Assembly: GCF_034661295.1 (NCBI RefSeq)
Contig: NZ_CP141062.1
Coordinates: forward strand, 2,232,001 to 2,296,000
DNA length: 64,000 nt
Direction of reading: 5' to 3'
Source: Faecalibacter sp. LW9
Lineage (GTDB): Bacteria > Bacteroidota > Bacteroidia > Flavobacteriales > Weeksellaceae
Shown here: positions 1 through 64,000 of the stretch, in pieces
Position numbering within the stretch: position 1 is the first letter of the stretch
How the letters are laid out: every line of letters starts with the position of its first letter
Notes under the pieces: model-generated
Databases searched by the model: none
What the model was told of the DNA's origin: nothing
What the model saw: the letters and a program-made list of their open reading frames with translations, nothing else
Position numbers and translations under genes: made by a program

Positions 1-2183
1 GGACCTTGGTCGGTATGACCATCTTTGTATTCTTCTTTGAAAAATTTCTGAAGCACTTGGTGCTTTACTTTATGAATCAAATCAAAGTCTTTCGCTATCA
101 TTATTTGATTAAGAAATGGCTTATATAATTCTTCTAATGTGCCATGAACAATATTTCCTAAAGTTTTGGCAGAAACCATTTCTTCAGCTTCTTCAACTTC
201 GTCGATTCCAAATACACGTTGCTCATAGAAATCTAAAGGATCTCTAAGGTAAGTGGATAGGGAAGAAGGTGAAATACCATAATCCGCCCAAGTCCAAAGT
301 TTTTCCATGGTTTGAGGTGTTTTCTCAATCACAATATCTTTTAACGGTTGCGTTTTAAAACTTGGTGCAGCAAAATTTTCATGGATCTGATGTGAACTTT
401 CAAATTTCATTTGAGCGATAAAGCGTGATTTTTCGCCTGATCCCATTCCATCTGCCTCAGTATTGTAAACCAAATGTACCTTTTTAGCGCGCTGCATTAA
501 TCGGTAAAAGTGATAAGCATAGATGGCATCATTTTCAGAGAATGTATTTAATCCCATTTCTTTTCGAATATCGTATGGAATAAACGTATTATTTTGACGA
601 CCTAAAGGTAAAATCTCATCATTGGCAGAAGTCATGATGATGTTATCAAAATTAATTAAACGCGTTTCCAATAATCCCATCAACTGTAATCCTTTTAAAG
701 GTTCACCAATAAAGGCAATAGATTCGGATTGTACAATTTTATTATATAACAGAAATAATGTACGATAATCTTTAACATCTGTCACTTGGGTTAAGTTTTC
801 GTGCAATTGCACAAAGACTTTTTTAAAATAGAATAAATATTCTTTGAGTAAAAGATGCTTAGTATCCGAGCCTTTATTTAGAATTGGATGATTCATTAAA
901 TTTTCGGTCCATTCTTTTAAGTGATGAACAAATTCGGTTAAGGAATTCGGTACAAAAAATAAAGAGCTGAAAATATTATCAGATAGATTTTCCTTTAATG
1001 TTTTTTCGGCATTAAATATTCGGTTATTGGTACGAATGGTATGTGATAATTCGCGAGAAGCTGGTGAGCTAAAACGCGATAATGTACGATTCTCTAAGAT
1101 TTGTAAAACATTTTTAAAGTAAAAAGCTCTACCTTTTCCAAGTTTTTCTCGATTCATTTGTAACTCGAAAACCGATTTAAAGAACTGAGCCAACGGAACA
1201 GTTTTCAAGGGAATACCCATCGAAATATTTAGATAGTTGATATTTTCGGGTAATGAGTTTAATATGGCAGGTAATATGGATTCATCGGCTAAGATTAGAG
1301 CCGTTTTCTTAATCTCCTCTTCATCCATTTTTGCAATGATATCAGAAATGTATTTGGCTTGTCCCACTTGTTTTGCAACACCTGTTACATGAATGTTTTT
1401 TTCTTTTGAAAATTCATCAAATGTCCATTTCCATTCTTTAACTTTTGTTTTGTAACGACGCATAAATGCACCCGCTTCTTGTTGCGGATTATCCAGATAG
1501 TATTGATCGGCATCCCAATAAATTTGGGCAATATTATTTTTTTCTAAAGTGAATATTAGTTTTTGTTCAGCTTCTGTCAACGCATTGAATCCAGCAAATA
1601 CATAGTTTTGTTGATGATTTTCAATCAAATGATCCACTTGGTCAGCAGCTATTCGAAAAACTAATCCAGCATATCCTTGGTTTAGAGCGAGTAAATCTTC
1701 TTTTAATTGGAAATAAAATCGTGTTACAATTTGCCAGAACAATAAGTGTTTTTGCATGACTTCGTTCTTATTGACAAAAATTTCATCTTTTCCCCATTTT
1801 TCAATTCGTTCAACGGATACCAAATAATCTAAAATTTTCTTCGGATCAACTAAAGCTGAATCGATGTCGTCGAAATCCTTTAAAATAGTAGGTCCCCATT
1901 TGATGAAGTCTTCGAAAGTATCGGGTTTGTCGACCACTTTCTTATACGATTGATAGGCTTTGAACCATAAATTTATTCCTGAAATCACTTCCAATTGAGC
2001 CACTTCACTCATGAAATCTTCAATGCTGCTCATTTTTGGTAATAGAAGGGTATGTGCTTGTTTTTGAAATTCTTGACGAAAGAATAACATGGGACGTTTT
2101 CCCGGTAATACAAGTGTTGTTTGAAGAAAATTGGTTTTTTGGCTTAATAAATCTTGGACTACTTTTTCTATGAAATGCGACAT
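1..2183 (-). CDS. AddB-like PD-(D/E)XK nuclease family protein (3' end cut off by window)
   Basis: The reading frame is open from the ATG at 2183 to the window edge, about 727 codons with no stop. The N-terminal part looks like an inactive UvrD/AddB-type helicase scaffold (VLPGKRPMLFFRQEF near residue 27). The last visible part begins the C-terminal nuclease domain with a TLGNIVHGTLEELY-type motif, whose His is conserved in PD-(D/E)XK nucleases of the AddB/RecB group. By family, the protein should process double-strand DNA ends together with a RecB/AddA-like helicase. The catalytic D/E-x-K residues lie beyond the window, so activity cannot be judged. The family call is by pattern and is fairly confident. 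Confidence 0.8.
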   Translation of the reverse strand, partial: MSHFIEKVVQDLLSQKTNFLQTTLVLPGKRPMLFFRQEFQKQAHTLLLPKMSSIEDFMSEVAQLEVISGINLWFKAYQSYKKVVDKPDTFEDFIKWGPTILKDFDDIDSALVDPKKILDYLVSVERIEKWGKDEIFVNKNEVMQKHLLFWQIVTRFYFQLKEDLLALNQGYAGLVFRIAADQVDHLIENHQQNYVFAGFNALTEAEQKLIFTLEKNNIAQIYWDADQYYLDNPQQEAGAFMRRYKTKVKEWKWTFDEFSKEKNIHVTGVAKQVGQAKYISDIIAKMDEEEIKKTALILADESILPAILNSLPENINYLNISMGIPLKTVPLAQFFKSVFELQMNREKLGKGRAFYFKNVLQILENRTLSRFSSPASRELSHTIRTNNRIFNAEKTLKENLSDNIFSSLFFVPNSLTEFVHHLKEWTENLMNHPILNKGSDTKHLLLKEYLFYFKKVFVQLHENLTQVTDVKDYRTLFLLYNKIVQSESIAFIGEPLKGLQLMGLLETRLINFDNIIMTSANDEILPLGRQNNTFIPYDIRKEMGLNTFSENDAIYAYHFYRLMQRAKKVHLVYNTEADGMGSGEKSRFIAQMKFESSHQIHENFAAPSFKTQPLKDIVIEKTPQTMEKLWTWADYGISPSSLSTYLRDPLDFYEQRVFGIDEVEEAEEMVSAKTLGNIVHGTLEELYKPFLNQIMIAKDFDLIHKVKHQVLQKFFKEEYKDGHTDQG

Positions 2184-2244
2184 GGTTTATAAATTAGATG
2201 GTTGTAAATTTAAATGTTTTGAATGACAAAGTATGACGTTTAAA

Positions 2245-2769
2245 TTATTCAACATATTTTCGTTCGACCATTTTACCTTCTTTAAAAATATCTTTTGCCA
2301 CGACATTACCTTTACGATCGTAGATGTTAATAAAACCATTTCCACTGTTAATCACCCCACAATATACTTTATCTCCATTCGGTAAATAGCAATCCAAAAT
2401 ACCAACCACTAAATTATTATAATACACAATTTTTTGTTTTGGCTTTCCATTTTCATGAAAATATTCGAATTGGCCGTTCGCTAAATCTTGAGTCACAGTA
2501 CCTACACTTTCTGTCATTCCATTGGAATAAAAATTCATAACTTCCCCATCGACTTTATCATTTTTATAATTGATGACGCTTTTTTCTAATCCATTGGGAT
2601 AATAATGAATTGTTTCACCATCAAGTTGATGGTTCGAATTGTATGTAAATACTGATTTAATCTTTTTATTCTCGTAGCGAATAATTTCTTGATAGTGTGA
2701 TTGGGCTTGTAGTTGTAACAATGAAGTAATAAGAAATACCCCTAAGTATAGATTGAATTTTAGTTTCAT
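2245..2769 (-). CDS. Secreted MORN-repeat variant protein (YwqK antitoxin-like family)
   Basis: This is a 174-residue protein with an N-terminal signal peptide (MKLKFNLYLGVFLITSLLQLQAQ, cleavage near residue 22). The body is built of repeats of the form YxNGxxES/GxxxxY (for example YPNGLEKSVINYKND and YSNGMTESVGTV), the degenerate MORN repeat of the YwqK/DUF-like family common in Bacteroidota. Databases often name it 'toxin-antitoxin system YwqK family antitoxin', but nothing here shows a toxin partner. The start codon overlaps the stop of the upstream gene (TAATG), so the two are probably co-translated. Confidence 0.75.
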   Translation of the reverse strand: MKLKFNLYLGVFLITSLLQLQAQSHYQEIIRYENKKIKSVFTYNSNHQLDGETIHYYPNGLEKSVINYKNDKVDGEVMNFYSNGMTESVGTVTQDLANGQFEYFHENGKPKQKIVYYNNLVVGILDCYLPNGDKVYCGVINSGNGFINIYDRKGNVVAKDIFKEGKMVERKYVE

Positions 2770-3251
2770 TATTTCTTTTTTTGTGGAATTACATTCGTAT
2801 GAAATAGATTTTCAAAAGTTTTAGAAATTGTATCTTTTACTAGTTTAGGTAAAAAATAAAATAATAAAAACCCAAAGAGTAGGATTATTACAGCAATACC
2901 AATTGCTATAGGCTGAGCAATTAGAAGAGCTGAAATAAAAAATATCACCATAAATATGCACCAAATGATTGTAAATATTTCAATAAAAGTGGGTAATTTG
3001 AGTTGATATTCAATTTGTGTTTTTTGGTTAACACTATTTTTAATCGTTCCTATTATTATTGGGTTAAATGAATTTTTATACTTTAAGATTTTTTTTATTC
3101 TAAAAGTTTCTTTATTAATTTGACCTTGAAATTCTTTATTAGGTTGAAAAAAACTAAAGGTGTTTTCTGCAGTATTTTCAACTAATATTTGGTGAACTTC
3201 ATCAGCTGTAAAAGTCGTTTCGAATTGAAAGTAATGATTTTGTGAGAACAT
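2769..3251 (-). CDS. Hypothetical membrane protein
   Basis: This 160-residue protein is not recognised. Residues 1-85 are soluble and polar. Two adjacent hydrophobic helices at about 90-112 and 113-135 (IIWCIFMVIFFISALLI and IAIGIAVIILLFGFLLFYFL) form a membrane hairpin, followed by a basic tail ending PQKKK. It overlaps the following MORN gene by one base, and that gene is the only clue to its role. The arrangement (soluble N-terminal domain plus TM hairpin) is like small PH-like membrane proteins, but this is a guess. Confidence 0.6.
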   Translation of the reverse strand: MFSQNHYFQFETTFTADEVHQILVENTAENTFSFFQPNKEFQGQINKETFRIKKILKYKNSFNPIIIGTIKNSVNQKTQIEYQLKLPTFIEIFTIIWCIFMVIFFISALLIAQPIAIGIAVIILLFGFLLFYFLPKLVKDTISKTFENLFHTNVIPQKKK

Positions 3252-3261
3252 GGACTAAAGA

Positions 3262-3292
3262 TAAAAAAAAGCGACTAAATATATTTAGTCGC
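3262..3292 (-). terminator. Rho-independent terminator of kbl
   Basis: A 10-bp perfect stem (GCGACTAAAT / ATTTAGTCGC) at 3271-3292 with a tight AT loop is followed on the minus strand by a run of eight T. It lies 28 bases after the kbl stop and upstream of the small membrane protein gene. Confidence 0.85.
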
Positions 3293-3320
3293 TCATGTAT
3301 TATTGTATGGAAAATTATAT

Positions 3321-4520
3321 TTATTGAATTACTCCTAATTCTTTTCCCACTTTTGTAAAAGCTGCAATGGTATGATCTAATTGTTCTTTTGTATGAGCAG
3401 CGGATAATTGAACTCGAATACGTGCTTTATCGCGTGGTACAACAGGGAAAAAGAATCCGATGACATACACACCTTCATCTAATAATTTGTCTGCCATTAC
3501 TTGCGATAATTTAGCATCATATAACATTACGGGTACAATTGCCGCATCACCATCTGGAATGTCAAATCCAGCTTCAACCATTCCTTTACGGAAATAGTCT
3601 GCGTTCCACATCACTTTATCACGTAATGACGTATCTTGTTGTAACATGTCTAATACTTGTAAAGCTGCTCCTACAATTCCAGGTGCTAATGAATTCGAGA
3701 ATAAATAAGGACGAGATTTTTGGCGTAACATTTCAATGACTTCTTTTTTACCAGAAGTAAATCCACCCATGGCTCCTCCTAACGCTTTTCCTAATGTAGA
3801 CGTAATAATGTCCACACGTCCCATTACATCATTATGCTCATGCGTTCCACGACCTGTTTTACCAATAAAACCTGTGGCGTGAGAATCATCAACCATTACT
3901 AATGCATCATATTTATCAGCTAAATCACAAACACCTTTTAAGTTTGCTACAATTCCATCCATTGAGAAGACTCCATCGGTAACAATAATTTTAAAACGAT
4001 GACCTTTTTCCGAAGCTGCAATCAATTGTGCTTCTAAGTCTTCCATATTATTGTTTTTATAACGATAACGTGCAGCTTTACATAAACGAACACCATCAAT
4101 AATAGAAGCATGGTTTAACTCATCCGAAATAATTGCATCTTCTTCTGTAAATAATGGTTCGAAAACACCACCATTAGCATCAAAAGCTGCTGCATAAAGA
4201 ATAGTATCCTCCATGCCTAAGAAATCTGCGATTTTCTTTTCTAATTGTTTATGAATATCTTGTGTACCACAAATAAAACGTACTGATGACATACCATAAC
4301 CACGGTCATCTAACATTTTTTGTGATGCAGCAATAACTTCAGCATTATCTGATAATCCTAAATAATTATTGGCACAAAAATTTAATAATGTTTTACCGTT
4401 TTCTAAGGTGATTTCTGCACTTTGTGGAGAAGCGATGATTCTTTCTTTTTTGAACAATCCTTGTTCTTCTAAATCATTCAATTGGGTTTGTAAGTAGTTC
4501 TGAAATTTATTGCTATACAT
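3321..4520 (-). CDS. kbl: Glycine C-acetyltransferase (2-amino-3-ketobutyrate CoA ligase)
   Basis: This is a 399-residue PLP enzyme of the alpha-oxoamine synthase family, the same length as E. coli Kbl (398) and alike throughout ([39 protein letters not shown]). The PLP lysine lies in [13 protein letters not shown] near residue 245. It cleaves 2-amino-3-ketobutyrate with CoA to glycine and acetyl-CoA, the second step of threonine breakdown. No threonine dehydrogenase gene is adjacent. Serine palmitoyltransferase is a related Bacteroidota enzyme, but the residue match is clearly to Kbl. It is monocistronic, with its own promoter and terminator. Confidence 0.96.
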
Positions 4521-4542
4521 AATAAATCACTTTTGTTTACTA

Positions 4543-4550
4543 CAAATATA
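4543..4550 (-). promoter_or_regulatory. Promoter -7 element for kbl
   Basis: TATATTTG, a perfect match to the Bacteroidota -7 consensus TAnnTTTG, lies 23 bases before the kbl ATG. No clear TTG -33 box is seen at the usual distance. Confidence 0.5.
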
Positions 4551-4551
4551 A

Positions 4552-4580
4552 TTGTTTCCCTTAGTTTTTACTTAAATTTG
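4552..4580 (+). promoter_or_regulatory. Promoter for the GNAT gene
   Basis: TTG (4552-4554), an 18-base spacer and TAAATTTG (4573-4580) match the Bacteroidota primary-sigma promoter. The predicted transcript start near 4587 is about 17 bases before the GTG at 4604, which supports that unusual start codon. It is divergent from the kbl promoter. Confidence 0.6.
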
Positions 4581-4603
4581 TAGTTGAATAAATCCAAAGA
4601 GAA

Positions 4604-5491
4604 GTGTTTTTACTAATTATAATTTCATTACAATATTATTTTTTAGCGCGTGTTTTCAAAAAGAATAAACTAAAGACTGTTTTAACAGTGGTTGGAATGT
4701 TTGTCGCAGCGGTTTTTATGTTTTCATTTGCCATAGCCATTTTATGGGTGATGCAAGTATTTCCTGTTGAACTGGATATGAAGAATCCAAACACGATCGC
4801 TTTAAACGAATATTTATTTGAAAAAAATATTCCCATCATTTTCGAGATTATCTTGTTCTTATTGATTGGTGTATTTTATTTCAACTTTTTAAAACGTAAA
4901 TGGACAAAGGAAGTCATCCTACAACAAGAACCGATTATACAAGAAGTTGTTGAAACGATTCAGAAAATACAAATGACGATACCAGTGAAAACTGATTTTT
5001 ACTGTCATTTTCACCGAGTGAATGATTCCAATATGCATTGGATTCCGATATTGGCAAAGGAAATTTGGAATGATTGCTATAAAGATATCATTTCACAAGA
5101 ACAGATTGATTTTATGTTAAGCTCTATGTATGATGCGAATAAAATTAAAGAAGCTCTAGCCAATGGTGATCAATGGGAAATTTTAAAAGCGGATAATGAA
5201 CCGGTGGGTTATATTCATTACCGTATTGAGGAAAATAAATTATTCCTTTCAAAAATTTACTTAAAACAAGATCCGAAATATAAAGGACTTGGGCAGGTCA
5301 TGATGAATCATGTGATTGATTATGGAATACAAAATGACTTAGAGGTCATCTACTTAACAGTGAATAAAAATAATCAAAAAGCCATTCGATTTTATGAAAA
5401 AAATCGTTTCCAAAATGTTAAATCAGAGACATTTGATATTGGAAATGGATTTGTTATGGATGATTATATTTATGAAAAGAAATTAAAATAA
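4604..5491 (+). CDS. Membrane-anchored GNAT family N-acetyltransferase
   Basis: This 295-residue protein has hydrophobic segments at about 1-16, 27-50 and 77-95, then a cytoplasmic C-terminal GNAT domain (about 125-295). The acetyl-CoA-binding region is visible as LSKIYLKQDPKYKGLGQVMMNHV, with LTVNKNNQKAIRFYEKNRF as the typical last motif. The start is GTG; an in-frame stop lies just upstream (4589) and the first ATG would be residue 32, inside a TM segment, so GTG is preferred. The acetyl acceptor cannot be told. The N-terminal membrane part is unusual for a GNAT. Confidence 0.82.
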   Translation: MFLLIIISLQYYFLARVFKKNKLKTVLTVVGMFVAAVFMFSFAIAILWVMQVFPVELDMKNPNTIALNEYLFEKNIPIIFEIILFLLIGVFYFNFLKRKWTKEVILQQEPIIQEVVETIQKIQMTIPVKTDFYCHFHRVNDSNMHWIPILAKEIWNDCYKDIISQEQIDFMLSSMYDANKIKEALANGDQWEILKADNEPVGYIHYRIEENKLFLSKIYLKQDPKYKGLGQVMMNHVIDYGIQNDLEVIYLTVNKNNQKAIRFYEKNRFQNVKSETFDIGNGFVMDDYIYEKKLK

Positions 5492-5497
5492 GCATTA

Positions 5498-5526
5498 AAC
5501 GGAACTTATGCAAGTTCCGTTTTTTT
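5498..5526 (+). terminator. Terminator of the GNAT gene
   Basis: The stem AACGGAACTT / AAGTTCCGTT with loop ATGC is followed by T5. It overlaps the stop codon of the convergent MerR-like gene (5506-5508). Confidence 0.85.
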
Positions 5527-6420
5527 ATGTTCAATTTGTTCTAAGATTTGATTCAAACCTTCAACTGAATCAGCTTTCAAACCTTTATTTGTTTTGATGT
5601 ATTTCATATTTTTTGGGGTGGCTAACACCAATAAATTTTCAAGATGATCAGCAAGATAATCAAAGGCTTCAGTATAACTTTTAATATTTTCGTTTGTAGG
5701 TAAATAGGTTAAAAGTAAATCTGGCTTTAAATCCAGAATTGCTTGTTTTATGGTGCGTTCATTTTGATTAAAACCGATATAATAGGTTTCAAATCCATTT
5801 TGTTTCAACAATAAATTGGCAAATAAAATTCCGATTTCATTGAATTCATTTTCAGGTAAGAAGAGTAGAACCTTGCATTTTTTATCAACAACTGAGGCTT
5901 CTAAATTAATTAGATGATAAAATTTACGTTTCAGTAAATTTTTCATGTAATAAAATTGTACGGGCTTTTCATCCGATCCTTGAAACATATCATAGATTCG
6001 TAAAAGGAATGGATATATAATGAAATTGTAAAAATCAGAAAGCGTTAACTTTTTTAACGCGGTGTCTATAATGAGATTAAATCGTTTTTCATTATAAGTT
6101 AAAGAGGATGATACCAATTGATTGATTACATCTTCGTTTAACTTCTTCGAAATTAAATTTCCCATTAATTCAATTTCATTTTTGATTTGCAATTGCTCAT
6201 CTTCCCAATGACAAATGGTTTCTAAGGCGTATTTTTTATCCAAATGGAAAAGCGTAGAAATATTAATTAAACGATTCAGATGATTGACTGAATACTTAAC
6301 TTCATTGGCTGTTTCTTTTGTTACGTCAGAAAATACGTTATAACGTTTAATCCAAAAAATAATGGTTTTATCAGGAATTCCCGATAAATAACTCAATTGA
6401 TTCAAAGTAAACCGATTCAT
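5506..6420 (-). CDS. MerR family regulator with B12-binding-like domain (CarH/LitR type)
   Basis: This is a 304-residue protein. Residues 1-70 form a MerR helix-turn-helix (FTLNQLSYLSGIPDKTIIFWIKRY), 75-165 a helical cap domain and 175-300 a Rossmann-like B12-binding fold (KVLLFLPENEFNEIGILFANLLLKQNGFETYYIG). In CarH-type photoreceptors the DxHxxG motif supplies the lower-axial His to cobalamin. Here the equivalent stretch reads EFNEIG, so the His is replaced by Asn. The protein may therefore not bind cobalamin in the usual base-off/His-on way, or may bind nothing. Carotenoid or light-stress genes, the usual targets, are not nearby. Confidence 0.8.
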   Translation of the reverse strand: MNRFTLNQLSYLSGIPDKTIIFWIKRYNVFSDVTKETANEVKYSVNHLNRLINISTLFHLDKKYALETICHWEDEQLQIKNEIELMGNLISKKLNEDVINQLVSSSLTYNEKRFNLIIDTALKKLTLSDFYNFIIYPFLLRIYDMFQGSDEKPVQFYYMKNLLKRKFYHLINLEASVVDKKCKVLLFLPENEFNEIGILFANLLLKQNGFETYYIGFNQNERTIKQAILDLKPDLLLTYLPTNENIKSYTEAFDYLADHLENLLVLATPKNMKYIKTNKGLKADSVEGLNQILEQIEHKKTELA

Positions 6421-6447
6421 ATTGTGGTATTTGGTCGTTATTAAATA

Positions 6448-6482
6448 TAAAAAAAATCGCCATTTCTAATGACGATTTTAAA
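6448..6482 (-). terminator. Terminator of the glucosaminidase operon
   Basis: AATCG-C-CATT pairs with AATG-A-CGATT around a TCT loop (one mismatch), followed on the minus strand by eight T. It sits just downstream of the gene ending at 6496. Confidence 0.7.
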
Positions 6483-6495
6483 TATTTAATATTCA

Positions 6496-7611
6496 TTATC
6501 CTTTTTTGGAGCGTAAATAGATGTTTTGACCTTGTTTGGGTTGATCTCCAGGATTCATATTATTGTATTTGTACAAGTTTGAAATTTTGATTCCAAATTT
6601 TTGGGAAATGGTATACATATCATCTCCTGCATTGGCACGATAAGTACTTTGAGAACCCTTAGGTTTTTTCTTATCAAAGAAAATAATCTGTCCCTCTTTG
6701 ATTTTAGACCCTAATTTAATTTCATTGTATTTCGCTAATTCAGAAGGTGTTTTTTTATATAATTTACCCAATGTTCCTAGAGTTTCACCAGCTTCAGCGA
6801 CCACATATGCAATATTATTTGGGTGACGTTTGATGCGTAATTGAGGATTTTTCTTACGAGTTTCAATGGTAATTGAAGGACGAGTCTCGTTTGAAGTTTT
6901 TGTTATTGTTGTTGTTTGTTTTTCTTCAAACTGTACATTTTTATCTTCTTTAATAACTGTACGCGAAATGGTAGTTTGATTGGGCGTTCTTTCTGTTACA
7001 CGTTTGGTTTCAGAAATGATTTTAGAAGAGTTTCTTGCTAAATGTTTATCTTGTTCGTTCGAATAAAGCAAATATAATTTAGCATATACCTCATCTTCCG
7101 AAATATGATCAAATTGATCAAGGTTGTATTTTTCAATGCGAGAGATAAGTTTATTCGCATAGCTTGGATCGGTTGCATATCCCGCTTTTTTTAATCCATG
7201 TGCCCAAGCTTTATAATCTTTCATATCCAAATGAAATAAAGCTTTATAATACGGGCGTAATGCTAAAAATTCGGAGTGGTCTCGGTAACTTTCTTGTACA
7301 TTTTTGTAACTTCTAAAACATTCTCCACGGGCATCATCATCATGATAAATGCGAGGTTTATGAGAAGGACATTCATTCTCGGATTTACATTTAATTCCAA
7401 AATGATTGTTGGCATGTTCAGCTAATCGGCTTTGTCCTCCACCTGTTTCTAATAAACCTTGTGCTAAAGTGATGCTAGCCGGAACTTTGTACAAATGCAT
7501 TTCTTGTACAGCATACAACGCATGTTTTCGAATATACGTGATATCGCGACTTTCTTGCGCATAAATTGTCATTGAAGTCAAAAGACTAAAAAAGAATAGG
7601 AATATTCTCAT
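6496..7611 (-). CDS. Secreted N-acetylglucosaminidase with two LysM domains
   Basis: This is a 371-residue exported cell-wall hydrolase. It has a signal peptide at 1-18 (ending TIYAQ), a glucosaminidase/FlgJ-like domain at about 25-175 (SITLAQGLLETGGGQSRLAEHANNHFGIKC, with the catalytic Glu in LLETGGG), a Ser/Thr-rich linker, and two LysM peptidoglycan-binding repeats near 265-310 and 325-368 (YVVAEAGETLGTLGKLYKKTPSELAKYN and AGDDMYTISQKFGIKISNLYKYNNM). By family it cleaves GlcNAc-MurNAc bonds in the periplasm. Its start overlaps the stop of the upstream PLP enzyme gene by four bases (ATGA). Confidence 0.9.
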   Translation of the reverse strand: MRIFLFFFSLLTSMTIYAQESRDITYIRKHALYAVQEMHLYKVPASITLAQGLLETGGGQSRLAEHANNHFGIKCKSENECPSHKPRIYHDDDARGECFRSYKNVQESYRDHSEFLALRPYYKALFHLDMKDYKAWAHGLKKAGYATDPSYANKLISRIEKYNLDQFDHISEDEVYAKLYLLYSNEQDKHLARNSSKIISETKRVTERTPNQTTISRTVIKEDKNVQFEEKQTTTITKTSNETRPSITIETRKKNPQLRIKRHPNNIAYVVAEAGETLGTLGKLYKKTPSELAKYNEIKLGSKIKEGQIIFFDKKKPKGSQSTYRANAGDDMYTISQKFGIKISNLYKYNNMNPGDQPKQGQNIYLRSKKG

Positions 7612-8525
7612 TTTATAATCGTTTTGTTTTTTTTAATTAATTGCTGATTGATTCCTTCAATACCTTGTAAACCACCCGTGTGGATAGCTAAGATGGACGA
7701 GTTAAATTCGAAATAATCATTTTGGATCAAATCAAAAATGCCATACATCATTTTACCGGTATAAATTGGGTCTAAAGAAATTCCTGTATGGTCTTTGAAT
7801 CTATTGATCCATTCGATTAAGTCATCTTTTATTTTAGCATATCCTCCAAAATGATAGTCATTGATGATTTGATAACCTTTATGAGAGGTTAATTTACAAA
7901 TTTCTGCTTCAAAATCAATATTTTTTAAAGCAGGAAATCCCAAAACCATTTGATTCTGAGCTTTTGAATTAATAATTCCTGTAATTGTACCAGCGGTACC
8001 AATCGCACTGCAAATATAATCAAATGAATTGGTTTCCTCGTTTAGGATCTCTTCACAACCTCTTATGGCTAATTCATTTGTACCTCCTTCAGGTATAATG
8101 TAATAATCAGGATAATCCACTTGAAGTTGATGTACGAATTCCATAGAATCTTTTTGCCGGTAGGTTTCTCGAGAAATAAAACGAAATTGCATTCCATTTT
8201 GGCGAGCAAATCGTAACGTTGGATTTTCGTCTATGCGATGCTCAAGTTCTTCTCCGCGTATAATTCCTATTGCTTCTAAATTATTCAGTGCAGCCGCTTT
8301 TGCTGTAGCTGCAATATGGTTAGAAAAAGCTCCACCAAAAGTTAAAATTTTACGATATCCTAAAGATTGAGCATGAAGGATATTGTATTTGAGTTTTCGG
8401 TATTTATTTCCAGAAATTTCAGGATGTAGTAAATCTTCTCTTAAAATTGAGAGGTGTATTCTTTTCTTTTCTAAAAGAGGCAGTTCAATGGGCTGAATAA
8501 TACTTTTTGTCGCCGTCCATTCCAT
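7608..8525 (-). CDS. ACC deaminase / D-cysteine desulfhydrase family PLP enzyme
   Basis: This is a 305-residue protein of the tryptophan synthase beta-like PLP fold. The PLP lysine lies in SGNKYRKLK near residue 41. FGGAFSNHIAATA and the phosphate-binding stretch SAIGTAGTITG also fit the 1-aminocyclopropane-1-carboxylate deaminase/D-cysteine desulfhydrase family. The substrate cannot be fixed from sequence, and D-cysteine desulfhydration is the commoner activity in bacteria. It is the middle gene of three overlapping minus-strand genes (1-base overlap upstream, 4-base overlap downstream). It ends in TGA, which shows that UGA is a stop in this genome. Confidence 0.85.
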   Translation of the reverse strand: MEWTATKSIIQPIELPLLEKKRIHLSILREDLLHPEISGNKYRKLKYNILHAQSLGYRKILTFGGAFSNHIAATAKAAALNNLEAIGIIRGEELEHRIDENPTLRFARQNGMQFRFISRETYRQKDSMEFVHQLQVDYPDYYIIPEGGTNELAIRGCEEILNEETNSFDYICSAIGTAGTITGIINSKAQNQMVLGFPALKNIDFEAEICKLTSHKGYQIINDYHFGGYAKIKDDLIEWINRFKDHTGISLDPIYTGKMMYGIFDLIQNDYFEFNSSILAIHTGGLQGIEGINQQLIKKNKTIIK

Positions 8526-8854
8526 TATAAGTAATTTAGAAAAGAATAAAATTTACGTTTTTTTAGGTATTCCAAATCATGTTCGTTGGTATAAGCTTCA
8601 CGTTCAAAACTCAGGTTACGATAGGCTTTATGTCCATCAAATTTATACTGAATTAATCGATAGATATATTCTAAGCCATACCATATAAAAAAAGGAATGA
8701 CTAAAAGTTCAATTTGTTGAATGATATGTATGCGTTCATGATGCACCAAATGCATATCGTTTTTGTCTTCTTTATTTCGAAGAAGAATAAATGGGAATAT
8801 CGCCATAGCGACGAAATTTTTTCTGAACAACCATTGTAAGGCAATTACAAACAT
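8525..8854 (-). CDS. Small membrane-associated HExxH putative metallopeptidase
   Basis: This 109-residue protein carries HHERIHIIQQ (HExxH: His39, Glu40, His43) followed by a hydrophobic segment (IELLVIPFFIWYGLEYIY) and, 41 residues on, FEREAYTNE, whose Glu84 could be a third zinc ligand as in gluzincins. The ATG at 8854 is chosen because the longer frame needs a TTG at 8887 that lies inside a TAAATTTG promoter element (8885-8892). It overlaps the next gene by one base (TAATG). The family is common in Flavobacteriia as an uncharacterised protein; activity is inferred only from the motif. Confidence 0.6.
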   Translation of the reverse strand: MFVIALQWLFRKNFVAMAIFPFILLRNKEDKNDMHLVHHERIHIIQQIELLVIPFFIWYGLEYIYRLIQYKFDGHKAYRNLSFEREAYTNEHDLEYLKKRKFYSFLNYL

Positions 8855-8967
8855 ATCAAGCGTTTTAAGAAGTACAAAATTAATCAAATTTAATAAACCA
8901 AATTTAGTTCCTATGAGTCCTCTTTTTTGAGGATTAAATCGTAAATTAGACGTATAAAAATCATGTG

Positions 8968-9132
8968 GTGAGCAAATTTGAAGAAGGAGATTATTATTTA
9001 TCCCCGGAAGGTTTTCGCATATTTACCGCTCAATATTTGAAGCGGAGAGGGTATTGTTGTAAAAGTGGTTGCAAACATTGTCCTTATGGATTTGACAAGA
9101 AAACAGGATTAATTAAAAAGAAAAATACATAA
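8968..9132 (+). CDS. DUF5522 family small cysteine-rich protein
   Basis: This is a 54-residue ORF starting GTG (GTG at 8965 is equally possible; an in-frame TAG at 8947 limits extension). The protein reads SKFEEGDYYLSPEGFRIF, then YLKRRGYCCKSGCKHCPYGF. The CCxxGCxHCPYG block with four Cys and one His is the hallmark of DUF5522, a family of tiny Bacteroidota proteins likely to bind metal. It lies 3 bases before the DUF2911 gene and is probably co-transcribed with it. Confidence 0.75.
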   Translation: MSKFEEGDYYLSPEGFRIFTAQYLKRRGYCCKSGCKHCPYGFDKKTGLIKKKNT

Positions 9133-9135
9133 AAT

Positions 9136-9873
9136 ATGAAAGGAAAAGTAACATTATTTACTTTATTAATGGCGGGGTTTGGATTTGCACAAATCCAATT
9201 TCCACAAGTCAGTTCAAAATCAGAAATCGAACAAACGATTGGATATACGAAAGTTGAGGTTGATTATTTTCGTCCTAACCTTAATCAGCGTACAGCGTTT
9301 GGTGGAATCGTTCCTTTTGGTCAAGTATGGAGAACAGGAGCTAATAATAATACGGTTATTCAATTTGATACTGATGTTTTGATTGAAGGAAAACCATTGG
9401 TAAAAGGAGAATATTCTATTTATACCTTACCATTAGATGCTTCTTGGGAAGTATACTTTTATAAGAAAACTGATAACTGGGGGAATCCAAAAGATTGGAA
9501 TAAGGATTTAATTGCATTAACTGTAAAAGTTCCTGTTCAGAAAATTTCTGAAAAAGTAGAAAGTTTTACGATTGGATTTGATGAGGTAACTGTAAACAAT
9601 GCCAAAATGTATCTTGCTTGGGAAAATACCAAAGTAGCGCTTAAAATTGATGTACCTACACAACAAATTGCTATGCAAAATATTCAGACGCAATTGAACG
9701 ACCAATCATCTGCTCGGGATTTTTATGGTGCAGCAAATTATTATTATTCAAATCAGTTGGATTTAAAGAAGGCACAAGAATGGATCAATAAAGCCATTGC
9801 TAAAGATCCGAAAGCCCCACAGCATTTCATTGATTTAAAAACTAAAATTGATCAAGATTTAAAGAAAAAATAA
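9136..9873 (+). CDS. DUF2911 domain-containing secreted protein
   Basis: This 245-residue exported protein has a signal peptide at 1-18 (MKGKVTLFTLLMAGFGFAQ). DUF2911 spans about 30-180 (VEVDYFRPNLNQRTAFGGIVPFGQVWRTGANNNTVIQF and GEYSIYTLP are the family signatures). The C-terminal 60 residues look like a TPR-type helical hairpin (YYYSNQLDLKKAQEWINKAIAKDPKAPQ). The molecular function of DUF2911 is unknown. It follows the DUF5522 gene and ends at a strong bidirectional terminator. Confidence 0.85.
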   Translation: MKGKVTLFTLLMAGFGFAQIQFPQVSSKSEIEQTIGYTKVEVDYFRPNLNQRTAFGGIVPFGQVWRTGANNNTVIQFDTDVLIEGKPLVKGEYSIYTLPLDASWEVYFYKKTDNWGNPKDWNKDLIALTVKVPVQKISEKVESFTIGFDEVTVNNAKMYLAWENTKVALKIDVPTQQIAMQNIQTQLNDQSSARDFYGAANYYYSNQLDLKKAQEWINKAIAKDPKAPQHFIDLKTKIDQDLKKK

Positions 9874-9876
9874 AGT

Positions 9877-9903
9877 AAAAAGCCACGAGTACCGTGGCTT
9901 TTT
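9877..9903. terminator. Bidirectional terminator between DUF2911 gene and tamL
   Basis: AAAAAGCCACG pairs with CGTGGCTTTTT around an AGTAC loop. It has A- and T-tracts on both sides, so it can end both convergent units. Confidence 0.9.
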
Positions 9904-9905
9904 GC

Positions 9906-12254
9906 TTAGAATGGATATCCAATGGCGATGTTAAAAATCAAATTGTCTTTACGCCATTGTTTGTCCGATATTTTGATTTCATCAAATGCCCAACGATCTC
10001 CTTTCTCATAATATGGAACTCGGATTGGTGTAGCAACATCTAATCGGAAGATTAAGATGTTAAAGTCAAATCGAAATCCAATACCAGCTCCTACGGCTAT
10101 TTCATCGAGAAAATCTTTCGAAAATTTCCCGCCTGGACGGGTTTCATCTTCATTAATTAACCAGATGTTTCCAGCATCCGCAAAGAATGCCATATTAAAA
10201 AAGCTAAATAATTTAAGGCGATATTCGGCATTTAATTCCAATTTAATATCTCCCGATTGGTCAAAATAGAAATTAGCATTTTGTGTACGGGGATCATAAC
10301 TTCCTGGACCTAATGCACGAGCACGGAATGCTCGGACACTGTTACTTCCTCCTACAAAGAATTGTTTAGAAAATGGGATATTTTCTGAATTCCCATAGGG
10401 TAGGGCAATACCACCTATAAAGCGTGCAGCAAATGAAGAATTTCGGTTAATGCGATAATAATATCTAAAATCGTGTTCAGTTTTTACATATTGACTGAAG
10501 GGGATTTTAAATATTTCTTTTTGATTATCTTTTTTTGCATTTGCTCCTGAAATTAAGCCGGTTAAATTTCCTGACAAATCAAGCATACCACGGTAATACA
10601 TTGTATTTCGTTTCGGTAACATGGTATTGGTATAAGTATACGCATACGTTGGCCTAAATATCAATTGTTTATCCACGACACGTTTAAGAGAAGGGTTAAG
10701 TATATTTCCTTCTTGATCATAGATTTGGTTATAATATTCATCCGTTACTTTTTCAGGTGATACTAATGTAATATCAATTACTTTTAAATCATGTTCTTTG
10801 CGCGCATTTTCTTTCCATAAGTATCCAAATGATGCGTTGAAATTGTGCAACGTATATAATTTTGTACGGTTTTGATATTCATACCCAAGCTCAACATTCG
10901 TTCGAGGTAAAAATGCACTCGATGAATTAAAACGGAAAGGAGCTATAATTCGTGGAAATGTTAATTGGGTTTTGATCCCTGCTCTAAAAATATTATTTGC
11001 GTCCTTAGGGCCTCCTAATTGGACATCAAATGCTCCGTATAAAGAAGTTTTTAATTGTTCGGCACCTTTAAAAAAGTTTCGGTTGGTCCAGTTTAAATTG
11101 ATTTCACCACCACCATAGTTTGCAGAATTCGTACGTCCCAATACTTCTAATCGTAAAGATTGTATTTCTCTTGGGGTCAGCAAGTAATACGCGTCAAATT
11201 TTTGGTTGACACTATCTGAAATAACAAAATCATTTTTTACAAATTTAAATACACCTAAGTTTGTTAAACGATTTAAAGTCAAATTATGATCTTTTCGATT
11301 GTATAGGTCGCCTTTTTTAAAATATAACACCCGATCAAATACTTTAGGTTTGAACGTATTGTTGGGGTCAATCATATAGAAATCGCCTTTATCATAGGGT
11401 GTTAAAGAGTCATTTGACATCGGAATTTGATACAATCCTCGACGGACATCCCGAATATTATAATCCGGGAAAACCACAACCTTATCTATGGTATATGCTT
11501 TTTTCGCTAATTCAGGTGTATTTTCTTTTAATTTGACGAATAAATCCACTTCCGTTGTATTGCTTACCGTGCTATCCGCTTGAACAATAATATTATCAGG
11601 ATGAAAGTAGAAATATCCCATTTCTTTTAAACGACTATCAATACGCTCTCGTTCTTGTTTTATTACATCCAAATCAAATGGACGACCTTTACGAAGGAGT
11701 GAACGTCTTGCTGTTGTTTTTAAAGCAATATTTATGGGATCGATGGTATCTTGAGGAAATTCAACGTTACGAATTTTGTATTGTTGTTTCGGTTCCAATT
11801 GATACTTTGCTTTTACTTTTTTTCCATTCGTTATCGTATCACTTGTAGCTCTTGCATTAAAATACCCTTTATTTTCAGCATAATTTTCTAACAATTCTTC
11901 ATTAAAGTTGGTATCTACACTTTGAAAAAGTACCGGTTTTTCACCGATTTTATATTTTAACCAATGGCGTAGTCCTTTATTGGATTTCGGTTCTTTGGTG
12001 ATGTTATAAATGTATAATTTCGGACGAAGACCTAAAAAACTACTGTTAGGTTTCGGGCGAATATTTTCTTCTAATTGTGATTTAAGTTCTTTCTTTTTGC
12101 TCTTAGAAATTGAATCTCCTTTGATTTCTAAAGATGCGCCAGTGTACAACTGTTCACCTTCTTTAAGAAATTTGGTATTGCTACAAGACGAAAATCCCAA
12201 TAGAAGAGAAGTTCCAAGGAGTAGTGAAGGGTATATATTTGGATTCTTTTTCAT
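9906..12254 (-). CDS. tamL: TamL, outer-membrane BamA/TamA-like lipoprotein
   Basis: This is a 782-residue BamA-superfamily protein with a lipoprotein signal (LLLGFSSC, lipidated Cys24). POTRA-like domains run to about residue 390 and a C-terminal 16-strand barrel follows (FFVGGSNSVRAFRARALGPG is the L6 loop region, with VRAFR in place of VRGF/Y). It ends in a strand closing with aromatic GYPF. In Bacteroidota a lipidated TamA (TamL) works with TamB to insert or transport outer-membrane material. The neighbour is TamB, whose stop overlaps the tamL start (TAATG), so the pair forms an operon. Confidence 0.9.
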   Translation of the reverse strand: MKKNPNIYPSLLLGTSLLLGFSSCSNTKFLKEGEQLYTGASLEIKGDSISKSKKKELKSQLEENIRPKPNSSFLGLRPKLYIYNITKEPKSNKGLRHWLKYKIGEKPVLFQSVDTNFNEELLENYAENKGYFNARATSDTITNGKKVKAKYQLEPKQQYKIRNVEFPQDTIDPINIALKTTARRSLLRKGRPFDLDVIKQERERIDSRLKEMGYFYFHPDNIIVQADSTVSNTTEVDLFVKLKENTPELAKKAYTIDKVVVFPDYNIRDVRRGLYQIPMSNDSLTPYDKGDFYMIDPNNTFKPKVFDRVLYFKKGDLYNRKDHNLTLNRLTNLGVFKFVKNDFVISDSVNQKFDAYYLLTPREIQSLRLEVLGRTNSANYGGGEINLNWTNRNFFKGAEQLKTSLYGAFDVQLGGPKDANNIFRAGIKTQLTFPRIIAPFRFNSSSAFLPRTNVELGYEYQNRTKLYTLHNFNASFGYLWKENARKEHDLKVIDITLVSPEKVTDEYYNQIYDQEGNILNPSLKRVVDKQLIFRPTYAYTYTNTMLPKRNTMYYRGMLDLSGNLTGLISGANAKKDNQKEIFKIPFSQYVKTEHDFRYYYRINRNSSFAARFIGGIALPYGNSENIPFSKQFFVGGSNSVRAFRARALGPGSYDPRTQNANFYFDQSGDIKLELNAEYRLKLFSFFNMAFFADAGNIWLINEDETRPGGKFSKDFLDEIAVGAGIGFRFDFNILIFRLDVATPIRVPYYEKGDRWAFDEIKISDKQWRKDNLIFNIAIGYPF

Positions 12255-15200
12255 TATTTCGATTCAGTTGCGTTCATTTTACGGTATGCACGGTTGCGTT
12301 TTCTTTTTTCAAAAATTTCTTTGAAATGATCATAATCTAAGGTGATGATAAAACCTACACCTGTTTCAATAATTTGACCTTGTAAAGCGACTTGATATTC
12401 ATTTTTGCGATAAGCTCTAATCATATAACGTCCATCGCGTGATAAACTATAATCAACACTAATATCTCCAGCAATGTTGGTCATGTTTTCATTTTCTCGG
12501 GCGTCACCTTCTAATCCAAAATTACTACCGATTGATACTTTTAGTCGGTCATCCAAAAGACGTTTACTCACCGCAACATTTAGATCGGTCCTTGTATTTT
12601 TTGATCCTGTTGAATAATCATCATCCGTGTTTAATCCAAAATCAATATCAACGCCTGTAATTAAGTCCGCGGCAAGATTGTTTAATTGTTGAGAAACAAT
12701 ATTACTTACACTTTGTTTAGCCATGGTTTCTGCAGATATCCCAGATTGACTTTGGAACGGATTTTCGCCTATAAAACGATTCAATAACAATAACGAAATG
12801 ACCTGCTTATTCATTTCAGCTTCATCGTTTCGCAATTGATCTAGTTTGGATTTGGTATTGTCAATCACTGCTGTTGCAATGGATGGATTATCCTCATTTA
12901 AGGTAATATCAAATGAAATTTCAGGTTTTAATAATTCACCTTTCAATATTAAATTGGTATTAAAAGGAATTCGTTGTTTGTACATATTAGTTTCTGAAGC
13001 AGATAAACCTGTTAATTGTTGCTCGATTAAATCAATCGGAGCCGCATTGGTTTGATAAATGGCAGTAATATCTAATGTAGCAGTTGTAGGTTCTCCAGTC
13101 CAAGTAATGGTACTTCCTTTTTGAATGTCAAATCGACGTTTCAATAAGCTTACCGACATTTCATAGGCTCCTTTTTCGACTTGATACACTCCAACTAATG
13201 TTATTTTCCCCGAAGGATCCATTCCTCCAGTCAATTCTGCTTCTCCTTGTAACTCTACGAAATCTCCATTCGCCTTATCAATTACAATTGACGTTTTAGC
13301 TTCTTTATCAATTTCAATGTTTACACTGACATTAAACCCTTTGATGCGCGATTCAGCTTTTAATTCTTTCTCAGTGATTGTTTCTTGTAATGCAATTTTG
13401 TCTTGATCAATAAATTCTACGATTCCTTCTCGTTCTTCTAACGATGGATTCGATTGTGGTAAAACAAAGGTGAAATTCGTTTCATCTGTTACAGCTAATG
13501 TTCCACTCACTACCGGTAAATCGAGATTACCTTTAATTTGTAGATTAGCATTCACTGCTAAAACACCATACGTTAGTGCATCGGCTGATTCTTCAGAGTT
13601 AATGACTTTAAAATCACGTCCATTTGCCGTTAAATCAAAGTCAAAATCTGAATAATTTTTCGTTAAAATGTCACCATTCAACGTTAATGTATTTCCATCA
13701 TTATCATTGATTCGGAAGCGATTGAATTCTATGCCTTTTGAAGTAAAATCAATTGCGTCATCGATATTACGAAAATTACTTCCATATTCTTTTAGTGTTA
13801 AACCTACTTGATTGAATTTCATTTGACCTCGAATTTGAGGTTCGTCTATAGATCCTTTTATATCCAATTGACCTGAAATGTGTCCTTCTGTATCATGAAT
13901 CATATTCATGGTAAAACCTTGAATGGTATTCATTTCTAGTCGATTAATGTTTAAATCCATATCAAATGCACTCGCTTTGGTATTATAATTTCCCACCAAA
14001 GACAAATCATTATTATTCCCCGTTAATTTGACATCGGCATTGATATTCTCTGCAGAAGAATTTAATAGTTTGGCTGTAACGTTTCCAACAGGTTGACCAA
14101 ATGCTTCAAGATCAGTGACGTTGATATCGGCATTAAATGTCATATTGGTATTAAGGTCTCGAATTTGAGCGGTACCATTAATAATTCCTGCAGCGGGAAG
14201 ATCTTGTTTTTTGATTAATTCAGTAATGGTTTCAATTTTAAAATCTTTGATTTCAATATTTAATGGACTTGAAGGACTATTTGACTCTGAATTAACGATA
14301 ATTTGACTTTCTCCATTGGAAATTTGAAAATCATTGGCAACAAAACCATTCGCAAGTAGGTTAATGCTATTTTCTTCGCTCACTTGCCATTGATCATAAT
14401 TTAAAATGAGCCCATTTGGTTTCAGATGAATTTGGGTTAAATCCTTTAAACTATTGACTTGTGCAGCGACTAAAAATTGCGTTTGATCTTTTTCGTCCTT
14501 CGTTGAAGCATTAACGTTAATCGAATTATTGGCGATATCTCCATTCAAATCAATTTTATTTAATTTGAAACTTTCATTGTTTAATGTTCCCACTTTCAGT
14601 TGATAATTCAATTGTCCATCGGAATTTGACATGGTTAAAACTCCATTTTCAATCTGATTTTCGCCATATACAATTTTTGGAATTTCACCGTTGATGAAAA
14701 TCTGTTGAGAATCGGCGTCATATTTTCCATTCAATGTAATATTATCAAAACGAGTTAATTCCGGTAAAAATTTGCGGATTAAATCATCATCTTTGATTTG
14801 GGCATTGAATGTAAAATATTGATGAGGTTCAATAGCAGTTGTATTGGTATCCTTTTGGAAATGATAATATTGATTTAAGGTTTGTGTTAAAGCTGAAGCG
14901 ATTTGCGTCAATTTAAATTTACCTTTCATTTCCGCATCTGCAACTTGTGATTTGATTTGAAGTTGATTGGAATCTGCAGTAGAGATGGCAACCAAACTAA
15001 TTTCGCTTAATGGAAGAACACCTTTATCATCCGCTATTGCAAAGTTTTTAAGATAAAGTTGTCCATTTAAGGCATCAATATTTAAATCGTCGAAATTGGC
15101 ATCAACTTCGCCTGCTATTGCTAAAGGTGAATCATAAAATCCCAATTCATTCAAATCCATTTTATCTACAGTCCCGGATAATTTTACATCTTTTAAATCG

Positions 15201-17497
15201 GTTTTATACTCGCCTTGTGCCACTAAATTCAGTTGAGCATTCTTATCATTCGAAACGACATGTGCATCAAATGCTCCTTGATTGATTTTAGCCTCTAATT
15301 TTACATTTTGATAATTGTATTTGTTGAATTGAGCCGATTGAATATTTCCAGATACTTGTGCTACCGCTTGATTTAAGTCGAAACTTTGCCCTTTTGCATG
15401 TAGCGTACCTGTAATTTTACCTACTTGATTATTGCTAATTAATGTCCCAATATCTAAATGCGAAACATCAGCTGCAATTTGATATTTCTCTGTATCTTTT
15501 TTACGCATATCCAACTGTGCATCAATAGTCGCATTTCCTAACGTTGAAGTAATTTGTGCTTGGGTATTAATATTCTCTAATGTTCCTTTAGCTTTTCCTT
15601 TTATGGCTAAACGAGAAGGAATTCGAATGTTATTAGGAATTGTATTTTGAGGTAATAATTTATAAATTGTTTTAGATGTGGTCGAAAAATCCTTAATGTT
15701 CAAATCGTAATTTAGACGATCCGTATCCATTGCATTTTTCACTATGCCAGAAGCATTTATATGCAAATCATCAAAGCCTTTTACTTGTAAATTTGAAATC
15801 TTTAAATCATTGATGCTTCCGTTGATTTTTGTATTTACTTCTAAGATTTCATTTGGATAGGTCTTGAAAGGTGTGGTATTTCTTAGATCAGGAACCAATG
15901 TAAGAATATCGGCAAATCCAATACGTGAATTTTTAATGTTAGCACGAATCATAGCATTTTCAGGTCGTTTAGCCAATTCATCTAACGATTGATAATTTAC
16001 GATGACCTCATCGCGTAAAAGTGTTCGTGGTGTTTTTAAATACAATTTTTTGAGATGAGCTTCTTGTGCAGCATATAAAAATTCAGTTCGAAATTCTTGA
16101 ACATGTAAACCACTTTCCTCCTTAATTTCAGCACTTTTTACTCGACCACTGATGGCATTATCCATCATTTTAAAATCGCGTAATTCTAAAGCAATTTGGG
16201 AAAAATCCAAATGATTAAAATCCATTCCGCGATTAGTTCGTTGTGTTGCAGTATTATTATACTTCACCTTTACATTTTCTAAAGAAGCTTGGTTTAATAG
16301 AACCTGTAGGGGAGTAGTTGTTGCAGAATTCGACTCATTATTGGATGCAGATTGATCTAAAAATAAATTGGCATCAATTGTCGCATTTTTTAAAAGAATA
16401 TCTTCAATATCATATTTGTTTTGCGCTATTTCCAGGGCGTTTATTTTAGTTTCAAGTTCATCCAGATTAACTTTCGCATAGGTTTTACTTTTAGCATCAC
16501 CATAATTGATCTTAATATCATTCAGATTAATTTTACCTAAAGCTAATTTTATTGGTTCAGATGATGGTTTTGAATCAACGTTATTTGAAACTTGTTGTAG
16601 ATCTTGAACGACTTTTTGATTAAAATCTAAATCCAATCCATGCAAGCGAATATCTCCAACGGCATAATTATTTTTTTGAAGATCTATCGTTTTAATTTGC
16701 GTTTGGAGTTGATCAAATTTTAATTTGGCATACATCCCTGAATTATCATCACCATAATCTATATCAATTTTGGACAAATCAATTTCTCCCAATTGAATTT
16801 GCATAGGTTTTTGTTGACTTAATGAATCGACTTTTTCGTCGACTTTTTGTGCAATCTCTTGAACTAAGTCTTGCTTTAATTGAAGACGAAACTCATTTAA
16901 CATAATCTTGTCAATGGCATACGTATTTTCTTGCAAATCGAATTTTTTGACCCGTGTATCAAAATTTCCGATAAATGCTTTTATAGAATTTCCAGCTTGT
17001 TGATCGATAAAGTTTGCTTGAATATTTTTTAATTTGATTTTATCCAGTGAAATAATAAAAGGTTTGGATTCAGTGGCTTCTTTTTCTTCAGTTACAAAAG
17101 CATTGATGATATAATCAAAATTAAAAGACCCATCTTTGCGACGGACAATATTTGCCGTAGTTCCTTCTAAATCTATTGACTTTAAATCGGCTTTATTATT
17201 AATAAGCTGTAAAAGATCTAATCCTACATCTAATTTTTTAGCAAATAAAAGAGTATCAATATCTTCCCCTTGTAAATACAAATTTTCCATCACTAAACTG
17301 TTCGGAAAATCAATATATACTCGTTCAAGTTCAACGTCTGTTTTGATTTTATTTTCTAAATAAACAATTAATTTATCCTTGATAAAATTTTGAACAGCAG
17401 GTAGTCTTAAACTGAAAATAAGTAAAGTTAATAGAACAATAAGGCATAGAATTACAATGCCTAATCGTTTCATTATTTTTTTAACGTTGAATTTCAA
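12254..17497 (-). CDS. tamB: TamB, translocation and assembly module inner-membrane protein
   Basis: This is a 1747-residue AsmA-like protein with one N-terminal TM helix (about residues 10-30, IVILCLIVLLTLLIFSL). A very long repetitive beta-rich body with an AsmA-like start follows (VYIDFPNSLVMENLYLQGEDIDTLLFAKKLDVGLDL), and the C-terminal DUF490/TamB domain covers about 1300-1730. Residues 190-370 contain three near-repeats of the form LGKIxLxxIxIxYGDxxSxxYAKxxxDxLxTxI. By family it forms a hydrophobic groove spanning the periplasm for lipid or protein traffic to the outer membrane. It is longer than E. coli TamB (1259), as is usual in this phylum. Confidence 0.93.
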   Translation of the reverse strand: MKFNVKKIMKRLGIVILCLIVLLTLLIFSLRLPAVQNFIKDKLIVYLENKIKTDVELERVYIDFPNSLVMENLYLQGEDIDTLLFAKKLDVGLDLLQLINNKADLKSIDLEGTTANIVRRKDGSFNFDYIINAFVTEEKEATESKPFIISLDKIKLKNIQANFIDQQAGNSIKAFIGNFDTRVKKFDLQENTYAIDKIMLNEFRLQLKQDLVQEIAQKVDEKVDSLSQQKPMQIQLGEIDLSKIDIDYGDDNSGMYAKLKFDQLQTQIKTIDLQKNNYAVGDIRLHGLDLDFNQKVVQDLQQVSNNVDSKPSSEPIKLALGKINLNDIKINYGDAKSKTYAKVNLDELETKINALEIAQNKYDIEDILLKNATIDANLFLDQSASNNESNSATTTPLQVLLNQASLENVKVKYNNTATQRTNRGMDFNHLDFSQIALELRDFKMMDNAISGRVKSAEIKEESGLHVQEFRTEFLYAAQEAHLKKLYLKTPRTLLRDEVIVNYQSLDELAKRPENAMIRANIKNSRIGFADILTLVPDLRNTTPFKTYPNEILEVNTKINGSINDLKISNLQVKGFDDLHINASGIVKNAMDTDRLNYDLNIKDFSTTSKTIYKLLPQNTIPNNIRIPSRLAIKGKAKGTLENINTQAQITSTLGNATIDAQLDMRKKDTEKYQIAADVSHLDIGTLISNNQVGKITGTLHAKGQSFDLNQAVAQVSGNIQSAQFNKYNYQNVKLEAKINQGAFDAHVVSNDKNAQLNLVAQGEYKTDLKDVKLSGTVDKMDLNELGFYDSPLAIAGEVDANFDDLNIDALNGQLYLKNFAIADDKGVLPLSEISLVAISTADSNQLQIKSQVADAEMKGKFKLTQIASALTQTLNQYYHFQKDTNTTAIEPHQYFTFNAQIKDDDLIRKFLPELTRFDNITLNGKYDADSQQIFINGEIPKIVYGENQIENGVLTMSNSDGQLNYQLKVGTLNNESFKLNKIDLNGDIANNSINVNASTKDEKDQTQFLVAAQVNSLKDLTQIHLKPNGLILNYDQWQVSEENSINLLANGFVANDFQISNGESQIIVNSESNSPSSPLNIEIKDFKIETITELIKKQDLPAAGIINGTAQIRDLNTNMTFNADINVTDLEAFGQPVGNVTAKLLNSSAENINADVKLTGNNNDLSLVGNYNTKASAFDMDLNINRLEMNTIQGFTMNMIHDTEGHISGQLDIKGSIDEPQIRGQMKFNQVGLTLKEYGSNFRNIDDAIDFTSKGIEFNRFRINDNDGNTLTLNGDILTKNYSDFDFDLTANGRDFKVINSEESADALTYGVLAVNANLQIKGNLDLPVVSGTLAVTDETNFTFVLPQSNPSLEEREGIVEFIDQDKIALQETITEKELKAESRIKGFNVSVNIEIDKEAKTSIVIDKANGDFVELQGEAELTGGMDPSGKITLVGVYQVEKGAYEMSVSLLKRRFDIQKGSTITWTGEPTTATLDITAIYQTNAAPIDLIEQQLTGLSASETNMYKQRIPFNTNLILKGELLKPEISFDITLNEDNPSIATAVIDNTKSKLDQLRNDEAEMNKQVISLLLLNRFIGENPFQSQSGISAETMAKQSVSNIVSQQLNNLAADLITGVDIDFGLNTDDDYSTGSKNTRTDLNVAVSKRLLDDRLKVSIGSNFGLEGDARENENMTNIAGDISVDYSLSRDGRYMIRAYRKNEYQVALQGQIIETGVGFIITLDYDHFKEIFEKRKRNRAYRKMNATESK

Positions 17498-17656
17498 TTA
17501 GTTCGTTTTTGGTTGTGTTACAATAATGTTAGCTCGCAACTATAATACCATTTTTTAGTTGGATAAGCTTACGAAATCTAAGATAAACAAAATGAATAAT
17601 TTAAAAAGCTTTACGATTGAAATTATTGTAATATAAATAGAGAAGAAGAAGTGATA
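17498..17656. other. Intergenic region before tamB, no gene seen
   Basis: This AT-rich stretch lies between the tamB start and the terminator of the tRNA array. It should hold the tamB promoter, but the best -7 candidate on the minus strand (TAGATTTC) is imperfect. No coding sequence or RNA was recognised. Confidence 0.4.
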
Positions 17657-17694
17657 TAAAAAAAATCTCAACTCTATCATTAGAGTTGAGATTT
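17657..17694 (-). terminator. Terminator of the tRNA-His array
   Basis: A 14-bp perfect stem (AAATCTCAACTCTA / TAGAGTTGAGATTT) with TCAT loop is followed on the minus strand by a T-tract. It lies immediately after the last tRNA-His. Confidence 0.9.
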
Positions 17695-17699
17695 AATAG

Positions 17700-17774
17700 G
17701 GTGAATGATGGGTCTCGAACCCACGACCTCCGGAACCACAATCCGGCGCTCTAACCAACTGAGCTACAATCACC
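17700..17774 (-). tRNA. tRNA-His (GTG), array copy 5 in transcription order
   Basis: The cloverleaf reads G(-1), acceptor GTGATTG, D-arm GCTC/GAGC, anticodon stem CCGGA/TCCGG with loop TTGTGGT (anticodon GTG) and T-arm GTGGG/CCCAT. The extra 5' G pairing with C73 is diagnostic of tRNA-His. CCA is not encoded. The acceptor has a U5-U68 mismatch (GTGATTG against CATTCAC). Confidence 0.93.
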
Positions 17775-17821
17775 AAGTTATTGAATTTTTCTTTTGTAAC
17801 TAAAATTCGAAAAGTGTTTAG

Positions 17822-17895
17822 GGTGAATGATGGGTCTCGAACCCACGACCTCCGAACCACAATCCGGCGCTCTAACCAACTGAGCTACAATCACC
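17822..17895 (-). tRNA. Damaged tRNA-His copy with a 1-base deletion in the anticodon stem
   Basis: This copy is identical to its neighbours except that the 3' side of the anticodon stem reads TTCGG instead of TTCCGG. The loss of one C means the five-pair stem can no longer form with a 7-base loop (only three pairs with a 10-base loop remain). It is 74 nt instead of 75 and is probably not functional as tRNA-His. A sequencing error in the array is the alternative. Confidence 0.8.
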
Positions 17896-17942
17896 AAGTT
17901 ATTGAATTTTTCTTTTGTAACTAAAATTCGAAAAGTGTTTAG

Positions 17943-18017
17943 GGTGAATGATGGGTCTCGAACCCACGACCTCCGGAACCACAATCCGGCGCTCTAACCA
18001 ACTGAGCTACAATCACC
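17943..18017 (-). tRNA. tRNA-His (GTG), array copy 3
   Basis: This intact copy is identical to the copy at 17700-17774, with anticodon GTG, the extra 5' G and the shared U5-U68 acceptor mismatch. Confidence 0.93.
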
Positions 18018-18064
18018 AAGTCATTGAATTTTTCTTTTGTAACTAAAATTCGAAAAGTGTTTAG

Positions 18065-18139
18065 GGTGAATGATGGGTCTCGAACCCACGACCTCCGGAA
18101 CCACAATCCGGCGCTCTAACCAACTGAGCTACAATCACC
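18065..18139 (-). tRNA. tRNA-His (GTG), array copy 2
   Basis: This intact copy is identical in the tRNA to its neighbours. The spacer downstream of it carries the C variant (AAGTCATTG). Confidence 0.93.
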
Positions 18140-18186
18140 AAGTTATTGAATTTTTCTTTTATAACTAAAATTCGAAAAGTGTTTAG

Positions 18187-18261
18187 GGTGAATGATGGGT
18201 CTCGAACCCACGACCTCCGGAACCACAATCCGGCGCTCTAACCAACTGAGCTACAATCACC
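18187..18261 (-). tRNA. tRNA-His (GTG), first gene of the array
   Basis: This intact copy is nearest the array promoter, with a leader of about 38 bases between the predicted transcript start and its 5' end. It has anticodon GTG and the extra 5' G. Confidence 0.93.
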
Positions 18262-18305
18262 ATTTTTCCTCTTGTTTTCCACTTATTAGTGGTTCAATTG
18301 GATTG

Positions 18306-18335
18306 CAAATATAGTGTTGAAATCCGTATTTCCAA
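18306..18335 (-). promoter_or_regulatory. Promoter of the tRNA-His array
   Basis: On the minus strand TTG (18333-18335), a 19-base spacer and TATATTTG (18306-18313) match the Bacteroidota promoter exactly. It is well placed to drive all five tRNAs from a start near 18299. Confidence 0.75.
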
Positions 18336-18346
18336 ACATTTTTTAA

Positions 18347-18377
18347 GAAAAAAACACTGATTTTATCAGTGTTTTTT
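18347..18377. terminator. Terminator downstream of bshB1
   Basis: AAAAAACACTGA pairs with TCAGTGTTTTTT around a TTTTA loop. It lies one base past the bshB1 stop, with T-rich tails in both directions. Confidence 0.88.
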
Positions 18378-19079
18378 CTAAAGTAAAGAATCTAAATTAT
18401 TTACAGCGATGTAATTTCTCGAAATAAATCCTTCTCCAGCTTCCGTTCCAATTAAACGACCTAAATCCATGGCACGATATTGTATAGAATCCGTAAAATT
18501 CTTCGTAGCAATTGGTGTTACAGGCTCTTTAGAATTAGGATCAAAGAATTGAGTTTTGTACGCTAAACACGATTCTACTTTTTGATCTAAGAATCCTGTA
18601 ATGTCTACGACAAAGTTAGGTTCTAATGGTAGCCATTGGATGTAATGGAAGTGTTTTTTAGGACGCCATGGTTGTAATCCATTCTCAATTTTTGGCAATC
18701 CTGAAAGAAATATAGCGGTGTTGACAAGATCTGAACCTTTTCCATGGTCGGGATGACGGTCAGAAGGTGCATTACTTAAAATAACATCGGGTTGGTATTT
18801 ACGAATCATTGCGATGACCTTCATTTGATTTTCTTTGTTGTTTTCAAAGAAACCATCACCAATATTTAAATTTTCACGTACAGTTACACCTAAAATTTTA
18901 GCTGCTTCAGTTGCTTCTTCTTTACGAGTAAGATCTGTTCCACGTGTTCCTAATTCACCTTTTGTTAAATCGATGATCCCGACTTTTTTACCCAGGCTAA
19001 TTTCTTTGGCTAATGTTCCGCCACAACCTAATTCGACATCATCTGGATGTGCGCCAATAGCTAAAATATCTAATTTCAT
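18378..19079 (-). CDS. bshB1: Bacillithiol biosynthesis deacetylase BshB1
   Basis: This is a 233-residue LmbE/PIG-L family zinc deacetylase. AIGAHPDDVELGCGG (AHPDD) near residue 8 and SDRHPDHGKG near 107 supply the zinc and catalytic residues. RRKEEA-type and FFDPNSKEP stretches fit the BshB1 subfamily. It removes the acetyl group from GlcNAc-malate, the second step of bacillithiol synthesis. BshA and BshC are not in the window. It starts 6 bases after a glutathione peroxidase-like gene, so the two form an operon joining thiol synthesis with peroxide defence. Confidence 0.93.
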   Translation of the reverse strand: MKLDILAIGAHPDDVELGCGGTLAKEISLGKKVGIIDLTKGELGTRGTDLTRKEEATEAAKILGVTVRENLNIGDGFFENNKENQMKVIAMIRKYQPDVILSNAPSDRHPDHGKGSDLVNTAIFLSGLPKIENGLQPWRPKKHFHYIQWLPLEPNFVVDITGFLDQKVESCLAYKTQFFDPNSKEPVTPIATKNFTDSIQYRAMDLGRLIGTEAGEGFISRNYIAVNNLDSLL

Positions 19080-19085
19080 TTTGAT

Positions 19086-19676
19086 TTATTTATTTTCAAT
19101 CCAAGCGATAATTTTTTCATCGTCTGGTGTTACATTTGAAGGGTAAGAAGCTTCTAACGTTCCATCAGGATTAATTAAGAATTTTGTAAAATTCCACTTA
19201 ACATCATAATCTGATTTCCCATTTAAAGCTTTTTGAGTTAAATATTTAAAAATTTCATTTTGTCCTGTACCTTTTACATCACTTTTTGTCATTAAAGGAA
19301 AAGAAACACCATAATTTAAACGACAGAAGTTAGCAATCTCTTCGTTGTTCTCAAATTCTTGTCCTCCAAAGTTATCCGAAGGAAAACCGATAACAACAAA
19401 ATCATCATTTCGGTATTGTTGATATACTTTTTCTAATGCATCATATTGTTTGGTATATCCACATTTGGAAGCGGTATTTAAAATCAAGACTTTTTTACCT
19501 TTTAAATCAGCAAAATTAAATTGATCTCCATTAATGTCTTCGAACGTATAATCATAAATTGATTTCATCTTTTTTGAAGTTTGAGTGGTTGTTGGTTTTG
19601 TGGGCTTTTTCGTTTTCTTTTCTTGTGCATTGCAGGATGCAAAAACGCTTAATAAAGCAATTATTAAATATTTCAT
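19086..19676 (-). CDS. Glutathione peroxidase-like lipoprotein (thiol peroxidase)
   Basis: This 196-residue protein has a lipoprotein signal (MKYLIIALLSVFASC, lipidated Cys15), a Lys/Thr-rich linker and then a GPx thioredoxin fold (LKGKKVLILNTASKCGYTKQYDAL). The peroxidatic residue is Cys, not selenocysteine. KWNFTKFLINPDG carries the conserved Trp-Asn-Phe. The ATG at 19676 is chosen over the longer frame (19715) because it opens the lipobox and because a TAAATTTG promoter element (19694-19701) lies just upstream. As the next gene is bshB1, its reductant could be bacillithiol-linked or thioredoxin; this is inference. Confidence 0.9.
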   Translation of the reverse strand: MKYLIIALLSVFASCNAQEKKTKKPTKPTTTQTSKKMKSIYDYTFEDINGDQFNFADLKGKKVLILNTASKCGYTKQYDALEKVYQQYRNDDFVVIGFPSDNFGGQEFENNEEIANFCRLNYGVSFPLMTKSDVKGTGQNEIFKYLTQKALNGKSDYDVKWNFTKFLINPDGTLEASYPSNVTPDDEKIIAWIENK

Positions 19677-19693
19677 ATCTATATATTGTCTAA

Positions 19694-19701
19694 CAAATTT
19701 A
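19694..19701 (-). promoter_or_regulatory. Promoter -7 element for the gpx-bshB1 operon
   Basis: TAAATTTG on the minus strand is a perfect TAnnTTTG, with a predicted start near 19687, about 11 bases before the gpx ATG. No well-spaced TTG was found. Confidence 0.45.
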
Positions 19702-19747
19702 CAATATATGATCAATTAATAAATTGATATACGTCAAAAAATGTTTT

Positions 19748-19914
19748 TCATTTTATAAAGTGCAACAAATTTGTAATTCCTCCGCTCAGATAAATGATAA
19801 AGCAAATTAAAGCCAATGCGAATAGAACTAGAATTCGAATGATTGTCTTATTTTAGATTTATCATCTTTAATTTTTTTATAATCAATTTTTTTTGGCTGT
19901 TTCATTCTATTCAT
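19748..19914 (-). pseudogene. Possible small membrane protein, frameshifted
   Basis: From ATG 19914 the frame reads MNRMKQPKKIDYKKIKDDKSKIR and would stop at TAG 19828. The overlapping frame continues with a clear single TM helix, TIIRILVLFALALICFIIYL, then SGGITNLLHFIK and a TGA at 19748. A single missing base between 19831 and 19852 would join them into a 55-residue protein with a basic cytoplasmic tail and one TM segment. Either the gene is broken, or the sequence has an error, or the match is chance. No family was recognised. Confidence 0.35.
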
Positions 19915-20013
19915 AAATCACGGGTTAAATATTAGTAATTATTTAAATAATTTTCACAGTTTAAGGATTTGTGTTGTTAAATAGGTAATTATAAAGATAA
20001 AAAATTATGAATC

Positions 20014-20048
20014 ATAAAAAAAAGCTCATACTGAAAAGTATGAGCTTT
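20014..20048 (-). terminator. Terminator of ccsBA
   Basis: A 12-bp stem AAAGCTCATACT / AGTATGAGCTTT with a GAAA tetraloop is followed on the minus strand by an eight-T tract. It is 20 bases beyond the restored ccsBA stop. Confidence 0.88.
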
Positions 20049-20068
20049 AAAATTATATGCAATTTATT

Positions 20069-23000
20069 TTATTTTTTATGCAAGTATTTAGGTACTAAAC
20101 GAGAGGCTAATGTCAAAATAACCATCATCGCTAATGTCCAATAAATCCAATCTGGAATTGGAACTGGATCTCCTGCTGCATATGAGTGTAAACCAGATAA
20201 ATAGTAGTTTACTCCAAAATACGTCATAATCACTGACCATATACATTGCTGCAACATTAAAAGTCCAAAATCCTCTTAAACCTGGCACTAATCGCATGTG
20301 TAATACAACAGCATAAACAATTACAGAAATAAAAGCCCAAGTTTCTTTTGGATCCCAAGACCAATAACGACCCCAAGATTCATTCGCCCACATTCCTCCT
20401 AAGAATGTACCAATTGTTAGCAAATAGATCCCAATGGTTAAGGACATTTCTGAGACATAAGACATTTCTTTGATTGAAACTTCAATTTTCTTATTCTGTT
20501 TAAACATCATAATAATTAAAGCAAAGAATCCTAATACTGCACTTAATCCAAAGAATCCATAAGATGAAACAATAATGGCAACGTGTACAATTAACCAATA
20601 TGATTTAAGTACCGGTACTAAAGGTGTAATTTGTGGATCTAGCATAGCTCCACCATGAGCAAATCCCATCATAATCACAGCAACCATTGCTCCCGTTGCA
20701 GGAATAAAAGCATTACGATTTTTATGTAAAATTAAACCAGCTAATACACCCACCCAAGAAATAAATATAATGGCTTCATATCCATTTGACCATGGCGCGT
20801 GTCCTGTTAAATACCATCGAATTCCTAATCCAATAGCATGCGCCAGGAAGACGATAAAGGTTAACCCTAAAACGACATTAATGGCATATTTAACAAATTT
20901 ATTTTCAGTAAATAATTGAACAAAGGCTAAAATGATCAAGATAGAAGCTACAACGAAGTAAGCAATCATTATCCAAAAGAACACATTGGCTTTGTTATAG
21001 AAAACTTCTAATTCTACCTTTTGTGCGGATGGTACAACATTTTTACCCCATTTTTGTTGGTATTCGTTGATGTAATCGATGGCATTATTAGCAGCTGTAA
21101 AATCACCTGACTTCATTCCCTCAGAAACCATGTTCATATAAACTGAAACCATCCCTAGAGCTAGAGTGTCAATTTCAACAGGTTTTTCATTGGTTTGATA
21201 AATCCAAGATGTCCAACGGTTAGTAGGGTCATTTTGAACAGGGATTATTTTTAATTGATATCCTTTTGCTGTATTATCTAAAATATTAAAGCGTTCTGTA
21301 ACTGCAATTACTTCTTCATCAAATTTAGAACGTTCTGCAGGTTTACGAGAAAAAGCTTCACTGTATAATTTATCTAACTTAAATCGTGTCGTTTGTGGAT
21401 CAACTAAATTCATTAATGAAGTATATCCTTCATCATTAGCATTTGTTAATTGTTTCAATTGATCACCCCCTTTGCTACCCACTTTAATTAATGGAGCATT
21501 TGCCCAATAAGCAGGATCCATTTGTAAAGAGATAAACCATTGATCAGATGTTAATCCATGATACTTATCTTTTTTGTAGATTTTTCGTAAAATTTCTAAA
21601 GATTGAGTATTAATTGGTTTAATACGTCCTTCAATATCTTGAATCAATAAGTGACCAAAACGATCGGCATGCTCAACAGGTATTTTAAGGTTTTGTACTA
21701 ATGTCTTCGGATCAGACATTTCTTTCGAAACCCCGTGATTTGCATGAGGAGCTTTAATTTGTTGCTCTTTTGTTGGTTCTCCATGTCCTTCTCCTGGTGC
21801 ATGATCATGACCAGCGTGAGGATCAGTCGCTTGACCAAAAGCTAAGATAGAGAAGAAGAAAGGAATTAAAATTAAAGTTTTCTTTTTGTGTAGATTTTTT
21901 AATAAATCATTCAAATGTAAGAAACGTGTTCCTTTCCAGAATAATGATACGAACATACCTCCAAATAATAAGAAATATCCAACATAGGTAATATTTGTTC
22001 CCCACCAGTCTTGATTTACAGATAAAACAGTACCGTTTTCTGTAGGGAAGTAACTTGATTGGAAGAAACGATACCCTTTATAATCCATTACATTGTTCAT
22101 GTAAATGTGTTGCGGTGTTTCAACTCCTTCATCAATCACTGTAATTTTAGATTCAAATGATGATGGATTCGTTGAACCAGGATAACGATCTAAGATAAAG
22201 TCATCTAAACGTATGCTAAATGGTGTTTTTACAATACGAGCACCGTATCCTAATGAAATATTTAAACCATCGATTGAAACATCGGCAGTATAATTCTGTT
22301 GACCTTGACCACCAACAATTGTAACTGTATCTCTTTTGTCTCCAACAATCACTTCGGCACGAATTGCACCAGGTAAATTTTTTTGTTCAGGATGATGTTT
22401 ATTCCCTTCACTGTATACAACTTCACCTAAGAATGCAGGGTTTGGAATTACAAATTGGGCGTTAAGTATTGAATATAAAGAACGTAATTTCAAAGGTTCC
22501 ATCACATTGAAACCTACTTTACCTGCTGATTCTTTTAATTTCGCTTCATCAGTAACAATACCAATTTGCTGTCCGGTCATTTGAACGTACTCTCCTTCGA
22601 ATGGGGATTTGATGGTTAAATTTTCACCTTCACCCATTATTTGTACAGTACCTTCCATTGGACGATTGAAAGAAACTAATGTTCCTCCTAAAGATTTAAT
22701 TTCACCAGACTTGATGAATACAGATTGACGTCCACCTTCACCAATAGTTACTAATTCTAAAATAGGTTTACCCGTTGATTTTCTAACAATTGTATCTAAA
22801 GCATGAGGGATATAATCGAACGTTTTTAACGTGATTAATTTATTTTTGAATTGATATTGACCTTCGAAATTGCGATAGAACATTGAATTTGTGCTATCCT
22901 TTCGGTCAAAATAAGTCATTTCGTAGTTGTGATTATCGTATGCTAAACGCTGATCACCATCATCTACGATTAATTTGAAGTAATTTTTATAGGATACAAT

Positions 23001-23342
23001 TTCGTTTGTTGTTTCACCTTCTGGAATTTGCATATTTCCTTCAAAGCTGATGTAACGTGTAACTGCACCACCAATAAAAATGAATAAAAAGGCCATGTGA
23101 AAGACAAGTAAAGACCACTTTTCACGTCTCCATAATTGATATCTTTTGATATTGGCGATAAATAAAACAATCAACCAAACCATCAAAATTTCAAACCATG
23201 TTGCCTCGTAAATTACAGCTTTGGCTGTTGCTGTATCATAATCATTCTCAACAAATGTAGCGATGGTCATTGAAACTGCATAAATCAGTAACAAAACGGA
23301 CATGGTACGTGTTGAAAATAAATATTTTTCAAGTTTGTTCAT
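20069..23342 (-). pseudogene. ccsBA: CcsBA (ResB-ResC fusion) cytochrome c biogenesis protein, frameshifted near its 3' end
   Basis: This is a fused system II cytochrome c synthase of about 1090 residues. A ResB/Ccs1-like N-terminal half (TM helices near 10-90 and 470-490, large periplasmic part) is followed by a ResC/CcsA half with the tryptophan-rich WWD-type motif (GGMWANESWGRYWSWDPKETWAF). The open frame runs into out-of-frame sequence (SDYDVFWSK...) and stops at 20088. Skipping one base of the CC pair at 20237-20238 restores SVIMTYFGVNYYLSGLHSYA and ends at 20069, so a 1-base insertion is the simplest cause. The lost end carries the last TM helices and the conserved His in GLHSYA. The ATG at 23342 follows a good promoter. 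It should be essential for c-type cytochromes, so a sequence error is possible. Confidence 0.88.
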
Positions 23343-23359
23343 GCTATAAAATTGATTTA

Positions 23360-23389
23360 CAAAAATACTAGAGTTCTTAGGATAAACAA
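23360..23389 (-). promoter_or_regulatory. Promoter of ccsBA
   Basis: On the minus strand TTG (23387-23389), 19 bases and TATTTTTG (23360-23367) form a full-match Bacteroidota promoter. The start near 23353 leaves an 11-base leader before ATG 23342 and rules out the longer upstream frame. Confidence 0.65.
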
Positions 23390-23642
23390 CCAAATTTATC
23401 AATGATTTTTGTTATTCTATTTTAGTTAATGAATTGTTAATATTATATTATAAGTCATTTTTTTAAGTTAATGTATATCAAATAAATATAATGTTTTACA
23501 TCTCTTTAAGATCAACAAAATTCTCTCTTTTATTAAGTTTTTTTTTAGAAATGTTAAATAATTGTAAAGTTAATTTTCATCGATTACCAATCATCTATGG
23601 TATTGATTTTGTAATAACCCTAAATATCACCAAAACTAGTAA
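23390..23642. other. Divergent intergenic region, no gene seen
   Basis: This is AT-rich sequence between ccsBA and the lipoprotein gene at 23643. Apart from the ccsBA promoter at its left edge, no convincing promoter, RNA or coding sequence is visible. Confidence 0.4.
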
Positions 23643-24065
23643 ATGAAAAAGGTTATTATTTTATCAGCATTTGCCTTGGCTTCCATGGGTCAATTTAGCT
23701 GTCACTCCAATAAGTCAGTGTATCAACAAACAACTGAAAATATTTCAAGTGATTTTCAGTCAGGTTACTTTGATCAACATGTGAAGGGTAACGAATATGA
23801 AGTAATATATCGTGGTGTCAAAATGAATCAAAATAAAGTTTTTGACTTGTCGATGTTACGTGCAGCAGAAATTGCAAAAAATAGAGGATTTAAACACTTT
23901 GTTGTTTTGAGTAAAGTTTCAGAAAGTACACAAATCAATAAGCAAAAAATTAATAGCAGTGCATTAAAAGTGGCTTTGTATAATGATGTGCCAGCCAAAT
24001 ATCAAACTTTTTATGATGCTCATGCAGAATACGATCGTTTGACTAAAAAATATAATTTGAAATAA
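23643..24065 (+). CDS. Hypothetical lipoprotein (CC0125/CC1285-like)
   Basis: This 140-residue protein has a lipoprotein signal (MKKVIILSAFALASMGQFSC, Cys20). The central stretch YEVIYRGVKMNQNKVFDLSMLRAAEIAKNRGFKHFVVL resembles the small family in which a 'YxVxFxGN...LxRAAELAxxxGYxxFxV' core is conserved. Its function is unknown. It is monocistronic, with a strong terminator shared with the convergent M3 peptidase gene. Confidence 0.7.
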   Translation: MKKVIILSAFALASMGQFSCHSNKSVYQQTTENISSDFQSGYFDQHVKGNEYEVIYRGVKMNQNKVFDLSMLRAAEIAKNRGFKHFVVLSKVSESTQINKQKINSSALKVALYNDVPAKYQTFYDAHAEYDRLTKKYNLK

Positions 24066-24096
24066 AAAAAGCTCAACTTTTAAAGTTGAGCTTTTG
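24066..24096. terminator. Bidirectional terminator
   Basis: AAAAGCTCAACTTT pairs with AAAGTTGAGCTTTT across the gap between convergent genes ending at 24065 and 24100. Confidence 0.88.
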
Positions 24097-24099
24097 TAT

Positions 24100-26133
24100 T
24101 TATGCAACTAATCCTGCACGTTTTAAAAGTGCATCAGGCGTTGGTTTTTTCCCTCGGAATGCAATATATAATTCCATTGGGTCTTTTGTTCCTCCAGATG
24201 ATAATAGAGTGTAATATTTCTGAGCTGTTTCCTCATTGAAAATTCCTGTTTCTTGAAAATAAGCAAATGCATCTGCATCCAATACTTCTGCCCATTTGTA
24301 AGAATAATATCCTGAAGAATATCCTCCTTGGAAAATATGAGAAAATGAAGTACTCATTAAATTATCTTGAACCTGAGGATATAATTCTGTAGGTTGAAAA
24401 GCCATCTTTTCAAATTCTTGTACATCATGAATTTCGCTTGGATTATTGGCATGATATGCCATGTCTAATAGTCCAAAACTAATTTGACGTAAAGTTTGAT
24501 ATCCATCCATATAACTTGAAGCATTTCTAACTTTATCCACTAATTCTTGAGGAATTACTTCTCCTGTTTGATAGTGTTTTGCAAATAGTGCTAGAGCTTC
24601 TGGTTCATAGCAAAAATTCTCATAGAATTGTGATGGTAATTCTACAAAATCCCAGTAGACATTTGTTCCAGCTAAACTTTCAAAAACGGTATTAGGTAAC
24701 ATTCCATGTAACGCATGACCAAATTCGTGGAATAGTGTTGTCACTTCTTGGAACGTTAACAATGAAGGTTTATCTTTTGTTGGTTTTGTAAAATTACATA
24801 CAATAGAAACATGTGGGCGGATAGATTTCCCATTAACATTTGAAGCTTCTCTAAAACTTGTCATCCAAGCACCAGGACGTTTTCCAGCGCGTGGAAAGAA
24901 ATCTGCATATAATAAACTTAAAAAGTTTCCATCTTTGTCCAAAACTTCATAAGTCACCACATCTTCATGGTATTTGTCGATGGTATTTATTTTCTTGAAT
25001 GTAATTCCAAATAACTTTGTGGCGACTTCAAAAGCTCCTTGGGTTACATTTTCCAATTGGAAATAAGGTTTTAACTCTTCTTCAGACAGATTAAATTTAA
25101 CTTGTTTCAATTTTTCAGCATAATAGGCATGATCCCAACGTTGTAATGTATCAATACCATCTGTTTTTTGCGCAAATGCAGCAAGTTCTTCAATCTCTTT
25201 TTCAGCAAAAGGACGTGCTTTAACCAATAAATCATTTAAAAATTCAATGACATTCGATGGTGTTTTTGCCATTCGTTCTTCTAGAACATAATCAGCATGT
25301 GTAGTATAGCCTAATAAATTTGCACGATCGTAACGAAGTTTTGCAATTTTTTTGATGTTTTCTTCGTTGTTATATTCGTTATTTTGATAGGCTTTACGTC
25401 CACTCGCACGGAACAATTCTTCACGCAATGCTCTATTTTCAGCATACTGCATAAAAGGAATATAGCTTGGAGCTTGCAATGTGAAAATCCATCCTTCTTT
25501 ATTTTTAGCTTCGGCATCAGCTTTTGCTTGTTCTATAGCATAATCAGGTAAACCTTTTAAATCATCTTCATTGGTAATGATTAATTCATATAAATTTGTT
25601 TCAGCTAAAACATTTTGCCCGAATTGTAAAGTTAATTGCGCTAATTCTTTATCAATATCTCTTAATTTCAGCTTTTCGTCTTCGTTAAGATTGGCACCAT
25701 TACGAGAGAATCCTTTGTATTTTTTCTCTAATAAATAAGCTTCTTCTTCTGTAAGGTTCAGCGTATGACGTTGATCATAAATAACTTTAATGCGTTGAAA
25801 AAGCGCTTGATTTAATCGGATGTCATTCCCAAACTCAGATAATGCAGGAGAAATTTCTTGTGCTATTTTTTGCATTTCATCAGACGTTTCAGCAGAGTTT
25901 AAATTAAAAAATATCGAAGAGATACGTCCTAATTTTTCACCTGAAAGTTCCATGGCAACGATGGTATTTTCGAAAGTAGGCTCTTGTGGATTATTAACGA
26001 TTTGATCGATTTCTTCTTTGGCTTCTTTAATTGCTTGTTCTAAAGCCGGTTGATAATGTTCTATTTTGATTTTAGAAAATGGTGCGCTTTCAAATGGCGT
26101 ATCAAATTTTTCTAATAATGGATTATTCATCAT
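24100..26133 (-). CDS. M3 family metallopeptidase (oligopeptidase A / peptidyl-dipeptidase Dcp type)
   Basis: This is a 677-residue cytosolic zinc peptidase with no signal peptide. The catalytic HExxH is in TLFHEFGHALHGML near residue 465, with the third ligand Glu in the FVELPSQFYENF stretch about 28 residues on. YSSGYYSYKWAEVLDADAF near the C-terminus is the substrate-binding signature of the M3A group. Its length and N-terminus (MNNPLLEKFDTPFESAPFSKIK) fit Dcp/PrlC. It degrades short peptides. OpdA and Dcp cannot be separated safely from sequence alone. Confidence 0.92.
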   Translation of the reverse strand: MMNNPLLEKFDTPFESAPFSKIKIEHYQPALEQAIKEAKEEIDQIVNNPQEPTFENTIVAMELSGEKLGRISSIFFNLNSAETSDEMQKIAQEISPALSEFGNDIRLNQALFQRIKVIYDQRHTLNLTEEEAYLLEKKYKGFSRNGANLNEDEKLKLRDIDKELAQLTLQFGQNVLAETNLYELIITNEDDLKGLPDYAIEQAKADAEAKNKEGWIFTLQAPSYIPFMQYAENRALREELFRASGRKAYQNNEYNNEENIKKIAKLRYDRANLLGYTTHADYVLEERMAKTPSNVIEFLNDLLVKARPFAEKEIEELAAFAQKTDGIDTLQRWDHAYYAEKLKQVKFNLSEEELKPYFQLENVTQGAFEVATKLFGITFKKINTIDKYHEDVVTYEVLDKDGNFLSLLYADFFPRAGKRPGAWMTSFREASNVNGKSIRPHVSIVCNFTKPTKDKPSLLTFQEVTTLFHEFGHALHGMLPNTVFESLAGTNVYWDFVELPSQFYENFCYEPEALALFAKHYQTGEVIPQELVDKVRNASSYMDGYQTLRQISFGLLDMAYHANNPSEIHDVQEFEKMAFQPTELYPQVQDNLMSTSFSHIFQGGYSSGYYSYKWAEVLDADAFAYFQETGIFNEETAQKYYTLLSSGGTKDPMELYIAFRGKKPTPDALLKRAGLVA

Positions 26134-26227
26134 TTCTGAATTGTATTTTGTGTAAATTTATCAAATTAAATTCCAATTTAGGAGTTTCTGACAAACCGTC
26201 ATTCAATTTAAATTTCATCTTAACTTT

Positions 26228-26842
26228 ATGTCGATTGATCTTACACCACAATTTTTAAAGGAACGTTTTTCTGAATCAGAAGATTTAAAAACAAATTTTA
26301 AAATTAATTATAATCGCTTTCAGCCAAAGAATTACTATAAACATTATAGCGAGGACTATATCTCATTTGCTTTGTACCCATCACCTTATGGTGATATTAT
26401 CATTGGAAGCGTGTCAGATGGTATTTGTTATTTGCATTTTGTAGAAAATCCCAAACAAGCGATTGAAAATTTCAAACATTTTTTTTTCGATTGCAATTTG
26501 CGGGACGAAAAAACAGATCAACAACAAATCGCGTTAAGAATTGTTACAGAAAATCAGTGGCCAGAAATGGTGAAGATTTATGCAAAAGGAACTGATTTTC
26601 AGTATGAAGTTTGGCGAGCGTTGACTAAAATTAAATTTGGTCAGATTACAACCTATTCGGAACTGGCTAAAATTATGGGAGTAAAAAGTGCATCGCGCGC
26701 CGTGGGATCTGCTATTGGTGCGAATGAAATTGCATATCTGATACCGTGTCATCGTGTGGTGCAAAAAACAGGTAAATTATCGGGATTTCGTTGGGGTGAA
26801 GCTTTAAAAGCCGAAATTTTAAAACATGAATTATCATTATGA
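26228..26842 (+). CDS. ogt: Methylated-DNA--protein-cysteine methyltransferase
   Basis: This is a 204-residue O6-alkylguanine-DNA alkyltransferase. The acceptor Cys is in the motif IPCHRVV near residue 174, preceded by the DNA-binding TTYSELAKIMGVKSASRAVGSAIGANE. The first 45 residues (LTPQFLKERFSES...) are like the linker that joins AraC and methyltransferase domains in Ada-type fusions, but no AraC domain is present in this chain. The stop overlaps the next start by four bases (ATGA), heading a three-gene operon. Confidence 0.93.
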   Translation: MSIDLTPQFLKERFSESEDLKTNFKINYNRFQPKNYYKHYSEDYISFALYPSPYGDIIIGSVSDGICYLHFVENPKQAIENFKHFFFDCNLRDEKTDQQQIALRIVTENQWPEMVKIYAKGTDFQYEVWRALTKIKFGQITTYSELAKIMGVKSASRAVGSAIGANEIAYLIPCHRVVQKTGKLSGFRWGEALKAEILKHELSL

Positions 26843-27765
26843 GTATTGCCATCCTATTTAATCAAAAGGATCCATTGGTATGGATGAATCAATTGAAAGA
26901 AAAATTACCAGAGGAGAAAATTGAAATTTATCCTGCTATCGAGAACAAAGATGAAGTAGAGTTTTTGCTGACTTGGAAACCGCATCCAGGATACGTCAAT
27001 GAATTTAAAAATCTAAAAGTGGTTCAGTCCGTCGGCGCCGGCATTGATCATTTGTTGCATACGTCTATTCCAGAATCTATCAAAGTTACACGTATTGTGG
27101 ATCCTGCGTTAAAACAAGATATGTTTGAACATGTTTTGATGTGCATCATGGCGTCGATGAAAAATACGATGTTATATTATAATGATCAGTTGAACCGATC
27201 GTGGTTACCTAAATCTTATCAAAGCATTCATTCTACAACAATTACCATTCTAGGGATGGGGGAAATTGGAAAATTTGTTGCTGTACAATTGAAAAATTTA
27301 GGATTTCAGGTACAAGGTTGGTCAAATTCACCTAAAAAAATAGATGACATTTTAACTTTTGCAGGACGTGATGCTTTTTTTGATTCTGTTCGTACTGGAG
27401 ATTTTATTGTGAATATTTTACCACTAACGGAAGAAACTAAAGAACTATTGAGTCATACGTTATTTCAACAAATGGCAAATCAACCTGTTTTAATCAATGT
27501 GGGTAGAGGAGGGCACATGAAAGATGAAGACTTGGTTACAGCATTGGATAATGGTTTTCTTAAAGCTGCTTATTTGGATGTTTTTCATCAAGAACCTTTA
27601 GAAGTTGATCATCCCTTTTGGACTCATCCGAATATTTATATTACTCCGCATATTGCAAGTATAACCAATCCTGATACAGCTATCGATTTGGTGATTGAAA
27701 ATTATAAACGTTTTAAATCCAATAATAAACTGCAACATGTAGTTGATTTAAAAAGAGGATATTAA
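26839..27765 (+). CDS. Glyoxylate/hydroxypyruvate reductase A-like 2-hydroxyacid dehydrogenase
   Basis: This is a 308-residue D-2-hydroxyacid dehydrogenase. The NAD(P)-binding loop GMGEIGKFVAVQLKNLGF is near residue 138, and the catalytic Arg, Glu and His fall in NVGRGGHMKDEDL, the AYLDVFHQEPLEVDHPFW region and ITPHIAS. The layout and VGAGIDHLL fit the GhrA group, which reduces glyoxylate or hydroxypyruvate. Its place in an operon with a DNA alkylation repair gene and an AraC regulator is odd and its substrate is unproven. Confidence 0.87.
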   Translation: MSIAILFNQKDPLVWMNQLKEKLPEEKIEIYPAIENKDEVEFLLTWKPHPGYVNEFKNLKVVQSVGAGIDHLLHTSIPESIKVTRIVDPALKQDMFEHVLMCIMASMKNTMLYYNDQLNRSWLPKSYQSIHSTTITILGMGEIGKFVAVQLKNLGFQVQGWSNSPKKIDDILTFAGRDAFFDSVRTGDFIVNILPLTEETKELLSHTLFQQMANQPVLINVGRGGHMKDEDLVTALDNGFLKAAYLDVFHQEPLEVDHPFWTHPNIYITPHIASITNPDTAIDLVIENYKRFKSNNKLQHVVDLKRGY

Positions 27766-28658
27766 TGAAAGATGTTATTCTCCAATATTCGATTCGTGAT
27801 TTAATTGATCAAGGACCAAAAAATTTAAGTCATAAAAAAGTGACTATGTTTGATTTGAAAGCCCGTTGGCATAGTCGTTATTTATCCAAAGAGACAGCTT
27901 ACAAATTTTCTTCTTTAGGGATCATTCATGTTTATCGTGGATATTGTGATATTACAGTAAATTTAGAAGAAAAACGTATCATTAAAGATGATATTATGGT
28001 GGTCTTACCTAGCCAAATTTTTGAAATTATTCAATTTTCTGATGATTTTGAAGTAAAAGCTGTATTTGTTGATTCTGAAATGATTGTGGAAGCTGGTTAT
28101 CATATCAAATCACAAAACTTAATAGAATTTTTATCTCCTCAGTATCCAAAAATTATTTCTTTGGATCGGAAAACAGCGCGAGATGTAAAATACAATTTCA
28201 CTAAAATATATACTTACATTTTTAAAAATAGCAATGTGTTTTCCAATGAATTGGTGATCCATCATTTGTCCATCTTAATGTACGAGTTAGGAAACTTTTA
28301 CCATCATATGGTTCATTCGACCAATGGTCATAAGCCAAATCGAAAAGAAGAACTTGCTAAGCAATTTATTTTATTGGTAGGAACTCACTTTAGGGAAAGT
28401 CGAGAAGTGCAGTTTTATGCTGATAAATTATTTGTCTCCCGTAAACATCTGACGAAAGTAGTTACAGAGGTTTTAAAAAAATCGCCAAAGACAATTATCT
28501 CTGAGGCGGTCATTTTAGAAGCGAAGGTTTTATTAAAAAATCCCAATTTTACCATTTCTGAAGTGGCTAACTTACTTAATTTTCTTGATTTACCCATTTT
28601 TAATAAGTTTTTTAAGAAAATTACAGGATTATCACCTACGGAATACAAAAACTCTTAA
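27765..28658 (+). CDS. AraC family transcriptional regulator
   Basis: This 297-residue protein has an N-terminal cupin-like sensor domain (about 20-160; IIHVYRGYCDITVNLEEKRIIKDDIMVVLPSQ) and a C-terminal AraC double helix-turn-helix (about 200-296; VQFYADKLFVSRKHLTKVVTE and FTISEVANLLNF...FNKFFKKITGLSPTEYK). It starts within the stop of the dehydrogenase gene (TAATG), so it is translated with it and may regulate this operon. It has no Ada-type Cys cluster, so methylation sensing is not indicated. Confidence 0.9.
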   Translation: MKDVILQYSIRDLIDQGPKNLSHKKVTMFDLKARWHSRYLSKETAYKFSSLGIIHVYRGYCDITVNLEEKRIIKDDIMVVLPSQIFEIIQFSDDFEVKAVFVDSEMIVEAGYHIKSQNLIEFLSPQYPKIISLDRKTARDVKYNFTKIYTYIFKNSNVFSNELVIHHLSILMYELGNFYHHMVHSTNGHKPNRKEELAKQFILLVGTHFRESREVQFYADKLFVSRKHLTKVVTEVLKKSPKTIISEAVILEAKVLLKNPNFTISEVANLLNFLDLPIFNKFFKKITGLSPTEYKNS

Positions 28659-28778
28659 TGCGTCTTTTTGACAAATAATCACGTTTATTAAACAAGAGGT
28701 TTGTGAATTGATTTCGGAACTTTGTGATGTTCAAAACAAGATGGTTCTAAAGTAGAATTTTCTTACATAAAAATTGAA

Positions 28779-29771
28779 ATGAAATTTACTGCCACAAAAA
28801 ACATTTTTGCAAATATTACTGCTATAGGAGGTTTTGTACCGAAAGGTCGTAGAACAAACGATGATTTAGCACAAATATGTAATACATCTGATGAGTGGAT
28901 TACAAAGCGTACAGGGATTAAGGAGAGAAGGATATTAGAGGAAGGCTTAGCAACATCAGATATGGCTGTAGAAGCAATATTAAACCTTTTTGACAACTAT
29001 GATAAAGATTTATCAAAAGTAGATGCGTTAATCGTAGCGACATCGACTCCAGATATGTTGATGCCAGCCACGGCTAATATCATTTGTGAAAAATTAAACA
29101 TTCATAATGTTTGGGCATTTGATTTAAATGCAGCATGTTCAGGTTTTTTATATGCATTAAACGTAGGTTCAGGTTTAATTGAATCAGGTCGTTATAAAAA
29201 CATTCTTGTTGTCGGAGCTGATAATATTAGTTCTTATGTTGATCTTAATGATCGTTCAACCAATATTTTATTTGGTGATGGCGCAGCAGCTGTATTATTA
29301 GAACCAAATCATGAATATGGAGTAATGGATTCATTACTGCGCAGTAATGGTGAAGGTCGTGAATTTTTACATATTGAAGGTGGAGGTTCGTTGTACCCTG
29401 CTTCCATCGAAACTCTTGAAAAACACTACATCAAACAAGATGGTAAAGTGGTATTTAAAAAGGCTGTAACGGCTATGAGTGAAACGTGTACAGATCTTTT
29501 AAACAACAATAAGATTACAACAGAAGATATTAAGTGGTTAGTTCCACATCAGGCCAATAAACGGATTATAGATGCGGTGGGGGCAGGAATTAATATCGAT
29601 CCAGATAAAACAATGGTTAATATTGAGAAATATGGGAATACTATAGCAGCAACCATTCCGCTGTGTATGTGGGAAAATATTTCTAAATTCCAAAAAGGAG
29701 ATTTCGTCTTATTAACCGCCTTTGGGGCAGGTTTCTCTTGGGGAGCTTCATTAATAAGATGGGGACTTTAA
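28779..29771 (+). CDS. fabH: Beta-ketoacyl-ACP synthase III
   Basis: This is a 330-residue thiolase-fold condensing enzyme. The catalytic triad is visible: Cys in DLNAACSGFLYAL (about 117), His in VPHQANKRI (about 256) and Asn in KYGNTIAATIP (about 286). It starts fatty acid synthesis by condensing acetyl-CoA or a branched acyl-CoA with malonyl-ACP. It stands alone, away from plsX, between an AraC gene and alkB. This may be a second FabH paralogue, but only the whole genome could show that. Confidence 0.94.
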   Translation: MKFTATKNIFANITAIGGFVPKGRRTNDDLAQICNTSDEWITKRTGIKERRILEEGLATSDMAVEAILNLFDNYDKDLSKVDALIVATSTPDMLMPATANIICEKLNIHNVWAFDLNAACSGFLYALNVGSGLIESGRYKNILVVGADNISSYVDLNDRSTNILFGDGAAAVLLEPNHEYGVMDSLLRSNGEGREFLHIEGGGSLYPASIETLEKHYIKQDGKVVFKKAVTAMSETCTDLLNNNKITTEDIKWLVPHQANKRIIDAVGAGINIDPDKTMVNIEKYGNTIAATIPLCMWENISKFQKGDFVLLTAFGAGFSWGASLIRWGL

Positions 29772-29789
29772 ATAGTTTTTTTGTGAGGG

Positions 29790-29816
29790 GCAATAGCAAT
29801 ATTGCTCTTTTTTTTT
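29790..29816 (+). terminator. Terminator of fabH
   Basis: The stem GCAATA / TATTGC with GCAA tetraloop is followed by TC and nine T. Confidence 0.8.
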
Positions 29817-29831
29817 GCTTAAATTTAAGTT

Positions 29832-30458
29832 ATGGATTTGTTTAATAATTTATATGATGGTACTGAAAATATTCTACCAAAAGATGGAATAGTGAATTAT
29901 TACGGTCAAATCTTTTCAGATGAAGAAGTTTTGTATCTTTCAAAAAAATTGTTGGAAGAAATCCCTTGGATCAACGATCAAGCGATAATTTTTGGAAAAT
30001 TAATTACAACACGTCGCAAATATGCTTGGTTTGGTGACTTACCATTTCAGTATACCTATTCTAAAATCACGAAAAAAGCATTGGTGTGGAATGATATTTT
30101 ATTGGATATCAAGAAAAGGGTAGAAAATATAACAAAAGAAAATTATAATTCATGTTTATTAAATCTCTATCATACTGGAGAAGAAGGGATGTCTTGGCAC
30201 AGTGATTCGGAAAAAGAATTGAAAGATAAGGGAGTTATAGCTTCATTGAGTTTTGGTGCAGAAAGAAGGTTTGATTTTAAACATCGAATCACGAAGGAAA
30301 AAATTTCAATTCATCTTCCCGCTGGAAGCTTGTTGGTAATGAAAGGTGAAACTCAAACCTATTGGTTGCATCAATTACCAGTTTCTAAACGCATCAAGTC
30401 CTTTCGCATTAATCTTACCTTCCGTCAAATGAAATGTGATATAATAAAAGCACCATAA
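29832..30458 (+). CDS. alkB: AlkB-like alpha-ketoglutarate-dependent dioxygenase
   Basis: This is a 208-residue Fe(II)/2-oxoglutarate dioxygenase. The iron-binding HxD is in MSWHSDSEKEL (about residue 120), the distal His in YWLHQLPVSKR, and the 2-oxoglutarate Arg pair in RIKSFRINLTFR at the C-terminus. It oxidatively removes methyl groups from N1-methyladenine and N3-methylcytosine. It resembles the ALKBH2/3-like short form common in this phylum. It lies 3 kb from ogt on the same strand, so two alkylation repair genes are close. Confidence 0.92.
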   Translation: MDLFNNLYDGTENILPKDGIVNYYGQIFSDEEVLYLSKKLLEEIPWINDQAIIFGKLITTRRKYAWFGDLPFQYTYSKITKKALVWNDILLDIKKRVENITKENYNSCLLNLYHTGEEGMSWHSDSEKELKDKGVIASLSFGAERRFDFKHRITKEKISIHLPAGSLLVMKGETQTYWLHQLPVSKRIKSFRINLTFRQMKCDIIKAP

Positions 30459-30471
30459 TAATGATGCTTTT
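30446..30471. terminator. Terminator between alkB and the M15 peptidase gene
   Basis: AAAAGCA and CAT pair with ATG and TGCTTTT (one mismatch) around AATA. It overlaps the alkB stop and serves convergent genes. Confidence 0.65.
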
Positions 30472-30474
30472 GTA

Positions 30475-31245
30475 TTATTTAACCAATTTAGGATTGATAT
30501 CTAAGATATTTTCAGTTCTGTATTTTGCGATAAATTCTTCCGTAAAATGTTCACTTCCCATCAATTTATTTTCTTGTAATAATTTTTTTATATCCAATTT
30601 CTTATATTCTTCCATCATACGATCAGAAATGGGTTTGTATGTAAAATGCCAAGGCTCGTATTTAAATCCTTTACGTGTATCATCTTTGGTGTAAACCAAA
30701 TGGAAACCATATTTGTGCGCATTTTCATCCAACCATAATTTAAATTTATGCATTTGCCCTCCAGGATTAAAATGTTTTTCATGTAATGGATCTAATGGAA
30801 TTCCTTTAGTCATATCAATAATATCGATGTCTGTACCCCAATGATGGCGTGAAGTACCTGGAATCGTGGAATATTCAATGATTTTTTCAACATTTTTGAT
30901 TCCTTTGATTCCTTTTGCCAAATTGGCTTTGTATTTTCTTTCCCAAATTCCATTTTGATAAGCATAGTTGCGATAACTTGAAATGACGCAAATATCAAAA
31001 CCAGCAGCCTTTGCATCTGTTTTCATATTTTCCAGCGCAACAGCAACTTCTGGTAAAACGCGATAATCCTTCCCTTTTGATAGATTTGGGTTTGATTTAC
31101 CGATAAGGTCTAAAGTTGTAAATTGATGATTAGATGATACTTCGGTCGTTTCTTCTATAGCCGTTTGCGCCATTAAGGGGGAAGTTAAAAGTATTCCGAA
31201 TAATAGGGCAAAGGTTTGATTCAATTGCTTAAGGTTGATAAACAT
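30475..31245 (-). CDS. Secreted M15 family D-alanyl-D-alanine carboxypeptidase (VanY-like)
   Basis: This is a 256-residue exported zinc peptidase. The signal peptide ends at TSPLMAQ (about 27). Zinc ligands are in SRHHWGTDIDI (His and Asp, about residue 150) and EPWHFTY (last His, about 208), the VanY pattern. It trims D-Ala from peptidoglycan stem peptides in the periplasm. It is divergent from the CorC/HlyC gene with only 50 bases between starts. Confidence 0.9.
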   Translation of the reverse strand: MFINLKQLNQTFALLFGILLTSPLMAQTAIEETTEVSSNHQFTTLDLIGKSNPNLSKGKDYRVLPEVAVALENMKTDAKAAGFDICVISSYRNYAYQNGIWERKYKANLAKGIKGIKNVEKIIEYSTIPGTSRHHWGTDIDIIDMTKGIPLDPLHEKHFNPGGQMHKFKLWLDENAHKYGFHLVYTKDDTRKGFKYEPWHFTYKPISDRMMEEYKKLDIKKLLQENKLMGSEHFTEEFIAKYRTENILDINPKLVK

Positions 31246-31295
31246 AGTTTTGTATTGAAATTATCTTTATTTTTAAACAAATTTAAAGATAATCA

Positions 31296-32579
31296 GTGGA
31301 AATAATTATTTTAATCGTTCTAATTCTCTTAAATGGTGTTTTTTCCATGTCAGAAATGGCATTGGTCTCCGCACGAAAATTTAAATTAGAGAATGAGAAA
31401 AAACAAGGAAGCTCAGGAGCCAAAGCTGCTTTAGAGTTAGCTGAAAAGCCTGATACTTTTTTATCTACCGTTCAAATTGGAATTACTTTAATAGGGATTT
31501 TACTTGGGGTTTTTTCTGGAGATACATTAACAAAAGATTTGGCCGATTTATTACGTCAAGTTCCAATGATAGGAAGGTATGCTGAAACTGTAGCTTCAGT
31601 TTTAATGATCATCATAATTACGTATTTTTCAATTGTTTTTGGTGAATTATTGCCAAAACGTATTGGTTTAACGTTTCCTGAAACGATCGCTAAAGCGGTT
31701 TCTAAACCCATGCGTATTTTATCATTAGTGACTTCGCCATTTGTTTGGTTATTAAGTTTTACAAATAATATCATGCTTAAAGTATTAGGCATTAAGGATA
31801 ATAATGAAGTAGTATCGGAAGAAGAGATTAAATCAATTATACGTGAAAGTACGGAAGGGGGAGAAATTCAAGAAAAAGAACATGACATTGTAGAACGTGT
31901 TTTTGAGTTAGGAGATCGACGTGTAAATACTCTAGCGACTCATCGCTCAGAGATTGTTTATCTTAATATTACCGATTCATATGATGTTGTACGGAATAAA
32001 ATAAAAAAGAATAAGCATTCAGGGTATCCAATTGTAAAGAATGATAATTTGGATGAAGTGGTTGGTGTCATTCATTTAAAAGATTTATTTGGAACATCAA
32101 AAGAAGATTTTCAATTAAAAAAATATTTGCGTAAAGCTATTTTTGTGAACGAAAATTCGTTTTGTTATCCATTGCTTGAACGCCTTCAGAATTCACATTC
32201 ACATTTTGCTGTAATGATTGATGAATATGGGACAACAGCTGGGATCATTACCATAAATGATATTATGGATGAATTGATAGGGGAATCTCCTGAAAATGAG
32301 GAAGAAGATTATGAAGTGGTAGAAAGAGAAGATGGCTCTTGGTTAATTGATGGTCAATTTTCAATTTATGAATTTGAACGTTTTTTTAATGTGGATGTTC
32401 ACGATGATGTCGAAAATTTATATGTAACGGTATCAGGATTATTCTTTAGTCAAACTGAAGAGATGCCTAAAGTAGGCGATAAAATACAAGTGGATAATTT
32501 AGTTCTTGAAATTATTGATAAAGATGGGAACCGAATTGATAAAATTTTAGCTTATCGTATTGAGGATGGAATAGAATAA
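31296..32579 (+). CDS. Hemolysin/CorC family membrane protein (CNNM, CBS domains)
   Basis: This 427-residue protein has DUF21/CNNM membrane domains at 1-190 with three or four TM helices (IIILIVLILLNGVFSMSEMALVS is the family start), a CBS pair at about 205-335 (SGYPIVKNDNLDEVVGVIHLKDLF and FAVMIDEYGTTAGIITINDIMDELIGE), and the CorC_HlyC domain at 345-425. By family it handles Mg2+/Co2+ efflux or resistance; 'hemolysin' is a historic name. The start is GTG at 31296, as no ATG precedes the first TM helix. Confidence 0.9.
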   Translation: MEIIILIVLILLNGVFSMSEMALVSARKFKLENEKKQGSSGAKAALELAEKPDTFLSTVQIGITLIGILLGVFSGDTLTKDLADLLRQVPMIGRYAETVASVLMIIIITYFSIVFGELLPKRIGLTFPETIAKAVSKPMRILSLVTSPFVWLLSFTNNIMLKVLGIKDNNEVVSEEEIKSIIRESTEGGEIQEKEHDIVERVFELGDRRVNTLATHRSEIVYLNITDSYDVVRNKIKKNKHSGYPIVKNDNLDEVVGVIHLKDLFGTSKEDFQLKKYLRKAIFVNENSFCYPLLERLQNSHSHFAVMIDEYGTTAGIITINDIMDELIGESPENEEEDYEVVEREDGSWLIDGQFSIYEFERFFNVDVHDDVENLYVTVSGLFFSQTEEMPKVGDKIQVDNLVLEIIDKDGNRIDKILAYRIEDGIE

Positions 32580-32601
32580 TATTTTATAATTTCCGAATAA
32601 A

Positions 32602-32638
32602 AAAAAATCCTAACTTCGAAAATGAGTTAGGATTTTTT
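32602..32638. terminator. Bidirectional terminator
   Basis: AAAAAATCCTAACT pairs with AGTTAGGATTTTTT around a 9-base loop, between convergent genes ending at 32579 and 32660. Confidence 0.88.
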
Positions 32639-32659
32639 AATTTATTCCCGGATTTGAGA

Positions 32660-33331
32660 TTAATCTCTAAAATTAATTTTTCCTCCAGCGATTGTTTTAT
32701 TGTTTTTTACTTTCGGTGAACCATATATATCAATTGTTCCACCAGCTCTCGTTTTAGCATCTACAGATTCTTTCACTTTTGCTTCAATAATCCCGCCCAT
32801 ATTCGTTGTTAAAGATGCATTTTCTGTATTTAATGTTTTACCATAAAATTTACCTCCAGAATTGGCATTTACTGTAAGCGCGTCTGCATCACCATTTAAA
32901 ATTAATTCTGCACCTGAATTGATTTTAGCATTCACTTTCTTTGTATCAATATCTAACTTAATTGAAGATCCTTCGTTTGATGATAATTTTAAAATACTTG
33001 ATTTCATTTTATCATCCGAGTAGATCATTGAACCTTGACTTGCTTGGATATCGTATAAATTCTTATAGTAAACTTTTACTTTTACTTTAGAACCTTGCAT
33101 TAAGTTTAATGAATTCATCTTAATTTTAAGATCTCCATTTTTATTCACAACATCTACTTCTTTTTCTAAATCACCACTGACTTCAACTTTATTGGAATTG
33201 GATTGAATTAACTCGACTGGTATGCGATCGTATACTTTTAAAGAATTATAGTCTCCTACATTTTTAGTAAGTTGTGCAAATGAGAATTGTGTACCGATTA
33301 GTGCTATGGCAGTAAAGAATATATTTTTCAT
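32660..33331 (-). CDS. Secreted GIN domain protein (DUF2807)
   Basis: This 223-residue protein has a signal peptide (MKNIFFTAIALIGTQFSFAQ). The rest is a repetitive beta-helix of the DUF2807 'head GIN' type (VGDYNSLKVYDRIPVELIQSNSNKVEV, then repeated SLNxxxGxxxxV strands with many Lys, Ser and Gly). The frame could open at a TTG (33349), but the ATG at 33331 is preferred as it begins the signal peptide. The function of the family is unknown; adhesion or polymer binding is only suggested by the fold. Confidence 0.82.
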   Translation of the reverse strand: MKNIFFTAIALIGTQFSFAQLTKNVGDYNSLKVYDRIPVELIQSNSNKVEVSGDLEKEVDVVNKNGDLKIKMNSLNLMQGSKVKVKVYYKNLYDIQASQGSMIYSDDKMKSSILKLSSNEGSSIKLDIDTKKVNAKINSGAELILNGDADALTVNANSGGKFYGKTLNTENASLTTNMGGIIEAKVKESVDAKTRAGGTIDIYGSPKVKNNKTIAGGKINFRD

Positions 33332-33423
33332 AAATAAAAAAGTTTTCAAATTTTGATTTGAGTATTTACAAATTTCAAACCAAAATAAGAAAACTTAGAA
33401 GTTTTGTCGGATGACAAAAATTA

Positions 33424-34665
33424 TTATTTTGAAGTCTCAGCTGTAATTTCAGCGATTCTTACGATAATTTCAGTAGCTTTTTCCATTGATTCCACTGGTA
33501 CATATTCGTACGGTCCATGGAAGTTATGACCTCCAGCAAAAATGTTTGGACATGGTAATCCCATGAAAGATAAACGTGCACCATCAGTTCCACCACGAAT
33601 CGGTTTGATGTTTGGTGTTACTCCACAGTCTTTTAAAGCTTGTTCTGCAATTTCAACGGATTGGAATTTTTCTTTTACTTTTTCAATCATATTAAAGTAT
33701 TGGTCTTCTACAGTAGCTACAACCACTTCATGATCAAAACGTTCTTGGATATCCTCTGCGATTTGTAAAAATAAAGCTTTACGTGCTTCGTATTGTTCCA
33801 TATCGTGATCACGAATAATGTATTGTAAACGTGCTTCTGTAACAGAACCAGACATTTTAGCTAAGTGGAAGAATCCTTCACGATCATCTGTTAATTCAGG
33901 AACCTCATCATTTGGCAATTGAGAAGCAAACTCCATTGCTAAATTTGCAGCATTGATCATTTTATTTTTAGCATAACCTGGATGAACCGATTTTCCTTTA
34001 AAAGTAACAATTGCTGAAGCAGCATTAAAGTTTTCATACTCTAATTCTCCAATTTCAGAACCATCCATTGTATATCCCCATTCAGCTCCGAATTTCTCTA
34101 CATTAAAAAAATCAGCTCCACGACCAACTTCCTCATCAGGAGTAAATCCAACAGCAATACGTCCATGTTTAATTTCTGGATGAGCCACCAAATATTCTGC
34201 AGCCGTTACAATTTCAGCAATACCTGCTTTATCGTCAGCACCTAATAAAGTTGTACCATCTGTTGTGATGATTGTATTTCCTTTATATAAATTCAATTCT
34301 GGGAATTCTGAAGGAGATAAAATCATATTTTCATTCAATTGGATATCTCCACCGTCATAATTTTCCCAAATCTGAGGTTTTACATTTTCAGCAGTGAAAT
34401 CTGGTGATGTATCCATATGAGAAACGAAACCAATTGTAGGTACTTCGTGATCTACTGTAGAAGGTACATAACCGAAAACATATCCGTTTTCGTCGATTGA
34501 AACGTCCTCTAATCCGATTGATTTAAGTTCTTCCACCAAATAATTTGCTAAATCCCATTGACGTTCTGTACTTGGGAATTTGTCTACAAAAGCCTCACTT
34601 TCTGTATATATACTTACATATTTTAAAAAGCGTTTTACAAGCTTTTCTCTCCATTCTGTTTGCAT
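33424..34665 (-). CDS. pepT: Peptidase T (tripeptide aminopeptidase)
   Basis: This is a 413-residue M20 dinuclear zinc aminopeptidase. GFVSHMDTSPDF (first His and Asp, about residue 80), LLGADDKAGIAEI (bridging Asp), TPDEEVGRGADFF (catalytic Glu) and the C-terminal GGHNFHGPYEYVPVESM are all present, and the length is the same as E. coli PepT (408). It releases the N-terminal residue from tripeptides in the cytosol. Confidence 0.95.
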   Translation of the reverse strand: MQTEWREKLVKRFLKYVSIYTESEAFVDKFPSTERQWDLANYLVEELKSIGLEDVSIDENGYVFGYVPSTVDHEVPTIGFVSHMDTSPDFTAENVKPQIWENYDGGDIQLNENMILSPSEFPELNLYKGNTIITTDGTTLLGADDKAGIAEIVTAAEYLVAHPEIKHGRIAVGFTPDEEVGRGADFFNVEKFGAEWGYTMDGSEIGELEYENFNAASAIVTFKGKSVHPGYAKNKMINAANLAMEFASQLPNDEVPELTDDREGFFHLAKMSGSVTEARLQYIIRDHDMEQYEARKALFLQIAEDIQERFDHEVVVATVEDQYFNMIEKVKEKFQSVEIAEQALKDCGVTPNIKPIRGGTDGARLSFMGLPCPNIFAGGHNFHGPYEYVPVESMEKATEIIVRIAEITAETSK

Positions 34666-34677
34666 TGCGTTTTAATT

Positions 34678-34707
34678 TTTGTCAAAATTAGTAAATTATC
34701 TACCTTT
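34678..34707 (+). promoter_or_regulatory. Promoter of the HMG-CoA lyase gene
   Basis: TTG (34678-34680), 19 bases and TACCTTTA (34700-34707, one mismatch to TAnnTTTG) lie 22 bases before ATG 34729. This overlaps the opposing pepT promoter. Confidence 0.45.
34683..34690 (-). promoter_or_regulatory. Promoter -7 element for pepT
   Basis: TAATTTTG on the minus strand is a perfect TAnnTTTG, with a TTG 23 bases upstream at 34714-34716. The start near 34676 leaves a leader of about 11 bases. Confidence 0.5.
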
Positions 34708-34728
34708 AAAGCGCAAATAACCAAAAAA

Positions 34729-35595
34729 ATGAGTGAACAAACTTTTAAAATAATAGAATGCCCACGTGATGCAATGCAAGGAATTAAAGAATTCATTCCA
34801 ACGGCTCAGAAAATTGATTATTTAAATCGATTATTAACCGTTGGATTTGAAGCAATTGATTGTGGGAGCTTCGTTTCGCCCAAAACGATTCCTCAAATGG
34901 CTGATACACAAGAAGTGTTGGATCAAATTGAGATGGGGAATACCAAATCGAAACTGTCAGTAATTGTTGCAAATCTAAGTGGAGGAAAGAAAGCTGCAGA
35001 ACACGAGAAGGTAACTTATTTAGGGTACCCGTTTTCTATTTCAGAAAAGTTTCAGCATTATAATACCAACAAATCAAGAGAGGAAGCGTTTGAAATGGCC
35101 AAAGGTTTACAAGAAATGGCTGCTGCAAATGAAAAAGAATTGTTGGTTTATTTTTCAATGGCTTTTGGTAATCCTTATGGAGAAGATTATCAAGTAGAGG
35201 ATGTAAAAATGTGGGCAAAGCGTTTCGCAGATATAGGTGTAAAAACCATTAATTTATCGGATACAATTGGAGTGGCTCAAAAAGAAGTCATTACAGAATT
35301 GTATAGTACATTAATTCCTCAGTATTCAGAAATTGAATTTGGTGCGCATTTTCATACCGAATATTTGAATTGGAATGTAAAAGTAGATTCGGCTTATGCC
35401 GCTGGATGTCGTCGTTTTGATGGAGCGATCAAAGGATTAGGAGGGTGTCCGATGTCTAAAAGTGAAATGGTAGGAAATATGCCAACTGAAAAATTAATTA
35501 GTTTTGCGAATCAGCATAAAGAAAAACATGGACTAAATTTATTTGACTTTGAATCGGCATGGAATGTTGCTTTGCGTACGTTCCGTTTAGTATAA
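34729..35595 (+). CDS. Hydroxymethylglutaryl-CoA lyase
   Basis: This is a 288-residue HMGL-like TIM-barrel enzyme. ECPRDAMQG near residue 9 holds the catalytic Arg and the metal Asp, FGAHFHTEY the His ligands, and GLGGCPM the mobile-loop catalytic Cys. These mark HMG-CoA lyase (leucine breakdown and ketone body formation: HMG-CoA to acetyl-CoA plus acetoacetate) and not isopropylmalate synthase. The usual EVGPRDGLQ is changed to ECPRDAMQ, as is common in Bacteroidota. The ATG at 34729 is preferred to the longer frame from 34660, which would cover the promoter. Confidence 0.88.
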   Translation: MSEQTFKIIECPRDAMQGIKEFIPTAQKIDYLNRLLTVGFEAIDCGSFVSPKTIPQMADTQEVLDQIEMGNTKSKLSVIVANLSGGKKAAEHEKVTYLGYPFSISEKFQHYNTNKSREEAFEMAKGLQEMAAANEKELLVYFSMAFGNPYGEDYQVEDVKMWAKRFADIGVKTINLSDTIGVAQKEVITELYSTLIPQYSEIEFGAHFHTEYLNWNVKVDSAYAAGCRRFDGAIKGLGGCPMSKSEMVGNMPTEKLISFANQHKEKHGLNLFDFESAWNVALRTFRLV

Positions 35596-35662
35596 AATGC
35601 AAGTAATTGCATATTCTTTTGTTAAAGGAATTGTAAATGTGTTTCACTTTACCAAAAAAAGT

Positions 35663-35670
35663 TAAATTTG
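35663..35670 (+). promoter_or_regulatory. Promoter -7 element of the SurA-like gene
   Basis: TAAATTTG lies 38 bases before the ATG at 35708. No clear TTG is seen at the right distance. Confidence 0.4.
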
Positions 35671-35707
35671 CTCAACGTTATCAACGTTAACATAGCTATT
35701 AAAATAA

Positions 35708-37069
35708 ATGAAATTAAAGTATATGAACCTTAAAGCATCAATGATGTTGTTTTTTACAGCATTATTCACTGTAAATGCTGTTGCGCAAACTGCAAAACCT
35801 GTGAAATTAGATGGTATTGCCGCAGTTATTGGAGATCAAATCGTTTTAGATTCTGATGTAGAAAGAGATTTTATCTTATCACAACAACAAGGTCTACAAG
35901 TTGCCGATAAGTGCGAATTTTTAAATGACATTTTAATGGAAAAAATGTTAATTGATCGTGCAAAGCAAGATACTTTAATTTCTGTAACACAAGACGAAAT
36001 TACGAGATCTTTAAATGCTCAAATTGAAGATTTTAAACTACGTGGTGGAGGCGAAGAACAAGTCTTAAAATTCTTTGGATTCCGTACAATGGCGGAAATG
36101 AAGAATGAGATGAAATTTATCGTAGAAGACAACATCTTTTCTCGTCGTAAACGTGAAGCGTTAGTGGCAGGGTTAGATGCAACTCCTGAAGAAGTTCGTG
36201 AATTCTTTGAAAAAAATAAAACGGAATTACCTGATGTAAAGGAGGAAATTACATTGAGCCATATCATCATGTATCCAGAAGTATCTGCAGAAAATGAACA
36301 AAAAGTCATAGATGAATTAAAAGAAATTAAACAAGAAATTGAAGAAGGTTCATCTTTTGCTACCAAAGCGATTTTATATTCAGAAGATCCAGGTTCTGCC
36401 AATAATGGAGGTCAATACCTTAAAGTTACGCGTGGAAAAATGGTAAAAGAGTTTGATGCTGTAGCTTTCAACTTAGAAGAAGGTGAAATATCTGATCCAT
36501 TTAAAACGGAGTTTGGGTACCATATTATTCAATTGGATAAACGTAGAGGGCAAGAATTAGATTTACGTCACATTTTAATTACTCTAAAACCAACAGAAGA
36601 GGAATTAAATAAAACGATTGAAAAATTAGATTCGATTCGAATTTTAATCAACGAAGGTAAAATGACTTTCAAAGATGCAGCGATTCGTTTTTCAGATGAT
36701 AAATACACAAAATATAACGATGGAAATTTAACGAGTCCTCAAACAGGGGAAGATCGTTTTGAGAAAATCAATTTACCTTTAAATGAATTCTCTGCTATTA
36801 CATCGTTAGGAGAAGGTGAATTATCACATGTATTCTCTGATGAATATCAAAACAAAAAGGTGGTTCGTTTAATGCGCGTAAACAAAATTTATCCAGAACA
36901 TAAAATTAATTATGAGGATGATTATTACCGTATCAAACAATTTGCAATTCGCTACAAAGAACAAGACGTTTTAGTGGATTGGGTGAAAAAGCAAATTCCT
37001 GACGCATTTATAAAGATTGGAGATGAATATAAATCATGTAATTTTCCAATCAACTGGGAACAGAAATAA
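35708..37069 (+). CDS. SurA-like periplasmic peptidylprolyl isomerase
   Basis: This is a 453-residue exported chaperone. The signal peptide ends VNAVAQ (about 27). A SurA-type N-terminal helical domain covers 30-170 (VIGDQIVLDSDVERDFI). Two parvulin (PpiC) domains follow at about 178-280 (ITLSHIIMYPEVSAENEQKVIDEL...GGQYLKVTRGKMVKEFDAVAF) and 285-385 (DLRHILITLKPTEEELNKT). It assists folding of outer-membrane proteins, fitting the TamB/TamL system elsewhere in the window. Another parvulin or SurA paralogue is usual in this phylum. Confidence 0.9.
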   Translation: MKLKYMNLKASMMLFFTALFTVNAVAQTAKPVKLDGIAAVIGDQIVLDSDVERDFILSQQQGLQVADKCEFLNDILMEKMLIDRAKQDTLISVTQDEITRSLNAQIEDFKLRGGGEEQVLKFFGFRTMAEMKNEMKFIVEDNIFSRRKREALVAGLDATPEEVREFFEKNKTELPDVKEEITLSHIIMYPEVSAENEQKVIDELKEIKQEIEEGSSFATKAILYSEDPGSANNGGQYLKVTRGKMVKEFDAVAFNLEEGEISDPFKTEFGYHIIQLDKRRGQELDLRHILITLKPTEEELNKTIEKLDSIRILINEGKMTFKDAAIRFSDDKYTKYNDGNLTSPQTGEDRFEKINLPLNEFSAITSLGEGELSHVFSDEYQNKKVVRLMRVNKIYPEHKINYEDDYYRIKQFAIRYKEQDVLVDWVKKQIPDAFIKIGDEYKSCNFPINWEQK

Positions 37070-37088
37070 ACTAAATATTAGTATATAT

Positions 37089-37120
37089 AAAAAGCACTTA
37101 GTTATCTAAGTGCTTTTTTT
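37089..37120 (+). terminator. Terminator of the SurA-like gene
   Basis: AAAAGCACTTAG pairs with CTAAGTGCTTTT around TTAT, with T-tracts. Confidence 0.88.
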
Positions 37121-37130
37121 ATGAATAGTT

Positions 37131-37667
37131 TTAAATTTTTTCGTGTGTGGGCCTAATTAATCGATCCGTTTCATAACCCAACGCTTCAGCTTTTTGTAAG
37201 AATCTTGATTTAATCCCATCTGGAATTGATTTTTGACGAGATAATATCCATAAGTAATCCGTGTTTTTTCCGGCAACTAAAGCATATTGGTAATGTTCAT
37301 CTAAGTCGATAACATTATAAGCAGAATACAATGGACCAAAGAAAGAAACTTTAAATTTACCATATCCAGGTTTGGTTTGTTTGGCAATTCCTTTACTTTT
37401 TTTCCATTCTTTTTTCTTCTCATCATATCCTCGGTTAATCACTTGTACCGAACCATCTTCATTCATTAAGTAACGAGCGGTTGTATTGGTTTTGTCCTTT
37501 TCCCAATAAAAATCCATTCGAGCAATCTCGTACCATAATCCTAAATATTTATTAATATCAAAATTTGGTACAACTTCGAACGCAATATTCTTATCCGATC
37601 GATTTCTGATAAGATAGGCTGCAGCACCAAGCGCTAAACCAGCAAGTGCCATATTTTTATATTTCAT
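37131..37667 (-). CDS. Lipocalin family protein (Blc-like)
   Basis: This 178-residue protein has an N-terminal hydrophobic anchor (MALAGLALGAAAYLI) and a lipocalin barrel. The first conserved motif is NFDINKYLGLWYEIARMDFYWE (GxWYEIAR), and YQYALVAGKNTDYLWILSRQKSIP is the last motif, as in Blc/apolipoprotein D. By family it binds lipids, perhaps lysophospholipids, in the envelope. It has no lipobox Cys, unlike E. coli Blc. Confidence 0.9.
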   Translation of the reverse strand: MKYKNMALAGLALGAAAYLIRNRSDKNIAFEVVPNFDINKYLGLWYEIARMDFYWEKDKTNTTARYLMNEDGSVQVINRGYDEKKKEWKKSKGIAKQTKPGYGKFKVSFFGPLYSAYNVIDLDEHYQYALVAGKNTDYLWILSRQKSIPDGIKSRFLQKAEALGYETDRLIRPTHEKI

Positions 37668-37811
37668 AATTCGATAATGTTTTTGTTAAACTATCAATTA
37701 CTCTACCAATTTGAATGAAATGGTGTGTAATTTATGTTCATCAGTTGGTATAGATTTTATATAAACCTATAAAATTTATTGTTGATTTTCAACTTTTCGG
37801 AAAATTTTCCA

Positions 37812-37840
37812 TAAAAAAAGCGTTACAAAAAGTAACGCTT
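37812..37840 (-). terminator. Terminator of the ald operon
   Basis: AAGCGTTAC pairs with GTAACGCTT around AAAAA, with seven T following on the minus strand. Confidence 0.85.
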
Positions 37841-37844
37841 CATT

Positions 37845-38219
37845 TTATTTCTTTTTGATGGAGATTAATTTAGATGTTTCTTTACAAATTTCGAAAACCA
37901 TTTCGTAATTTTTAGATTCATCCTTGTAATCGGCTAAATATGTTCGGCAAGGAACACCATTTTTATCCGATTTATCAAAATCAATTTTACTTTTAGAAAA
38001 TAATTTTTTCTTTAAAAAGGTAGAGTCTAATCCTTCTGTTTCAAAAAACACAGCCGCTTCATTAGTGAATTTTAAATTCTTTGCTGTGGCTTCTTCTAAT
38101 ACACGGGCATTTGGAAAATAGTTACAAGAAAATGCACGTGGACCAAAAGCCATGGCAACAAACACTAATCCGATAGATACACCCATCAAATACTTTAATA
38201 ATCGTTGTGTGAACGTCAT
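37845..38219 (-). CDS. Small membrane-anchored protein (DUF4258-like)
   Basis: This 124-residue protein has one N-terminal TM helix (about 9-29) and a periplasmic part beginning AFSCNYFPNARVLEEATAKNLKF. This motif is typical of flavobacterial proteins filed under DUF4258. Two Cys (in FSCNYF and GVPCRTY) could pair, and a third lies in FEICKE. Its start overlaps the stop of alanine dehydrogenase by four bases. The function is unknown. Confidence 0.65.
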   Translation of the reverse strand: MTFTQRLLKYLMGVSIGLVFVAMAFGPRAFSCNYFPNARVLEEATAKNLKFTNEAAVFFETEGLDSTFLKKKLFSKSKIDFDKSDKNGVPCRTYLADYKDESKNYEMVFEICKETSKLISIKKK

Positions 38220-39421
38220 ACTATTAATAAATTTATATCGTGAAAGGGTAGATCAAACCAATCGCATATGTTCTTTTTTACAACCCTTCCGTGGTACAAA
38301 TATACACCATTTCTGACAGTTTTATCAGTTTTAACTACGGATGAAAATCCTCCTTCATTGGCAATCATTAATAAATAGGATAAAAAATAATTGCTGAGTG
38401 CTTTTGATGAGGTTCTCGACACCCTTGATGTAATATTAGAAACAGCATAATGTATAACTTCATGTTTTACACGAATCGGATGATCGTGAGTTGTAATTTC
38501 TGAGGTCTCAAAACATCCACCTTGATCAATACTTACATCAATAATGACAGCTCCTGGTTTCATTTGTTCTACCATTTGTTCGGTTACCACACAAGGAGTT
38601 CTAGTGTCGCCACGAAGGGCACCTATGGCTAAATCACATCTTCTTAATGCTTTTCCTAATTCTTTAGGATCGATTGTTGAAGTAGGGATACGTTGACCAA
38701 TGTTTTGTTGTAAACGTCTAAGACGTGACAACGAATTATCAAAAACGCGGACAGAAGCTCCTAGACCAATAGCTGTACGAGTTGCATTTTCAGCAACTGT
38801 TCCTGCTCCAAGTATAACGACTTCTGTAGGTCGCACCCCTGTCACACCACCCATTAAAATACCAACACCTCCATTCACTGAAGACATTAATTCAGATCCT
38901 ACAAGTATAGCTGTTGTACCTGCAATTTCACTTAGTAGACGTAAAACAGGCAATTGGTTTTGTTCATCTTTAATAAATTCAAAACCAACTGCAGTAATAC
39001 GTTTTTTCGTTAATTCCGTAAAATATTTTTTGTTGAGTGAATTGGTCGGAACGCTAGAGACTAAAAATGCTCCTGGTTTCATCCATTCAATTTCTTCATC
39101 GGTAACAGGACCAACTTTTAGAATGACGGGTTTCTCAAAAATCGATTGGGGGCTGTATACAATCTCAGCACCAGCTTCAGAATATTCGCGATCAGTAAAA
39201 TTTGCACCTTCTCCTGCGCCAGATTCAATGCTAATTTGATGACCATTATTCACCAATACTTCAACAGCATCGGGAGTCAAAGAAATTCTTTTTTCTTGAT
39301 TATTGGTTTCCTTTGGAATTCCGATACTGAATCGTTCCTTCTTACGTGGGATTTCTAAACACTCCGGTTGAGGAATTAAATCCTCATGAGTAAAAGGGGT
39401 AAATATAGGCTGATCTTCCAT
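38216..39421 (-). CDS. ald: Alanine dehydrogenase
   Basis: This is a 401-residue member of the AlaDH/PNT family. An N-terminal pyruvate-binding domain (FSIGIPKETNNQEKRISLTPDAVEVL, SIESGAGEGANFTDREYSEAGAEIV) is followed by an NAD-binding domain with VVILGAGTVAENATRTAIGLGASVRVFD near residue 203. Its C-terminal variation (DWFDLPFHDINLLIV) fits the Bacteroidota form rather than transhydrogenase alpha. It interconverts alanine and pyruvate plus ammonia with NAD. It is placed next to tsaE and porX, an arrangement seen in other flavobacteria as far as I recall. Confidence 0.88.
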   Translation of the reverse strand: MEDQPIFTPFTHEDLIPQPECLEIPRKKERFSIGIPKETNNQEKRISLTPDAVEVLVNNGHQISIESGAGEGANFTDREYSEAGAEIVYSPQSIFEKPVILKVGPVTDEEIEWMKPGAFLVSSVPTNSLNKKYFTELTKKRITAVGFEFIKDEQNQLPVLRLLSEIAGTTAILVGSELMSSVNGGVGILMGGVTGVRPTEVVILGAGTVAENATRTAIGLGASVRVFDNSLSRLRRLQQNIGQRIPTSTIDPKELGKALRRCDLAIGALRGDTRTPCVVTEQMVEQMKPGAVIIDVSIDQGGCFETSEITTHDHPIRVKHEVIHYAVSNITSRVSRTSSKALSNYFLSYLLMIANEGGFSSVVKTDKTVRNGVYLYHGRVVKKNICDWFDLPFHDINLLIV

Positions 39422-39433
39422 GAAATGATTGGC

Positions 39434-39838
39434 TTATTTTAAAGTTAAATAACGAATTCCGTCACGATTTTCAATGGTAATAATATGATGTTCTTCTGGA
39501 ATCAAATTTTCAACGCGTGATGGTCATTCCATCAAGCAATATGCATTTGAATAAAAATAGTCTTCGATCCCAAAGTCTAAAGCTTCTTCTTCATCATTTA
39601 AACGATAAAAGTCAAAATGATATACTTTCCCTTTTTCTGTATCATATTCATTTACAATTGAAAATGTAGGGCTAGAGATATCATCATCTGTTCCTAATAA
39701 TTTTACAAATTCTTTAATGAATGTCGTTTTTCCAGCTCCCATTTCTCCTTCAAAACAGATTAGTTTATACTCTAATTGTTTTAAAATTTCTCCCGCTACT
39801 TCCGGAATTTGATCTAAACCATTAATTTGATATTCCAT
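39434..39838 (-). pseudogene. tsaE: TsaE, tRNA t6A biosynthesis ATPase, interrupted by an in-frame UGA
   Basis: Read through, the frame encodes a normal 134-residue TsaE. The P-loop is GEMGAGKTTFIKEF near residue 35 and SSPTFSIVNEY is switch-like. YHFDFYRL follows, and the family block CLMEWPSRVENLIPEEHH would be next, ending RDGIRYLTLK. In the sequence given, the Trp codon of EWP is TGA (39524-39526) instead of TGG, which truncates the protein at 104 residues. Downstream codons stay in frame and conserved, so this is one G-to-A change. TsaE is needed for t6A37 in nearly all bacteria, and this Trp is conserved near the nucleotide site. It could be a recent mutation or a base-call error. Confidence 0.88.
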
Positions 39839-39839
39839 T

Positions 39840-41393
39840 TTATTTTTTAGGTGTTAATACAACCAGTGGGATAATCATTTCTTCTAAAGAAATTCCCCCA
39901 TGTTGATACGTATCTTTATAATAATTTACAAAATGATTGTAATTCTTAGGATACGTTAAAAATAAGTTTTCTTTTGCAAAGATATATTTAGATGTCACAT
40001 TAACCTTAGGTAAAAAGAATTTTTCTGGTTGATCAATAGCAAAAACATCTTTTGGATCATATTGCAATTGACGTCCTAATTTATAACGTAGGTTGGTACT
40101 TGATTCTTTGTCCCCAATTACTTTAGTTGGTTCTTTAACGTAAATTGTTCCATGATCTGTGGTAACAATGATTTTAATCCCTTCTGCCGCAGATTTTTTT
40201 ACAATATCCATCAAGTAAGAGTTTTCGAACCAATGTTTGGTTATTGAACGATAGGTTTTATCATCACGAATGATTTCACTCACAATGCGATTATCCGTTT
40301 TAGCATGCGATAAAATATCGATAAAATTATAGACAATCACATTTAAGTCATTGTTTTTATAATTGTTAAAATCATCTGCGATTTTTTTCTCAAAATCAGA
40401 ATTTAAAATCTTAAAGTAATTGAAATTACGGTCACCTAATCCTAATTTTTTTAATTGTAATCCCAGTAATTCCTTTTCATACATGTTTTTATTTCCTTCA
40501 TCTGTGTCATTTAACCAGAATTCTGGATATTTTTTCTCAATCTCTAACGGCATCATTCCTGCAAAGAATGAATTTCGAGCATATTGAGTAGCGGATGGTA
40601 AAATACTATAGTATAAATTTTCTTTTTCTTGATTATAATATTTATGAAAAAGAGGTTCGATGGTTTTCCATTGATCAAATCGTAAATTATCGACAAGAAT
40701 TAATAAAACTTTTTCGTTAGGTGTAACTTGTGGTTTGACCAATTGTTGGAAGACATTATGGGATAGGATAGGGGCATCCTCTTGATCATGAAGCCAATCT
40801 TCATAATTTCTTTCAATGAATTTGAAAAAAGCGGCGTTGGCATCTTTTTTTTGATTTTCAATGATATCGACTAATCCTTTATCTTCGATATTCTCCAGTT
40901 CCAATTCCCAATGCACTAATTTTTTGTACACTTCTTGCCAATCTTCGAAATCACGCGCATTCATAATATCCATGGCAATGGTTCTAAATTCTTGTTGGTA
41001 ATTAATTACCGTTTTCTCAGAAATGATTTTAGAACTATCTAAGATTTTTTTAAGACTTAAAAGGATTTGATTTGGATTAACAGGTTTGATTAAATAATCG
41101 GCAATGTGCTTCCCAATCGCATCTTCCATAATATGCTCTTCTTCCGACTTTGTTACCATAATTAAAGGTAAATTTGGTCGAATTTCCTTGATTTTTGGTA
41201 AAGCATCTAAGCCACTCATACCTGGCATATTTTCATCAATCAATACTGCGTCATAGTTGTTATTTTCAATCATTTCTATGGCGTCTGTAGCATTATTTGA
41301 AGTATACGTTTCGTATCCTTTTTTTTCGAGAAATAATAAGTGAGGTTTTAAAAAGTCGATTTCATCATCGACCCATAATATTTTTATTGGCAT
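39840..41393 (-). CDS. porX: PorX, response regulator with alkaline phosphatase-like domain (type IX secretion)
   Basis: This 517-residue protein has a CheY receiver at 1-120 (KILWVDDEID acidic pocket, phospho-acceptor Asp53 in AVLIDENMPG, Lys in YLIKPVNP), a helical linker and a PglZ/alkaline-phosphatase-like domain (about 210-515; LLILVDNLRFDQW and VTTDHGT). This is the PorX architecture that links the PorY kinase and sigma factors to type IX secretion genes, with phosphodiesterase activity on cyclic oligonucleotides in studied members. The ATG at 41393 is used, since a TATATTTG promoter element (41436-41443) covers the earlier frame. Confidence 0.93.
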   Translation of the reverse strand: MPIKILWVDDEIDFLKPHLLFLEKKGYETYTSNNATDAIEMIENNNYDAVLIDENMPGMSGLDALPKIKEIRPNLPLIMVTKSEEEHIMEDAIGKHIADYLIKPVNPNQILLSLKKILDSSKIISEKTVINYQQEFRTIAMDIMNARDFEDWQEVYKKLVHWELELENIEDKGLVDIIENQKKDANAAFFKFIERNYEDWLHDQEDAPILSHNVFQQLVKPQVTPNEKVLLILVDNLRFDQWKTIEPLFHKYYNQEKENLYYSILPSATQYARNSFFAGMMPLEIEKKYPEFWLNDTDEGNKNMYEKELLGLQLKKLGLGDRNFNYFKILNSDFEKKIADDFNNYKNNDLNVIVYNFIDILSHAKTDNRIVSEIIRDDKTYRSITKHWFENSYLMDIVKKSAAEGIKIIVTTDHGTIYVKEPTKVIGDKESSTNLRYKLGRQLQYDPKDVFAIDQPEKFFLPKVNVTSKYIFAKENLFLTYPKNYNHFVNYYKDTYQHGGISLEEMIIPLVVLTPKK

Positions 41394-41435
41394 ACAATTA
41401 ATTGTTATGTTATCAAGTGTTCTTTCTGATTCACT

Positions 41436-41443
41436 CAAATATA
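41436..41443 (-). promoter_or_regulatory. Promoter -7 element of porX
   Basis: TATATTTG on the minus strand is a perfect TAnnTTTG, with a start near 41429, about 36 bases before ATG 41393. Confidence 0.5.
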
Positions 41444-41524
41444 GATAAATTCAATTCAAAACGTTTCAAAATACTTTGTTAAGGTTTTCAGTATAAAGTA
41501 TCAAATTTTTACGGTTGATTGTGT

Positions 41525-41532
41525 TATCTTTG
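41525..41532 (+). promoter_or_regulatory. Promoter -7 element of the HD hydrolase gene
   Basis: TATCTTTG matches TAnnTTTG and lies 28 bases before ATG 41560. Confidence 0.45.
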
Positions 41533-41559
41533 TACTAAATATCGCTATAAACTTCGAGA

Positions 41560-42771
41560 ATGAAGAAAAAGTTTAAAATAATAAACGATCCTGTTCATGG
41601 AATTATTACAATTCCAAATGCATTAATTTATTCTATTATTCAGCATCGTTATTTTCAGCGACTACGTAAAATTTCTCAAAATGGTTTAACGGAATTGGTT
41701 TATCCCGGAGCCAAACATTCTCGATTTAACCATGCATTAGGTTGCATGCATCTGATGCAAAAATCCATTGAAGTTTTAAAAGAAAAAGGTGTTGAAATAT
41801 CTGCAGAGGAAGAAAAAGGAGCGTATGTTGCGATATTACTTCACGATTTAGGTCATGGCCCATTTTCTCACTCGTTGGAATATTCAATTATTGATGGTTC
41901 ACATCATGAAGAAATTTCTTTGCAAATGATGGAAGAGTTAAACCGTGAATTTAATGGAGAACTAACATTAGCCATCTCTATTTTTACGGGGCAATACCCT
42001 CGAAGATTTTTGAGCCAGTTGGTGTCCAGTCAGTTGGATGTAGACCGTTTGGATTATCTTAAACGGGATAGTTTTTTTACAGGAGTTGTAGAAGGGAATA
42101 TTAATCCTGAACGCATCATTTCGATGATGAATGTAAAGAATAATGAGTTAGTTATTGATGCTAAAGGTATATCTTCAGTTGAAAAATTTTTAATGGCAAG
42201 AATATTCATGTATAATAATGTGTATCTTCATAAAACGTCATTTTCAGCAGAGAACTATTTAATTCAAGTCCTACGAAGAGCAAAAGAACTTACACGTCAA
42301 GGAGAAGATTTATTCGCAACTTCAGCATTCAAATATTTTCTGGAAGGAAAAGAATCAGGAAGGTTATCGAAGCATGGATTAGAATTATTTGCTCAACTGG
42401 ATGATTCGGATGTATTGAGTGCGATTAAGGAATGGCAATTTCATCAAGATATCATTTTATCCACTTTAGCACAAGCCATTGTTGAACGAAGATTACCAAA
42501 ATCTGAAGTCAAAATTCAAAAAAATCCTGAAACTAAAATTAGAAAAGAGGAAGAACGAATCAAAAAACTTTTAGGGATTGACGATGCCAGTTATTTTGTA
42601 CAACAATCTGAAATTAAGATCACTCCATATCAAACGGATAAACATCCCATTCTTATCGCTTTCAAAAACGGAAATGTAGAAGAAATTGTGGATGTTCCTC
42701 AAAGTATTCTGCGCGAGGTTTTAAAACAACCCATTATAAAGTATCATTACCATACAATTAAAGTGAAATAA
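41560..42771 (+). CDS. HD domain protein (dNTP triphosphohydrolase-like)
   Basis: This is a 403-residue protein. The HD superfamily metal site is made by RFNHALGCMHLM (His), LLHDLGHGPFSHSLE (HD) and the later SQLDVDRLDYLKRDS (Asp). This layout and KIINDPVHGIITIPN at the start fit the YdhJ/SAMHD1-like group of dNTP or nucleotide hydrolases. The substrate is not known from sequence. It sits upstream of lpxD on the same strand, separated by 72 bases with a probable internal promoter. Confidence 0.87.
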   Translation: MKKKFKIINDPVHGIITIPNALIYSIIQHRYFQRLRKISQNGLTELVYPGAKHSRFNHALGCMHLMQKSIEVLKEKGVEISAEEEKGAYVAILLHDLGHGPFSHSLEYSIIDGSHHEEISLQMMEELNREFNGELTLAISIFTGQYPRRFLSQLVSSQLDVDRLDYLKRDSFFTGVVEGNINPERIISMMNVKNNELVIDAKGISSVEKFLMARIFMYNNVYLHKTSFSAENYLIQVLRRAKELTRQGEDLFATSAFKYFLEGKESGRLSKHGLELFAQLDDSDVLSAIKEWQFHQDIILSTLAQAIVERRLPKSEVKIQKNPETKIRKEEERIKKLLGIDDASYFVQQSEIKITPYQTDKHPILIAFKNGNVEEIVDVPQSILREVLKQPIIKYHYHTIKVK

Positions 42772-42829
42772 AGATTGACAAAATTGTTAATTTTAGAAAT
42801 AAAGTGATGAAGAATTTAATAAAAATAAC

Positions 42830-42837
42830 TACTTTTG
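42830..42837 (+). promoter_or_regulatory. Promoter -7 element at lpxD
   Basis: TACTTTTG matches TAnnTTTG and ends 6 bases before the lpxD ATG at 42844. If used, the transcript would be almost leaderless. This also argues against the TTG start at 42835. Confidence 0.4.
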
Positions 42838-42843
42838 CGGACT

Positions 42844-43869
42844 ATGAAATTTAAAGCAGCAGAAATTGCGAAATTACTTAATGGGTCTGTAAAAGGAGAT
42901 GAAAATGCAGAGATTTGGACACTTTCAAAAATTGAAGAAGGTGCTGAAGGAAGTATTTCGTTTCTAGCTAATCCAAAGTATGAAGAATATATTTACACGA
43001 CAAAATCGTCCGTTGTAATTGTAAACAAAAGTTTTGTACCATCACAACCAATTCAAGCAAATTTAATCATTGTTGATGATGCATACCATGCTTTCACTAT
43101 TTTATTAAATCATTACAACACCATAAAAAATAATAAGACAGGTATTGAAGAATTTGCACGTATTTCAGAAACAGCTCAAGTAGGAGAATCTGTTTATGTG
43201 GGAAGTTTTTCTTATCTTGCTTCGAATGTGAAGTTAGGGAATAATGTGAAAATTTATCCTAATTGTACGATTGGAGAAAATGTTGTAATTGGTGATAATA
43301 CAGTTATACACTCGGGTTCACAAGTTTATGAAGGATGTGAAATAGGTGCAAATTGTATTATTCACTCTAATGTTGTCATTGGTTCAGATGGGTTTGGTTT
43401 TGCGCCAAAGGCTGATGGAACTTATGATAAAATTCCACAAATTGGAAATGTAATCATTGAAGATGATGTTGAAATTGGATCGGGATCAACGATTGATAGA
43501 GCTACAATGGGATCAACGATTATTCGTAAAGGAGCAAAATTAGACAATCAAATTCAGATTGCGCACAATGTGCAAGTTGGTGAAAATACAGTGATTGCTT
43601 CTCAAACAGGAATTGCAGGATCAACTAAAATTGGACGTAATTGTATGATTGGAGGACAAGTTGGTATTGTTGGACACATTAAAATTGGTGACTTTGTTCA
43701 AATTCAAGCACAATCGGGTGTCAATTCGGATGTGAAAGACGGTCAACAGCTTTATGGATCACCAGCAATCAATGCGGTAGATTTCAGAAAATCATACGTT
43801 CATTTCCGTAAGTTTCCAGCGATTGTGAAACGAATTGATCAGTTAGAAAAAGAAAACAAACAAAAGTAA
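42844..43869 (+). CDS. lpxD: UDP-3-O-(3-hydroxyacyl)glucosamine N-acyltransferase
   Basis: This is a 341-residue protein with an N-terminal uridine-binding domain (about 1-100) and a left-handed beta-helix of hexapeptide repeats (about 105-310, e.g. [16 protein letters not shown]). The catalytic His lies in [10 protein letters not shown] near 239. It adds the N-linked 3-hydroxyacyl chain in lipid A synthesis (third step). It is the first gene of a lipid A operon; lpxC/fabZ follows after 6 bases. Confidence 0.95.
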
Positions 43870-43875
43870 AAGTTA

Positions 43876-45264
43876 ATGTCTGATAAGCAAAAAACTTTAG
43901 CGAAAGAAGCTGTCCTTTCTGGGGTCGGACTTCATACGGGGAATAATGTAACATTAACATTTAAACCTGCAGAGCCTGATACAGGTTTTGTATTTGTAAG
44001 AACAGACTTAGAAGGGAATCCTCAAGTAGAAGCAGATGCACAATATGTTGTAAGCACTGCTCGAGGTACAACTTTAGAGAAGAAAGGGGTAAAAGTTCAT
44101 ACAACAGAACACGTCTTAGCGGCTCTTGTTGGAATGGATATTGACAACTGTTTCATCGAAATTGATAATGCTGAACCACCAATTATGGATGGGTCATCGA
44201 AATATTTTGTAGAAGCTATTGAAAACGCAGGTATAGTCGAGCAAGATAAAGATCGTGAGTATTTCAAAATCAAAGAAATTGTCACTTATGTAGATCCTGA
44301 GACAGGGTCTGAAATAACGGCAATTCCTTCTGATGAGTATCAAATTACTGCAATGGTTGATTTTGGGACTAAAGTCTTAGGAACACAAAATGCAACTTTA
44401 TCGTCTATGAAAGATTTCAAAAAAGATATCTCTCAAGCCCGTACATTTTGTTTCTTACACGAGTTAGAGCAATTGTTAGCAGCAGGACTAGTTAAAGGTG
44501 GTGATTTAGATAATGCGATTGTTTATGTGGACAAAGAAATTACTCCAGAAACAAAAGAACGTTTATGTAAAGCGTTTAATCGTGAAGATGTAGCCATTCG
44601 TCCTAATGGTATTTTAGACCATTTAACGTTGCATTACCCAAATGAAGCAGCACGTCATAAATTATTGGATGTTGTAGGAGATTTAGCTTTAATTGGAAAA
44701 AAATTAAAAGCAAAAATTATTGCAACAAAACCTGGGCATCAGACTAACACAAATTTTGCAAAAAAATTAAGCAAACAAATCAAATTAGCACAACGTAATA
44801 AAGTGCCAGAATTTGATTTAACTGCTGATCTGGTATACGATATCAATGATATCATCAAATTATTACCTCATAGACCTCCATTTTTATTAATTGATAAAGT
44901 AATTTCTAAAACAGCGACTGAATTAATCGGGGTGAAAAATGTAACCATGAACGAACCGTTCTTTGTGGGACATTTTCCAAAAGAACCTGTTATGCCTGGA
45001 GTGTTACAAATAGAAGCTATGGCTCAATTGGGTGGTTTATTAATCTTAGGAGAGTTAGAAAATCCACAGGATTATTCAACATACTTCATGAAGATTGAAA
45101 ATGCTAAGTTTAAACGTAAAGTAGTACCAGGAGACACTTTAGTGTTTAAACTGGAGTTATTAGAGCCAATCAGAAGAGGAATTGTACATATGCAAGGGTA
45201 TGGCTATGTAAACAATACAATTGCTGTAGAAGCAGAAATGATGGCTGTTATTACTAAAGAATAA
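43876..45264 (+). CDS. lpxC/fabZ: Bifunctional UDP-3-O-acyl-N-acetylglucosamine deacetylase / 3-hydroxyacyl-ACP dehydratase
   Basis: This 462-residue fusion is typical of Bacteroidota. LpxC is at 1-305 (zinc site HTTEHVLAALVGM; LDHLTLHYPNEAARHKLLDVVGDLALIGK), and FabZ is at about 320-462 (LLPHRPPFLLIDKV, GHFPKEPVMPGVLQIEAMAQ with the catalytic His and Glu). LpxC performs the committed deacetylation of lipid A synthesis, while FabZ dehydrates 3-hydroxyacyl-ACP, which competes for the same acyl donor. Fusing the two balances lipid A and phospholipid synthesis. Confidence 0.97.
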   Translation: MSDKQKTLAKEAVLSGVGLHTGNNVTLTFKPAEPDTGFVFVRTDLEGNPQVEADAQYVVSTARGTTLEKKGVKVHTTEHVLAALVGMDIDNCFIEIDNAEPPIMDGSSKYFVEAIENAGIVEQDKDREYFKIKEIVTYVDPETGSEITAIPSDEYQITAMVDFGTKVLGTQNATLSSMKDFKKDISQARTFCFLHELEQLLAAGLVKGGDLDNAIVYVDKEITPETKERLCKAFNREDVAIRPNGILDHLTLHYPNEAARHKLLDVVGDLALIGKKLKAKIIATKPGHQTNTNFAKKLSKQIKLAQRNKVPEFDLTADLVYDINDIIKLLPHRPPFLLIDKVISKTATELIGVKNVTMNEPFFVGHFPKEPVMPGVLQIEAMAQLGGLLILGELENPQDYSTYFMKIENAKFKRKVVPGDTLVFKLELLEPIRRGIVHMQGYGYVNNTIAVEAEMMAVITKE

Positions 45265-45271
45265 TTAAGAA

Positions 45272-46066
45272 ATGGAAATTGTAAATTATCCGATGGCTTA
45301 TGTACATCCAAATGCAAAAATTGGTGAAAATGTAACAATAAGTCCATTCTCGACAATTATGGATGATGTTGAAATCGGCGATGGAACATGGATTGGTCCA
45401 AACGTAACGATTATGGAAGGTTCGAGAATTGGAAAAAATTGTAAAATTTATCCAGGAACAGTAATTTCGGGAGAGCCTCAAGATTTAAAATACGAAGGAG
45501 AGAAAACGTTAACTTTTATTGGTGACAACACGACGATTCGTGAATGTGTTACTGTGAATAAGGGGACGAAAGCATTAGGATATACAAAAATTGGGAACAA
45601 CTGTTTAATTATGGCAACGGCTCATATTGCACACGATTGTGTGGTTGGGAATAATGTTGTTATTGTAAATGGTTGTGGTTTAGCTGGGCACATAGAAATT
45701 GGAGATAATGCATTTATAGGAGGAATGAGTGCTGTACATCAATTTACTAAAATTGGAGAACACTCTTTTATTGCCGGAGCAACACAGGTTCGTAAAGATG
45801 TACCACCATATGTTAAAGCTGCTAAAAATCCAGTAGCTTACGCAGGTGTTAATGCCATTGGTTTACGTAGAAAAGGATTTTCATCAGAAGAAATCTACGA
45901 AATTCAAGGGATGTACAGAATCCTATACCAACAAAAAAATAATGTCTCACAAGCAACTGAGCAAATCTTAGAGAAATTTCAACCATCAGTTCATCGTGAT
46001 AAAATTATTGAATTTATCAATACGAGTGAACGTGGTGTAATGAAAGGTTATAGCTCAGGATCGTAA
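45272..46066 (+). CDS. lpxA: UDP-N-acetylglucosamine acyltransferase
   Basis: This is a 264-residue left-handed beta-helix acyltransferase with hexapeptide repeats at 10-190 (PNAKIGENVTISPFSTI, ...), the catalytic His in TAHIAHDCVVG (about 126) and a C-terminal helical domain (GLRRKGFSSEEIYEIQGMYRILY). It begins lipid A synthesis by O-acylation of UDP-GlcNAc. It follows lpxC/fabZ by 7 bases. The start could also be MAYVHPN, 7 codons on. Confidence 0.96.
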   Translation: MEIVNYPMAYVHPNAKIGENVTISPFSTIMDDVEIGDGTWIGPNVTIMEGSRIGKNCKIYPGTVISGEPQDLKYEGEKTLTFIGDNTTIRECVTVNKGTKALGYTKIGNNCLIMATAHIAHDCVVGNNVVIVNGCGLAGHIEIGDNAFIGGMSAVHQFTKIGEHSFIAGATQVRKDVPPYVKAAKNPVAYAGVNAIGLRRKGFSSEEIYEIQGMYRILYQQKNNVSQATEQILEKFQPSVHRDKIIEFINTSERGVMKGYSSGS

Positions 46067-46087
46067 ACTTATAAAATTCAAACTTAA

Positions 46088-46654
46088 ATGGCAACAACTG
46101 CTGATATCAGAAAAGGTTTATGTATCATTTTTAACAACGATACATACAAGATTATCGAGTTCTTACACGTTAAACCAGGTAAAGGTCCTGCTTTCGTAAG
46201 AACAAAATTAAAATCGTTAACTACAGGTAAAGTTTTAGATAATACTTTCTCTGCTGGTCACAAAATTGATGAAGTTCGTGTAGAAACTCGTAACTACCAA
46301 TACTTATACGAAGATGATAATGGTTTCCACTTCATGAATAATGACGATTTCTCTCAAGTTTATTTAAACAAAGACTTAATCGATAACTCACAATTCATGA
46401 AAGCTGGTGATGAGGTGAAAATCTTATTCCGTGCTTCTGACGAAACTGCTTTAGCTGCTGAATTACCAAATACAGTTGTGTTAGAAATTACTTACACTGA
46501 GCCAGGTTTAAAAGGTGATACTGCAACAAATGCAACTAAACCTGCAACAACAGAAACAGGAGCTGAAATTCGTGTTCCTTTATTCATTAACGAAGGTGAT
46601 AAAGTAAAAATCAACACTGAAGACGGTTCTTACGTAGAGCGTGTAAAAGAATAA
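46088..46654 (+). CDS. efp: Translation elongation factor P
   Basis: This is a 188-residue three-domain protein. Domain I carries HVKPGKGPAFVRTKLKS, whose loop Lys (about residue 32) is the site of modification in many bacteria. The C-terminal EIRVPLFINEGDKVKINTEDGSYVERV is the EF-P signature. It relieves ribosome stalling at polyproline. It is 21 bases after lpxA, so it is part of the same operon, and ends at a terminator. Confidence 0.97.
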   Translation: MATTADIRKGLCIIFNNDTYKIIEFLHVKPGKGPAFVRTKLKSLTTGKVLDNTFSAGHKIDEVRVETRNYQYLYEDDNGFHFMNNDDFSQVYLNKDLIDNSQFMKAGDEVKILFRASDETALAAELPNTVVLEITYTEPGLKGDTATNATKPATTETGAEIRVPLFINEGDKVKINTEDGSYVERVKE

Positions 46655-46680
46655 TTGATTGATCAATCAATATATTATAT

Positions 46681-46708
46681 AGCCATCATTTTTGATGGCT
46701 TTTTTTAT
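46681..46708 (+). terminator. Terminator of the lpxD-efp operon
   Basis: AGCCATCA pairs with TGATGGCT around TTTT, followed by T6. Confidence 0.88.
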
Positions 46709-46714
46709 TCTGAA

Positions 46715-46904
46715 AAATGTATATTCTTCATTGCGCGTCAATATGGGATAGGAGCTTATGGTTATTATGCCACTGATGTTAATATTAGAGGTGGAATGAA
46801 AACTCGTATTCGAGAATATTTTTCGAGAACAAAAGTTTTTGTCGATCAAATTTTAGGCGTAGAGCCACAATGGATTTATAGGAGAAAAAATTGAGATTTT
46901 ATAA
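46715..46904 (+). pseudogene. C-terminal remnant of a SanA/YdcF-like (DUF218) protein
   Basis: Only the last 60 or so residues of the family remain: FIARQYGIGAYGYYATDVN, then KTRIREYFSRTKVFVDQILGVEPQ. The SanA-like family usually ends EPKFLGEKIEI. Here the open frame gives EPQWIYRRKN, but skipping the A at 46874 gives FIGEKIEIL and a stop at 46904, so the remnant is also frameshifted. The N-terminal 150 or so residues, including the catalytic part, are absent. It starts right after the efp terminator with no promoter seen. SanA-like proteins affect envelope permeability. Confidence 0.6.
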
Positions 46905-47116
46905 CCATCGAAAATTGATATTATAATTATATATTTACTGAGGTAAGTATATTTCTAATATGGTCATTTTTGTTAGTCCATATATAGTTTTTTTATTTTT
47001 AGAATTATATTTCATATCTGAATTATTATAATCATCTTACGATTAAATCCTATGAAAATCCTCATTTTTACTCTACAATTTATTTTTTTAAGTTGTTAGC
47101 TTTGAAATCATTTTTT
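46905..47116. other. Intergenic stretch, nothing recognised
   Basis: This AT-rich sequence between the SanA-like remnant and the menD terminator has no ORF, RNA or clear promoter. Confidence 0.4.
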
Positions 47117-47150
47117 AAAAAAAATAACCCGAAAAACGAATTTCCGGGTT
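47117..47150 (-). terminator. Terminator of menD
   Basis: AACCCG pairs with CGGGTT, with further A-T pairs inside, followed on the minus strand by AT and eight T. Confidence 0.75.
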
Positions 47151-47170
47151 AGAATATTGAGAGTAAACAT

Positions 47171-48841
47171 TTATTTTATACTCGAAAAATAAGCTCTTAA
47201 AATACTATCATTTGCAGCGTTTTTCGTGTCAATTTCTAAAATTTTGGGGCGATCACTTTCAGCATAGAAATTTGCATAAGCATTTTCTAAATCACTCAAA
47301 TTTGATACGATTTGATGTTCGAAGTTGAACATTTTTGCTAAATGCTCGGCTGTTAAATGATGCTTTGTTTCAAAATAATCTTCAACCACATCTGTTTCTG
47401 ATGGTCCAGGAATAAATTTAAAAATATTCCCACCGCCATTATTGATTAAGATAATTCTGAAATTCTTCGGCATATTTACATTCCATAAGGCATTTGAATC
47501 ATAGAAAAATGAAATATCACCCGTAATCATAACTGTATTTTCTCCAGATGCGATACAAGCTCCAATTGCCGTTGAAGTAGAGCCATCAATACCGCTTGTT
47601 CCGCGATTACAGAACACAGGATTTGAATCGTTATGATCAAATAATAATCCATAACGGATCACTGTTGAGTTTCCATATTGAATTTGCCAATTTTCAGGAT
47701 AATTCTTGATGATTGAGTCAAATGCTTTTAAATCGGAGAAAGGAATCATTTGGATGTATGCATCATGTTTTTTCTCGTTATTTACACGAATTGTATTCCA
47801 TTTCTCGAAGTAATCGGATTCCTTTGGATTCACAAAACCAATTAATTGTTCTAAGAAAAATTCTGGTTTTGTCTCAATTTTATCCGTCAAAACTTGATAC
47901 GTATCCGGTTGCCAATATTCATCTAAGTGCCAATGTTGCTCTGCTTTGTGCTCACGTAAAAAACGTTTGACTTTTTTCGAAACAATATTTTGTCCAATCG
48001 TTAATAAAATTTCAGGTTTTAAATCTTCCAATTCTTCATCAGGATAAGGAAAAATTACTTGATCAATTTTATTAAAGAATCTCGGATGATGAATATTCGA
48101 AGTGACTTCATTTAGAATGACAACCGAGTCATCTTGGGCTAATTGAATCAACAATTCGTTTAATGCTTTACTCGGACTGTGCATTCCAACTAGCACCAAT
48201 TTTTTCGATGAAGAATTCCAACGACGCATATAATCAAATACATCAATTTCTGGATATTGTTTTTCGTCAATGGTTATGTTATCTATGACAATATCAGGTG
48301 TTGTCACATAATCGTATAACGGTTCAGAAAATGGCATATTGATATGGATAGGAGCCGATTTATGAATACAATCGGTTAATGCATATTTAGTCAATAACAT
48401 ATTGCGAGTTAAATCATCTGTTTCTTCACTTTCAGACAACTGAACATTATGAACGCTATGTTTCTCGAATAAGTCTTTTTGACGAATGGTTTGTCCATCA
48501 AAATTATCTACCAAATGTTCTGGTCGATCAGCCGAAAGAACAATTAAAGGTACGTTTTGAAAAAATGCTTCCGTTACAGCAGGGTAGTAGTTCGCAGTAG
48601 CTGATCCTGATGTACAACAAACGACAACAGGTTTTTTGATCTGTTGTGCCATCCCAAGCGCAACAAAACCAGCTGAACGTTCATCTACAACGCTATATGT
48701 TTTAAATCGATTATCGTTTGCAAATTGCATAGTTAATGCACCATTACGAGAGCCTGGAGAAAGTACAATATGATCAATTCCAAACGCTAATAAAGTTTCT
48801 GCAATTAATTGTACATTCAGTTTATTTGATATTTTTCTCAA
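47171..48841 (-). CDS. menD: 2-succinyl-5-enolpyruvyl-6-hydroxy-3-cyclohexene-1-carboxylate synthase
   Basis: This is a 556-residue ThDP enzyme. The N-terminal domain holds VLSPGSRNGALTMQF and DERSAGFVALGMAQ (catalytic Glu of the ThDP family), and the C-terminal ThDP/Mg site is GDISFFYDSNALWN...NGGGNIF. It makes SEPHCHC from isochorismate and 2-oxoglutarate in menaquinone synthesis. The only start that fits is TTG at 48841, as an in-frame stop lies 5 codons upstream and no ATG precedes the conserved region. An IS3 element sits 26 bases upstream and separates it from its likely promoter. Confidence 0.93.
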   Translation of the reverse strand: MRKISNKLNVQLIAETLLAFGIDHIVLSPGSRNGALTMQFANDNRFKTYSVVDERSAGFVALGMAQQIKKPVVVCCTSGSATANYYPAVTEAFFQNVPLIVLSADRPEHLVDNFDGQTIRQKDLFEKHSVHNVQLSESEETDDLTRNMLLTKYALTDCIHKSAPIHINMPFSEPLYDYVTTPDIVIDNITIDEKQYPEIDVFDYMRRWNSSSKKLVLVGMHSPSKALNELLIQLAQDDSVVILNEVTSNIHHPRFFNKIDQVIFPYPDEELEDLKPEILLTIGQNIVSKKVKRFLREHKAEQHWHLDEYWQPDTYQVLTDKIETKPEFFLEQLIGFVNPKESDYFEKWNTIRVNNEKKHDAYIQMIPFSDLKAFDSIIKNYPENWQIQYGNSTVIRYGLLFDHNDSNPVFCNRGTSGIDGSTSTAIGACIASGENTVMITGDISFFYDSNALWNVNMPKNFRIILINNGGGNIFKFIPGPSETDVVEDYFETKHHLTAEHLAKMFNFEHQIVSNLSDLENAYANFYAESDRPKILEIDTKNAANDSILRAYFSSIK

Positions 48842-48907
48842 GGTTAAATGTCTTTAAATAAAAAAGGTGACTAGTCCTAAAATAGATTGACAGTTATTAA
48901 ACAATAT

Positions 48908-49723
48908 TTATATCTGAAGAGATTTTATTTCTTCGGATTTTTTGTGTCTCATTTCAGGGGTCTGCATATTGAGACTCAAATGAGGTCGTGTGTTATTATA
49001 AAGATACACACTTTGTTCTACCATTTTGGTTAATTCAGTAATATCTTTTGTTTTTTCGATTAAAAACTCTTGTTTCAATATCCCATTAATTCTTTCCGCT
49101 AAAGCATTTTGATAACAATCATAGCCGTCTGTCATCGATGGTATGATCTGATTTTGTTTTAAAATTGTCTGATAATATTCCGAGCAATACTGTAAGCCTC
49201 TATCCGAATGATGGATTAATTTCTCATTATTTATTCTATTTTTAATAGCCATTTTTAGCGCTATAGATACATTTTCCGCATTCATATTTTCACTTACAGA
49301 ATAACCCATTATTTTTCGACTATAAGCATCTGTCACTAAAGAAAGATAACAAACGGCTTGCTTGGTTTTTACATACGTTATATCACTTACAAAGACCTGT
49401 TCTGGTTTATTAATCTCTATTTCTTTGTATAAATTAGGATGTTTCCTTAACCAATGTTTAGAGAATGTGGTTCTTGTGTATTGTTTTTTAGGTGTTATAA
49501 GTAAATTTTCTCTTCTCAGATAATCAAACAAAGCATCTCGACCCATCTTTATGTTTAGCTCTTTTAGCTGTTCATTCAGAATATAATAAAGCTTTCGAGT
49601 TCCTATTCTTGGTAATTTTATTCGAACTTCTAGAACTAATTTTTTAACCTGTAAAAGCTCTGATTCTCGAATAGAATGACGTTTTAGTGCAGCATAGAAA
49701 CTTTGGCGACTTAACCCAAGCAA
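48908..49723 (-). CDS. IS3-family transposase OrfB (DDE integrase domain)
   Basis: This is a 271-residue rve-type integrase with an HTH_21 N-terminal part. The DDE triad is visible: Asp in FVSDITYVKT, Asp in HHSDRGLQYCS, and Glu in YQNALAERINGILKQEF. The frame is open well upstream of the first ATG, to the slippery site at 49786-49792. The product is therefore probably an OrfAB transframe protein made by -1 frameshifting. Confidence 0.93.
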   Translation of the reverse strand: MLGLSRQSFYAALKRHSIRESELLQVKKLVLEVRIKLPRIGTRKLYYILNEQLKELNIKMGRDALFDYLRRENLLITPKKQYTRTTFSKHWLRKHPNLYKEIEINKPEQVFVSDITYVKTKQAVCYLSLVTDAYSRKIMGYSVSENMNAENVSIALKMAIKNRINNEKLIHHSDRGLQYCSEYYQTILKQNQIIPSMTDGYDCYQNALAERINGILKQEFLIEKTKDITELTKMVEQSVYLYNNTRPHLSLNMQTPEMRHKKSEEIKSLQI

Positions 49724-49743
49724 TCGACATGAGCAAGAAACAG

Positions 49744-50133
49744 TTATTTCTTGTTTTTGGAGTTTGAGGATTGTTGGGTATTGTACTTTTTTCTGATTTG
49801 AGTACCAAGCTGTTCATCGGCTATATCAATCATTGTATTAAGTATTTTGACTCTTAGCTTTTCATCAGCCAATTCTTGTTCTAACCGTTTAATTTTTTGC
49901 GCTGGAGTTTCTTCTGATTTTGACATAGTATGAATAATTGGTTTGCTCCAATCTAAGTTACCATATTTTCTGAGCCAAACCAAAACTGTACTTCTTCCTT
50001 GTATTCCATAGCATTTTTGAGCTTGTTTGTAAGTAAAGTCGCCTTTTTCTATTTGGGATACAACGGCTAATTTAAAGCCTAAGGTGTAATCGCGTTGTGT
50101 TCTCTTTTTTCTTTCTGAATCTGATGAGTTCAT
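49744..50133 (-). CDS. IS3-family OrfA (helix-turn-helix)
   Basis: This 129-residue protein begins at ATG 50133 (a TTG at 50154 would lie in the inverted repeat region). The HTH is RDYTLGFKLAVVSQIEKGDFTYKQAQKCYGIQGRSTVLVWLRKYG, followed by a leucine-zipper-like coiled coil (KIKRLEQELADEKLRVKILNTMIDIADEQLG). It binds the IS ends and multimerises. An A6G heptamer (minus strand of 49786-49792) near its 3' end is the classic -1 slippery site joining it to OrfB. Confidence 0.9.
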   Translation of the reverse strand: MNSSDSERKKRTQRDYTLGFKLAVVSQIEKGDFTYKQAQKCYGIQGRSTVLVWLRKYGNLDWSKPIIHTMSKSEETPAQKIKRLEQELADEKLRVKILNTMIDIADEQLGTQIRKKYNTQQSSNSKNKK

Positions 50134-50186
50134 AATAAGTTGATTTAGTGTCAACTTATTTCAGGACGGGACAAGGTTTTGAATAG

Positions 50187-50194
50187 CAAATGTA
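50187..50194 (-). promoter_or_regulatory. Probable native promoter -7 element of menD, now separated by the IS
   Basis: TACATTTG on the minus strand matches TAnnTTTG. Its predicted start (near 50180) lies 7 bases before the IS end, so it would have served menD before insertion. It now reads into the IS genes, which have the same direction. Confidence 0.4.
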
Positions 50195-50233
50195 CTAAAC
50201 AAAACCCTTTATAAATATGATATTTTTAAGATA

Positions 50234-50977
50234 TTACGTGTGCATTCCTCCGTCTACACTTAATACTTGGCCAGTTACATAACTTGATAAATCAGAGGCT
50301 AAATATAAACAAGCGTTGGCTACATCTTCTGGTTGGCCTACACGTTTTAATGGAATACCTGCACGCCATTCTTCAACGACTTTAGGATCTAAAACTTCAG
50401 TCATTTCAGTTTCAATAAATCCTGGTGCAATGGCATTGCAACGAATATTACGAGAACCTAATTCTAATGCAACCGATTTTGTAAATCCAATTAGACCTGC
50501 TTTAGAAGCCGCATAATTTGCTTGTCCTGCATTTCCTGTAATTCCCACAATTGATGACATGTTCACGATTGAACCTGAACGTTGTTTCATCATCGGTTTG
50601 ATTACAGCTTTTGTTAAATTGAATGCAGAATTTAAGTTGGTTTGAATTACTTTTTCAAAATCATCTGAAGACATTCTCATTAAAAGTCCATCTTTTGTAA
50701 TCCCTGCATTATTAATTACAATATCAATTTGTCCAAATTCAGCTAAAACATCTTCCACTAATTTTTGAGCAGCATCATAGTCTGAAGCGTCCGATTGATA
50801 CCCTTTTACTTTTCCGTATTGTCCTAACTCAGCTTCTAAAGCTTGTGCTTTTTCTACTGAAGATGCATATGTAAAAACAACGTTCGCACCATTTTTTACA
50901 AAAACTTCAGCAATGCTTTTTCCAATACCACGTGTAGCACCAGTTATAATTGCAGTTTTTCCTTGTAATAAGTTCAT
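50234..50977 (-). CDS. fabG: 3-oxoacyl-ACP reductase
   Basis: This is a 247-residue short-chain dehydrogenase. The NADP loop is TGATRGIGKSIAE (residue 12), then NNAGITKDGLLMRM and the catalytic Ser138 region SIVNMSSIVGITGNAGQANYAASKAGLIGF (Tyr-x-x-x-Lys), ending TGQVLSVDGGMHT. This is a textbook FabG, reducing 3-ketoacyl-ACP in fatty acid elongation. It stands apart from other fab genes. Confidence 0.95.
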   Translation of the reverse strand: MNLLQGKTAIITGATRGIGKSIAEVFVKNGANVVFTYASSVEKAQALEAELGQYGKVKGYQSDASDYDAAQKLVEDVLAEFGQIDIVINNAGITKDGLLMRMSSDDFEKVIQTNLNSAFNLTKAVIKPMMKQRSGSIVNMSSIVGITGNAGQANYAASKAGLIGFTKSVALELGSRNIRCNAIAPGFIETEMTEVLDPKVVEEWRAGIPLKRVGQPEDVANACLYLASDLSSYVTGQVLSVDGGMHT

Positions 50978-51131
50978 ATAATAAGATCTTTAGAGGTGTC
51001 AAAAATACAATAATTTTTATATAAACCTTAAGGAAAGAAATGAATGTGGATTTCTTAAAATTTAATTTTTTTTAAATTTTAAGAAAATTTGGTATTAAGG
51101 TTGTAATTATCTCACTATAAACAAAATTATT

Positions 51132-51506
51132 ATGAAAAAATTATTGAAGTTCTTTTTAGTAACATTTTTTGCACTATTTGTATTTGCTGCATGTTCTGAT
51201 GATGATGATCCGGTAGATAATGATTTATTTGTGGGAACTTATACAGGAACTGTAGGGTATACAGATGCAACTACTACAATTAATGCAGATGGAAACGTTC
51301 GTGTGGTGAAAGTAGGAAATAAGTATAATTTTATTTTCTCGAATAGTATTCCGAATATTACAGGAGTAGAATTTAGAAGAGAAGATGCGAATTACAGCAT
51401 TAATGTCGATGGATCAGATTTATCTTATATCCGTATTAATGCAAATGATTTAAAAATTTTCTACGTTGTAGATGGGAAAACGTGGACAGCAAATGCTTCC
51501 AGATAA
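51132..51506 (+). CDS. Hypothetical lipoprotein
   Basis: This 124-residue protein has a lipoprotein signal (LFVFAACSDDDDP, lipidated Cys21). The acidic DDDD after the Cys resembles the lipoprotein export signal that sends Bacteroidota lipoproteins to the cell surface. The mature part is a small beta-rich domain with no recognised family. It is monocistronic. Confidence 0.72.
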   Translation: MKKLLKFFLVTFFALFVFAACSDDDDPVDNDLFVGTYTGTVGYTDATTTINADGNVRVVKVGNKYNFIFSNSIPNITGVEFRREDANYSINVDGSDLSYIRINANDLKIFYVVDGKTWTANASR

Positions 51507-51514
51507 TTCAAGTA

Positions 51515-51547
51515 GAAAAAAACTCGACCATTTGGTCGAGTTTTTTA
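51515..51547. terminator. Bidirectional terminator
   Basis: AAAAAACTCGACC pairs with GGTCGAGTTTTTT around ATTT, between the convergent lipoprotein gene and metK. Confidence 0.88.
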
Positions 51548-51559
51548 TTATGATATAGA

Positions 51560-52819
51560 TTAGATATTAAAAGCTTGTTTAACTTGCTCTACAAAATCTA
51601 ATTTTTCCCAAGTGAATAATTCAACTTCCACTTCAACAACATCGATTCCATTCGCAGATTCAAAACGTTTTGTTACTGTTTCTGGTTGACGTCCTAAGTG
51701 TCCGTAAGATGCTGTTTCTTGGTAGATAGGATTTCTTAATTTTAAACGAGTTTCAATAGCATAAGGACGCATATCGAAAATGTTTGAAACAATTTTAGAA
51801 ATTTCACCATCAGTCATCTCTACTTTAGCTGTACCTTTTGTATCCACTAATAAAGAAACTGGAGCCGCAACACCAATAGCATAAGATACTTGTACTAACA
51901 CTTCATCAGCAACACCAGCCGCAACTAAGTTTTTTGCAATGTGACGAGCAGCATATGCAGCAGAACGGTCTACTTTTGATGGATCTTTTCCAGAGAAAGC
52001 ACCACCACCGTGTGCACCTTTACCACCGTAAGTATCAACAATAATTTTACGACCAGTTAATCCTGTATCTCCGTGAGGTCCTCCAATGACGAATTTTCCT
52101 GTAGGGTTGATGTGATACGTAATGTTTTCATCAAATAATTCACGAATATGAACAGGTAATTGAGCTTTAACACGAGGAATCAAAATGTTAATTAAATCAT
52201 TTTGGATTTTATCTTGCATTGCTTGTTCGTTCGCAAAATCATCATGTTGCGTTGAAATAACGATTGTATCGATACGAACAGGCTTGTTGTTATCATTATA
52301 CTCAATAGTAACCTGAGATTTTGCATCTGGACGCAAGTATGGTAATAAATCATTTTCATGTTTACGAATATAAGCTAGCTCTTTCAAGATACGGTGAGAT
52401 AAATCTAACGCCAATGGCATATAGTTATCTGTTTCATTCGTTGCATAACCGAACATCATACCTTGGTCACCTGCACCTTGTTCTTCTTCAGAAGTACGTT
52501 CTACACCTTGGTTGATATCTGGAGACTGCTCATGAATTGCTGATAAGATTCCACAAGAATTTGCATCGAACATATATTCGCTTTTTGTGTAACCGATTTC
52601 TTTAATCGTATCACGTGCTACTTTCTGTAAATCGATATAGGCTTTTGATTTTACTTCTCCGGCTAAAACGACTTGACCTGTAGTTACTAATGTTTCACAA
52701 GCAACTTTACTTTGAGGGTCAAAAGCAATAAAATGATCTAATAATCCGTCAGAAATTTGGTCAGCAATTTTATCTGGATGTCCTTCAGATACAGACTCTG
52801 ATGTAAATAAATATGACAT
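51560..52819 (-). CDS. metK: S-adenosylmethionine synthetase
   Basis: This is a 419-residue MAT. Signatures [15 protein letters not shown] (about 118) and [22 protein letters not shown] (about 265) are intact, and [19 protein letters not shown] starts the enzyme. It makes SAM from methionine and ATP. A SAM-II-type riboswitch lies in its leader, so product feedback is expected. Confidence 0.97.
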
Positions 52820-52865
52820 TTAACTAATATTTTTTATTTGAAAAATAGAGAGAATGCAGCAACTG

Positions 52866-52926
52866 AAGTTTCCTGGTTTAGCATTTGTTTAATGAGGTTG
52901 CAATCAGTCAAATCATTCCTCTCGAT
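52866..52926 (-). ncRNA. SAM-II-type riboswitch upstream of metK
   Basis: On the minus strand the leader reads GAGG (P1), GATTTGACTGATTGCAA, CCTC (P1'), then AAATGCTAAA. The published SAM-II aptamer has the same plan: GAUUUAACCGUAUUGCAA in the P1 loop and AAAUGUAGCUAAA in the 3' part. ACTGA in the loop can pair with TCAGT further on to form the pseudoknot. The 3' region is longer than in classic SAM-II and may match the 'long loops' variant of Bacteroidota. It is 47 bases from the metK ATG and directly follows a TATATTTG promoter. Confidence 0.65.
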
Positions 52927-52938
52927 AATTTGTGGGTT

Positions 52939-52946
52939 CAAATATA
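52939..52946 (-). promoter_or_regulatory. Promoter -7 element of metK
   Basis: TATATTTG on the minus strand matches TAnnTTTG. Transcription from near 52932 would start just before the riboswitch. Confidence 0.5.
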
Positions 52947-53236
52947 CGATACCTAGCCGAATCTAAAAACTTTTCAACTTACAAAATCGGCATTTTGAAA
53001 ATATTTTACTATTAATAATCTAGTGAACTAATAGACAAAAGAATTTTTTGTTTTATGCTTTTTTTTAGAAAAATATTCATGGAGCTGACATGGCTATTTT
53101 AAAAATCTGATTAAATTTACTCTTGAATAATTTATTTATAGAAAATAATTCTATAATACAGCTTAAAAAAGTAAATAATTTAACATTGAATCTTGGAAAA
53201 TCTATTTAAATTAGAAAAAAATTATTTACTCCTATT
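52947..53236. other. Divergent intergenic region, no gene seen
   Basis: This very AT-rich sequence lies between the metK promoter and lrp. The lrp promoter must lie here, but no full-match element stands out. Confidence 0.35.
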
Positions 53237-53698
53237 ATGAAAATTGATGAATTAGATCAACTCTTATTAATGCATTTACAGCAAAACAGTAAGATTACGT
53301 ATAAAGAATTATCCGATAAATTAAATCTTTCTTCTACAGCAATTCATGAGCGCATAAAGAAATTAGAAAAATCGGGTGTAATTAATAAATATGTAGCATT
53401 AGTAAATAGAAGGTTGATCAATAAAGAATTATTGGTATTTAGCCATATCAAATTAAGTCAACATTCACATGATAATATTAATTCGTTTGAATCTGAAATT
53501 AAAAATTTAAAAGAAGTTCAAGCTTGTTTCCATGTTAGTGGTGATTATGATTATATCGTAAAAATGGCGTTTGAAAGCATGGATGAGTATCGAGATTTTA
53601 TGGTGAATAAATTAACGACGATTAAAGGTATTGGCAGTACACATAGTACGTTTGTGATTGGAGATATTAAAGACGAAACATCATATCAATTAATATAA
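53237..53698 (+). CDS. Lrp/AsnC family transcriptional regulator
   Basis: This 153-residue protein has an N-terminal winged helix (LDQLLLMHLQQNSKITYKELSDKLNLSSTAIHERIKKLEKSGVI) and a C-terminal RAM effector domain (VQACFHVSGDYDYIVKMAFESMDEYRDFMVNKL). It senses amino acids by family. msrA starts one base after its stop, so the two are co-transcribed and the regulator may control msrA or nearby metK. Confidence 0.93.
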   Translation: MKIDELDQLLLMHLQQNSKITYKELSDKLNLSSTAIHERIKKLEKSGVINKYVALVNRRLINKELLVFSHIKLSQHSHDNINSFESEIKNLKEVQACFHVSGDYDYIVKMAFESMDEYRDFMVNKLTTIKGIGSTHSTFVIGDIKDETSYQLI

Positions 53699-53699
53699 A

Positions 53700-54230
53700 A
53701 TGATAGAGACAGCAATATTTGGAGCAGGATGTTTTTGGTGTGTAGAGGGAGTTTATAATCTTCTTCAAGGTGTAAAACTAGCAACATCTGGTTATTCAGG
53801 TGGTACAACAGAAAATCCAACATATAAAGAAGTTTGTACAGGTGAAACGAATCATGCAGAGGTGGTAAAAATTGATTTTGATCCATCAGTCATAAGCTAT
53901 GATGAATTATTAGAAGCTTTCTGGACTGTACATGATCCGACGAGTTTAAATCGTCAAGGGGAGGATGTAGGTACGCAATACCGTTCTGTAATTTATTATT
54001 TAAATGAAGAGCAAAAAGCAAAAGCTGAGGCTGCGAAAGCAAAATTGGATGCTTCTGGTTATTATGACAAACCTATTGTAACAATGATTGAACCGTTTGA
54101 TGTATTTTATCCAGCTGAAGACTATCATCAAGGTTATTATAATGAAAATCCAAATCAACCATATTGTTCAGGAGTGGTAGGACCTAAAATTCAGAAATTT
54201 AGAGCAAAATTTGCAGATAAATTAAAATAA
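53700..54230 (+). CDS. msrA: Peptide methionine-S-sulfoxide reductase MsrA
   Basis: This is a 176-residue MsrA with the catalytic motif GAGCFWCVEGVY (GCFW, Cys about 11). TSGYSGGTTENPTYKEVCTGETNHAEVVKIDFDP and YHQGYYNENPNQPYCSGVVGPKIQKFR complete the fold. It reduces methionine-S-sulfoxide in proteins. It has no signal peptide, so it is cytoplasmic. Confidence 0.96.
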   Translation: MIETAIFGAGCFWCVEGVYNLLQGVKLATSGYSGGTTENPTYKEVCTGETNHAEVVKIDFDPSVISYDELLEAFWTVHDPTSLNRQGEDVGTQYRSVIYYLNEEQKAKAEAAKAKLDASGYYDKPIVTMIEPFDVFYPAEDYHQGYYNENPNQPYCSGVVGPKIQKFRAKFADKLK

Positions 54231-54303
54231 GTCATAGATGAAAGTTATTTTGGTATAGTTTTTGTTTATGATAAATTACAAACCAACCAACCAAACCAAC
54301 CGT

Positions 54304-54351
54304 AGGCGAAAGGGGCTCTTCATAAATGTAAGAACTACTTTCGCCTTTTTT
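54304..54351 (+). terminator. Terminator of lrp-msrA
   Basis: AGGCGAAAG pairs with CTTTCGCCT across a 25-base loop, followed by T6. It is preceded by an unusual AACC-rich tract (54278-54301). Confidence 0.75.
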
Positions 54352-55891
54352 AATTATTCTTCCAGAAGTAACTAGTGAAAAGGATAAGAATTGTAAATAA
54401 TTCTAAACGCCCTAATACCATCAATGAGCATAAAAGAAATTTAGCTGTATCTGTGATATCATTGATTGAATTTCCTGGACCATATTCTCCTAAAGCATTT
54501 CCTACATTTCCTAATGTTGATGCAGTAATTGTCAATGAAGTTAAAATATCGTGTAAACTCATCGTGACACCATAATTAAATAAGGCAAATAGTATAGAAC
54601 TTGCAATCCAAATAAACATATACATGATAAAGAAAGCCATAACATGGAATACAACACTTTGTTGTAATGATTTACCATTATATCGAACTGGTATAATCGC
54701 ATTAGGATGTAAAATTCGTTTGAATTCGGCAAAACAGTTTTTAATTAAGATAACATGACGAATCACTGTTATTCCTCCCGAAGTTGAACCTGCAGAACCA
54801 CCAATAAAAAATAATGCAAAAAACATTAGAGAGGTAATGCTCAGCCAACTGGTGTAATCTTCAATATAAAATGCAGTGGTTGAAACAATCGAAATAACAT
54901 GGAATAAAGCCATTCGAAAAGAATGTTCAGCCCCTAATAAATTATATGTAGATAATCCATTATTAGGATAGACAAATAAGAATAGTGCTGTAAATATCAG
55001 AACGGTGATTAAACCGATTAGACCAATGTACCATCGGAATTCTTCATTGTTCCAAACTTTTTTAAACTGACCTTTAATCAATAAATAAATTAAAGCAAAA
55101 TTAGCCCCACCAATAAACATTAAGATTATCAAAATGTATTGGACAGCAATATTACTATCCCAATAAGCAACTCCCATATTTTTAGTGGAGAATCCACCCG
55201 TAGAAATTGCACTCATGGAATGATTGGTGGCATCAAACCAATTCATACCTGAGAAATAGAGTAAGATGGTAAATATTAATGTTAGTACCACATATAATAT
55301 CCAAAGATTCTTCGCTGTATCAGTGATTCGTGGATGAATTTTATCGGTATATATTCCTGGTGCTTCTGCTAAAAATAATTGTCGCCCACCAATTCCAAGA
55401 AATGGTAAAATTGCAATCGTTAATACGATAATTCCCATTCCTCCAATCCAATTGGTTGTACTACGCCAGAATAAAATACTTTTTGGTAAATTTTGTGGAT
55501 CATCAAAAATTGATGTTCCCGTGGCCGTATATCCCGACACAGTTTCGTAAAATATATTCGTGAAATTAAATTCGTTATTGATTAAATCTTCTGCCGGTAA
55601 ATAAAAATAAGCAGAAAAATAGGGAATACACCCCGAAAGAATTAAAAATAACCACCCCACAAATACTACAATAAAACCTTCACGTTTGGAAACATGCTTT
55701 CTTCCTTGTCGGGTAAAATAGACCATTAAGAATCCAATAAGACCGATGACAGTTCCTGAAATTAGAAAAGAATAGGTAAGGGTATCGCCAAAATAAATGC
55801 TGACCAACATACTGAAGTACATGAATAAAGCATTTAAAAGTAATAATACGCCTGAAAGGTTAAGGATTACTTTATAATTGAGCGATTTCAT
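54350..55891 (-). CDS. trkH: TrkH family potassium transporter membrane subunit
   Basis: This is a 513-residue membrane protein with about ten TM helices and four P-loop-like segments, e.g. ETVSGYTATGTSIF, NHSMSAISTGGFSTKNMG, GGSAGSTSGGITVIRH and TASTLGNVGNALGEYGPG. The Gly in each filter (TGT, TGG, GST, GNV) fits TrkH/KtrB. It forms the K+ pathway gated by the cytosolic TrkA. Its start overlaps the trkA stop by one base. Confidence 0.93.
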   Translation of the reverse strand: MKSLNYKVILNLSGVLLLLNALFMYFSMLVSIYFGDTLTYSFLISGTVIGLIGFLMVYFTRQGRKHVSKREGFIVVFVGWLFLILSGCIPYFSAYFYLPAEDLINNEFNFTNIFYETVSGYTATGTSIFDDPQNLPKSILFWRSTTNWIGGMGIIVLTIAILPFLGIGGRQLFLAEAPGIYTDKIHPRITDTAKNLWILYVVLTLIFTILLYFSGMNWFDATNHSMSAISTGGFSTKNMGVAYWDSNIAVQYILIILMFIGGANFALIYLLIKGQFKKVWNNEEFRWYIGLIGLITVLIFTALFLFVYPNNGLSTYNLLGAEHSFRMALFHVISIVSTTAFYIEDYTSWLSITSLMFFALFFIGGSAGSTSGGITVIRHVILIKNCFAEFKRILHPNAIIPVRYNGKSLQQSVVFHVMAFFIMYMFIWIASSILFALFNYGVTMSLHDILTSLTITASTLGNVGNALGEYGPGNSINDITDTAKFLLCSLMVLGRLELFTILILFTSYFWKNN

Positions 55892-57258
55892 TATTTGAAA
55901 AATTTGGTCACTTTTGAAATTAAATTGGCTTGACTAAAAACGACAACACGATCTAATGGCTCTAATACAAAATCTTTGGTCGGTATCCAACCTTCATTTC
56001 TTCGGACAATACCCGCAATCACTGCATCTTTAGAGTATGGGAAATCCGAAATTTTCTTATAGGCAGCATCAGAATCTTCATGAATTTTAAACTCTAAAAC
56101 CTCTGCATCTAAATCTGAAATTCCAGTCACATCCATTACATGACCTTGACGAATATATCGGAAAATACTGTCAGCCGATAATAATTTTTTATTGATAAAT
56201 GCATTAATCCCTACTTCTTGAGAAAGATGGATATAATCAATATTTTCAACCAGAGCAATTGTTTTTTTAACCCCTTTGGAACGAGCTAATAAACAAGACA
56301 TGATATTGGTTTCTGAACTTCCTGTAACTGCTATAAAAGCGTCAGAATCTGAAATTCCTTCTTCTACTAATAATTCTCCATCACGTCCATCACCGTTAAT
56401 GATAAGAATATCGCTTAAATCATCAGCAAGATCAAAAGCCTTTTCTCGATTAATTTCAATTAATTTTATATTATGTTTGTTTTCGTTTAAGATTTTAGAA
56501 GTTTTTATTCCAATGCTTCCTCCACCTAAAACGATAATATTTTTAAAATATTCTTGCTTTTTTCCAAGGATCTTATAGATTTCAATGATTCCGGTCTTTC
56601 GGACAATAAAATAAATTTGATCGCCTAATTGAAATTCGGTATCATCTTCAGGGATAATAGTATAGTATTCTCCACGTTCATTGCTTCGAATGATTGCAAT
56701 AGGCATGAATAAATTTTCAAAACCGCCTTTCGAGGTCAGATACATGTCTTTGTATCGTTTCCCTATAATTTTAGCATCACGATCCAAAACTGTACCGACT
56801 AAAAACAATTGTCCATTAGCAAATGAATGCATTGTATTGAAAGCCGATTGTTGGATAAGGGAATAAATTTCACTTGCTGCCAATTGTTCAGGAGAAATAA
56901 TAGCATCAATACCTAAACTTCTTACCCATAATTGATTATCACGATGCAAAAATTCAGGATTAGAAATACGTGCGACCGTCTTTTTAGCCCCCATTTTTTT
57001 GGCAATCATGGCGCTGGTAAGATTTGTATTCTGTAATTGGGTTACAGTAATAAACATATCTGCCTCATCGGCTTTAATTTCTTTTAAAGCGTTAAACGAA
57101 GTAATATCTCCGCGGAAAGCCATTACATCAAGGTTGTTTTCGATAAATGCTAATTTATCTTTATCCATATCAACGATGATGATATCATTTAATTCATTGG
57201 ATAATAATTTGGCTAAGTGGAAACCAACTTCCCCAGCGCCTCCGATAATTATTTTCAT
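55891..57258 (-). CDS. trkA: Trk system potassium transport protein TrkA
   Basis: This is a 455-residue tandem RCK protein: RCK-N 1 at 1-130 (MKIIIGGAGEVGFHLAKLLSNE), TrkA-C 1 at about 140-220, RCK-N 2 at 238-360 (NIIVLGGGSIGIKTSKIL) and TrkA-C 2 at 370-450. It binds NAD(H)/ATP and gates TrkH. It is co-transcribed with trkH (TAATG overlap). Confidence 0.95.
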   Translation of the reverse strand: MKIIIGGAGEVGFHLAKLLSNELNDIIIVDMDKDKLAFIENNLDVMAFRGDITSFNALKEIKADEADMFITVTQLQNTNLTSAMIAKKMGAKKTVARISNPEFLHRDNQLWVRSLGIDAIISPEQLAASEIYSLIQQSAFNTMHSFANGQLFLVGTVLDRDAKIIGKRYKDMYLTSKGGFENLFMPIAIIRSNERGEYYTIIPEDDTEFQLGDQIYFIVRKTGIIEIYKILGKKQEYFKNIIVLGGGSIGIKTSKILNENKHNIKLIEINREKAFDLADDLSDILIINGDGRDGELLVEEGISDSDAFIAVTGSSETNIMSCLLARSKGVKKTIALVENIDYIHLSQEVGINAFINKKLLSADSIFRYIRQGHVMDVTGISDLDAEVLEFKIHEDSDAAYKKISDFPYSKDAVIAGIVRRNEGWIPTKDFVLEPLDRVVVFSQANLISKVTKFFK

Positions 57259-57286
57259 TCTGTGAAGCAGAAATTAATAGATTCGA

Positions 57287-58390
57287 TTATTTTGATGAGG
57301 TTTCTTTTTGTCCCATCAACATTAAGAATGATTTCAAGAAATCATCCAAATCACCATTCATAACAGCATCCACATTTCCTGTTTCATGCCCTGTACGAAC
57401 GTCTTTCACTAATTTATAAGGATGCATTACGTAATTACGAATTTGTGATCCCCATTCAATTTTCATTTTGTTGGCTTCAATCTCATTACGAGCAGCCATT
57501 TTCTTTTCAAGCTCAATTTTGTATAACTCCGATTTTAACATTTCCATGGCACGTTCACGGTTAGCAAGCTGAGAACGCTCCACTTGACAAACAACAACAA
57601 TACCTGTTGGTTTATGAGTTAATTGAACTTTAGTTTCTACTTTGTTGACATTTTGACCTCCGGCACCTCCCGAACGAGAAGTTTGTAATTCGATATCTGA
57701 TGGATTAATTTGAATATCGATGGTATCATCAACAATTGGAGAAACATACACTGAAACGAAAGATGTATGACGTTTCGCATTGGAATCAAATGGAGAGATA
57801 CGAACCAAACGATGAACCCCATTTTCACCTTTTAAGTATCCAAAGGCATATTCACCATCAATTTCTAAAGTAACTGTTTTAACACCTGCAACATCACCAT
57901 CTTGATAGTTTAATTCTTTTACTTTATATCCATGTTTTTCAGCCCACATTAAGTACATACGCATTAACATACTTGCCCAATCACATGATTCTGTACCTCC
58001 GGCACCCGCAGTAATTTGTAATACAGCTCCTAAATTATCTCCTTCCTCAGACAGCATGTTTTTAAATTCAGTTGCTTCGATTAAATCCAATGCAATTTTG
58101 TATTGTTCATCAACCTCTTCATCTGTTACATCACCTTCTTTATTGAATTCGACTAGAACTTCAAGATCATTTACGGCTGAAGCAATACTATGGTATTCAT
58201 CAACCCATTTCTTTTTTCCTCGAAGTACACGCATAAAAGCTTCTGCTTCTTTTGGATTGTTCCAAAATTCAGGAGACGCAGCAGTTTCTTCTTCATTCTG
58301 AATTTCGATTTCTTTTTGTTCGATTTCTAAATAATTATGTAATTCAGCAGTGCGCTGTTGTAAGTCTTTTAATAAATCTGTATTAAACAT
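57287..58390 (-). CDS. prfB: Peptide chain release factor 2, no programmed frameshift
   Basis: This is a 367-residue class I release factor. The GGQ motif lies in [16 protein letters not shown] and the stop-codon reading tripeptide SPF in [12 protein letters not shown], which marks RF2 (UAA/UGA). It is encoded in one uninterrupted frame: the region of codons 20-30 reads LHNYLEIEQ with TTA GAA, and the CUU-UGA-C frameshift site found in many prfB genes is absent. RF2 autoregulation by frameshift is therefore missing. Confidence 0.95.
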
Positions 58391-58402
58391 AATAAGAATA
58401 TT

Positions 58403-58810
58403 TTAAGCGTTAGTAGGATGGATTATATGATCTTCTGTACCATCCCACGATAAGAATTTATACGTGATAAAATCCTCTAATTGTAATTCATGTCCTTTAA
58501 TTGCAAAGAATGAATCATCCCATTCATCATCTTCATATGCTACAACCCAAAACATTTCATTAGAAACGATACCTCCAATGATATAGATTAATTCTTCTAC
58601 TGAATCGACAGCATATGTTGTGAATGCATGTGTCGCTCTTATCCAAATTTGATCATCTTCTGAAGTTTGGATAAATAAATTTCCTAATGCGGAAGGATTA
58701 TCATTTTCTAATTCAAATTCAAGTAATTCAGTATCTTGCTTATTTAAACCTTCTAATTGAGGAAAAATTGCAATTATTTGATGGTATATTTCTGTTGAGA
58801 ATTGATTCAT
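58403..58810 (-). CDS. Hypothetical acidic cytosolic protein
   Basis: This 135-residue protein has no signal or TM segment and is very acidic (e.g. YEDDEWDDSFFAIKGHELQLEDF). No family is recognised. It lies 12 bases upstream of prfB and is probably co-transcribed with it. Confidence 0.6.
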   Translation of the reverse strand: MNQFSTEIYHQIIAIFPQLEGLNKQDTELLEFELENDNPSALGNLFIQTSEDDQIWIRATHAFTTYAVDSVEELIYIIGGIVSNEMFWVVAYEDDEWDDSFFAIKGHELQLEDFITYKFLSWDGTEDHIIHPTNA

Positions 58811-58854
58811 ACGTTGATAAAATAAGGTGGCAAATGTATTGCATTTTGCTCAAT

Positions 58855-59259
58855 TTATATGAAACGAACTCTATATTTCCACTCGATAAACTTAAAAAAT
58901 TGATACAATTTATATTCAAATTCATGTCCGTATTCTATATTAGGGTCCAAATCAATACTGACCGCATATAAATCTGGATTATACACAGAGGGCATCATAT
59001 GTCTTTGATTCCAAATTGATACATAAAATCGATTACGATTTTTATAAAATTCATGGGATTGAAAATTTTGAGGTCGAGCATGGGTTTTTAAAAAAATGTC
59101 ATATTGAGGGTCAAATACAATAATATCATATTCACCATTTTCATCAGGTTTAAAAGTTAATTTATTGGATTCCGTATCGGGTTGATTCTTGAAAACTTGA
59201 TGAGCACAATTTGTTAATGACAAAAATCCTATGATAATTAAAAGTATTGCTAATCTCAT
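58855..59259 (-). CDS. Hypothetical lipoprotein (DUF6146-like)
   Basis: This 134-residue protein has a lipoprotein signal (LLIIIGFLSLTNC, Cys18). The mature part has EYDIIVFDPQYDIFL, NRFYVSIWNQRHM and a C-terminal EFEYKLYQFFKFIEWKYRVRF, which fits a flavobacterial lipoprotein family listed as DUF6146. The ATG at 59259 is preferred to the longer frame as it begins the signal. It is divergent from the ArsC-like gene (43 bases). Confidence 0.7.
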   Translation of the reverse strand: MRLAILLIIIGFLSLTNCAHQVFKNQPDTESNKLTFKPDENGEYDIIVFDPQYDIFLKTHARPQNFQSHEFYKNRNRFYVSIWNQRHMMPSVYNPDLYAVSIDLDPNIEYGHEFEYKLYQFFKFIEWKYRVRFI

Positions 59260-59302
59260 CCTTAATAAATTTATTAATTTTATAAAAAAGAAATATAGCA
59301 AA

Positions 59303-59650
59303 ATGTACACCATATTACATAATTCTCGTTGCGGAAAAAGTAGAGATGCCGTAAATTACCTTGAAGAGCAAGGTGTTGAATTTCAGGTTCGTGAGTATTT
59401 AAAAGATGAACTGTCTTTTGAGGAATTAAAATCCATTCTTGATGCACTTCAAATAGCACCAATCGAATTAATACGTACTAATGAATCCATTTGGAAAGAA
59501 CAATTTAAAGGGAAAGATTGGTCAGATGATGAATTGATTAAAATTATGATTAAACATCCAAAATTAATTCAGCGTCCTATTGTATTAAAAGATAATCAAG
59601 GAGTTGTAGGGCGTCCTCTTGAGTTAATTCAAGAATTTATTAAAAAATAA
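59303..59650 (+). CDS. ArsC/Spx/YffB family thioredoxin-fold protein
   Basis: This is a 115-residue protein with catalytic Cys in LHNSRCGKSRDAV (residue 10), LIRTNESIWKE and RPIVLKDNQGVVGRPLE, the ArsC-type Arg/Pro region. It is annotated arsenate reductase by family, but no ars genes are nearby, so the true role may be a general thiol reductase. The ATG at 59303 begins the conserved first strand (MYTILHNSRC). Its terminator is shared with the first repeat unit of the region that follows. Confidence 0.85.
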   Translation: MYTILHNSRCGKSRDAVNYLEEQGVEFQVREYLKDELSFEELKSILDALQIAPIELIRTNESIWKEQFKGKDWSDDELIKIMIKHPKLIQRPIVLKDNQGVVGRPLELIQEFIKK

Positions 59651-59775
59651 AAGGTTCTTTTAAAGAACCTTTTACCAACCTAAATTACTATAAAAAACAC
59701 TATGAATATTAAAAACAACTTGATAATATTTGATTTATCAAATTGTTTTAGAATGAATATGAAAAAATTAATTTT
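59640..59775 (-). ncRNA. Candidate small RNA, repeat unit 0
   Basis: On the minus strand, CAACTTTG (59782-59789) looks like a promoter element. It is followed by a weak 5' hairpin (about 59716-59750), the conserved linker (ACTATAAAAAACACTATG on the plus strand, about 59688-59705) and a strong terminator stem AAAGGTTCTTT / AAAGAACCTTT (59650-59672) with a T-tract. The terminator also ends the convergent ArsC-like gene. Confidence 0.4.
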
Positions 59776-59869
59776 CTGATACAAAGTTGCTACAAAAATT
59801 TAAAAGTTTAATAAATTGATAGTTAATTTATTATATTAAGAAATAAAGTTTATTTATAATTCCACTGAT

Positions 59870-59990
59870 TTTAATGTCGGAATGTACAAAATTGATGGTT
59901 TCAAAAACTTACAATATTGATTAAAGGATTATTAGGTGTGTTTATTTTTAACATTTAATCCATTTTAAATCAATGGTATGAATAAAAAAA
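59870..59990. other. AT-rich intergenic sequence before the IS1182 element
   Basis: No gene or repeat core is seen here. It is the left flank of the IS insertion and ends in a run of A. Confidence 0.35.
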
Positions 59991-61546
59991 AGAGGCTGTC
60001 TCAAAAGTGAGACAGCTTTTTTTTAAGAAAAAAGGAAAGCCTAAGCTTTCCCAATTGGTGCAATTTTATTAAATTGCTGTGTGTATACTAGTTCGAAAAT
60101 AGTCTTTAAAGATTACAATCCCAAAGAAAATTTGCTTTTTCCTCCAAATTTATCGGAGTTGATAGAAGAAAAGCATCCTGTTAGAGTTATTTCCAATATA
60201 ATAGATGGTTTAGCAATTAAAAATCTTATTAATAGCTATAAACCATATGGAACATCATCTTATCACCCAAAAATGCTTCTGAAAGTGTTGATTTATGGCT
60301 ACCTAAGTAATATTTATTCAAGCCGTAAATTAGAACAAGCACTGAAAGAAAATATTCATTTTATGTGGCTTTCTGGAATGAATCGTCCTGACCATAATAC
60401 GATAAATCGCTTTCGTAGCGAGCGATTAAAAGGTAAACTGAAATCTATATTCACTCAAATAGTCTTGCTTTTAGAAAAAGAAGGAATCGTTAGTTTAACA
60501 ACCACTTTTGTTGATGGGACTAAGATTGAGGCAAACGCTAATCGCTATACATTCGTTTGGGGAAGAGCGATTAAAAAACACAAAGCTAGAATTTCTGAGC
60601 AGTTAGAAGACTTATGGAATTACGCAGAAAGTGTAGCAAAAGAAGAGCTTCAAAACACAGAAAATATTGAATTTAAAGAAATCGATTCTGAAAAAGTCAC
60701 ACAAACAATTGATAAGATAAATGAAGTTTTGAAAGATAAAAAAATCCCATCAAAGATTCGTCAAAAGCTCAATTATGGAAAGAAAAATTGGTCTAAGAAT
60801 TTAGAAAAATACAAAAAACAAGAAGAGATTTTACAACAAAGAAATTCTTACTCTAAGACCGATACAGATGCTACATTTATGAGAATGAAAGAAGATCATA
60901 TGAAAAATGGTCAGCTAAAACCCGCTTATAATCTGCAAATCTCCACGAATAAACAGTATATTTTACATTATTCTATTCACCATAATCCAACCGATACAAA
61001 AACTCTAAAACCTCATTTAGCAGGTTTTGAGCAGCATTACCATAGAACTCCAAAAGAGCTTGTAGCCGATGCGGGCTATGGCTCAGAAGAAAATTATAAC
61101 TTGCTTAAATCAAAAAAGATAAAACCTTACGTAAAATACAATTACTTCAGAAAAGATCAAAAATCAGGACAAATTACTTCTTCAGAGAGCAATCCCAAAC
61201 TGGCTAAAATAAGAGAAAAAGCATATAAACTTCTCAATACAGTGAAAGGTATCAAACTCAGAAAACAAAGATGTCACGATGTTGAACCAGTTTTTGCCGA
61301 AATAAAACACAACAAAAACTTTAAACGATTTATGTTAAGAGGAGTTGATAAAGTCGAAATTGAAGTCGGCTTACTTGCTATTGCTCATAACTTAAAGAAA
61401 ATGGCGAAAATCACCTGAAAAAAGTTCATTTTACCATCATTTTTACATTTTTTGCTTATTTAATTCAATTTTGAACTATTAAATTACAAAATTAGATTCA
61501 TCAGATAAAATACAAAAAAAAGAGACTGTCTTTTGAGACAGCCTCT
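59991..61546 (+). mobile_element. IS1182-family insertion sequence, complete, about 1556 bp
   Basis: Perfect 17-bp terminal inverted repeats AGAGGCTGTCTCAAAAG lie at 59991-60007 and (reversed) 61530-61546, and match 20 bp if the flanking AAAA/TTTT is counted. Each end folds into its own hairpin: GCTGTCTC/GAGACAGC then T8 on the left, and CTGTC/GACAG on the right. No ordinary direct repeat is seen; the A/T symmetric flanks suggest insertion into a palindrome, as known for this family. It lies within the terminator position of repeat unit 1. Confidence 0.88.
60081..61418 (+). CDS. IS1182-family transposase
   Basis: This is a 445-residue DDE transposase. DUF772 is at the N-terminus (YHPKMLLKVLIYGYLSNIYSSRKLEQALKENIHFMWLSGMNRPDHNTINRFR). 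The first catalytic Asp is in TFVDGTKIEANANRYTFVW, the second in LVADAGYGSEENY, and the Glu is in VFAEIKHNKNFKRFMLRG. The start is GTG at 60081 (no ATG upstream in frame). It appears intact, so the element may be active. Confidence 0.92.
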   Translation: MYTSSKIVFKDYNPKENLLFPPNLSELIEEKHPVRVISNIIDGLAIKNLINSYKPYGTSSYHPKMLLKVLIYGYLSNIYSSRKLEQALKENIHFMWLSGMNRPDHNTINRFRSERLKGKLKSIFTQIVLLLEKEGIVSLTTTFVDGTKIEANANRYTFVWGRAIKKHKARISEQLEDLWNYAESVAKEELQNTENIEFKEIDSEKVTQTIDKINEVLKDKKIPSKIRQKLNYGKKNWSKNLEKYKKQEEILQQRNSYSKTDTDATFMRMKEDHMKNGQLKPAYNLQISTNKQYILHYSIHHNPTDTKTLKPHLAGFEQHYHRTPKELVADAGYGSEENYNLLKSKKIKPYVKYNYFRKDQKSGQITSSESNPKLAKIREKAYKLLNTVKGIKLRKQRCHDVEPVFAEIKHNKNFKRFMLRGVDKVEIEVGLLAIAHNLKKMAKIT

Positions 61547-61612
61547 TTTAACCAACCTAAATTACTATAAAAAAAAACATTATGAATAATCAGGGATATC
61601 ATCCCTTACTAT
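61515..61612 (-). ncRNA. Candidate small RNA, repeat unit 1 (terminator replaced by IS end)
   Basis: The right hairpin AGGGAT/ATCCCT (61592-61606) and linker (61549-61585) are present. The usual GGTTC hairpin is missing and the IS1182 end hairpin (AGAGACTGTC/GACAGCCTCT) takes its place. No AACTTTG element is clear. Confidence 0.3.
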
Positions 61613-61639
61613 AATGTAAACTTAATTAGAATGTATTCA

Positions 61640-61765
61640 TAAAGAAGGAAAAAAAGGTTCAAAGTATTGAACCTTTAACCAATTATGAAAAATATTATTT
61701 GAAAATTCAGGGATAAAACGATCGTACATCATCATCTATTTACATGGGTTCTATCCCTTAATTTT
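61640..61765 (-). ncRNA. Candidate small RNA, repeat unit 2 (linker shortened)
   Basis: Promoter-like GAAATTTG (61772-61779) is followed on the minus strand by hairpin AGGGATA/TATCCCT (61709-61758), a shortened linker (AACCAATTATG on the plus strand) and terminator stem AAAGGTTCAA/TTGAACCTTT (61653-61676) with T-tracts. Sequence upstream of the promoter is shared with unit 6. Confidence 0.4.
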
Positions 61766-61859
61766 CTGATGCAAATTTCTAGAATAAATTTAACCGAAAT
61801 TGATAAAAATTAGAAAATTTTCTTATTAACAAATAAACAAAACTTATAATTTCCTAATA

Positions 61860-61945
61860 TCAAATAAGAAAATAGAGTAATAATGTAAGTTTGTGAATTT
61901 ATCAATACAACATAAGAGCTAGTAAATTAGATTTTTCTTTAACAT
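61860..61945. other. AT-rich spacer between repeat units
   Basis: No gene, hairpin or repeat core is visible in this stretch. Confidence 0.3.
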
Positions 61946-61949
61946 TTAT

Positions 61950-62050
61950 GGTTGAAGGATAAAAGAAAAGGTTTTGCAATTGCAAAACCTTTCAAACCAA
62001 CTAAACTACTATAAAAAACACTATGTACACATTGGCAATGCCAATGGAAT
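61950..62050 (-). ncRNA. Candidate small RNA, repeat unit 3
   Basis: Right hairpin CATTGGC/GCCAATG (62030-62046), linker (61994-62024) and a perfect 26-base palindrome AAAGGTTTTGCAA/TTGCAAAACCTTT (61967-61992) followed on the minus strand by T-rich sequence. The promoter element is unclear. Confidence 0.4.
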
Positions 62051-62069
62051 TGTAAAATTTGTCATCTAA

Positions 62070-62204
62070 AAAAGGGAAGAAAAGGTTCAAAATTTGAACC
62101 TTTAACCAACCTAAACTACTATAAAAAAACACTATGAATGACAAAGGATTAATTTCTTAAACATTAAATATTATACCAACATTTAATTATTCCTTTTTAA
62201 TTTT
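62070..62204 (-). ncRNA. Candidate small RNA, repeat unit 4
   Basis: Promoter-like GAACTTTG (62211-62218), right hairpin AAAGGATTAAT against ATTATTCCTTT (one mismatch, 62143-62197), full linker (62104-62139) and terminator AAAGGTTCAA/TTGAACCTTT (62081-62103) with T-tract. Confidence 0.45.
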
Positions 62205-62219
62205 ATTTGACAAAGTTCG

Positions 62220-62384
62220 ATCTTTTGAATTTCTTATATTAATAAATATCAATGAAATTTTTTATAGTATGATTATTTAAACTTATTATGTTTCAGTAGA
62301 TTAGGTTTGATTATGAATCAATGCTTGTTTAATGATATTTCAATAAAATTTAATTGTAAAAAAAAAAAATAATTTAGATTGATG
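62220..62384. other. AT-rich spacer between repeat units
   Basis: No gene or structured element is recognised. A run of twelve A lies near 62358-62369. Confidence 0.3.
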
Positions 62385-62485
62385 TCTGTAAGAAATAAAA
62401 GAAGGTTTTGCAAACGCAAAACCTTTTTAACCAACCTAAACTACTATAAAAAACACTATGAATTAATTGGGAATAACCCCAAAAT
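62385..62485 (-). ncRNA. Candidate small RNA, repeat unit 5
   Basis: A short right hairpin TTGGG/CCCAA (62467-62482), full linker (62429-62463) and terminator AAGGTTTTGC/GCAAAACCTT (62402-62425) followed on the minus strand by CTTTTATTTC. TATATTTTG just upstream (one base longer than consensus) may be its promoter. Confidence 0.4.
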
Positions 62486-62529
62486 ATAATGTAGAAAATC
62501 TTTCTATTGAATAAATTGTGATTTCTATA

Positions 62530-62657
62530 AAAAGGAAGAAAAGGTTCTAAACTGAACCTTTAACCAACCTAAACTACTATAAAAAAACACTATGAATAAC
62601 AAAGGGATAATGGTTCTATTTCGACAATCAAACAGCATTTGATTATCCCTTTAATTT
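62530..62657 (-). ncRNA. Candidate small RNA, repeat unit 6
   Basis: This is the clearest unit. CAACTTTG (62664-62671) lies upstream on the minus strand. The right hairpin AAAGGGATAAT/ATTATCCCTTT (62601-62652) has an inner CAAA/TTTG stem. The full linker (62562-62597) and terminator AAAGGTTC/GAACCTTT (62540-62561) follow, then CTTCCTTTTT on the minus strand. The predicted transcript is about 128 nt. Confidence 0.45.
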
Positions 62658-62730
62658 TCTATACAAAGTTGGGGATAAATTTTAACCGAAATGAATAAAT
62701 GTAAGAAAATTTTCTTATTAAGAAATAGAT

Positions 62731-62872
62731 TTAATTTATTTCATTCGTAATAGTGGTCATAATTCGCCTATATATAATGGATTTGAAATTTTAAAAATGA
62801 AAAATAATGTCGTGGATAAATTTAATTTTTAACATTTTTAACAATTAATTAAGGCTGTTTTTTGAATGATTT
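62731..62872. other. AT-rich intergenic sequence
   Basis: Nothing is recognised between the last repeat unit and the terminator of the peptidylprolyl isomerase gene. Confidence 0.3.
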
Positions 62873-62909
62873 GCAAAAAAAAATAAGCTGTAGTATCTAC
62901 AGCTTATTT
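62873..62909 (-). terminator. Terminator of the cyclophilin-FKBP gene
   Basis: AAATAAGCTGTAG pairs with CTACAGCTTATTT around TAT, with a T-tract on the minus strand. Confidence 0.88.
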
Positions 62910-62927
62910 TTTATTTATAAAAAGTAA

Positions 62928-64000
62928 TTAATTTAAAACTTCCATATCGAAATATAAAGTAGCATTAGCAGGTACAACGCCACCAGCACCTCTTGATCCA
63001 TATCCTAATTCAGAAGGAATAATTAAGAATACTTTAGATCCTTTTTTGAATAAAGTTAATGCTTCCATCCATCCTTGAATTAATCCAGTCACACCCACTT
63101 GAACATCTAATGGTTGATTGCGATCATATGAAGAATCTAATTTTTCACCATCAGCTAAACGCAATGTATAGTGTGTTTTAATAGCTTCTCCATGAGCTGG
63201 AACTTCACCATTACCTTCTTCTAAAATAACATATTTTAATCCAGAAGCTGTTGATGTAGCTTTTGCTTCTAACTCTTTTTGACGAGCAATTTCGGCGTCT
63301 AATTCAGCTTGCTTTTTTGCTGCAGCTTCAGCTTGCTTTTTTGCATGATTGGCTTTTGCTTCATCAAATGCTTTATTTCCATCATATTTTGCATATTTGT
63401 CACCTTTACGAGCAATTTCTAATTTTTCAATTACTACAGGAACAATAGGTTTATCGTTTGGAGTTTTTTCGACATTAGCAATAGAATCAATAACTTCTAA
63501 TCCTTCGATTACTTTACCAAAAACAGTATGACGTCCGTCTAACCATGGTGTAGCCACTTCTGTAATGAAGAATTGAGAACCGTTTGTCCCTGGTCCAGCA
63601 TTAGCCATAGATAATACACCTTTCCCATCGTGTTTTAATGAAGCATCAAATTCATCTTCAAAATCATATCCTGGTCCTCCCGTTCCGATTCCGTCAGGAT
63701 CACCACCTTGGATCATAAAATCTTTAATTACACGGTGGAAAACAAGTCCGTCATAGTAAGGAACACCTTTAGCTTTAGCTTTGTTTTCTTTTGTTCCTTC
63801 AGCTAATCCCACGAAATTAGCAACCGTCATAGGTGCTTGTTCTTCGTATAATTTGATTGTCATTGCTCCATGATTAGTTGTCATTTTAGCATACAATCCG
63901 TCTTCTAAATTTTTAAATTCTTCTTTACTCATCGATTTTGGTATTTTAACACCACAACTTACTAACGTCGTTATGATTGTTAAGATTAATACTAGTTTTT
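62928..64000 (-). CDS. Cyclophilin-FKBP fusion peptidylprolyl isomerase lipoprotein (5' end cut off)
   Basis: The frame is open to the window edge. Upstream of the first ATG (63932) it reads KLVLILTIITTLVSCGVKIP, a lipoprotein signal with the lipobox LVSC, so the real start lies beyond 64000 and the protein is a lipoprotein. The cyclophilin domain follows (GLVFHRVIKDFMIQGGDPDG, GTNGSQFFITEVATPWLDGRHTVFG). An Ala/Lys/Glu-rich helix of about 45 residues comes next, then an FKBP domain (IQGWMEALTLFKKGSKVFLIIPSELGYGSRG). Two unrelated prolyl isomerase folds in one chain suggest a periplasmic folding helper. Confidence 0.93.
   Translation of the reverse strand, partial: KLVLILTIITTLVSCGVKIPKSMSKEEFKNLEDGLYAKMTTNHGAMTIKLYEEQAPMTVANFVGLAEGTKENKAKAKGVPYYDGLVFHRVIKDFMIQGGDPDGIGTGGPGYDFEDEFDASLKHDGKGVLSMANAGPGTNGSQFFITEVATPWLDGRHTVFGKVIEGLEVIDSIANVEKTPNDKPIVPVVIEKLEIARKGDKYAKYDGNKAFDEAKANHAKKQAEAAAKKQAELDAEIARQKELEAKATSTASGLKYVILEEGNGEVPAHGEAIKTHYTLRLADGEKLDSSYDRNQPLDVQVGVTGLIQGWMEALTLFKKGSKVFLIIPSELGYGSRGAGGVVPANATLYFDMEVLN

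Follow-up and report, generated by a model that had tools for sequence, protein, structure and literature searches.

The window analysed here is a 64,000-nucleotide stretch of the genome of Faecalibacter sp. LW9 (Weeksellaceae; single contig, 3,172,297 bases, rated 99.97% complete), whose closest relatives among named taxa are Faecalibacter macacae and F. rhinopitheci, followed by Empedobacter. Its minus strand carries a frame for TsaE (YjeE), the ATPase subunit of bacterial t6A synthesis, with a single internal stop (TGA at codon 105), so that the frame is not open over its whole length in the assembly (Table 1). With codon 105 read as Trp, the protein scored 129.4 bits against Pfam PF02367 (cut-off, 26.6) and 117.1 bits against NCBIfam TIGR00150 (cut-off, 60.1), above both curated cut-offs for the family, whereas the frame as assembled encodes 104 residues and ends one codon before a conserved Trp. 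The window also holds prfB and a SAM-II riboswitch (64.3 bits).

Table 1. Features of the window and lone in-frame stops in the LW9 genome. Positions without a prefix are those of the window; a hyphen within a sequence marks a codon boundary.
Feature	Location	Strand	Description
tsaE frame	39838-39434	minus	with read-through at codon 105, 134 sense codons and then TAA
In-frame TGA, codon 105 of tsaE	39526-39524	minus	TGG in the 93 other loci read
GGTC (GACC on the coding strand)	39522-39525	plus	GGCC in sister species G001, G006 and G007
tRNA-His, one of five tandem genes	17821-17894	minus	one C of CC lacking just 3' of the anticodon
Lipocalin gene	37131-37667	minus	GGCC at 37150
FabG-like reductase gene	50234-50977	minus	GGCC at 50335
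SAM-II riboswitch	52868-52927	minus	
prfB (release factor 2)	57323-58369	minus	one open frame; programmed-frameshift stop near the start not seen
M.HaeIII orthologue	C1:2090510-2091529		intact
298-residue ORF	L119 2783-3676	plus	divergent from the M.HaeIII-like gene
Adjacent cysN-like and TauE-like genes	L114 about 1400-2800 (G000:C1:2501400-2502800)		compared with sister G006, one frameshift and five stops, all off GGCC
Sodium/solute symporter	first 185 kb		lone stop, TAG-GCC
DUF2459 protein	first 185 kb		lone stop, TAG-GCC
Lipoyl synthase (lipA)	first 185 kb		lone stop, GCC-TAA
RhlE-like DEAD-box helicase	first 185 kb		lone stop, TAG-GCC
Aminotransferase	first 185 kb		lone stop, TGA-GCC (sister, TGG-GCA)
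tsaE	first 185 kb		lone stop, TGA-CC, codon 105
TonB-dependent receptor	new 102 kb		lone stop at GGCC
Flavin oxidoreductase	new 102 kb, L294:13340		lone stop at GGCC
NlpC/P60 protein	new 102 kb		lone stop at GGCC
C1-like peptidase	new 102 kb, L281:3826		lone stop, TGA-TCA, off GGCC

The tsaE loci of relatives were collected with six peptide patterns, one of which contained the Trp in question. The homologous codon was readable in 94 of 97 loci (several of them the same genome from two collections); 93 read TGG, and the one TGA was LW9's own copy. F. rhinopitheci, for example, has ATGGAA TGG CCATCA where the LW9 assembly has ATGGAA TGA CCATCA, and tsaE was free of stops in all 13 other genomes of the genus searched. 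A search of the order with PF02367 gave a match in 370 of 395 genomes, 315 of them above the cut-off; no tsaE stop was seen among the best matches listed, and LW9's own entry lay outside these, so the search yields no fair base rate. Among the matches listed, those of genus g32 (genomes of about 0.6 Mb) were very weak or lacking; TsaE may be absent there, possibly as a natural case of life without it.

Against three sister species, the 29 codons after the stop differed at 10 to 13 synonymous and 2 to 4 residue-changing positions, and the 104 codons before it at 31 to 33 and 13 to 15, respectively. Since the post-stop frame is constrained like the pre-stop frame, the tsaE frame is genuine, not a chance extension, and bears a single lesion in the assembly; since relatives also lack the stop, the lesion is either very young or not real. 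Both the replacement of a conserved Trp codon by TGA and the continuation of the frame beyond it, as claimed in the original prediction, are thus borne out. That the tsaE change falls on a GGCC, and that it belongs to several such stops in the assembly, lay beyond its view.

On the coding strand, the change is TGG-CC to TGA-CC, that is, GGCC to GACC. In the LW9 genome, the C5 DNA methylase family is matched three times, once by an intact orthologue of M.HaeIII (E value, 1.5e-131 to 1dct). M.HaeIII targets GGCC, and the base changed in tsaE is the C that it methylates. Among the sisters, G001 and G007 gave no match to this methylase and G006 only distant ones, and in G008 an M.HaeIII-like match (71 to 77% identical) lies in two pieces with stops. 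The divergently oriented 298-residue ORF beside the LW9 gene has no Pfam or NCBIfam match and is a candidate restriction partner. GGCC is under-represented against the Markov expectation in 464 kb of the LW9 genome (136 seen, 297 expected); in the sisters, for which small stretches were counted, the ratio was near 1.

Interior stops were sought by comparing the proteins of sister G001 with stretches of the LW9 genome, which matched 185 kb of coding DNA at first and a new 102 kb later. This comparison replaced an earlier coding-potential scan with 43 candidates, many of which were, by eye, gene ends or antisense frames. The first 185 kb gave 16 stop rows. Six lay in a fully conserved context (19 or 20 of 20 neighbouring residues equal), and all six of these lone stops were on or against GGCC. 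The other 10 (at most 17 of 20 neighbours equal) were set aside: L105:1993, L114:5175/5184, and L278:2161 each precede an ORF; L280:17275 comes 5 residues short of the end of its gene; L280:11300 is in a doubtful 107-residue frame; L114:6750/6765 is in a gene seemingly frameshifted near A-runs and counted as a broken gene off GGCC; and L114:17469/17547 falls early in a sister frame of 558 residues, with TAA present at the first site in a second sister as well.

The GGCC prediction was noted in advance of the second round, in which the new 102 kb gave seven stop rows. Three were discarded: L294:5708 precedes an ORF, and L292:4414/4543 run antisense to one. Three of the four lone stops that remained were at GGCC. 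One of these, L294:13340, was kept despite only 13 of 20 equal neighbours because it interrupts a clear flavin oxidoreductase gene. Over the whole 287 kb, nine of 10 lone stops, tsaE included, are on or against GGCC (eight of nine with 18 of 20 equal neighbours demanded, which removes L294:13340), and GGCC with 3 nucleotides on either side makes up 0.31% of bases. Besides tsaE, the lone stops are those at L100:8797, L105:13844, L278:16994, L279:4443, L283:14193, L291:15720, L291:7410, L294:13340, and the off-motif L281:3826. Seven of the nine adjoin an intact GGCC; in tsaE and the aminotransferase gene the stop itself appears to replace part of one, judging from the Trp codon and the codon beside it. 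When G001 was instead the genome scanned (183 kb at first, 302 kb in all), no stop lay in a comparably conserved context: the first round had 11 stops and one frameshift with at most 12 of 20 neighbours equal, and the two stops added later fell in one doubtful 102-residue frame.

Codon differences other than stops were also examined. Codons under a TA flank of GGCC differed from the sister at 14 of 20 sites, against 18 of 108 for other flanks (P = 4e-6), a pattern that was spotted by eye before it was tested; in the newly covered DNA, the counts were 3 of 4 and 11 of 64 (P = 0.025). The sister had no such effect (1 of 5 against 21 of 79, then 1 of 4 against 13 of 74). In the same motif table, CCGG and GTAC in LW9 and ACGT and GTAC in the sister also reached a nominal P of <0.05, with smaller effects. 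TA flanks accompanied 45 of 374 GGCC sites in LW9 and 18 of 270 in three sisters (P = 0.03). Across all codons that overlap GGCC there was no excess of differences (17 of 118, against an average of 14.4%); a general corruption at the motif was therefore rejected, and the excess is confined to TA flanks. A Trp codon followed by a conserved Pro necessarily creates GGCC, and such Trp codons were lost in two of nine cases, against 3 losses among 438 other Trp codons (P = 0.0035); the test includes tsaE, and one of the three other losses is the GGCC-linked stop of the aminotransferase gene.

Two further genes of the window deserve mention. In the lipocalin gene, Trp-Pro of the sister reads Arg-Pro (AGG-CC), which is the same GGCC signature in the form of a missense change. 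The FabG-like reductase, 97.6% identical to its sister over the match, has Gly replaced by Val next to GGCC (GTAGGCC); this may be natural or may be the same signature.

Other genes are broken away from GGCC. LW9 had one frameshift row in the first round (window position 20235) and two more in the second, one of them in a stretch of seven T. Because the L114 case escaped the detector, the frameshift count is too low. Altogether, at least four frameshifts and the degraded cysN/TauE-like cluster are not at GGCC. The genes of this cluster were found against G006 only, are missing from the aligned parts of two other sisters, and were counted as multi-lesion pseudogenes. Frameshifts in homopolymers would also fit long-read errors. 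One tRNA-His copy of the window reads ttcgg for ttccgg, and ARAGORN gives it no anticodon because of the missing C; it is either a decayed copy or a one-base assembly error.

Judging from the assembly, we consider it highly probable that the tsaE TGA is a systematic assembly error, absent from the organism. The DNA would be methylated at GG(5mC)C, the assembly would rest largely on nanopore reads, and GGCC would be miscalled at a minority of sites; in tsaE, GACC called for GGCC would turn TGG-CCA into TGA-CCA, and the cell would then have an ordinary full-length TsaE with Trp105. The encoded methylase, the clustering of lone stops on GGCC, and the GGCC-to-GACC change jointly point to a call error as the cause, and a systematic error of this kind would explain the whole stop set at once. 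A literature search on the sequencing of the LW9 strain found nothing useful.

Errors of this type have been described elsewhere. According to passages of PMC12345217, nanopore discrepancies in two Pseudomonas aeruginosa isolates (PA068 and PA188) fell almost exclusively at GGCC, usually as a G-to-A change of its second base, the change that gives GACC in tsaE; as in LW9, only a minor share of GGCC sites was affected. The same passages report no consistent methylation at these sites, and the part that we assign to the methylase is our own inference. The P. aeruginosa errors were proved against short reads, whereas the LW9 case is known from the assembly alone, and LW9 differs further in that it encodes the methylase and in that most of its linked stops lie in the flank of an intact GGCC. 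In Neisseria (passages of PMC12506013), 199 of 208 false single-nucleotide polymorphisms were G or C positions called A or T, and 152 fell at 5mC calls. These errors resemble ours in base change, in falling at 5mC positions (presumed in LW9), and in strain dependence; they differ in that the passages name no motif and in that they were shown by PCR-based libraries. The published G-to-A type is found in LW9 only in tsaE and, at the first G, in the aminotransferase gene; stops of the form TAG-GCC, or directly following GGCC, are not described in the passages of either paper, and for these flank changes the miscalling mechanism is presumed. The one lone stop of ten that is off GGCC (L281:3826), the other broken genes off the motif, and the merely average rate of difference in codons overlapping GGCC also count against the error reading.

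Deamination of 5-methylcytosine is the main rival to base-call error. A real point mutation, in which the 5mC of GG(5mC)C on the plus strand became T by deamination, would have left TGA in the tsaE of this isolate, where it might be tolerated through a 104-residue TsaE, slow t6A synthesis by TsaD-TsaB, or low-level readthrough of UGA. The changed base is the one methylated by M.HaeIII, an orthologue of which is encoded. Deamination cannot, however, create stops beside an intact GGCC (seven of the nine linked stops), and there is no genome-wide loss of GGCC against the sisters in the four-way alignment (18, 15, 10, and 18 sites). Plain genome-wide deamination was rejected on these similar counts, which show no genome-wide signal; in a direct test of GGCC change, only four sites were conserved enough, and the one that had changed fits tsaE. 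Joint loss of lipoyl synthase, a helicase, and TsaE, each through a gene that is otherwise intact, would be strange as well.

Whether a cell could live with the truncated protein bears on the same rival. Passages of PMC4330362 describe the matching residue of Escherichia coli TsaE, Trp109, as a switch residue next to the Mg-binding Glu108, so the original prediction was sound in placing the Trp near the nucleotide site. The W109A variant lost ATPase activity with t6A synthesis in vitro unaffected (same passages), so the Trp alone is not decisive; truncation at codon 105 also takes away the 29 conserved residues that follow, and the same passages call TsaE essential in E. coli. Passages of PMC11648230 report basal TsaD-TsaB activity for the proteins of Thermotoga maritima and Aquifex aeolicus but not for those of E. 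coli or Bacillus subtilis. A search for a second tsaE in the LW9 genome, as had been proposed, found none, the only other PF02367 match being below the cut-off. Loss of the t6A pathway was rejected, since neither the TsaD match nor the other PF00814 match, interpreted as TsaB, contains a stop. Taken with these points on both sides, a real deamination in tsaE is unlikely.

A real mutation process directed at GGCC, writing stops and other changes beside the motif genome-wide, would account for the strong link of lone stops to GGCC beyond C-to-T changes. It is very improbable: conserved housekeeping genes are struck while the rest of each gene is intact, published sequencing error (passages of PMC12345217) fits part of the pattern, and the protein beside the methylase, lacking any family match, is a restriction partner in candidacy only. 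Very little probability likewise attaches to a composite in which such a process, acting through deamination of methylated sites and flank change, hit tsaE and lipA and the real stops are tolerated, in tsaE via leaky UGA reading by the A24 tRNA-Trp.

The least credible reading, programmed or conserved UGA readthrough or reassignment of UGA to Trp, draws on the single tRNA-Trp (CCA), with A24 and a G27.U43 pair; according to passages of PMC13092985, E. coli tRNA-Trp reads UGA more readily when positions 24 and 43 are changed. These features could be usual in the phylum, however, the stop is absent from the 93 other loci and the 13 genus genomes, and recoding was rejected with no stop-reading anticodon, an open prfB, and, by eye, no frameshift site near the prfB start. 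Specifically, UCA, CUA, and UUA anticodons were absent among the tRNA genes found by ARAGORN, and in the stretches holding 99 tRNA matches the only tRNA-Trp anticodon was CCA; 150 of the 358 candidates were scored at first look, and an unusual tRNA may have escaped notice. Suppression of the UGA, one of the options first raised, thus found no suppressor anticodon among these genes. As for nucleotide context, the original prediction held UGA followed by C to be prone to readthrough in many systems; the abstract of PMC5289835 reports reduced readthrough with U at +4. Among the four options originally offered (truncated protein sufficient, readthrough, suppression, or call error), the call error is by far the best supported, and the biological framing under which they were presented is not so supported.

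With base-call error as the preferred reading, tsaE is very probably intact in the organism, and no special biology is needed. By extrapolation only, nine GGCC-linked stops in 287 kb suggest dozens of false stops in this genome, rated 99.97% complete. For any single in-frame stop, a cheap test is to ask whether the lesion lies on the motif of an encoded methylase and whether lone stops elsewhere share that motif. The finding is of little import as biology and of more as a caution: lone in-frame stops in assemblies of methylated genomes may mimic pseudogenes or exotic recoding.
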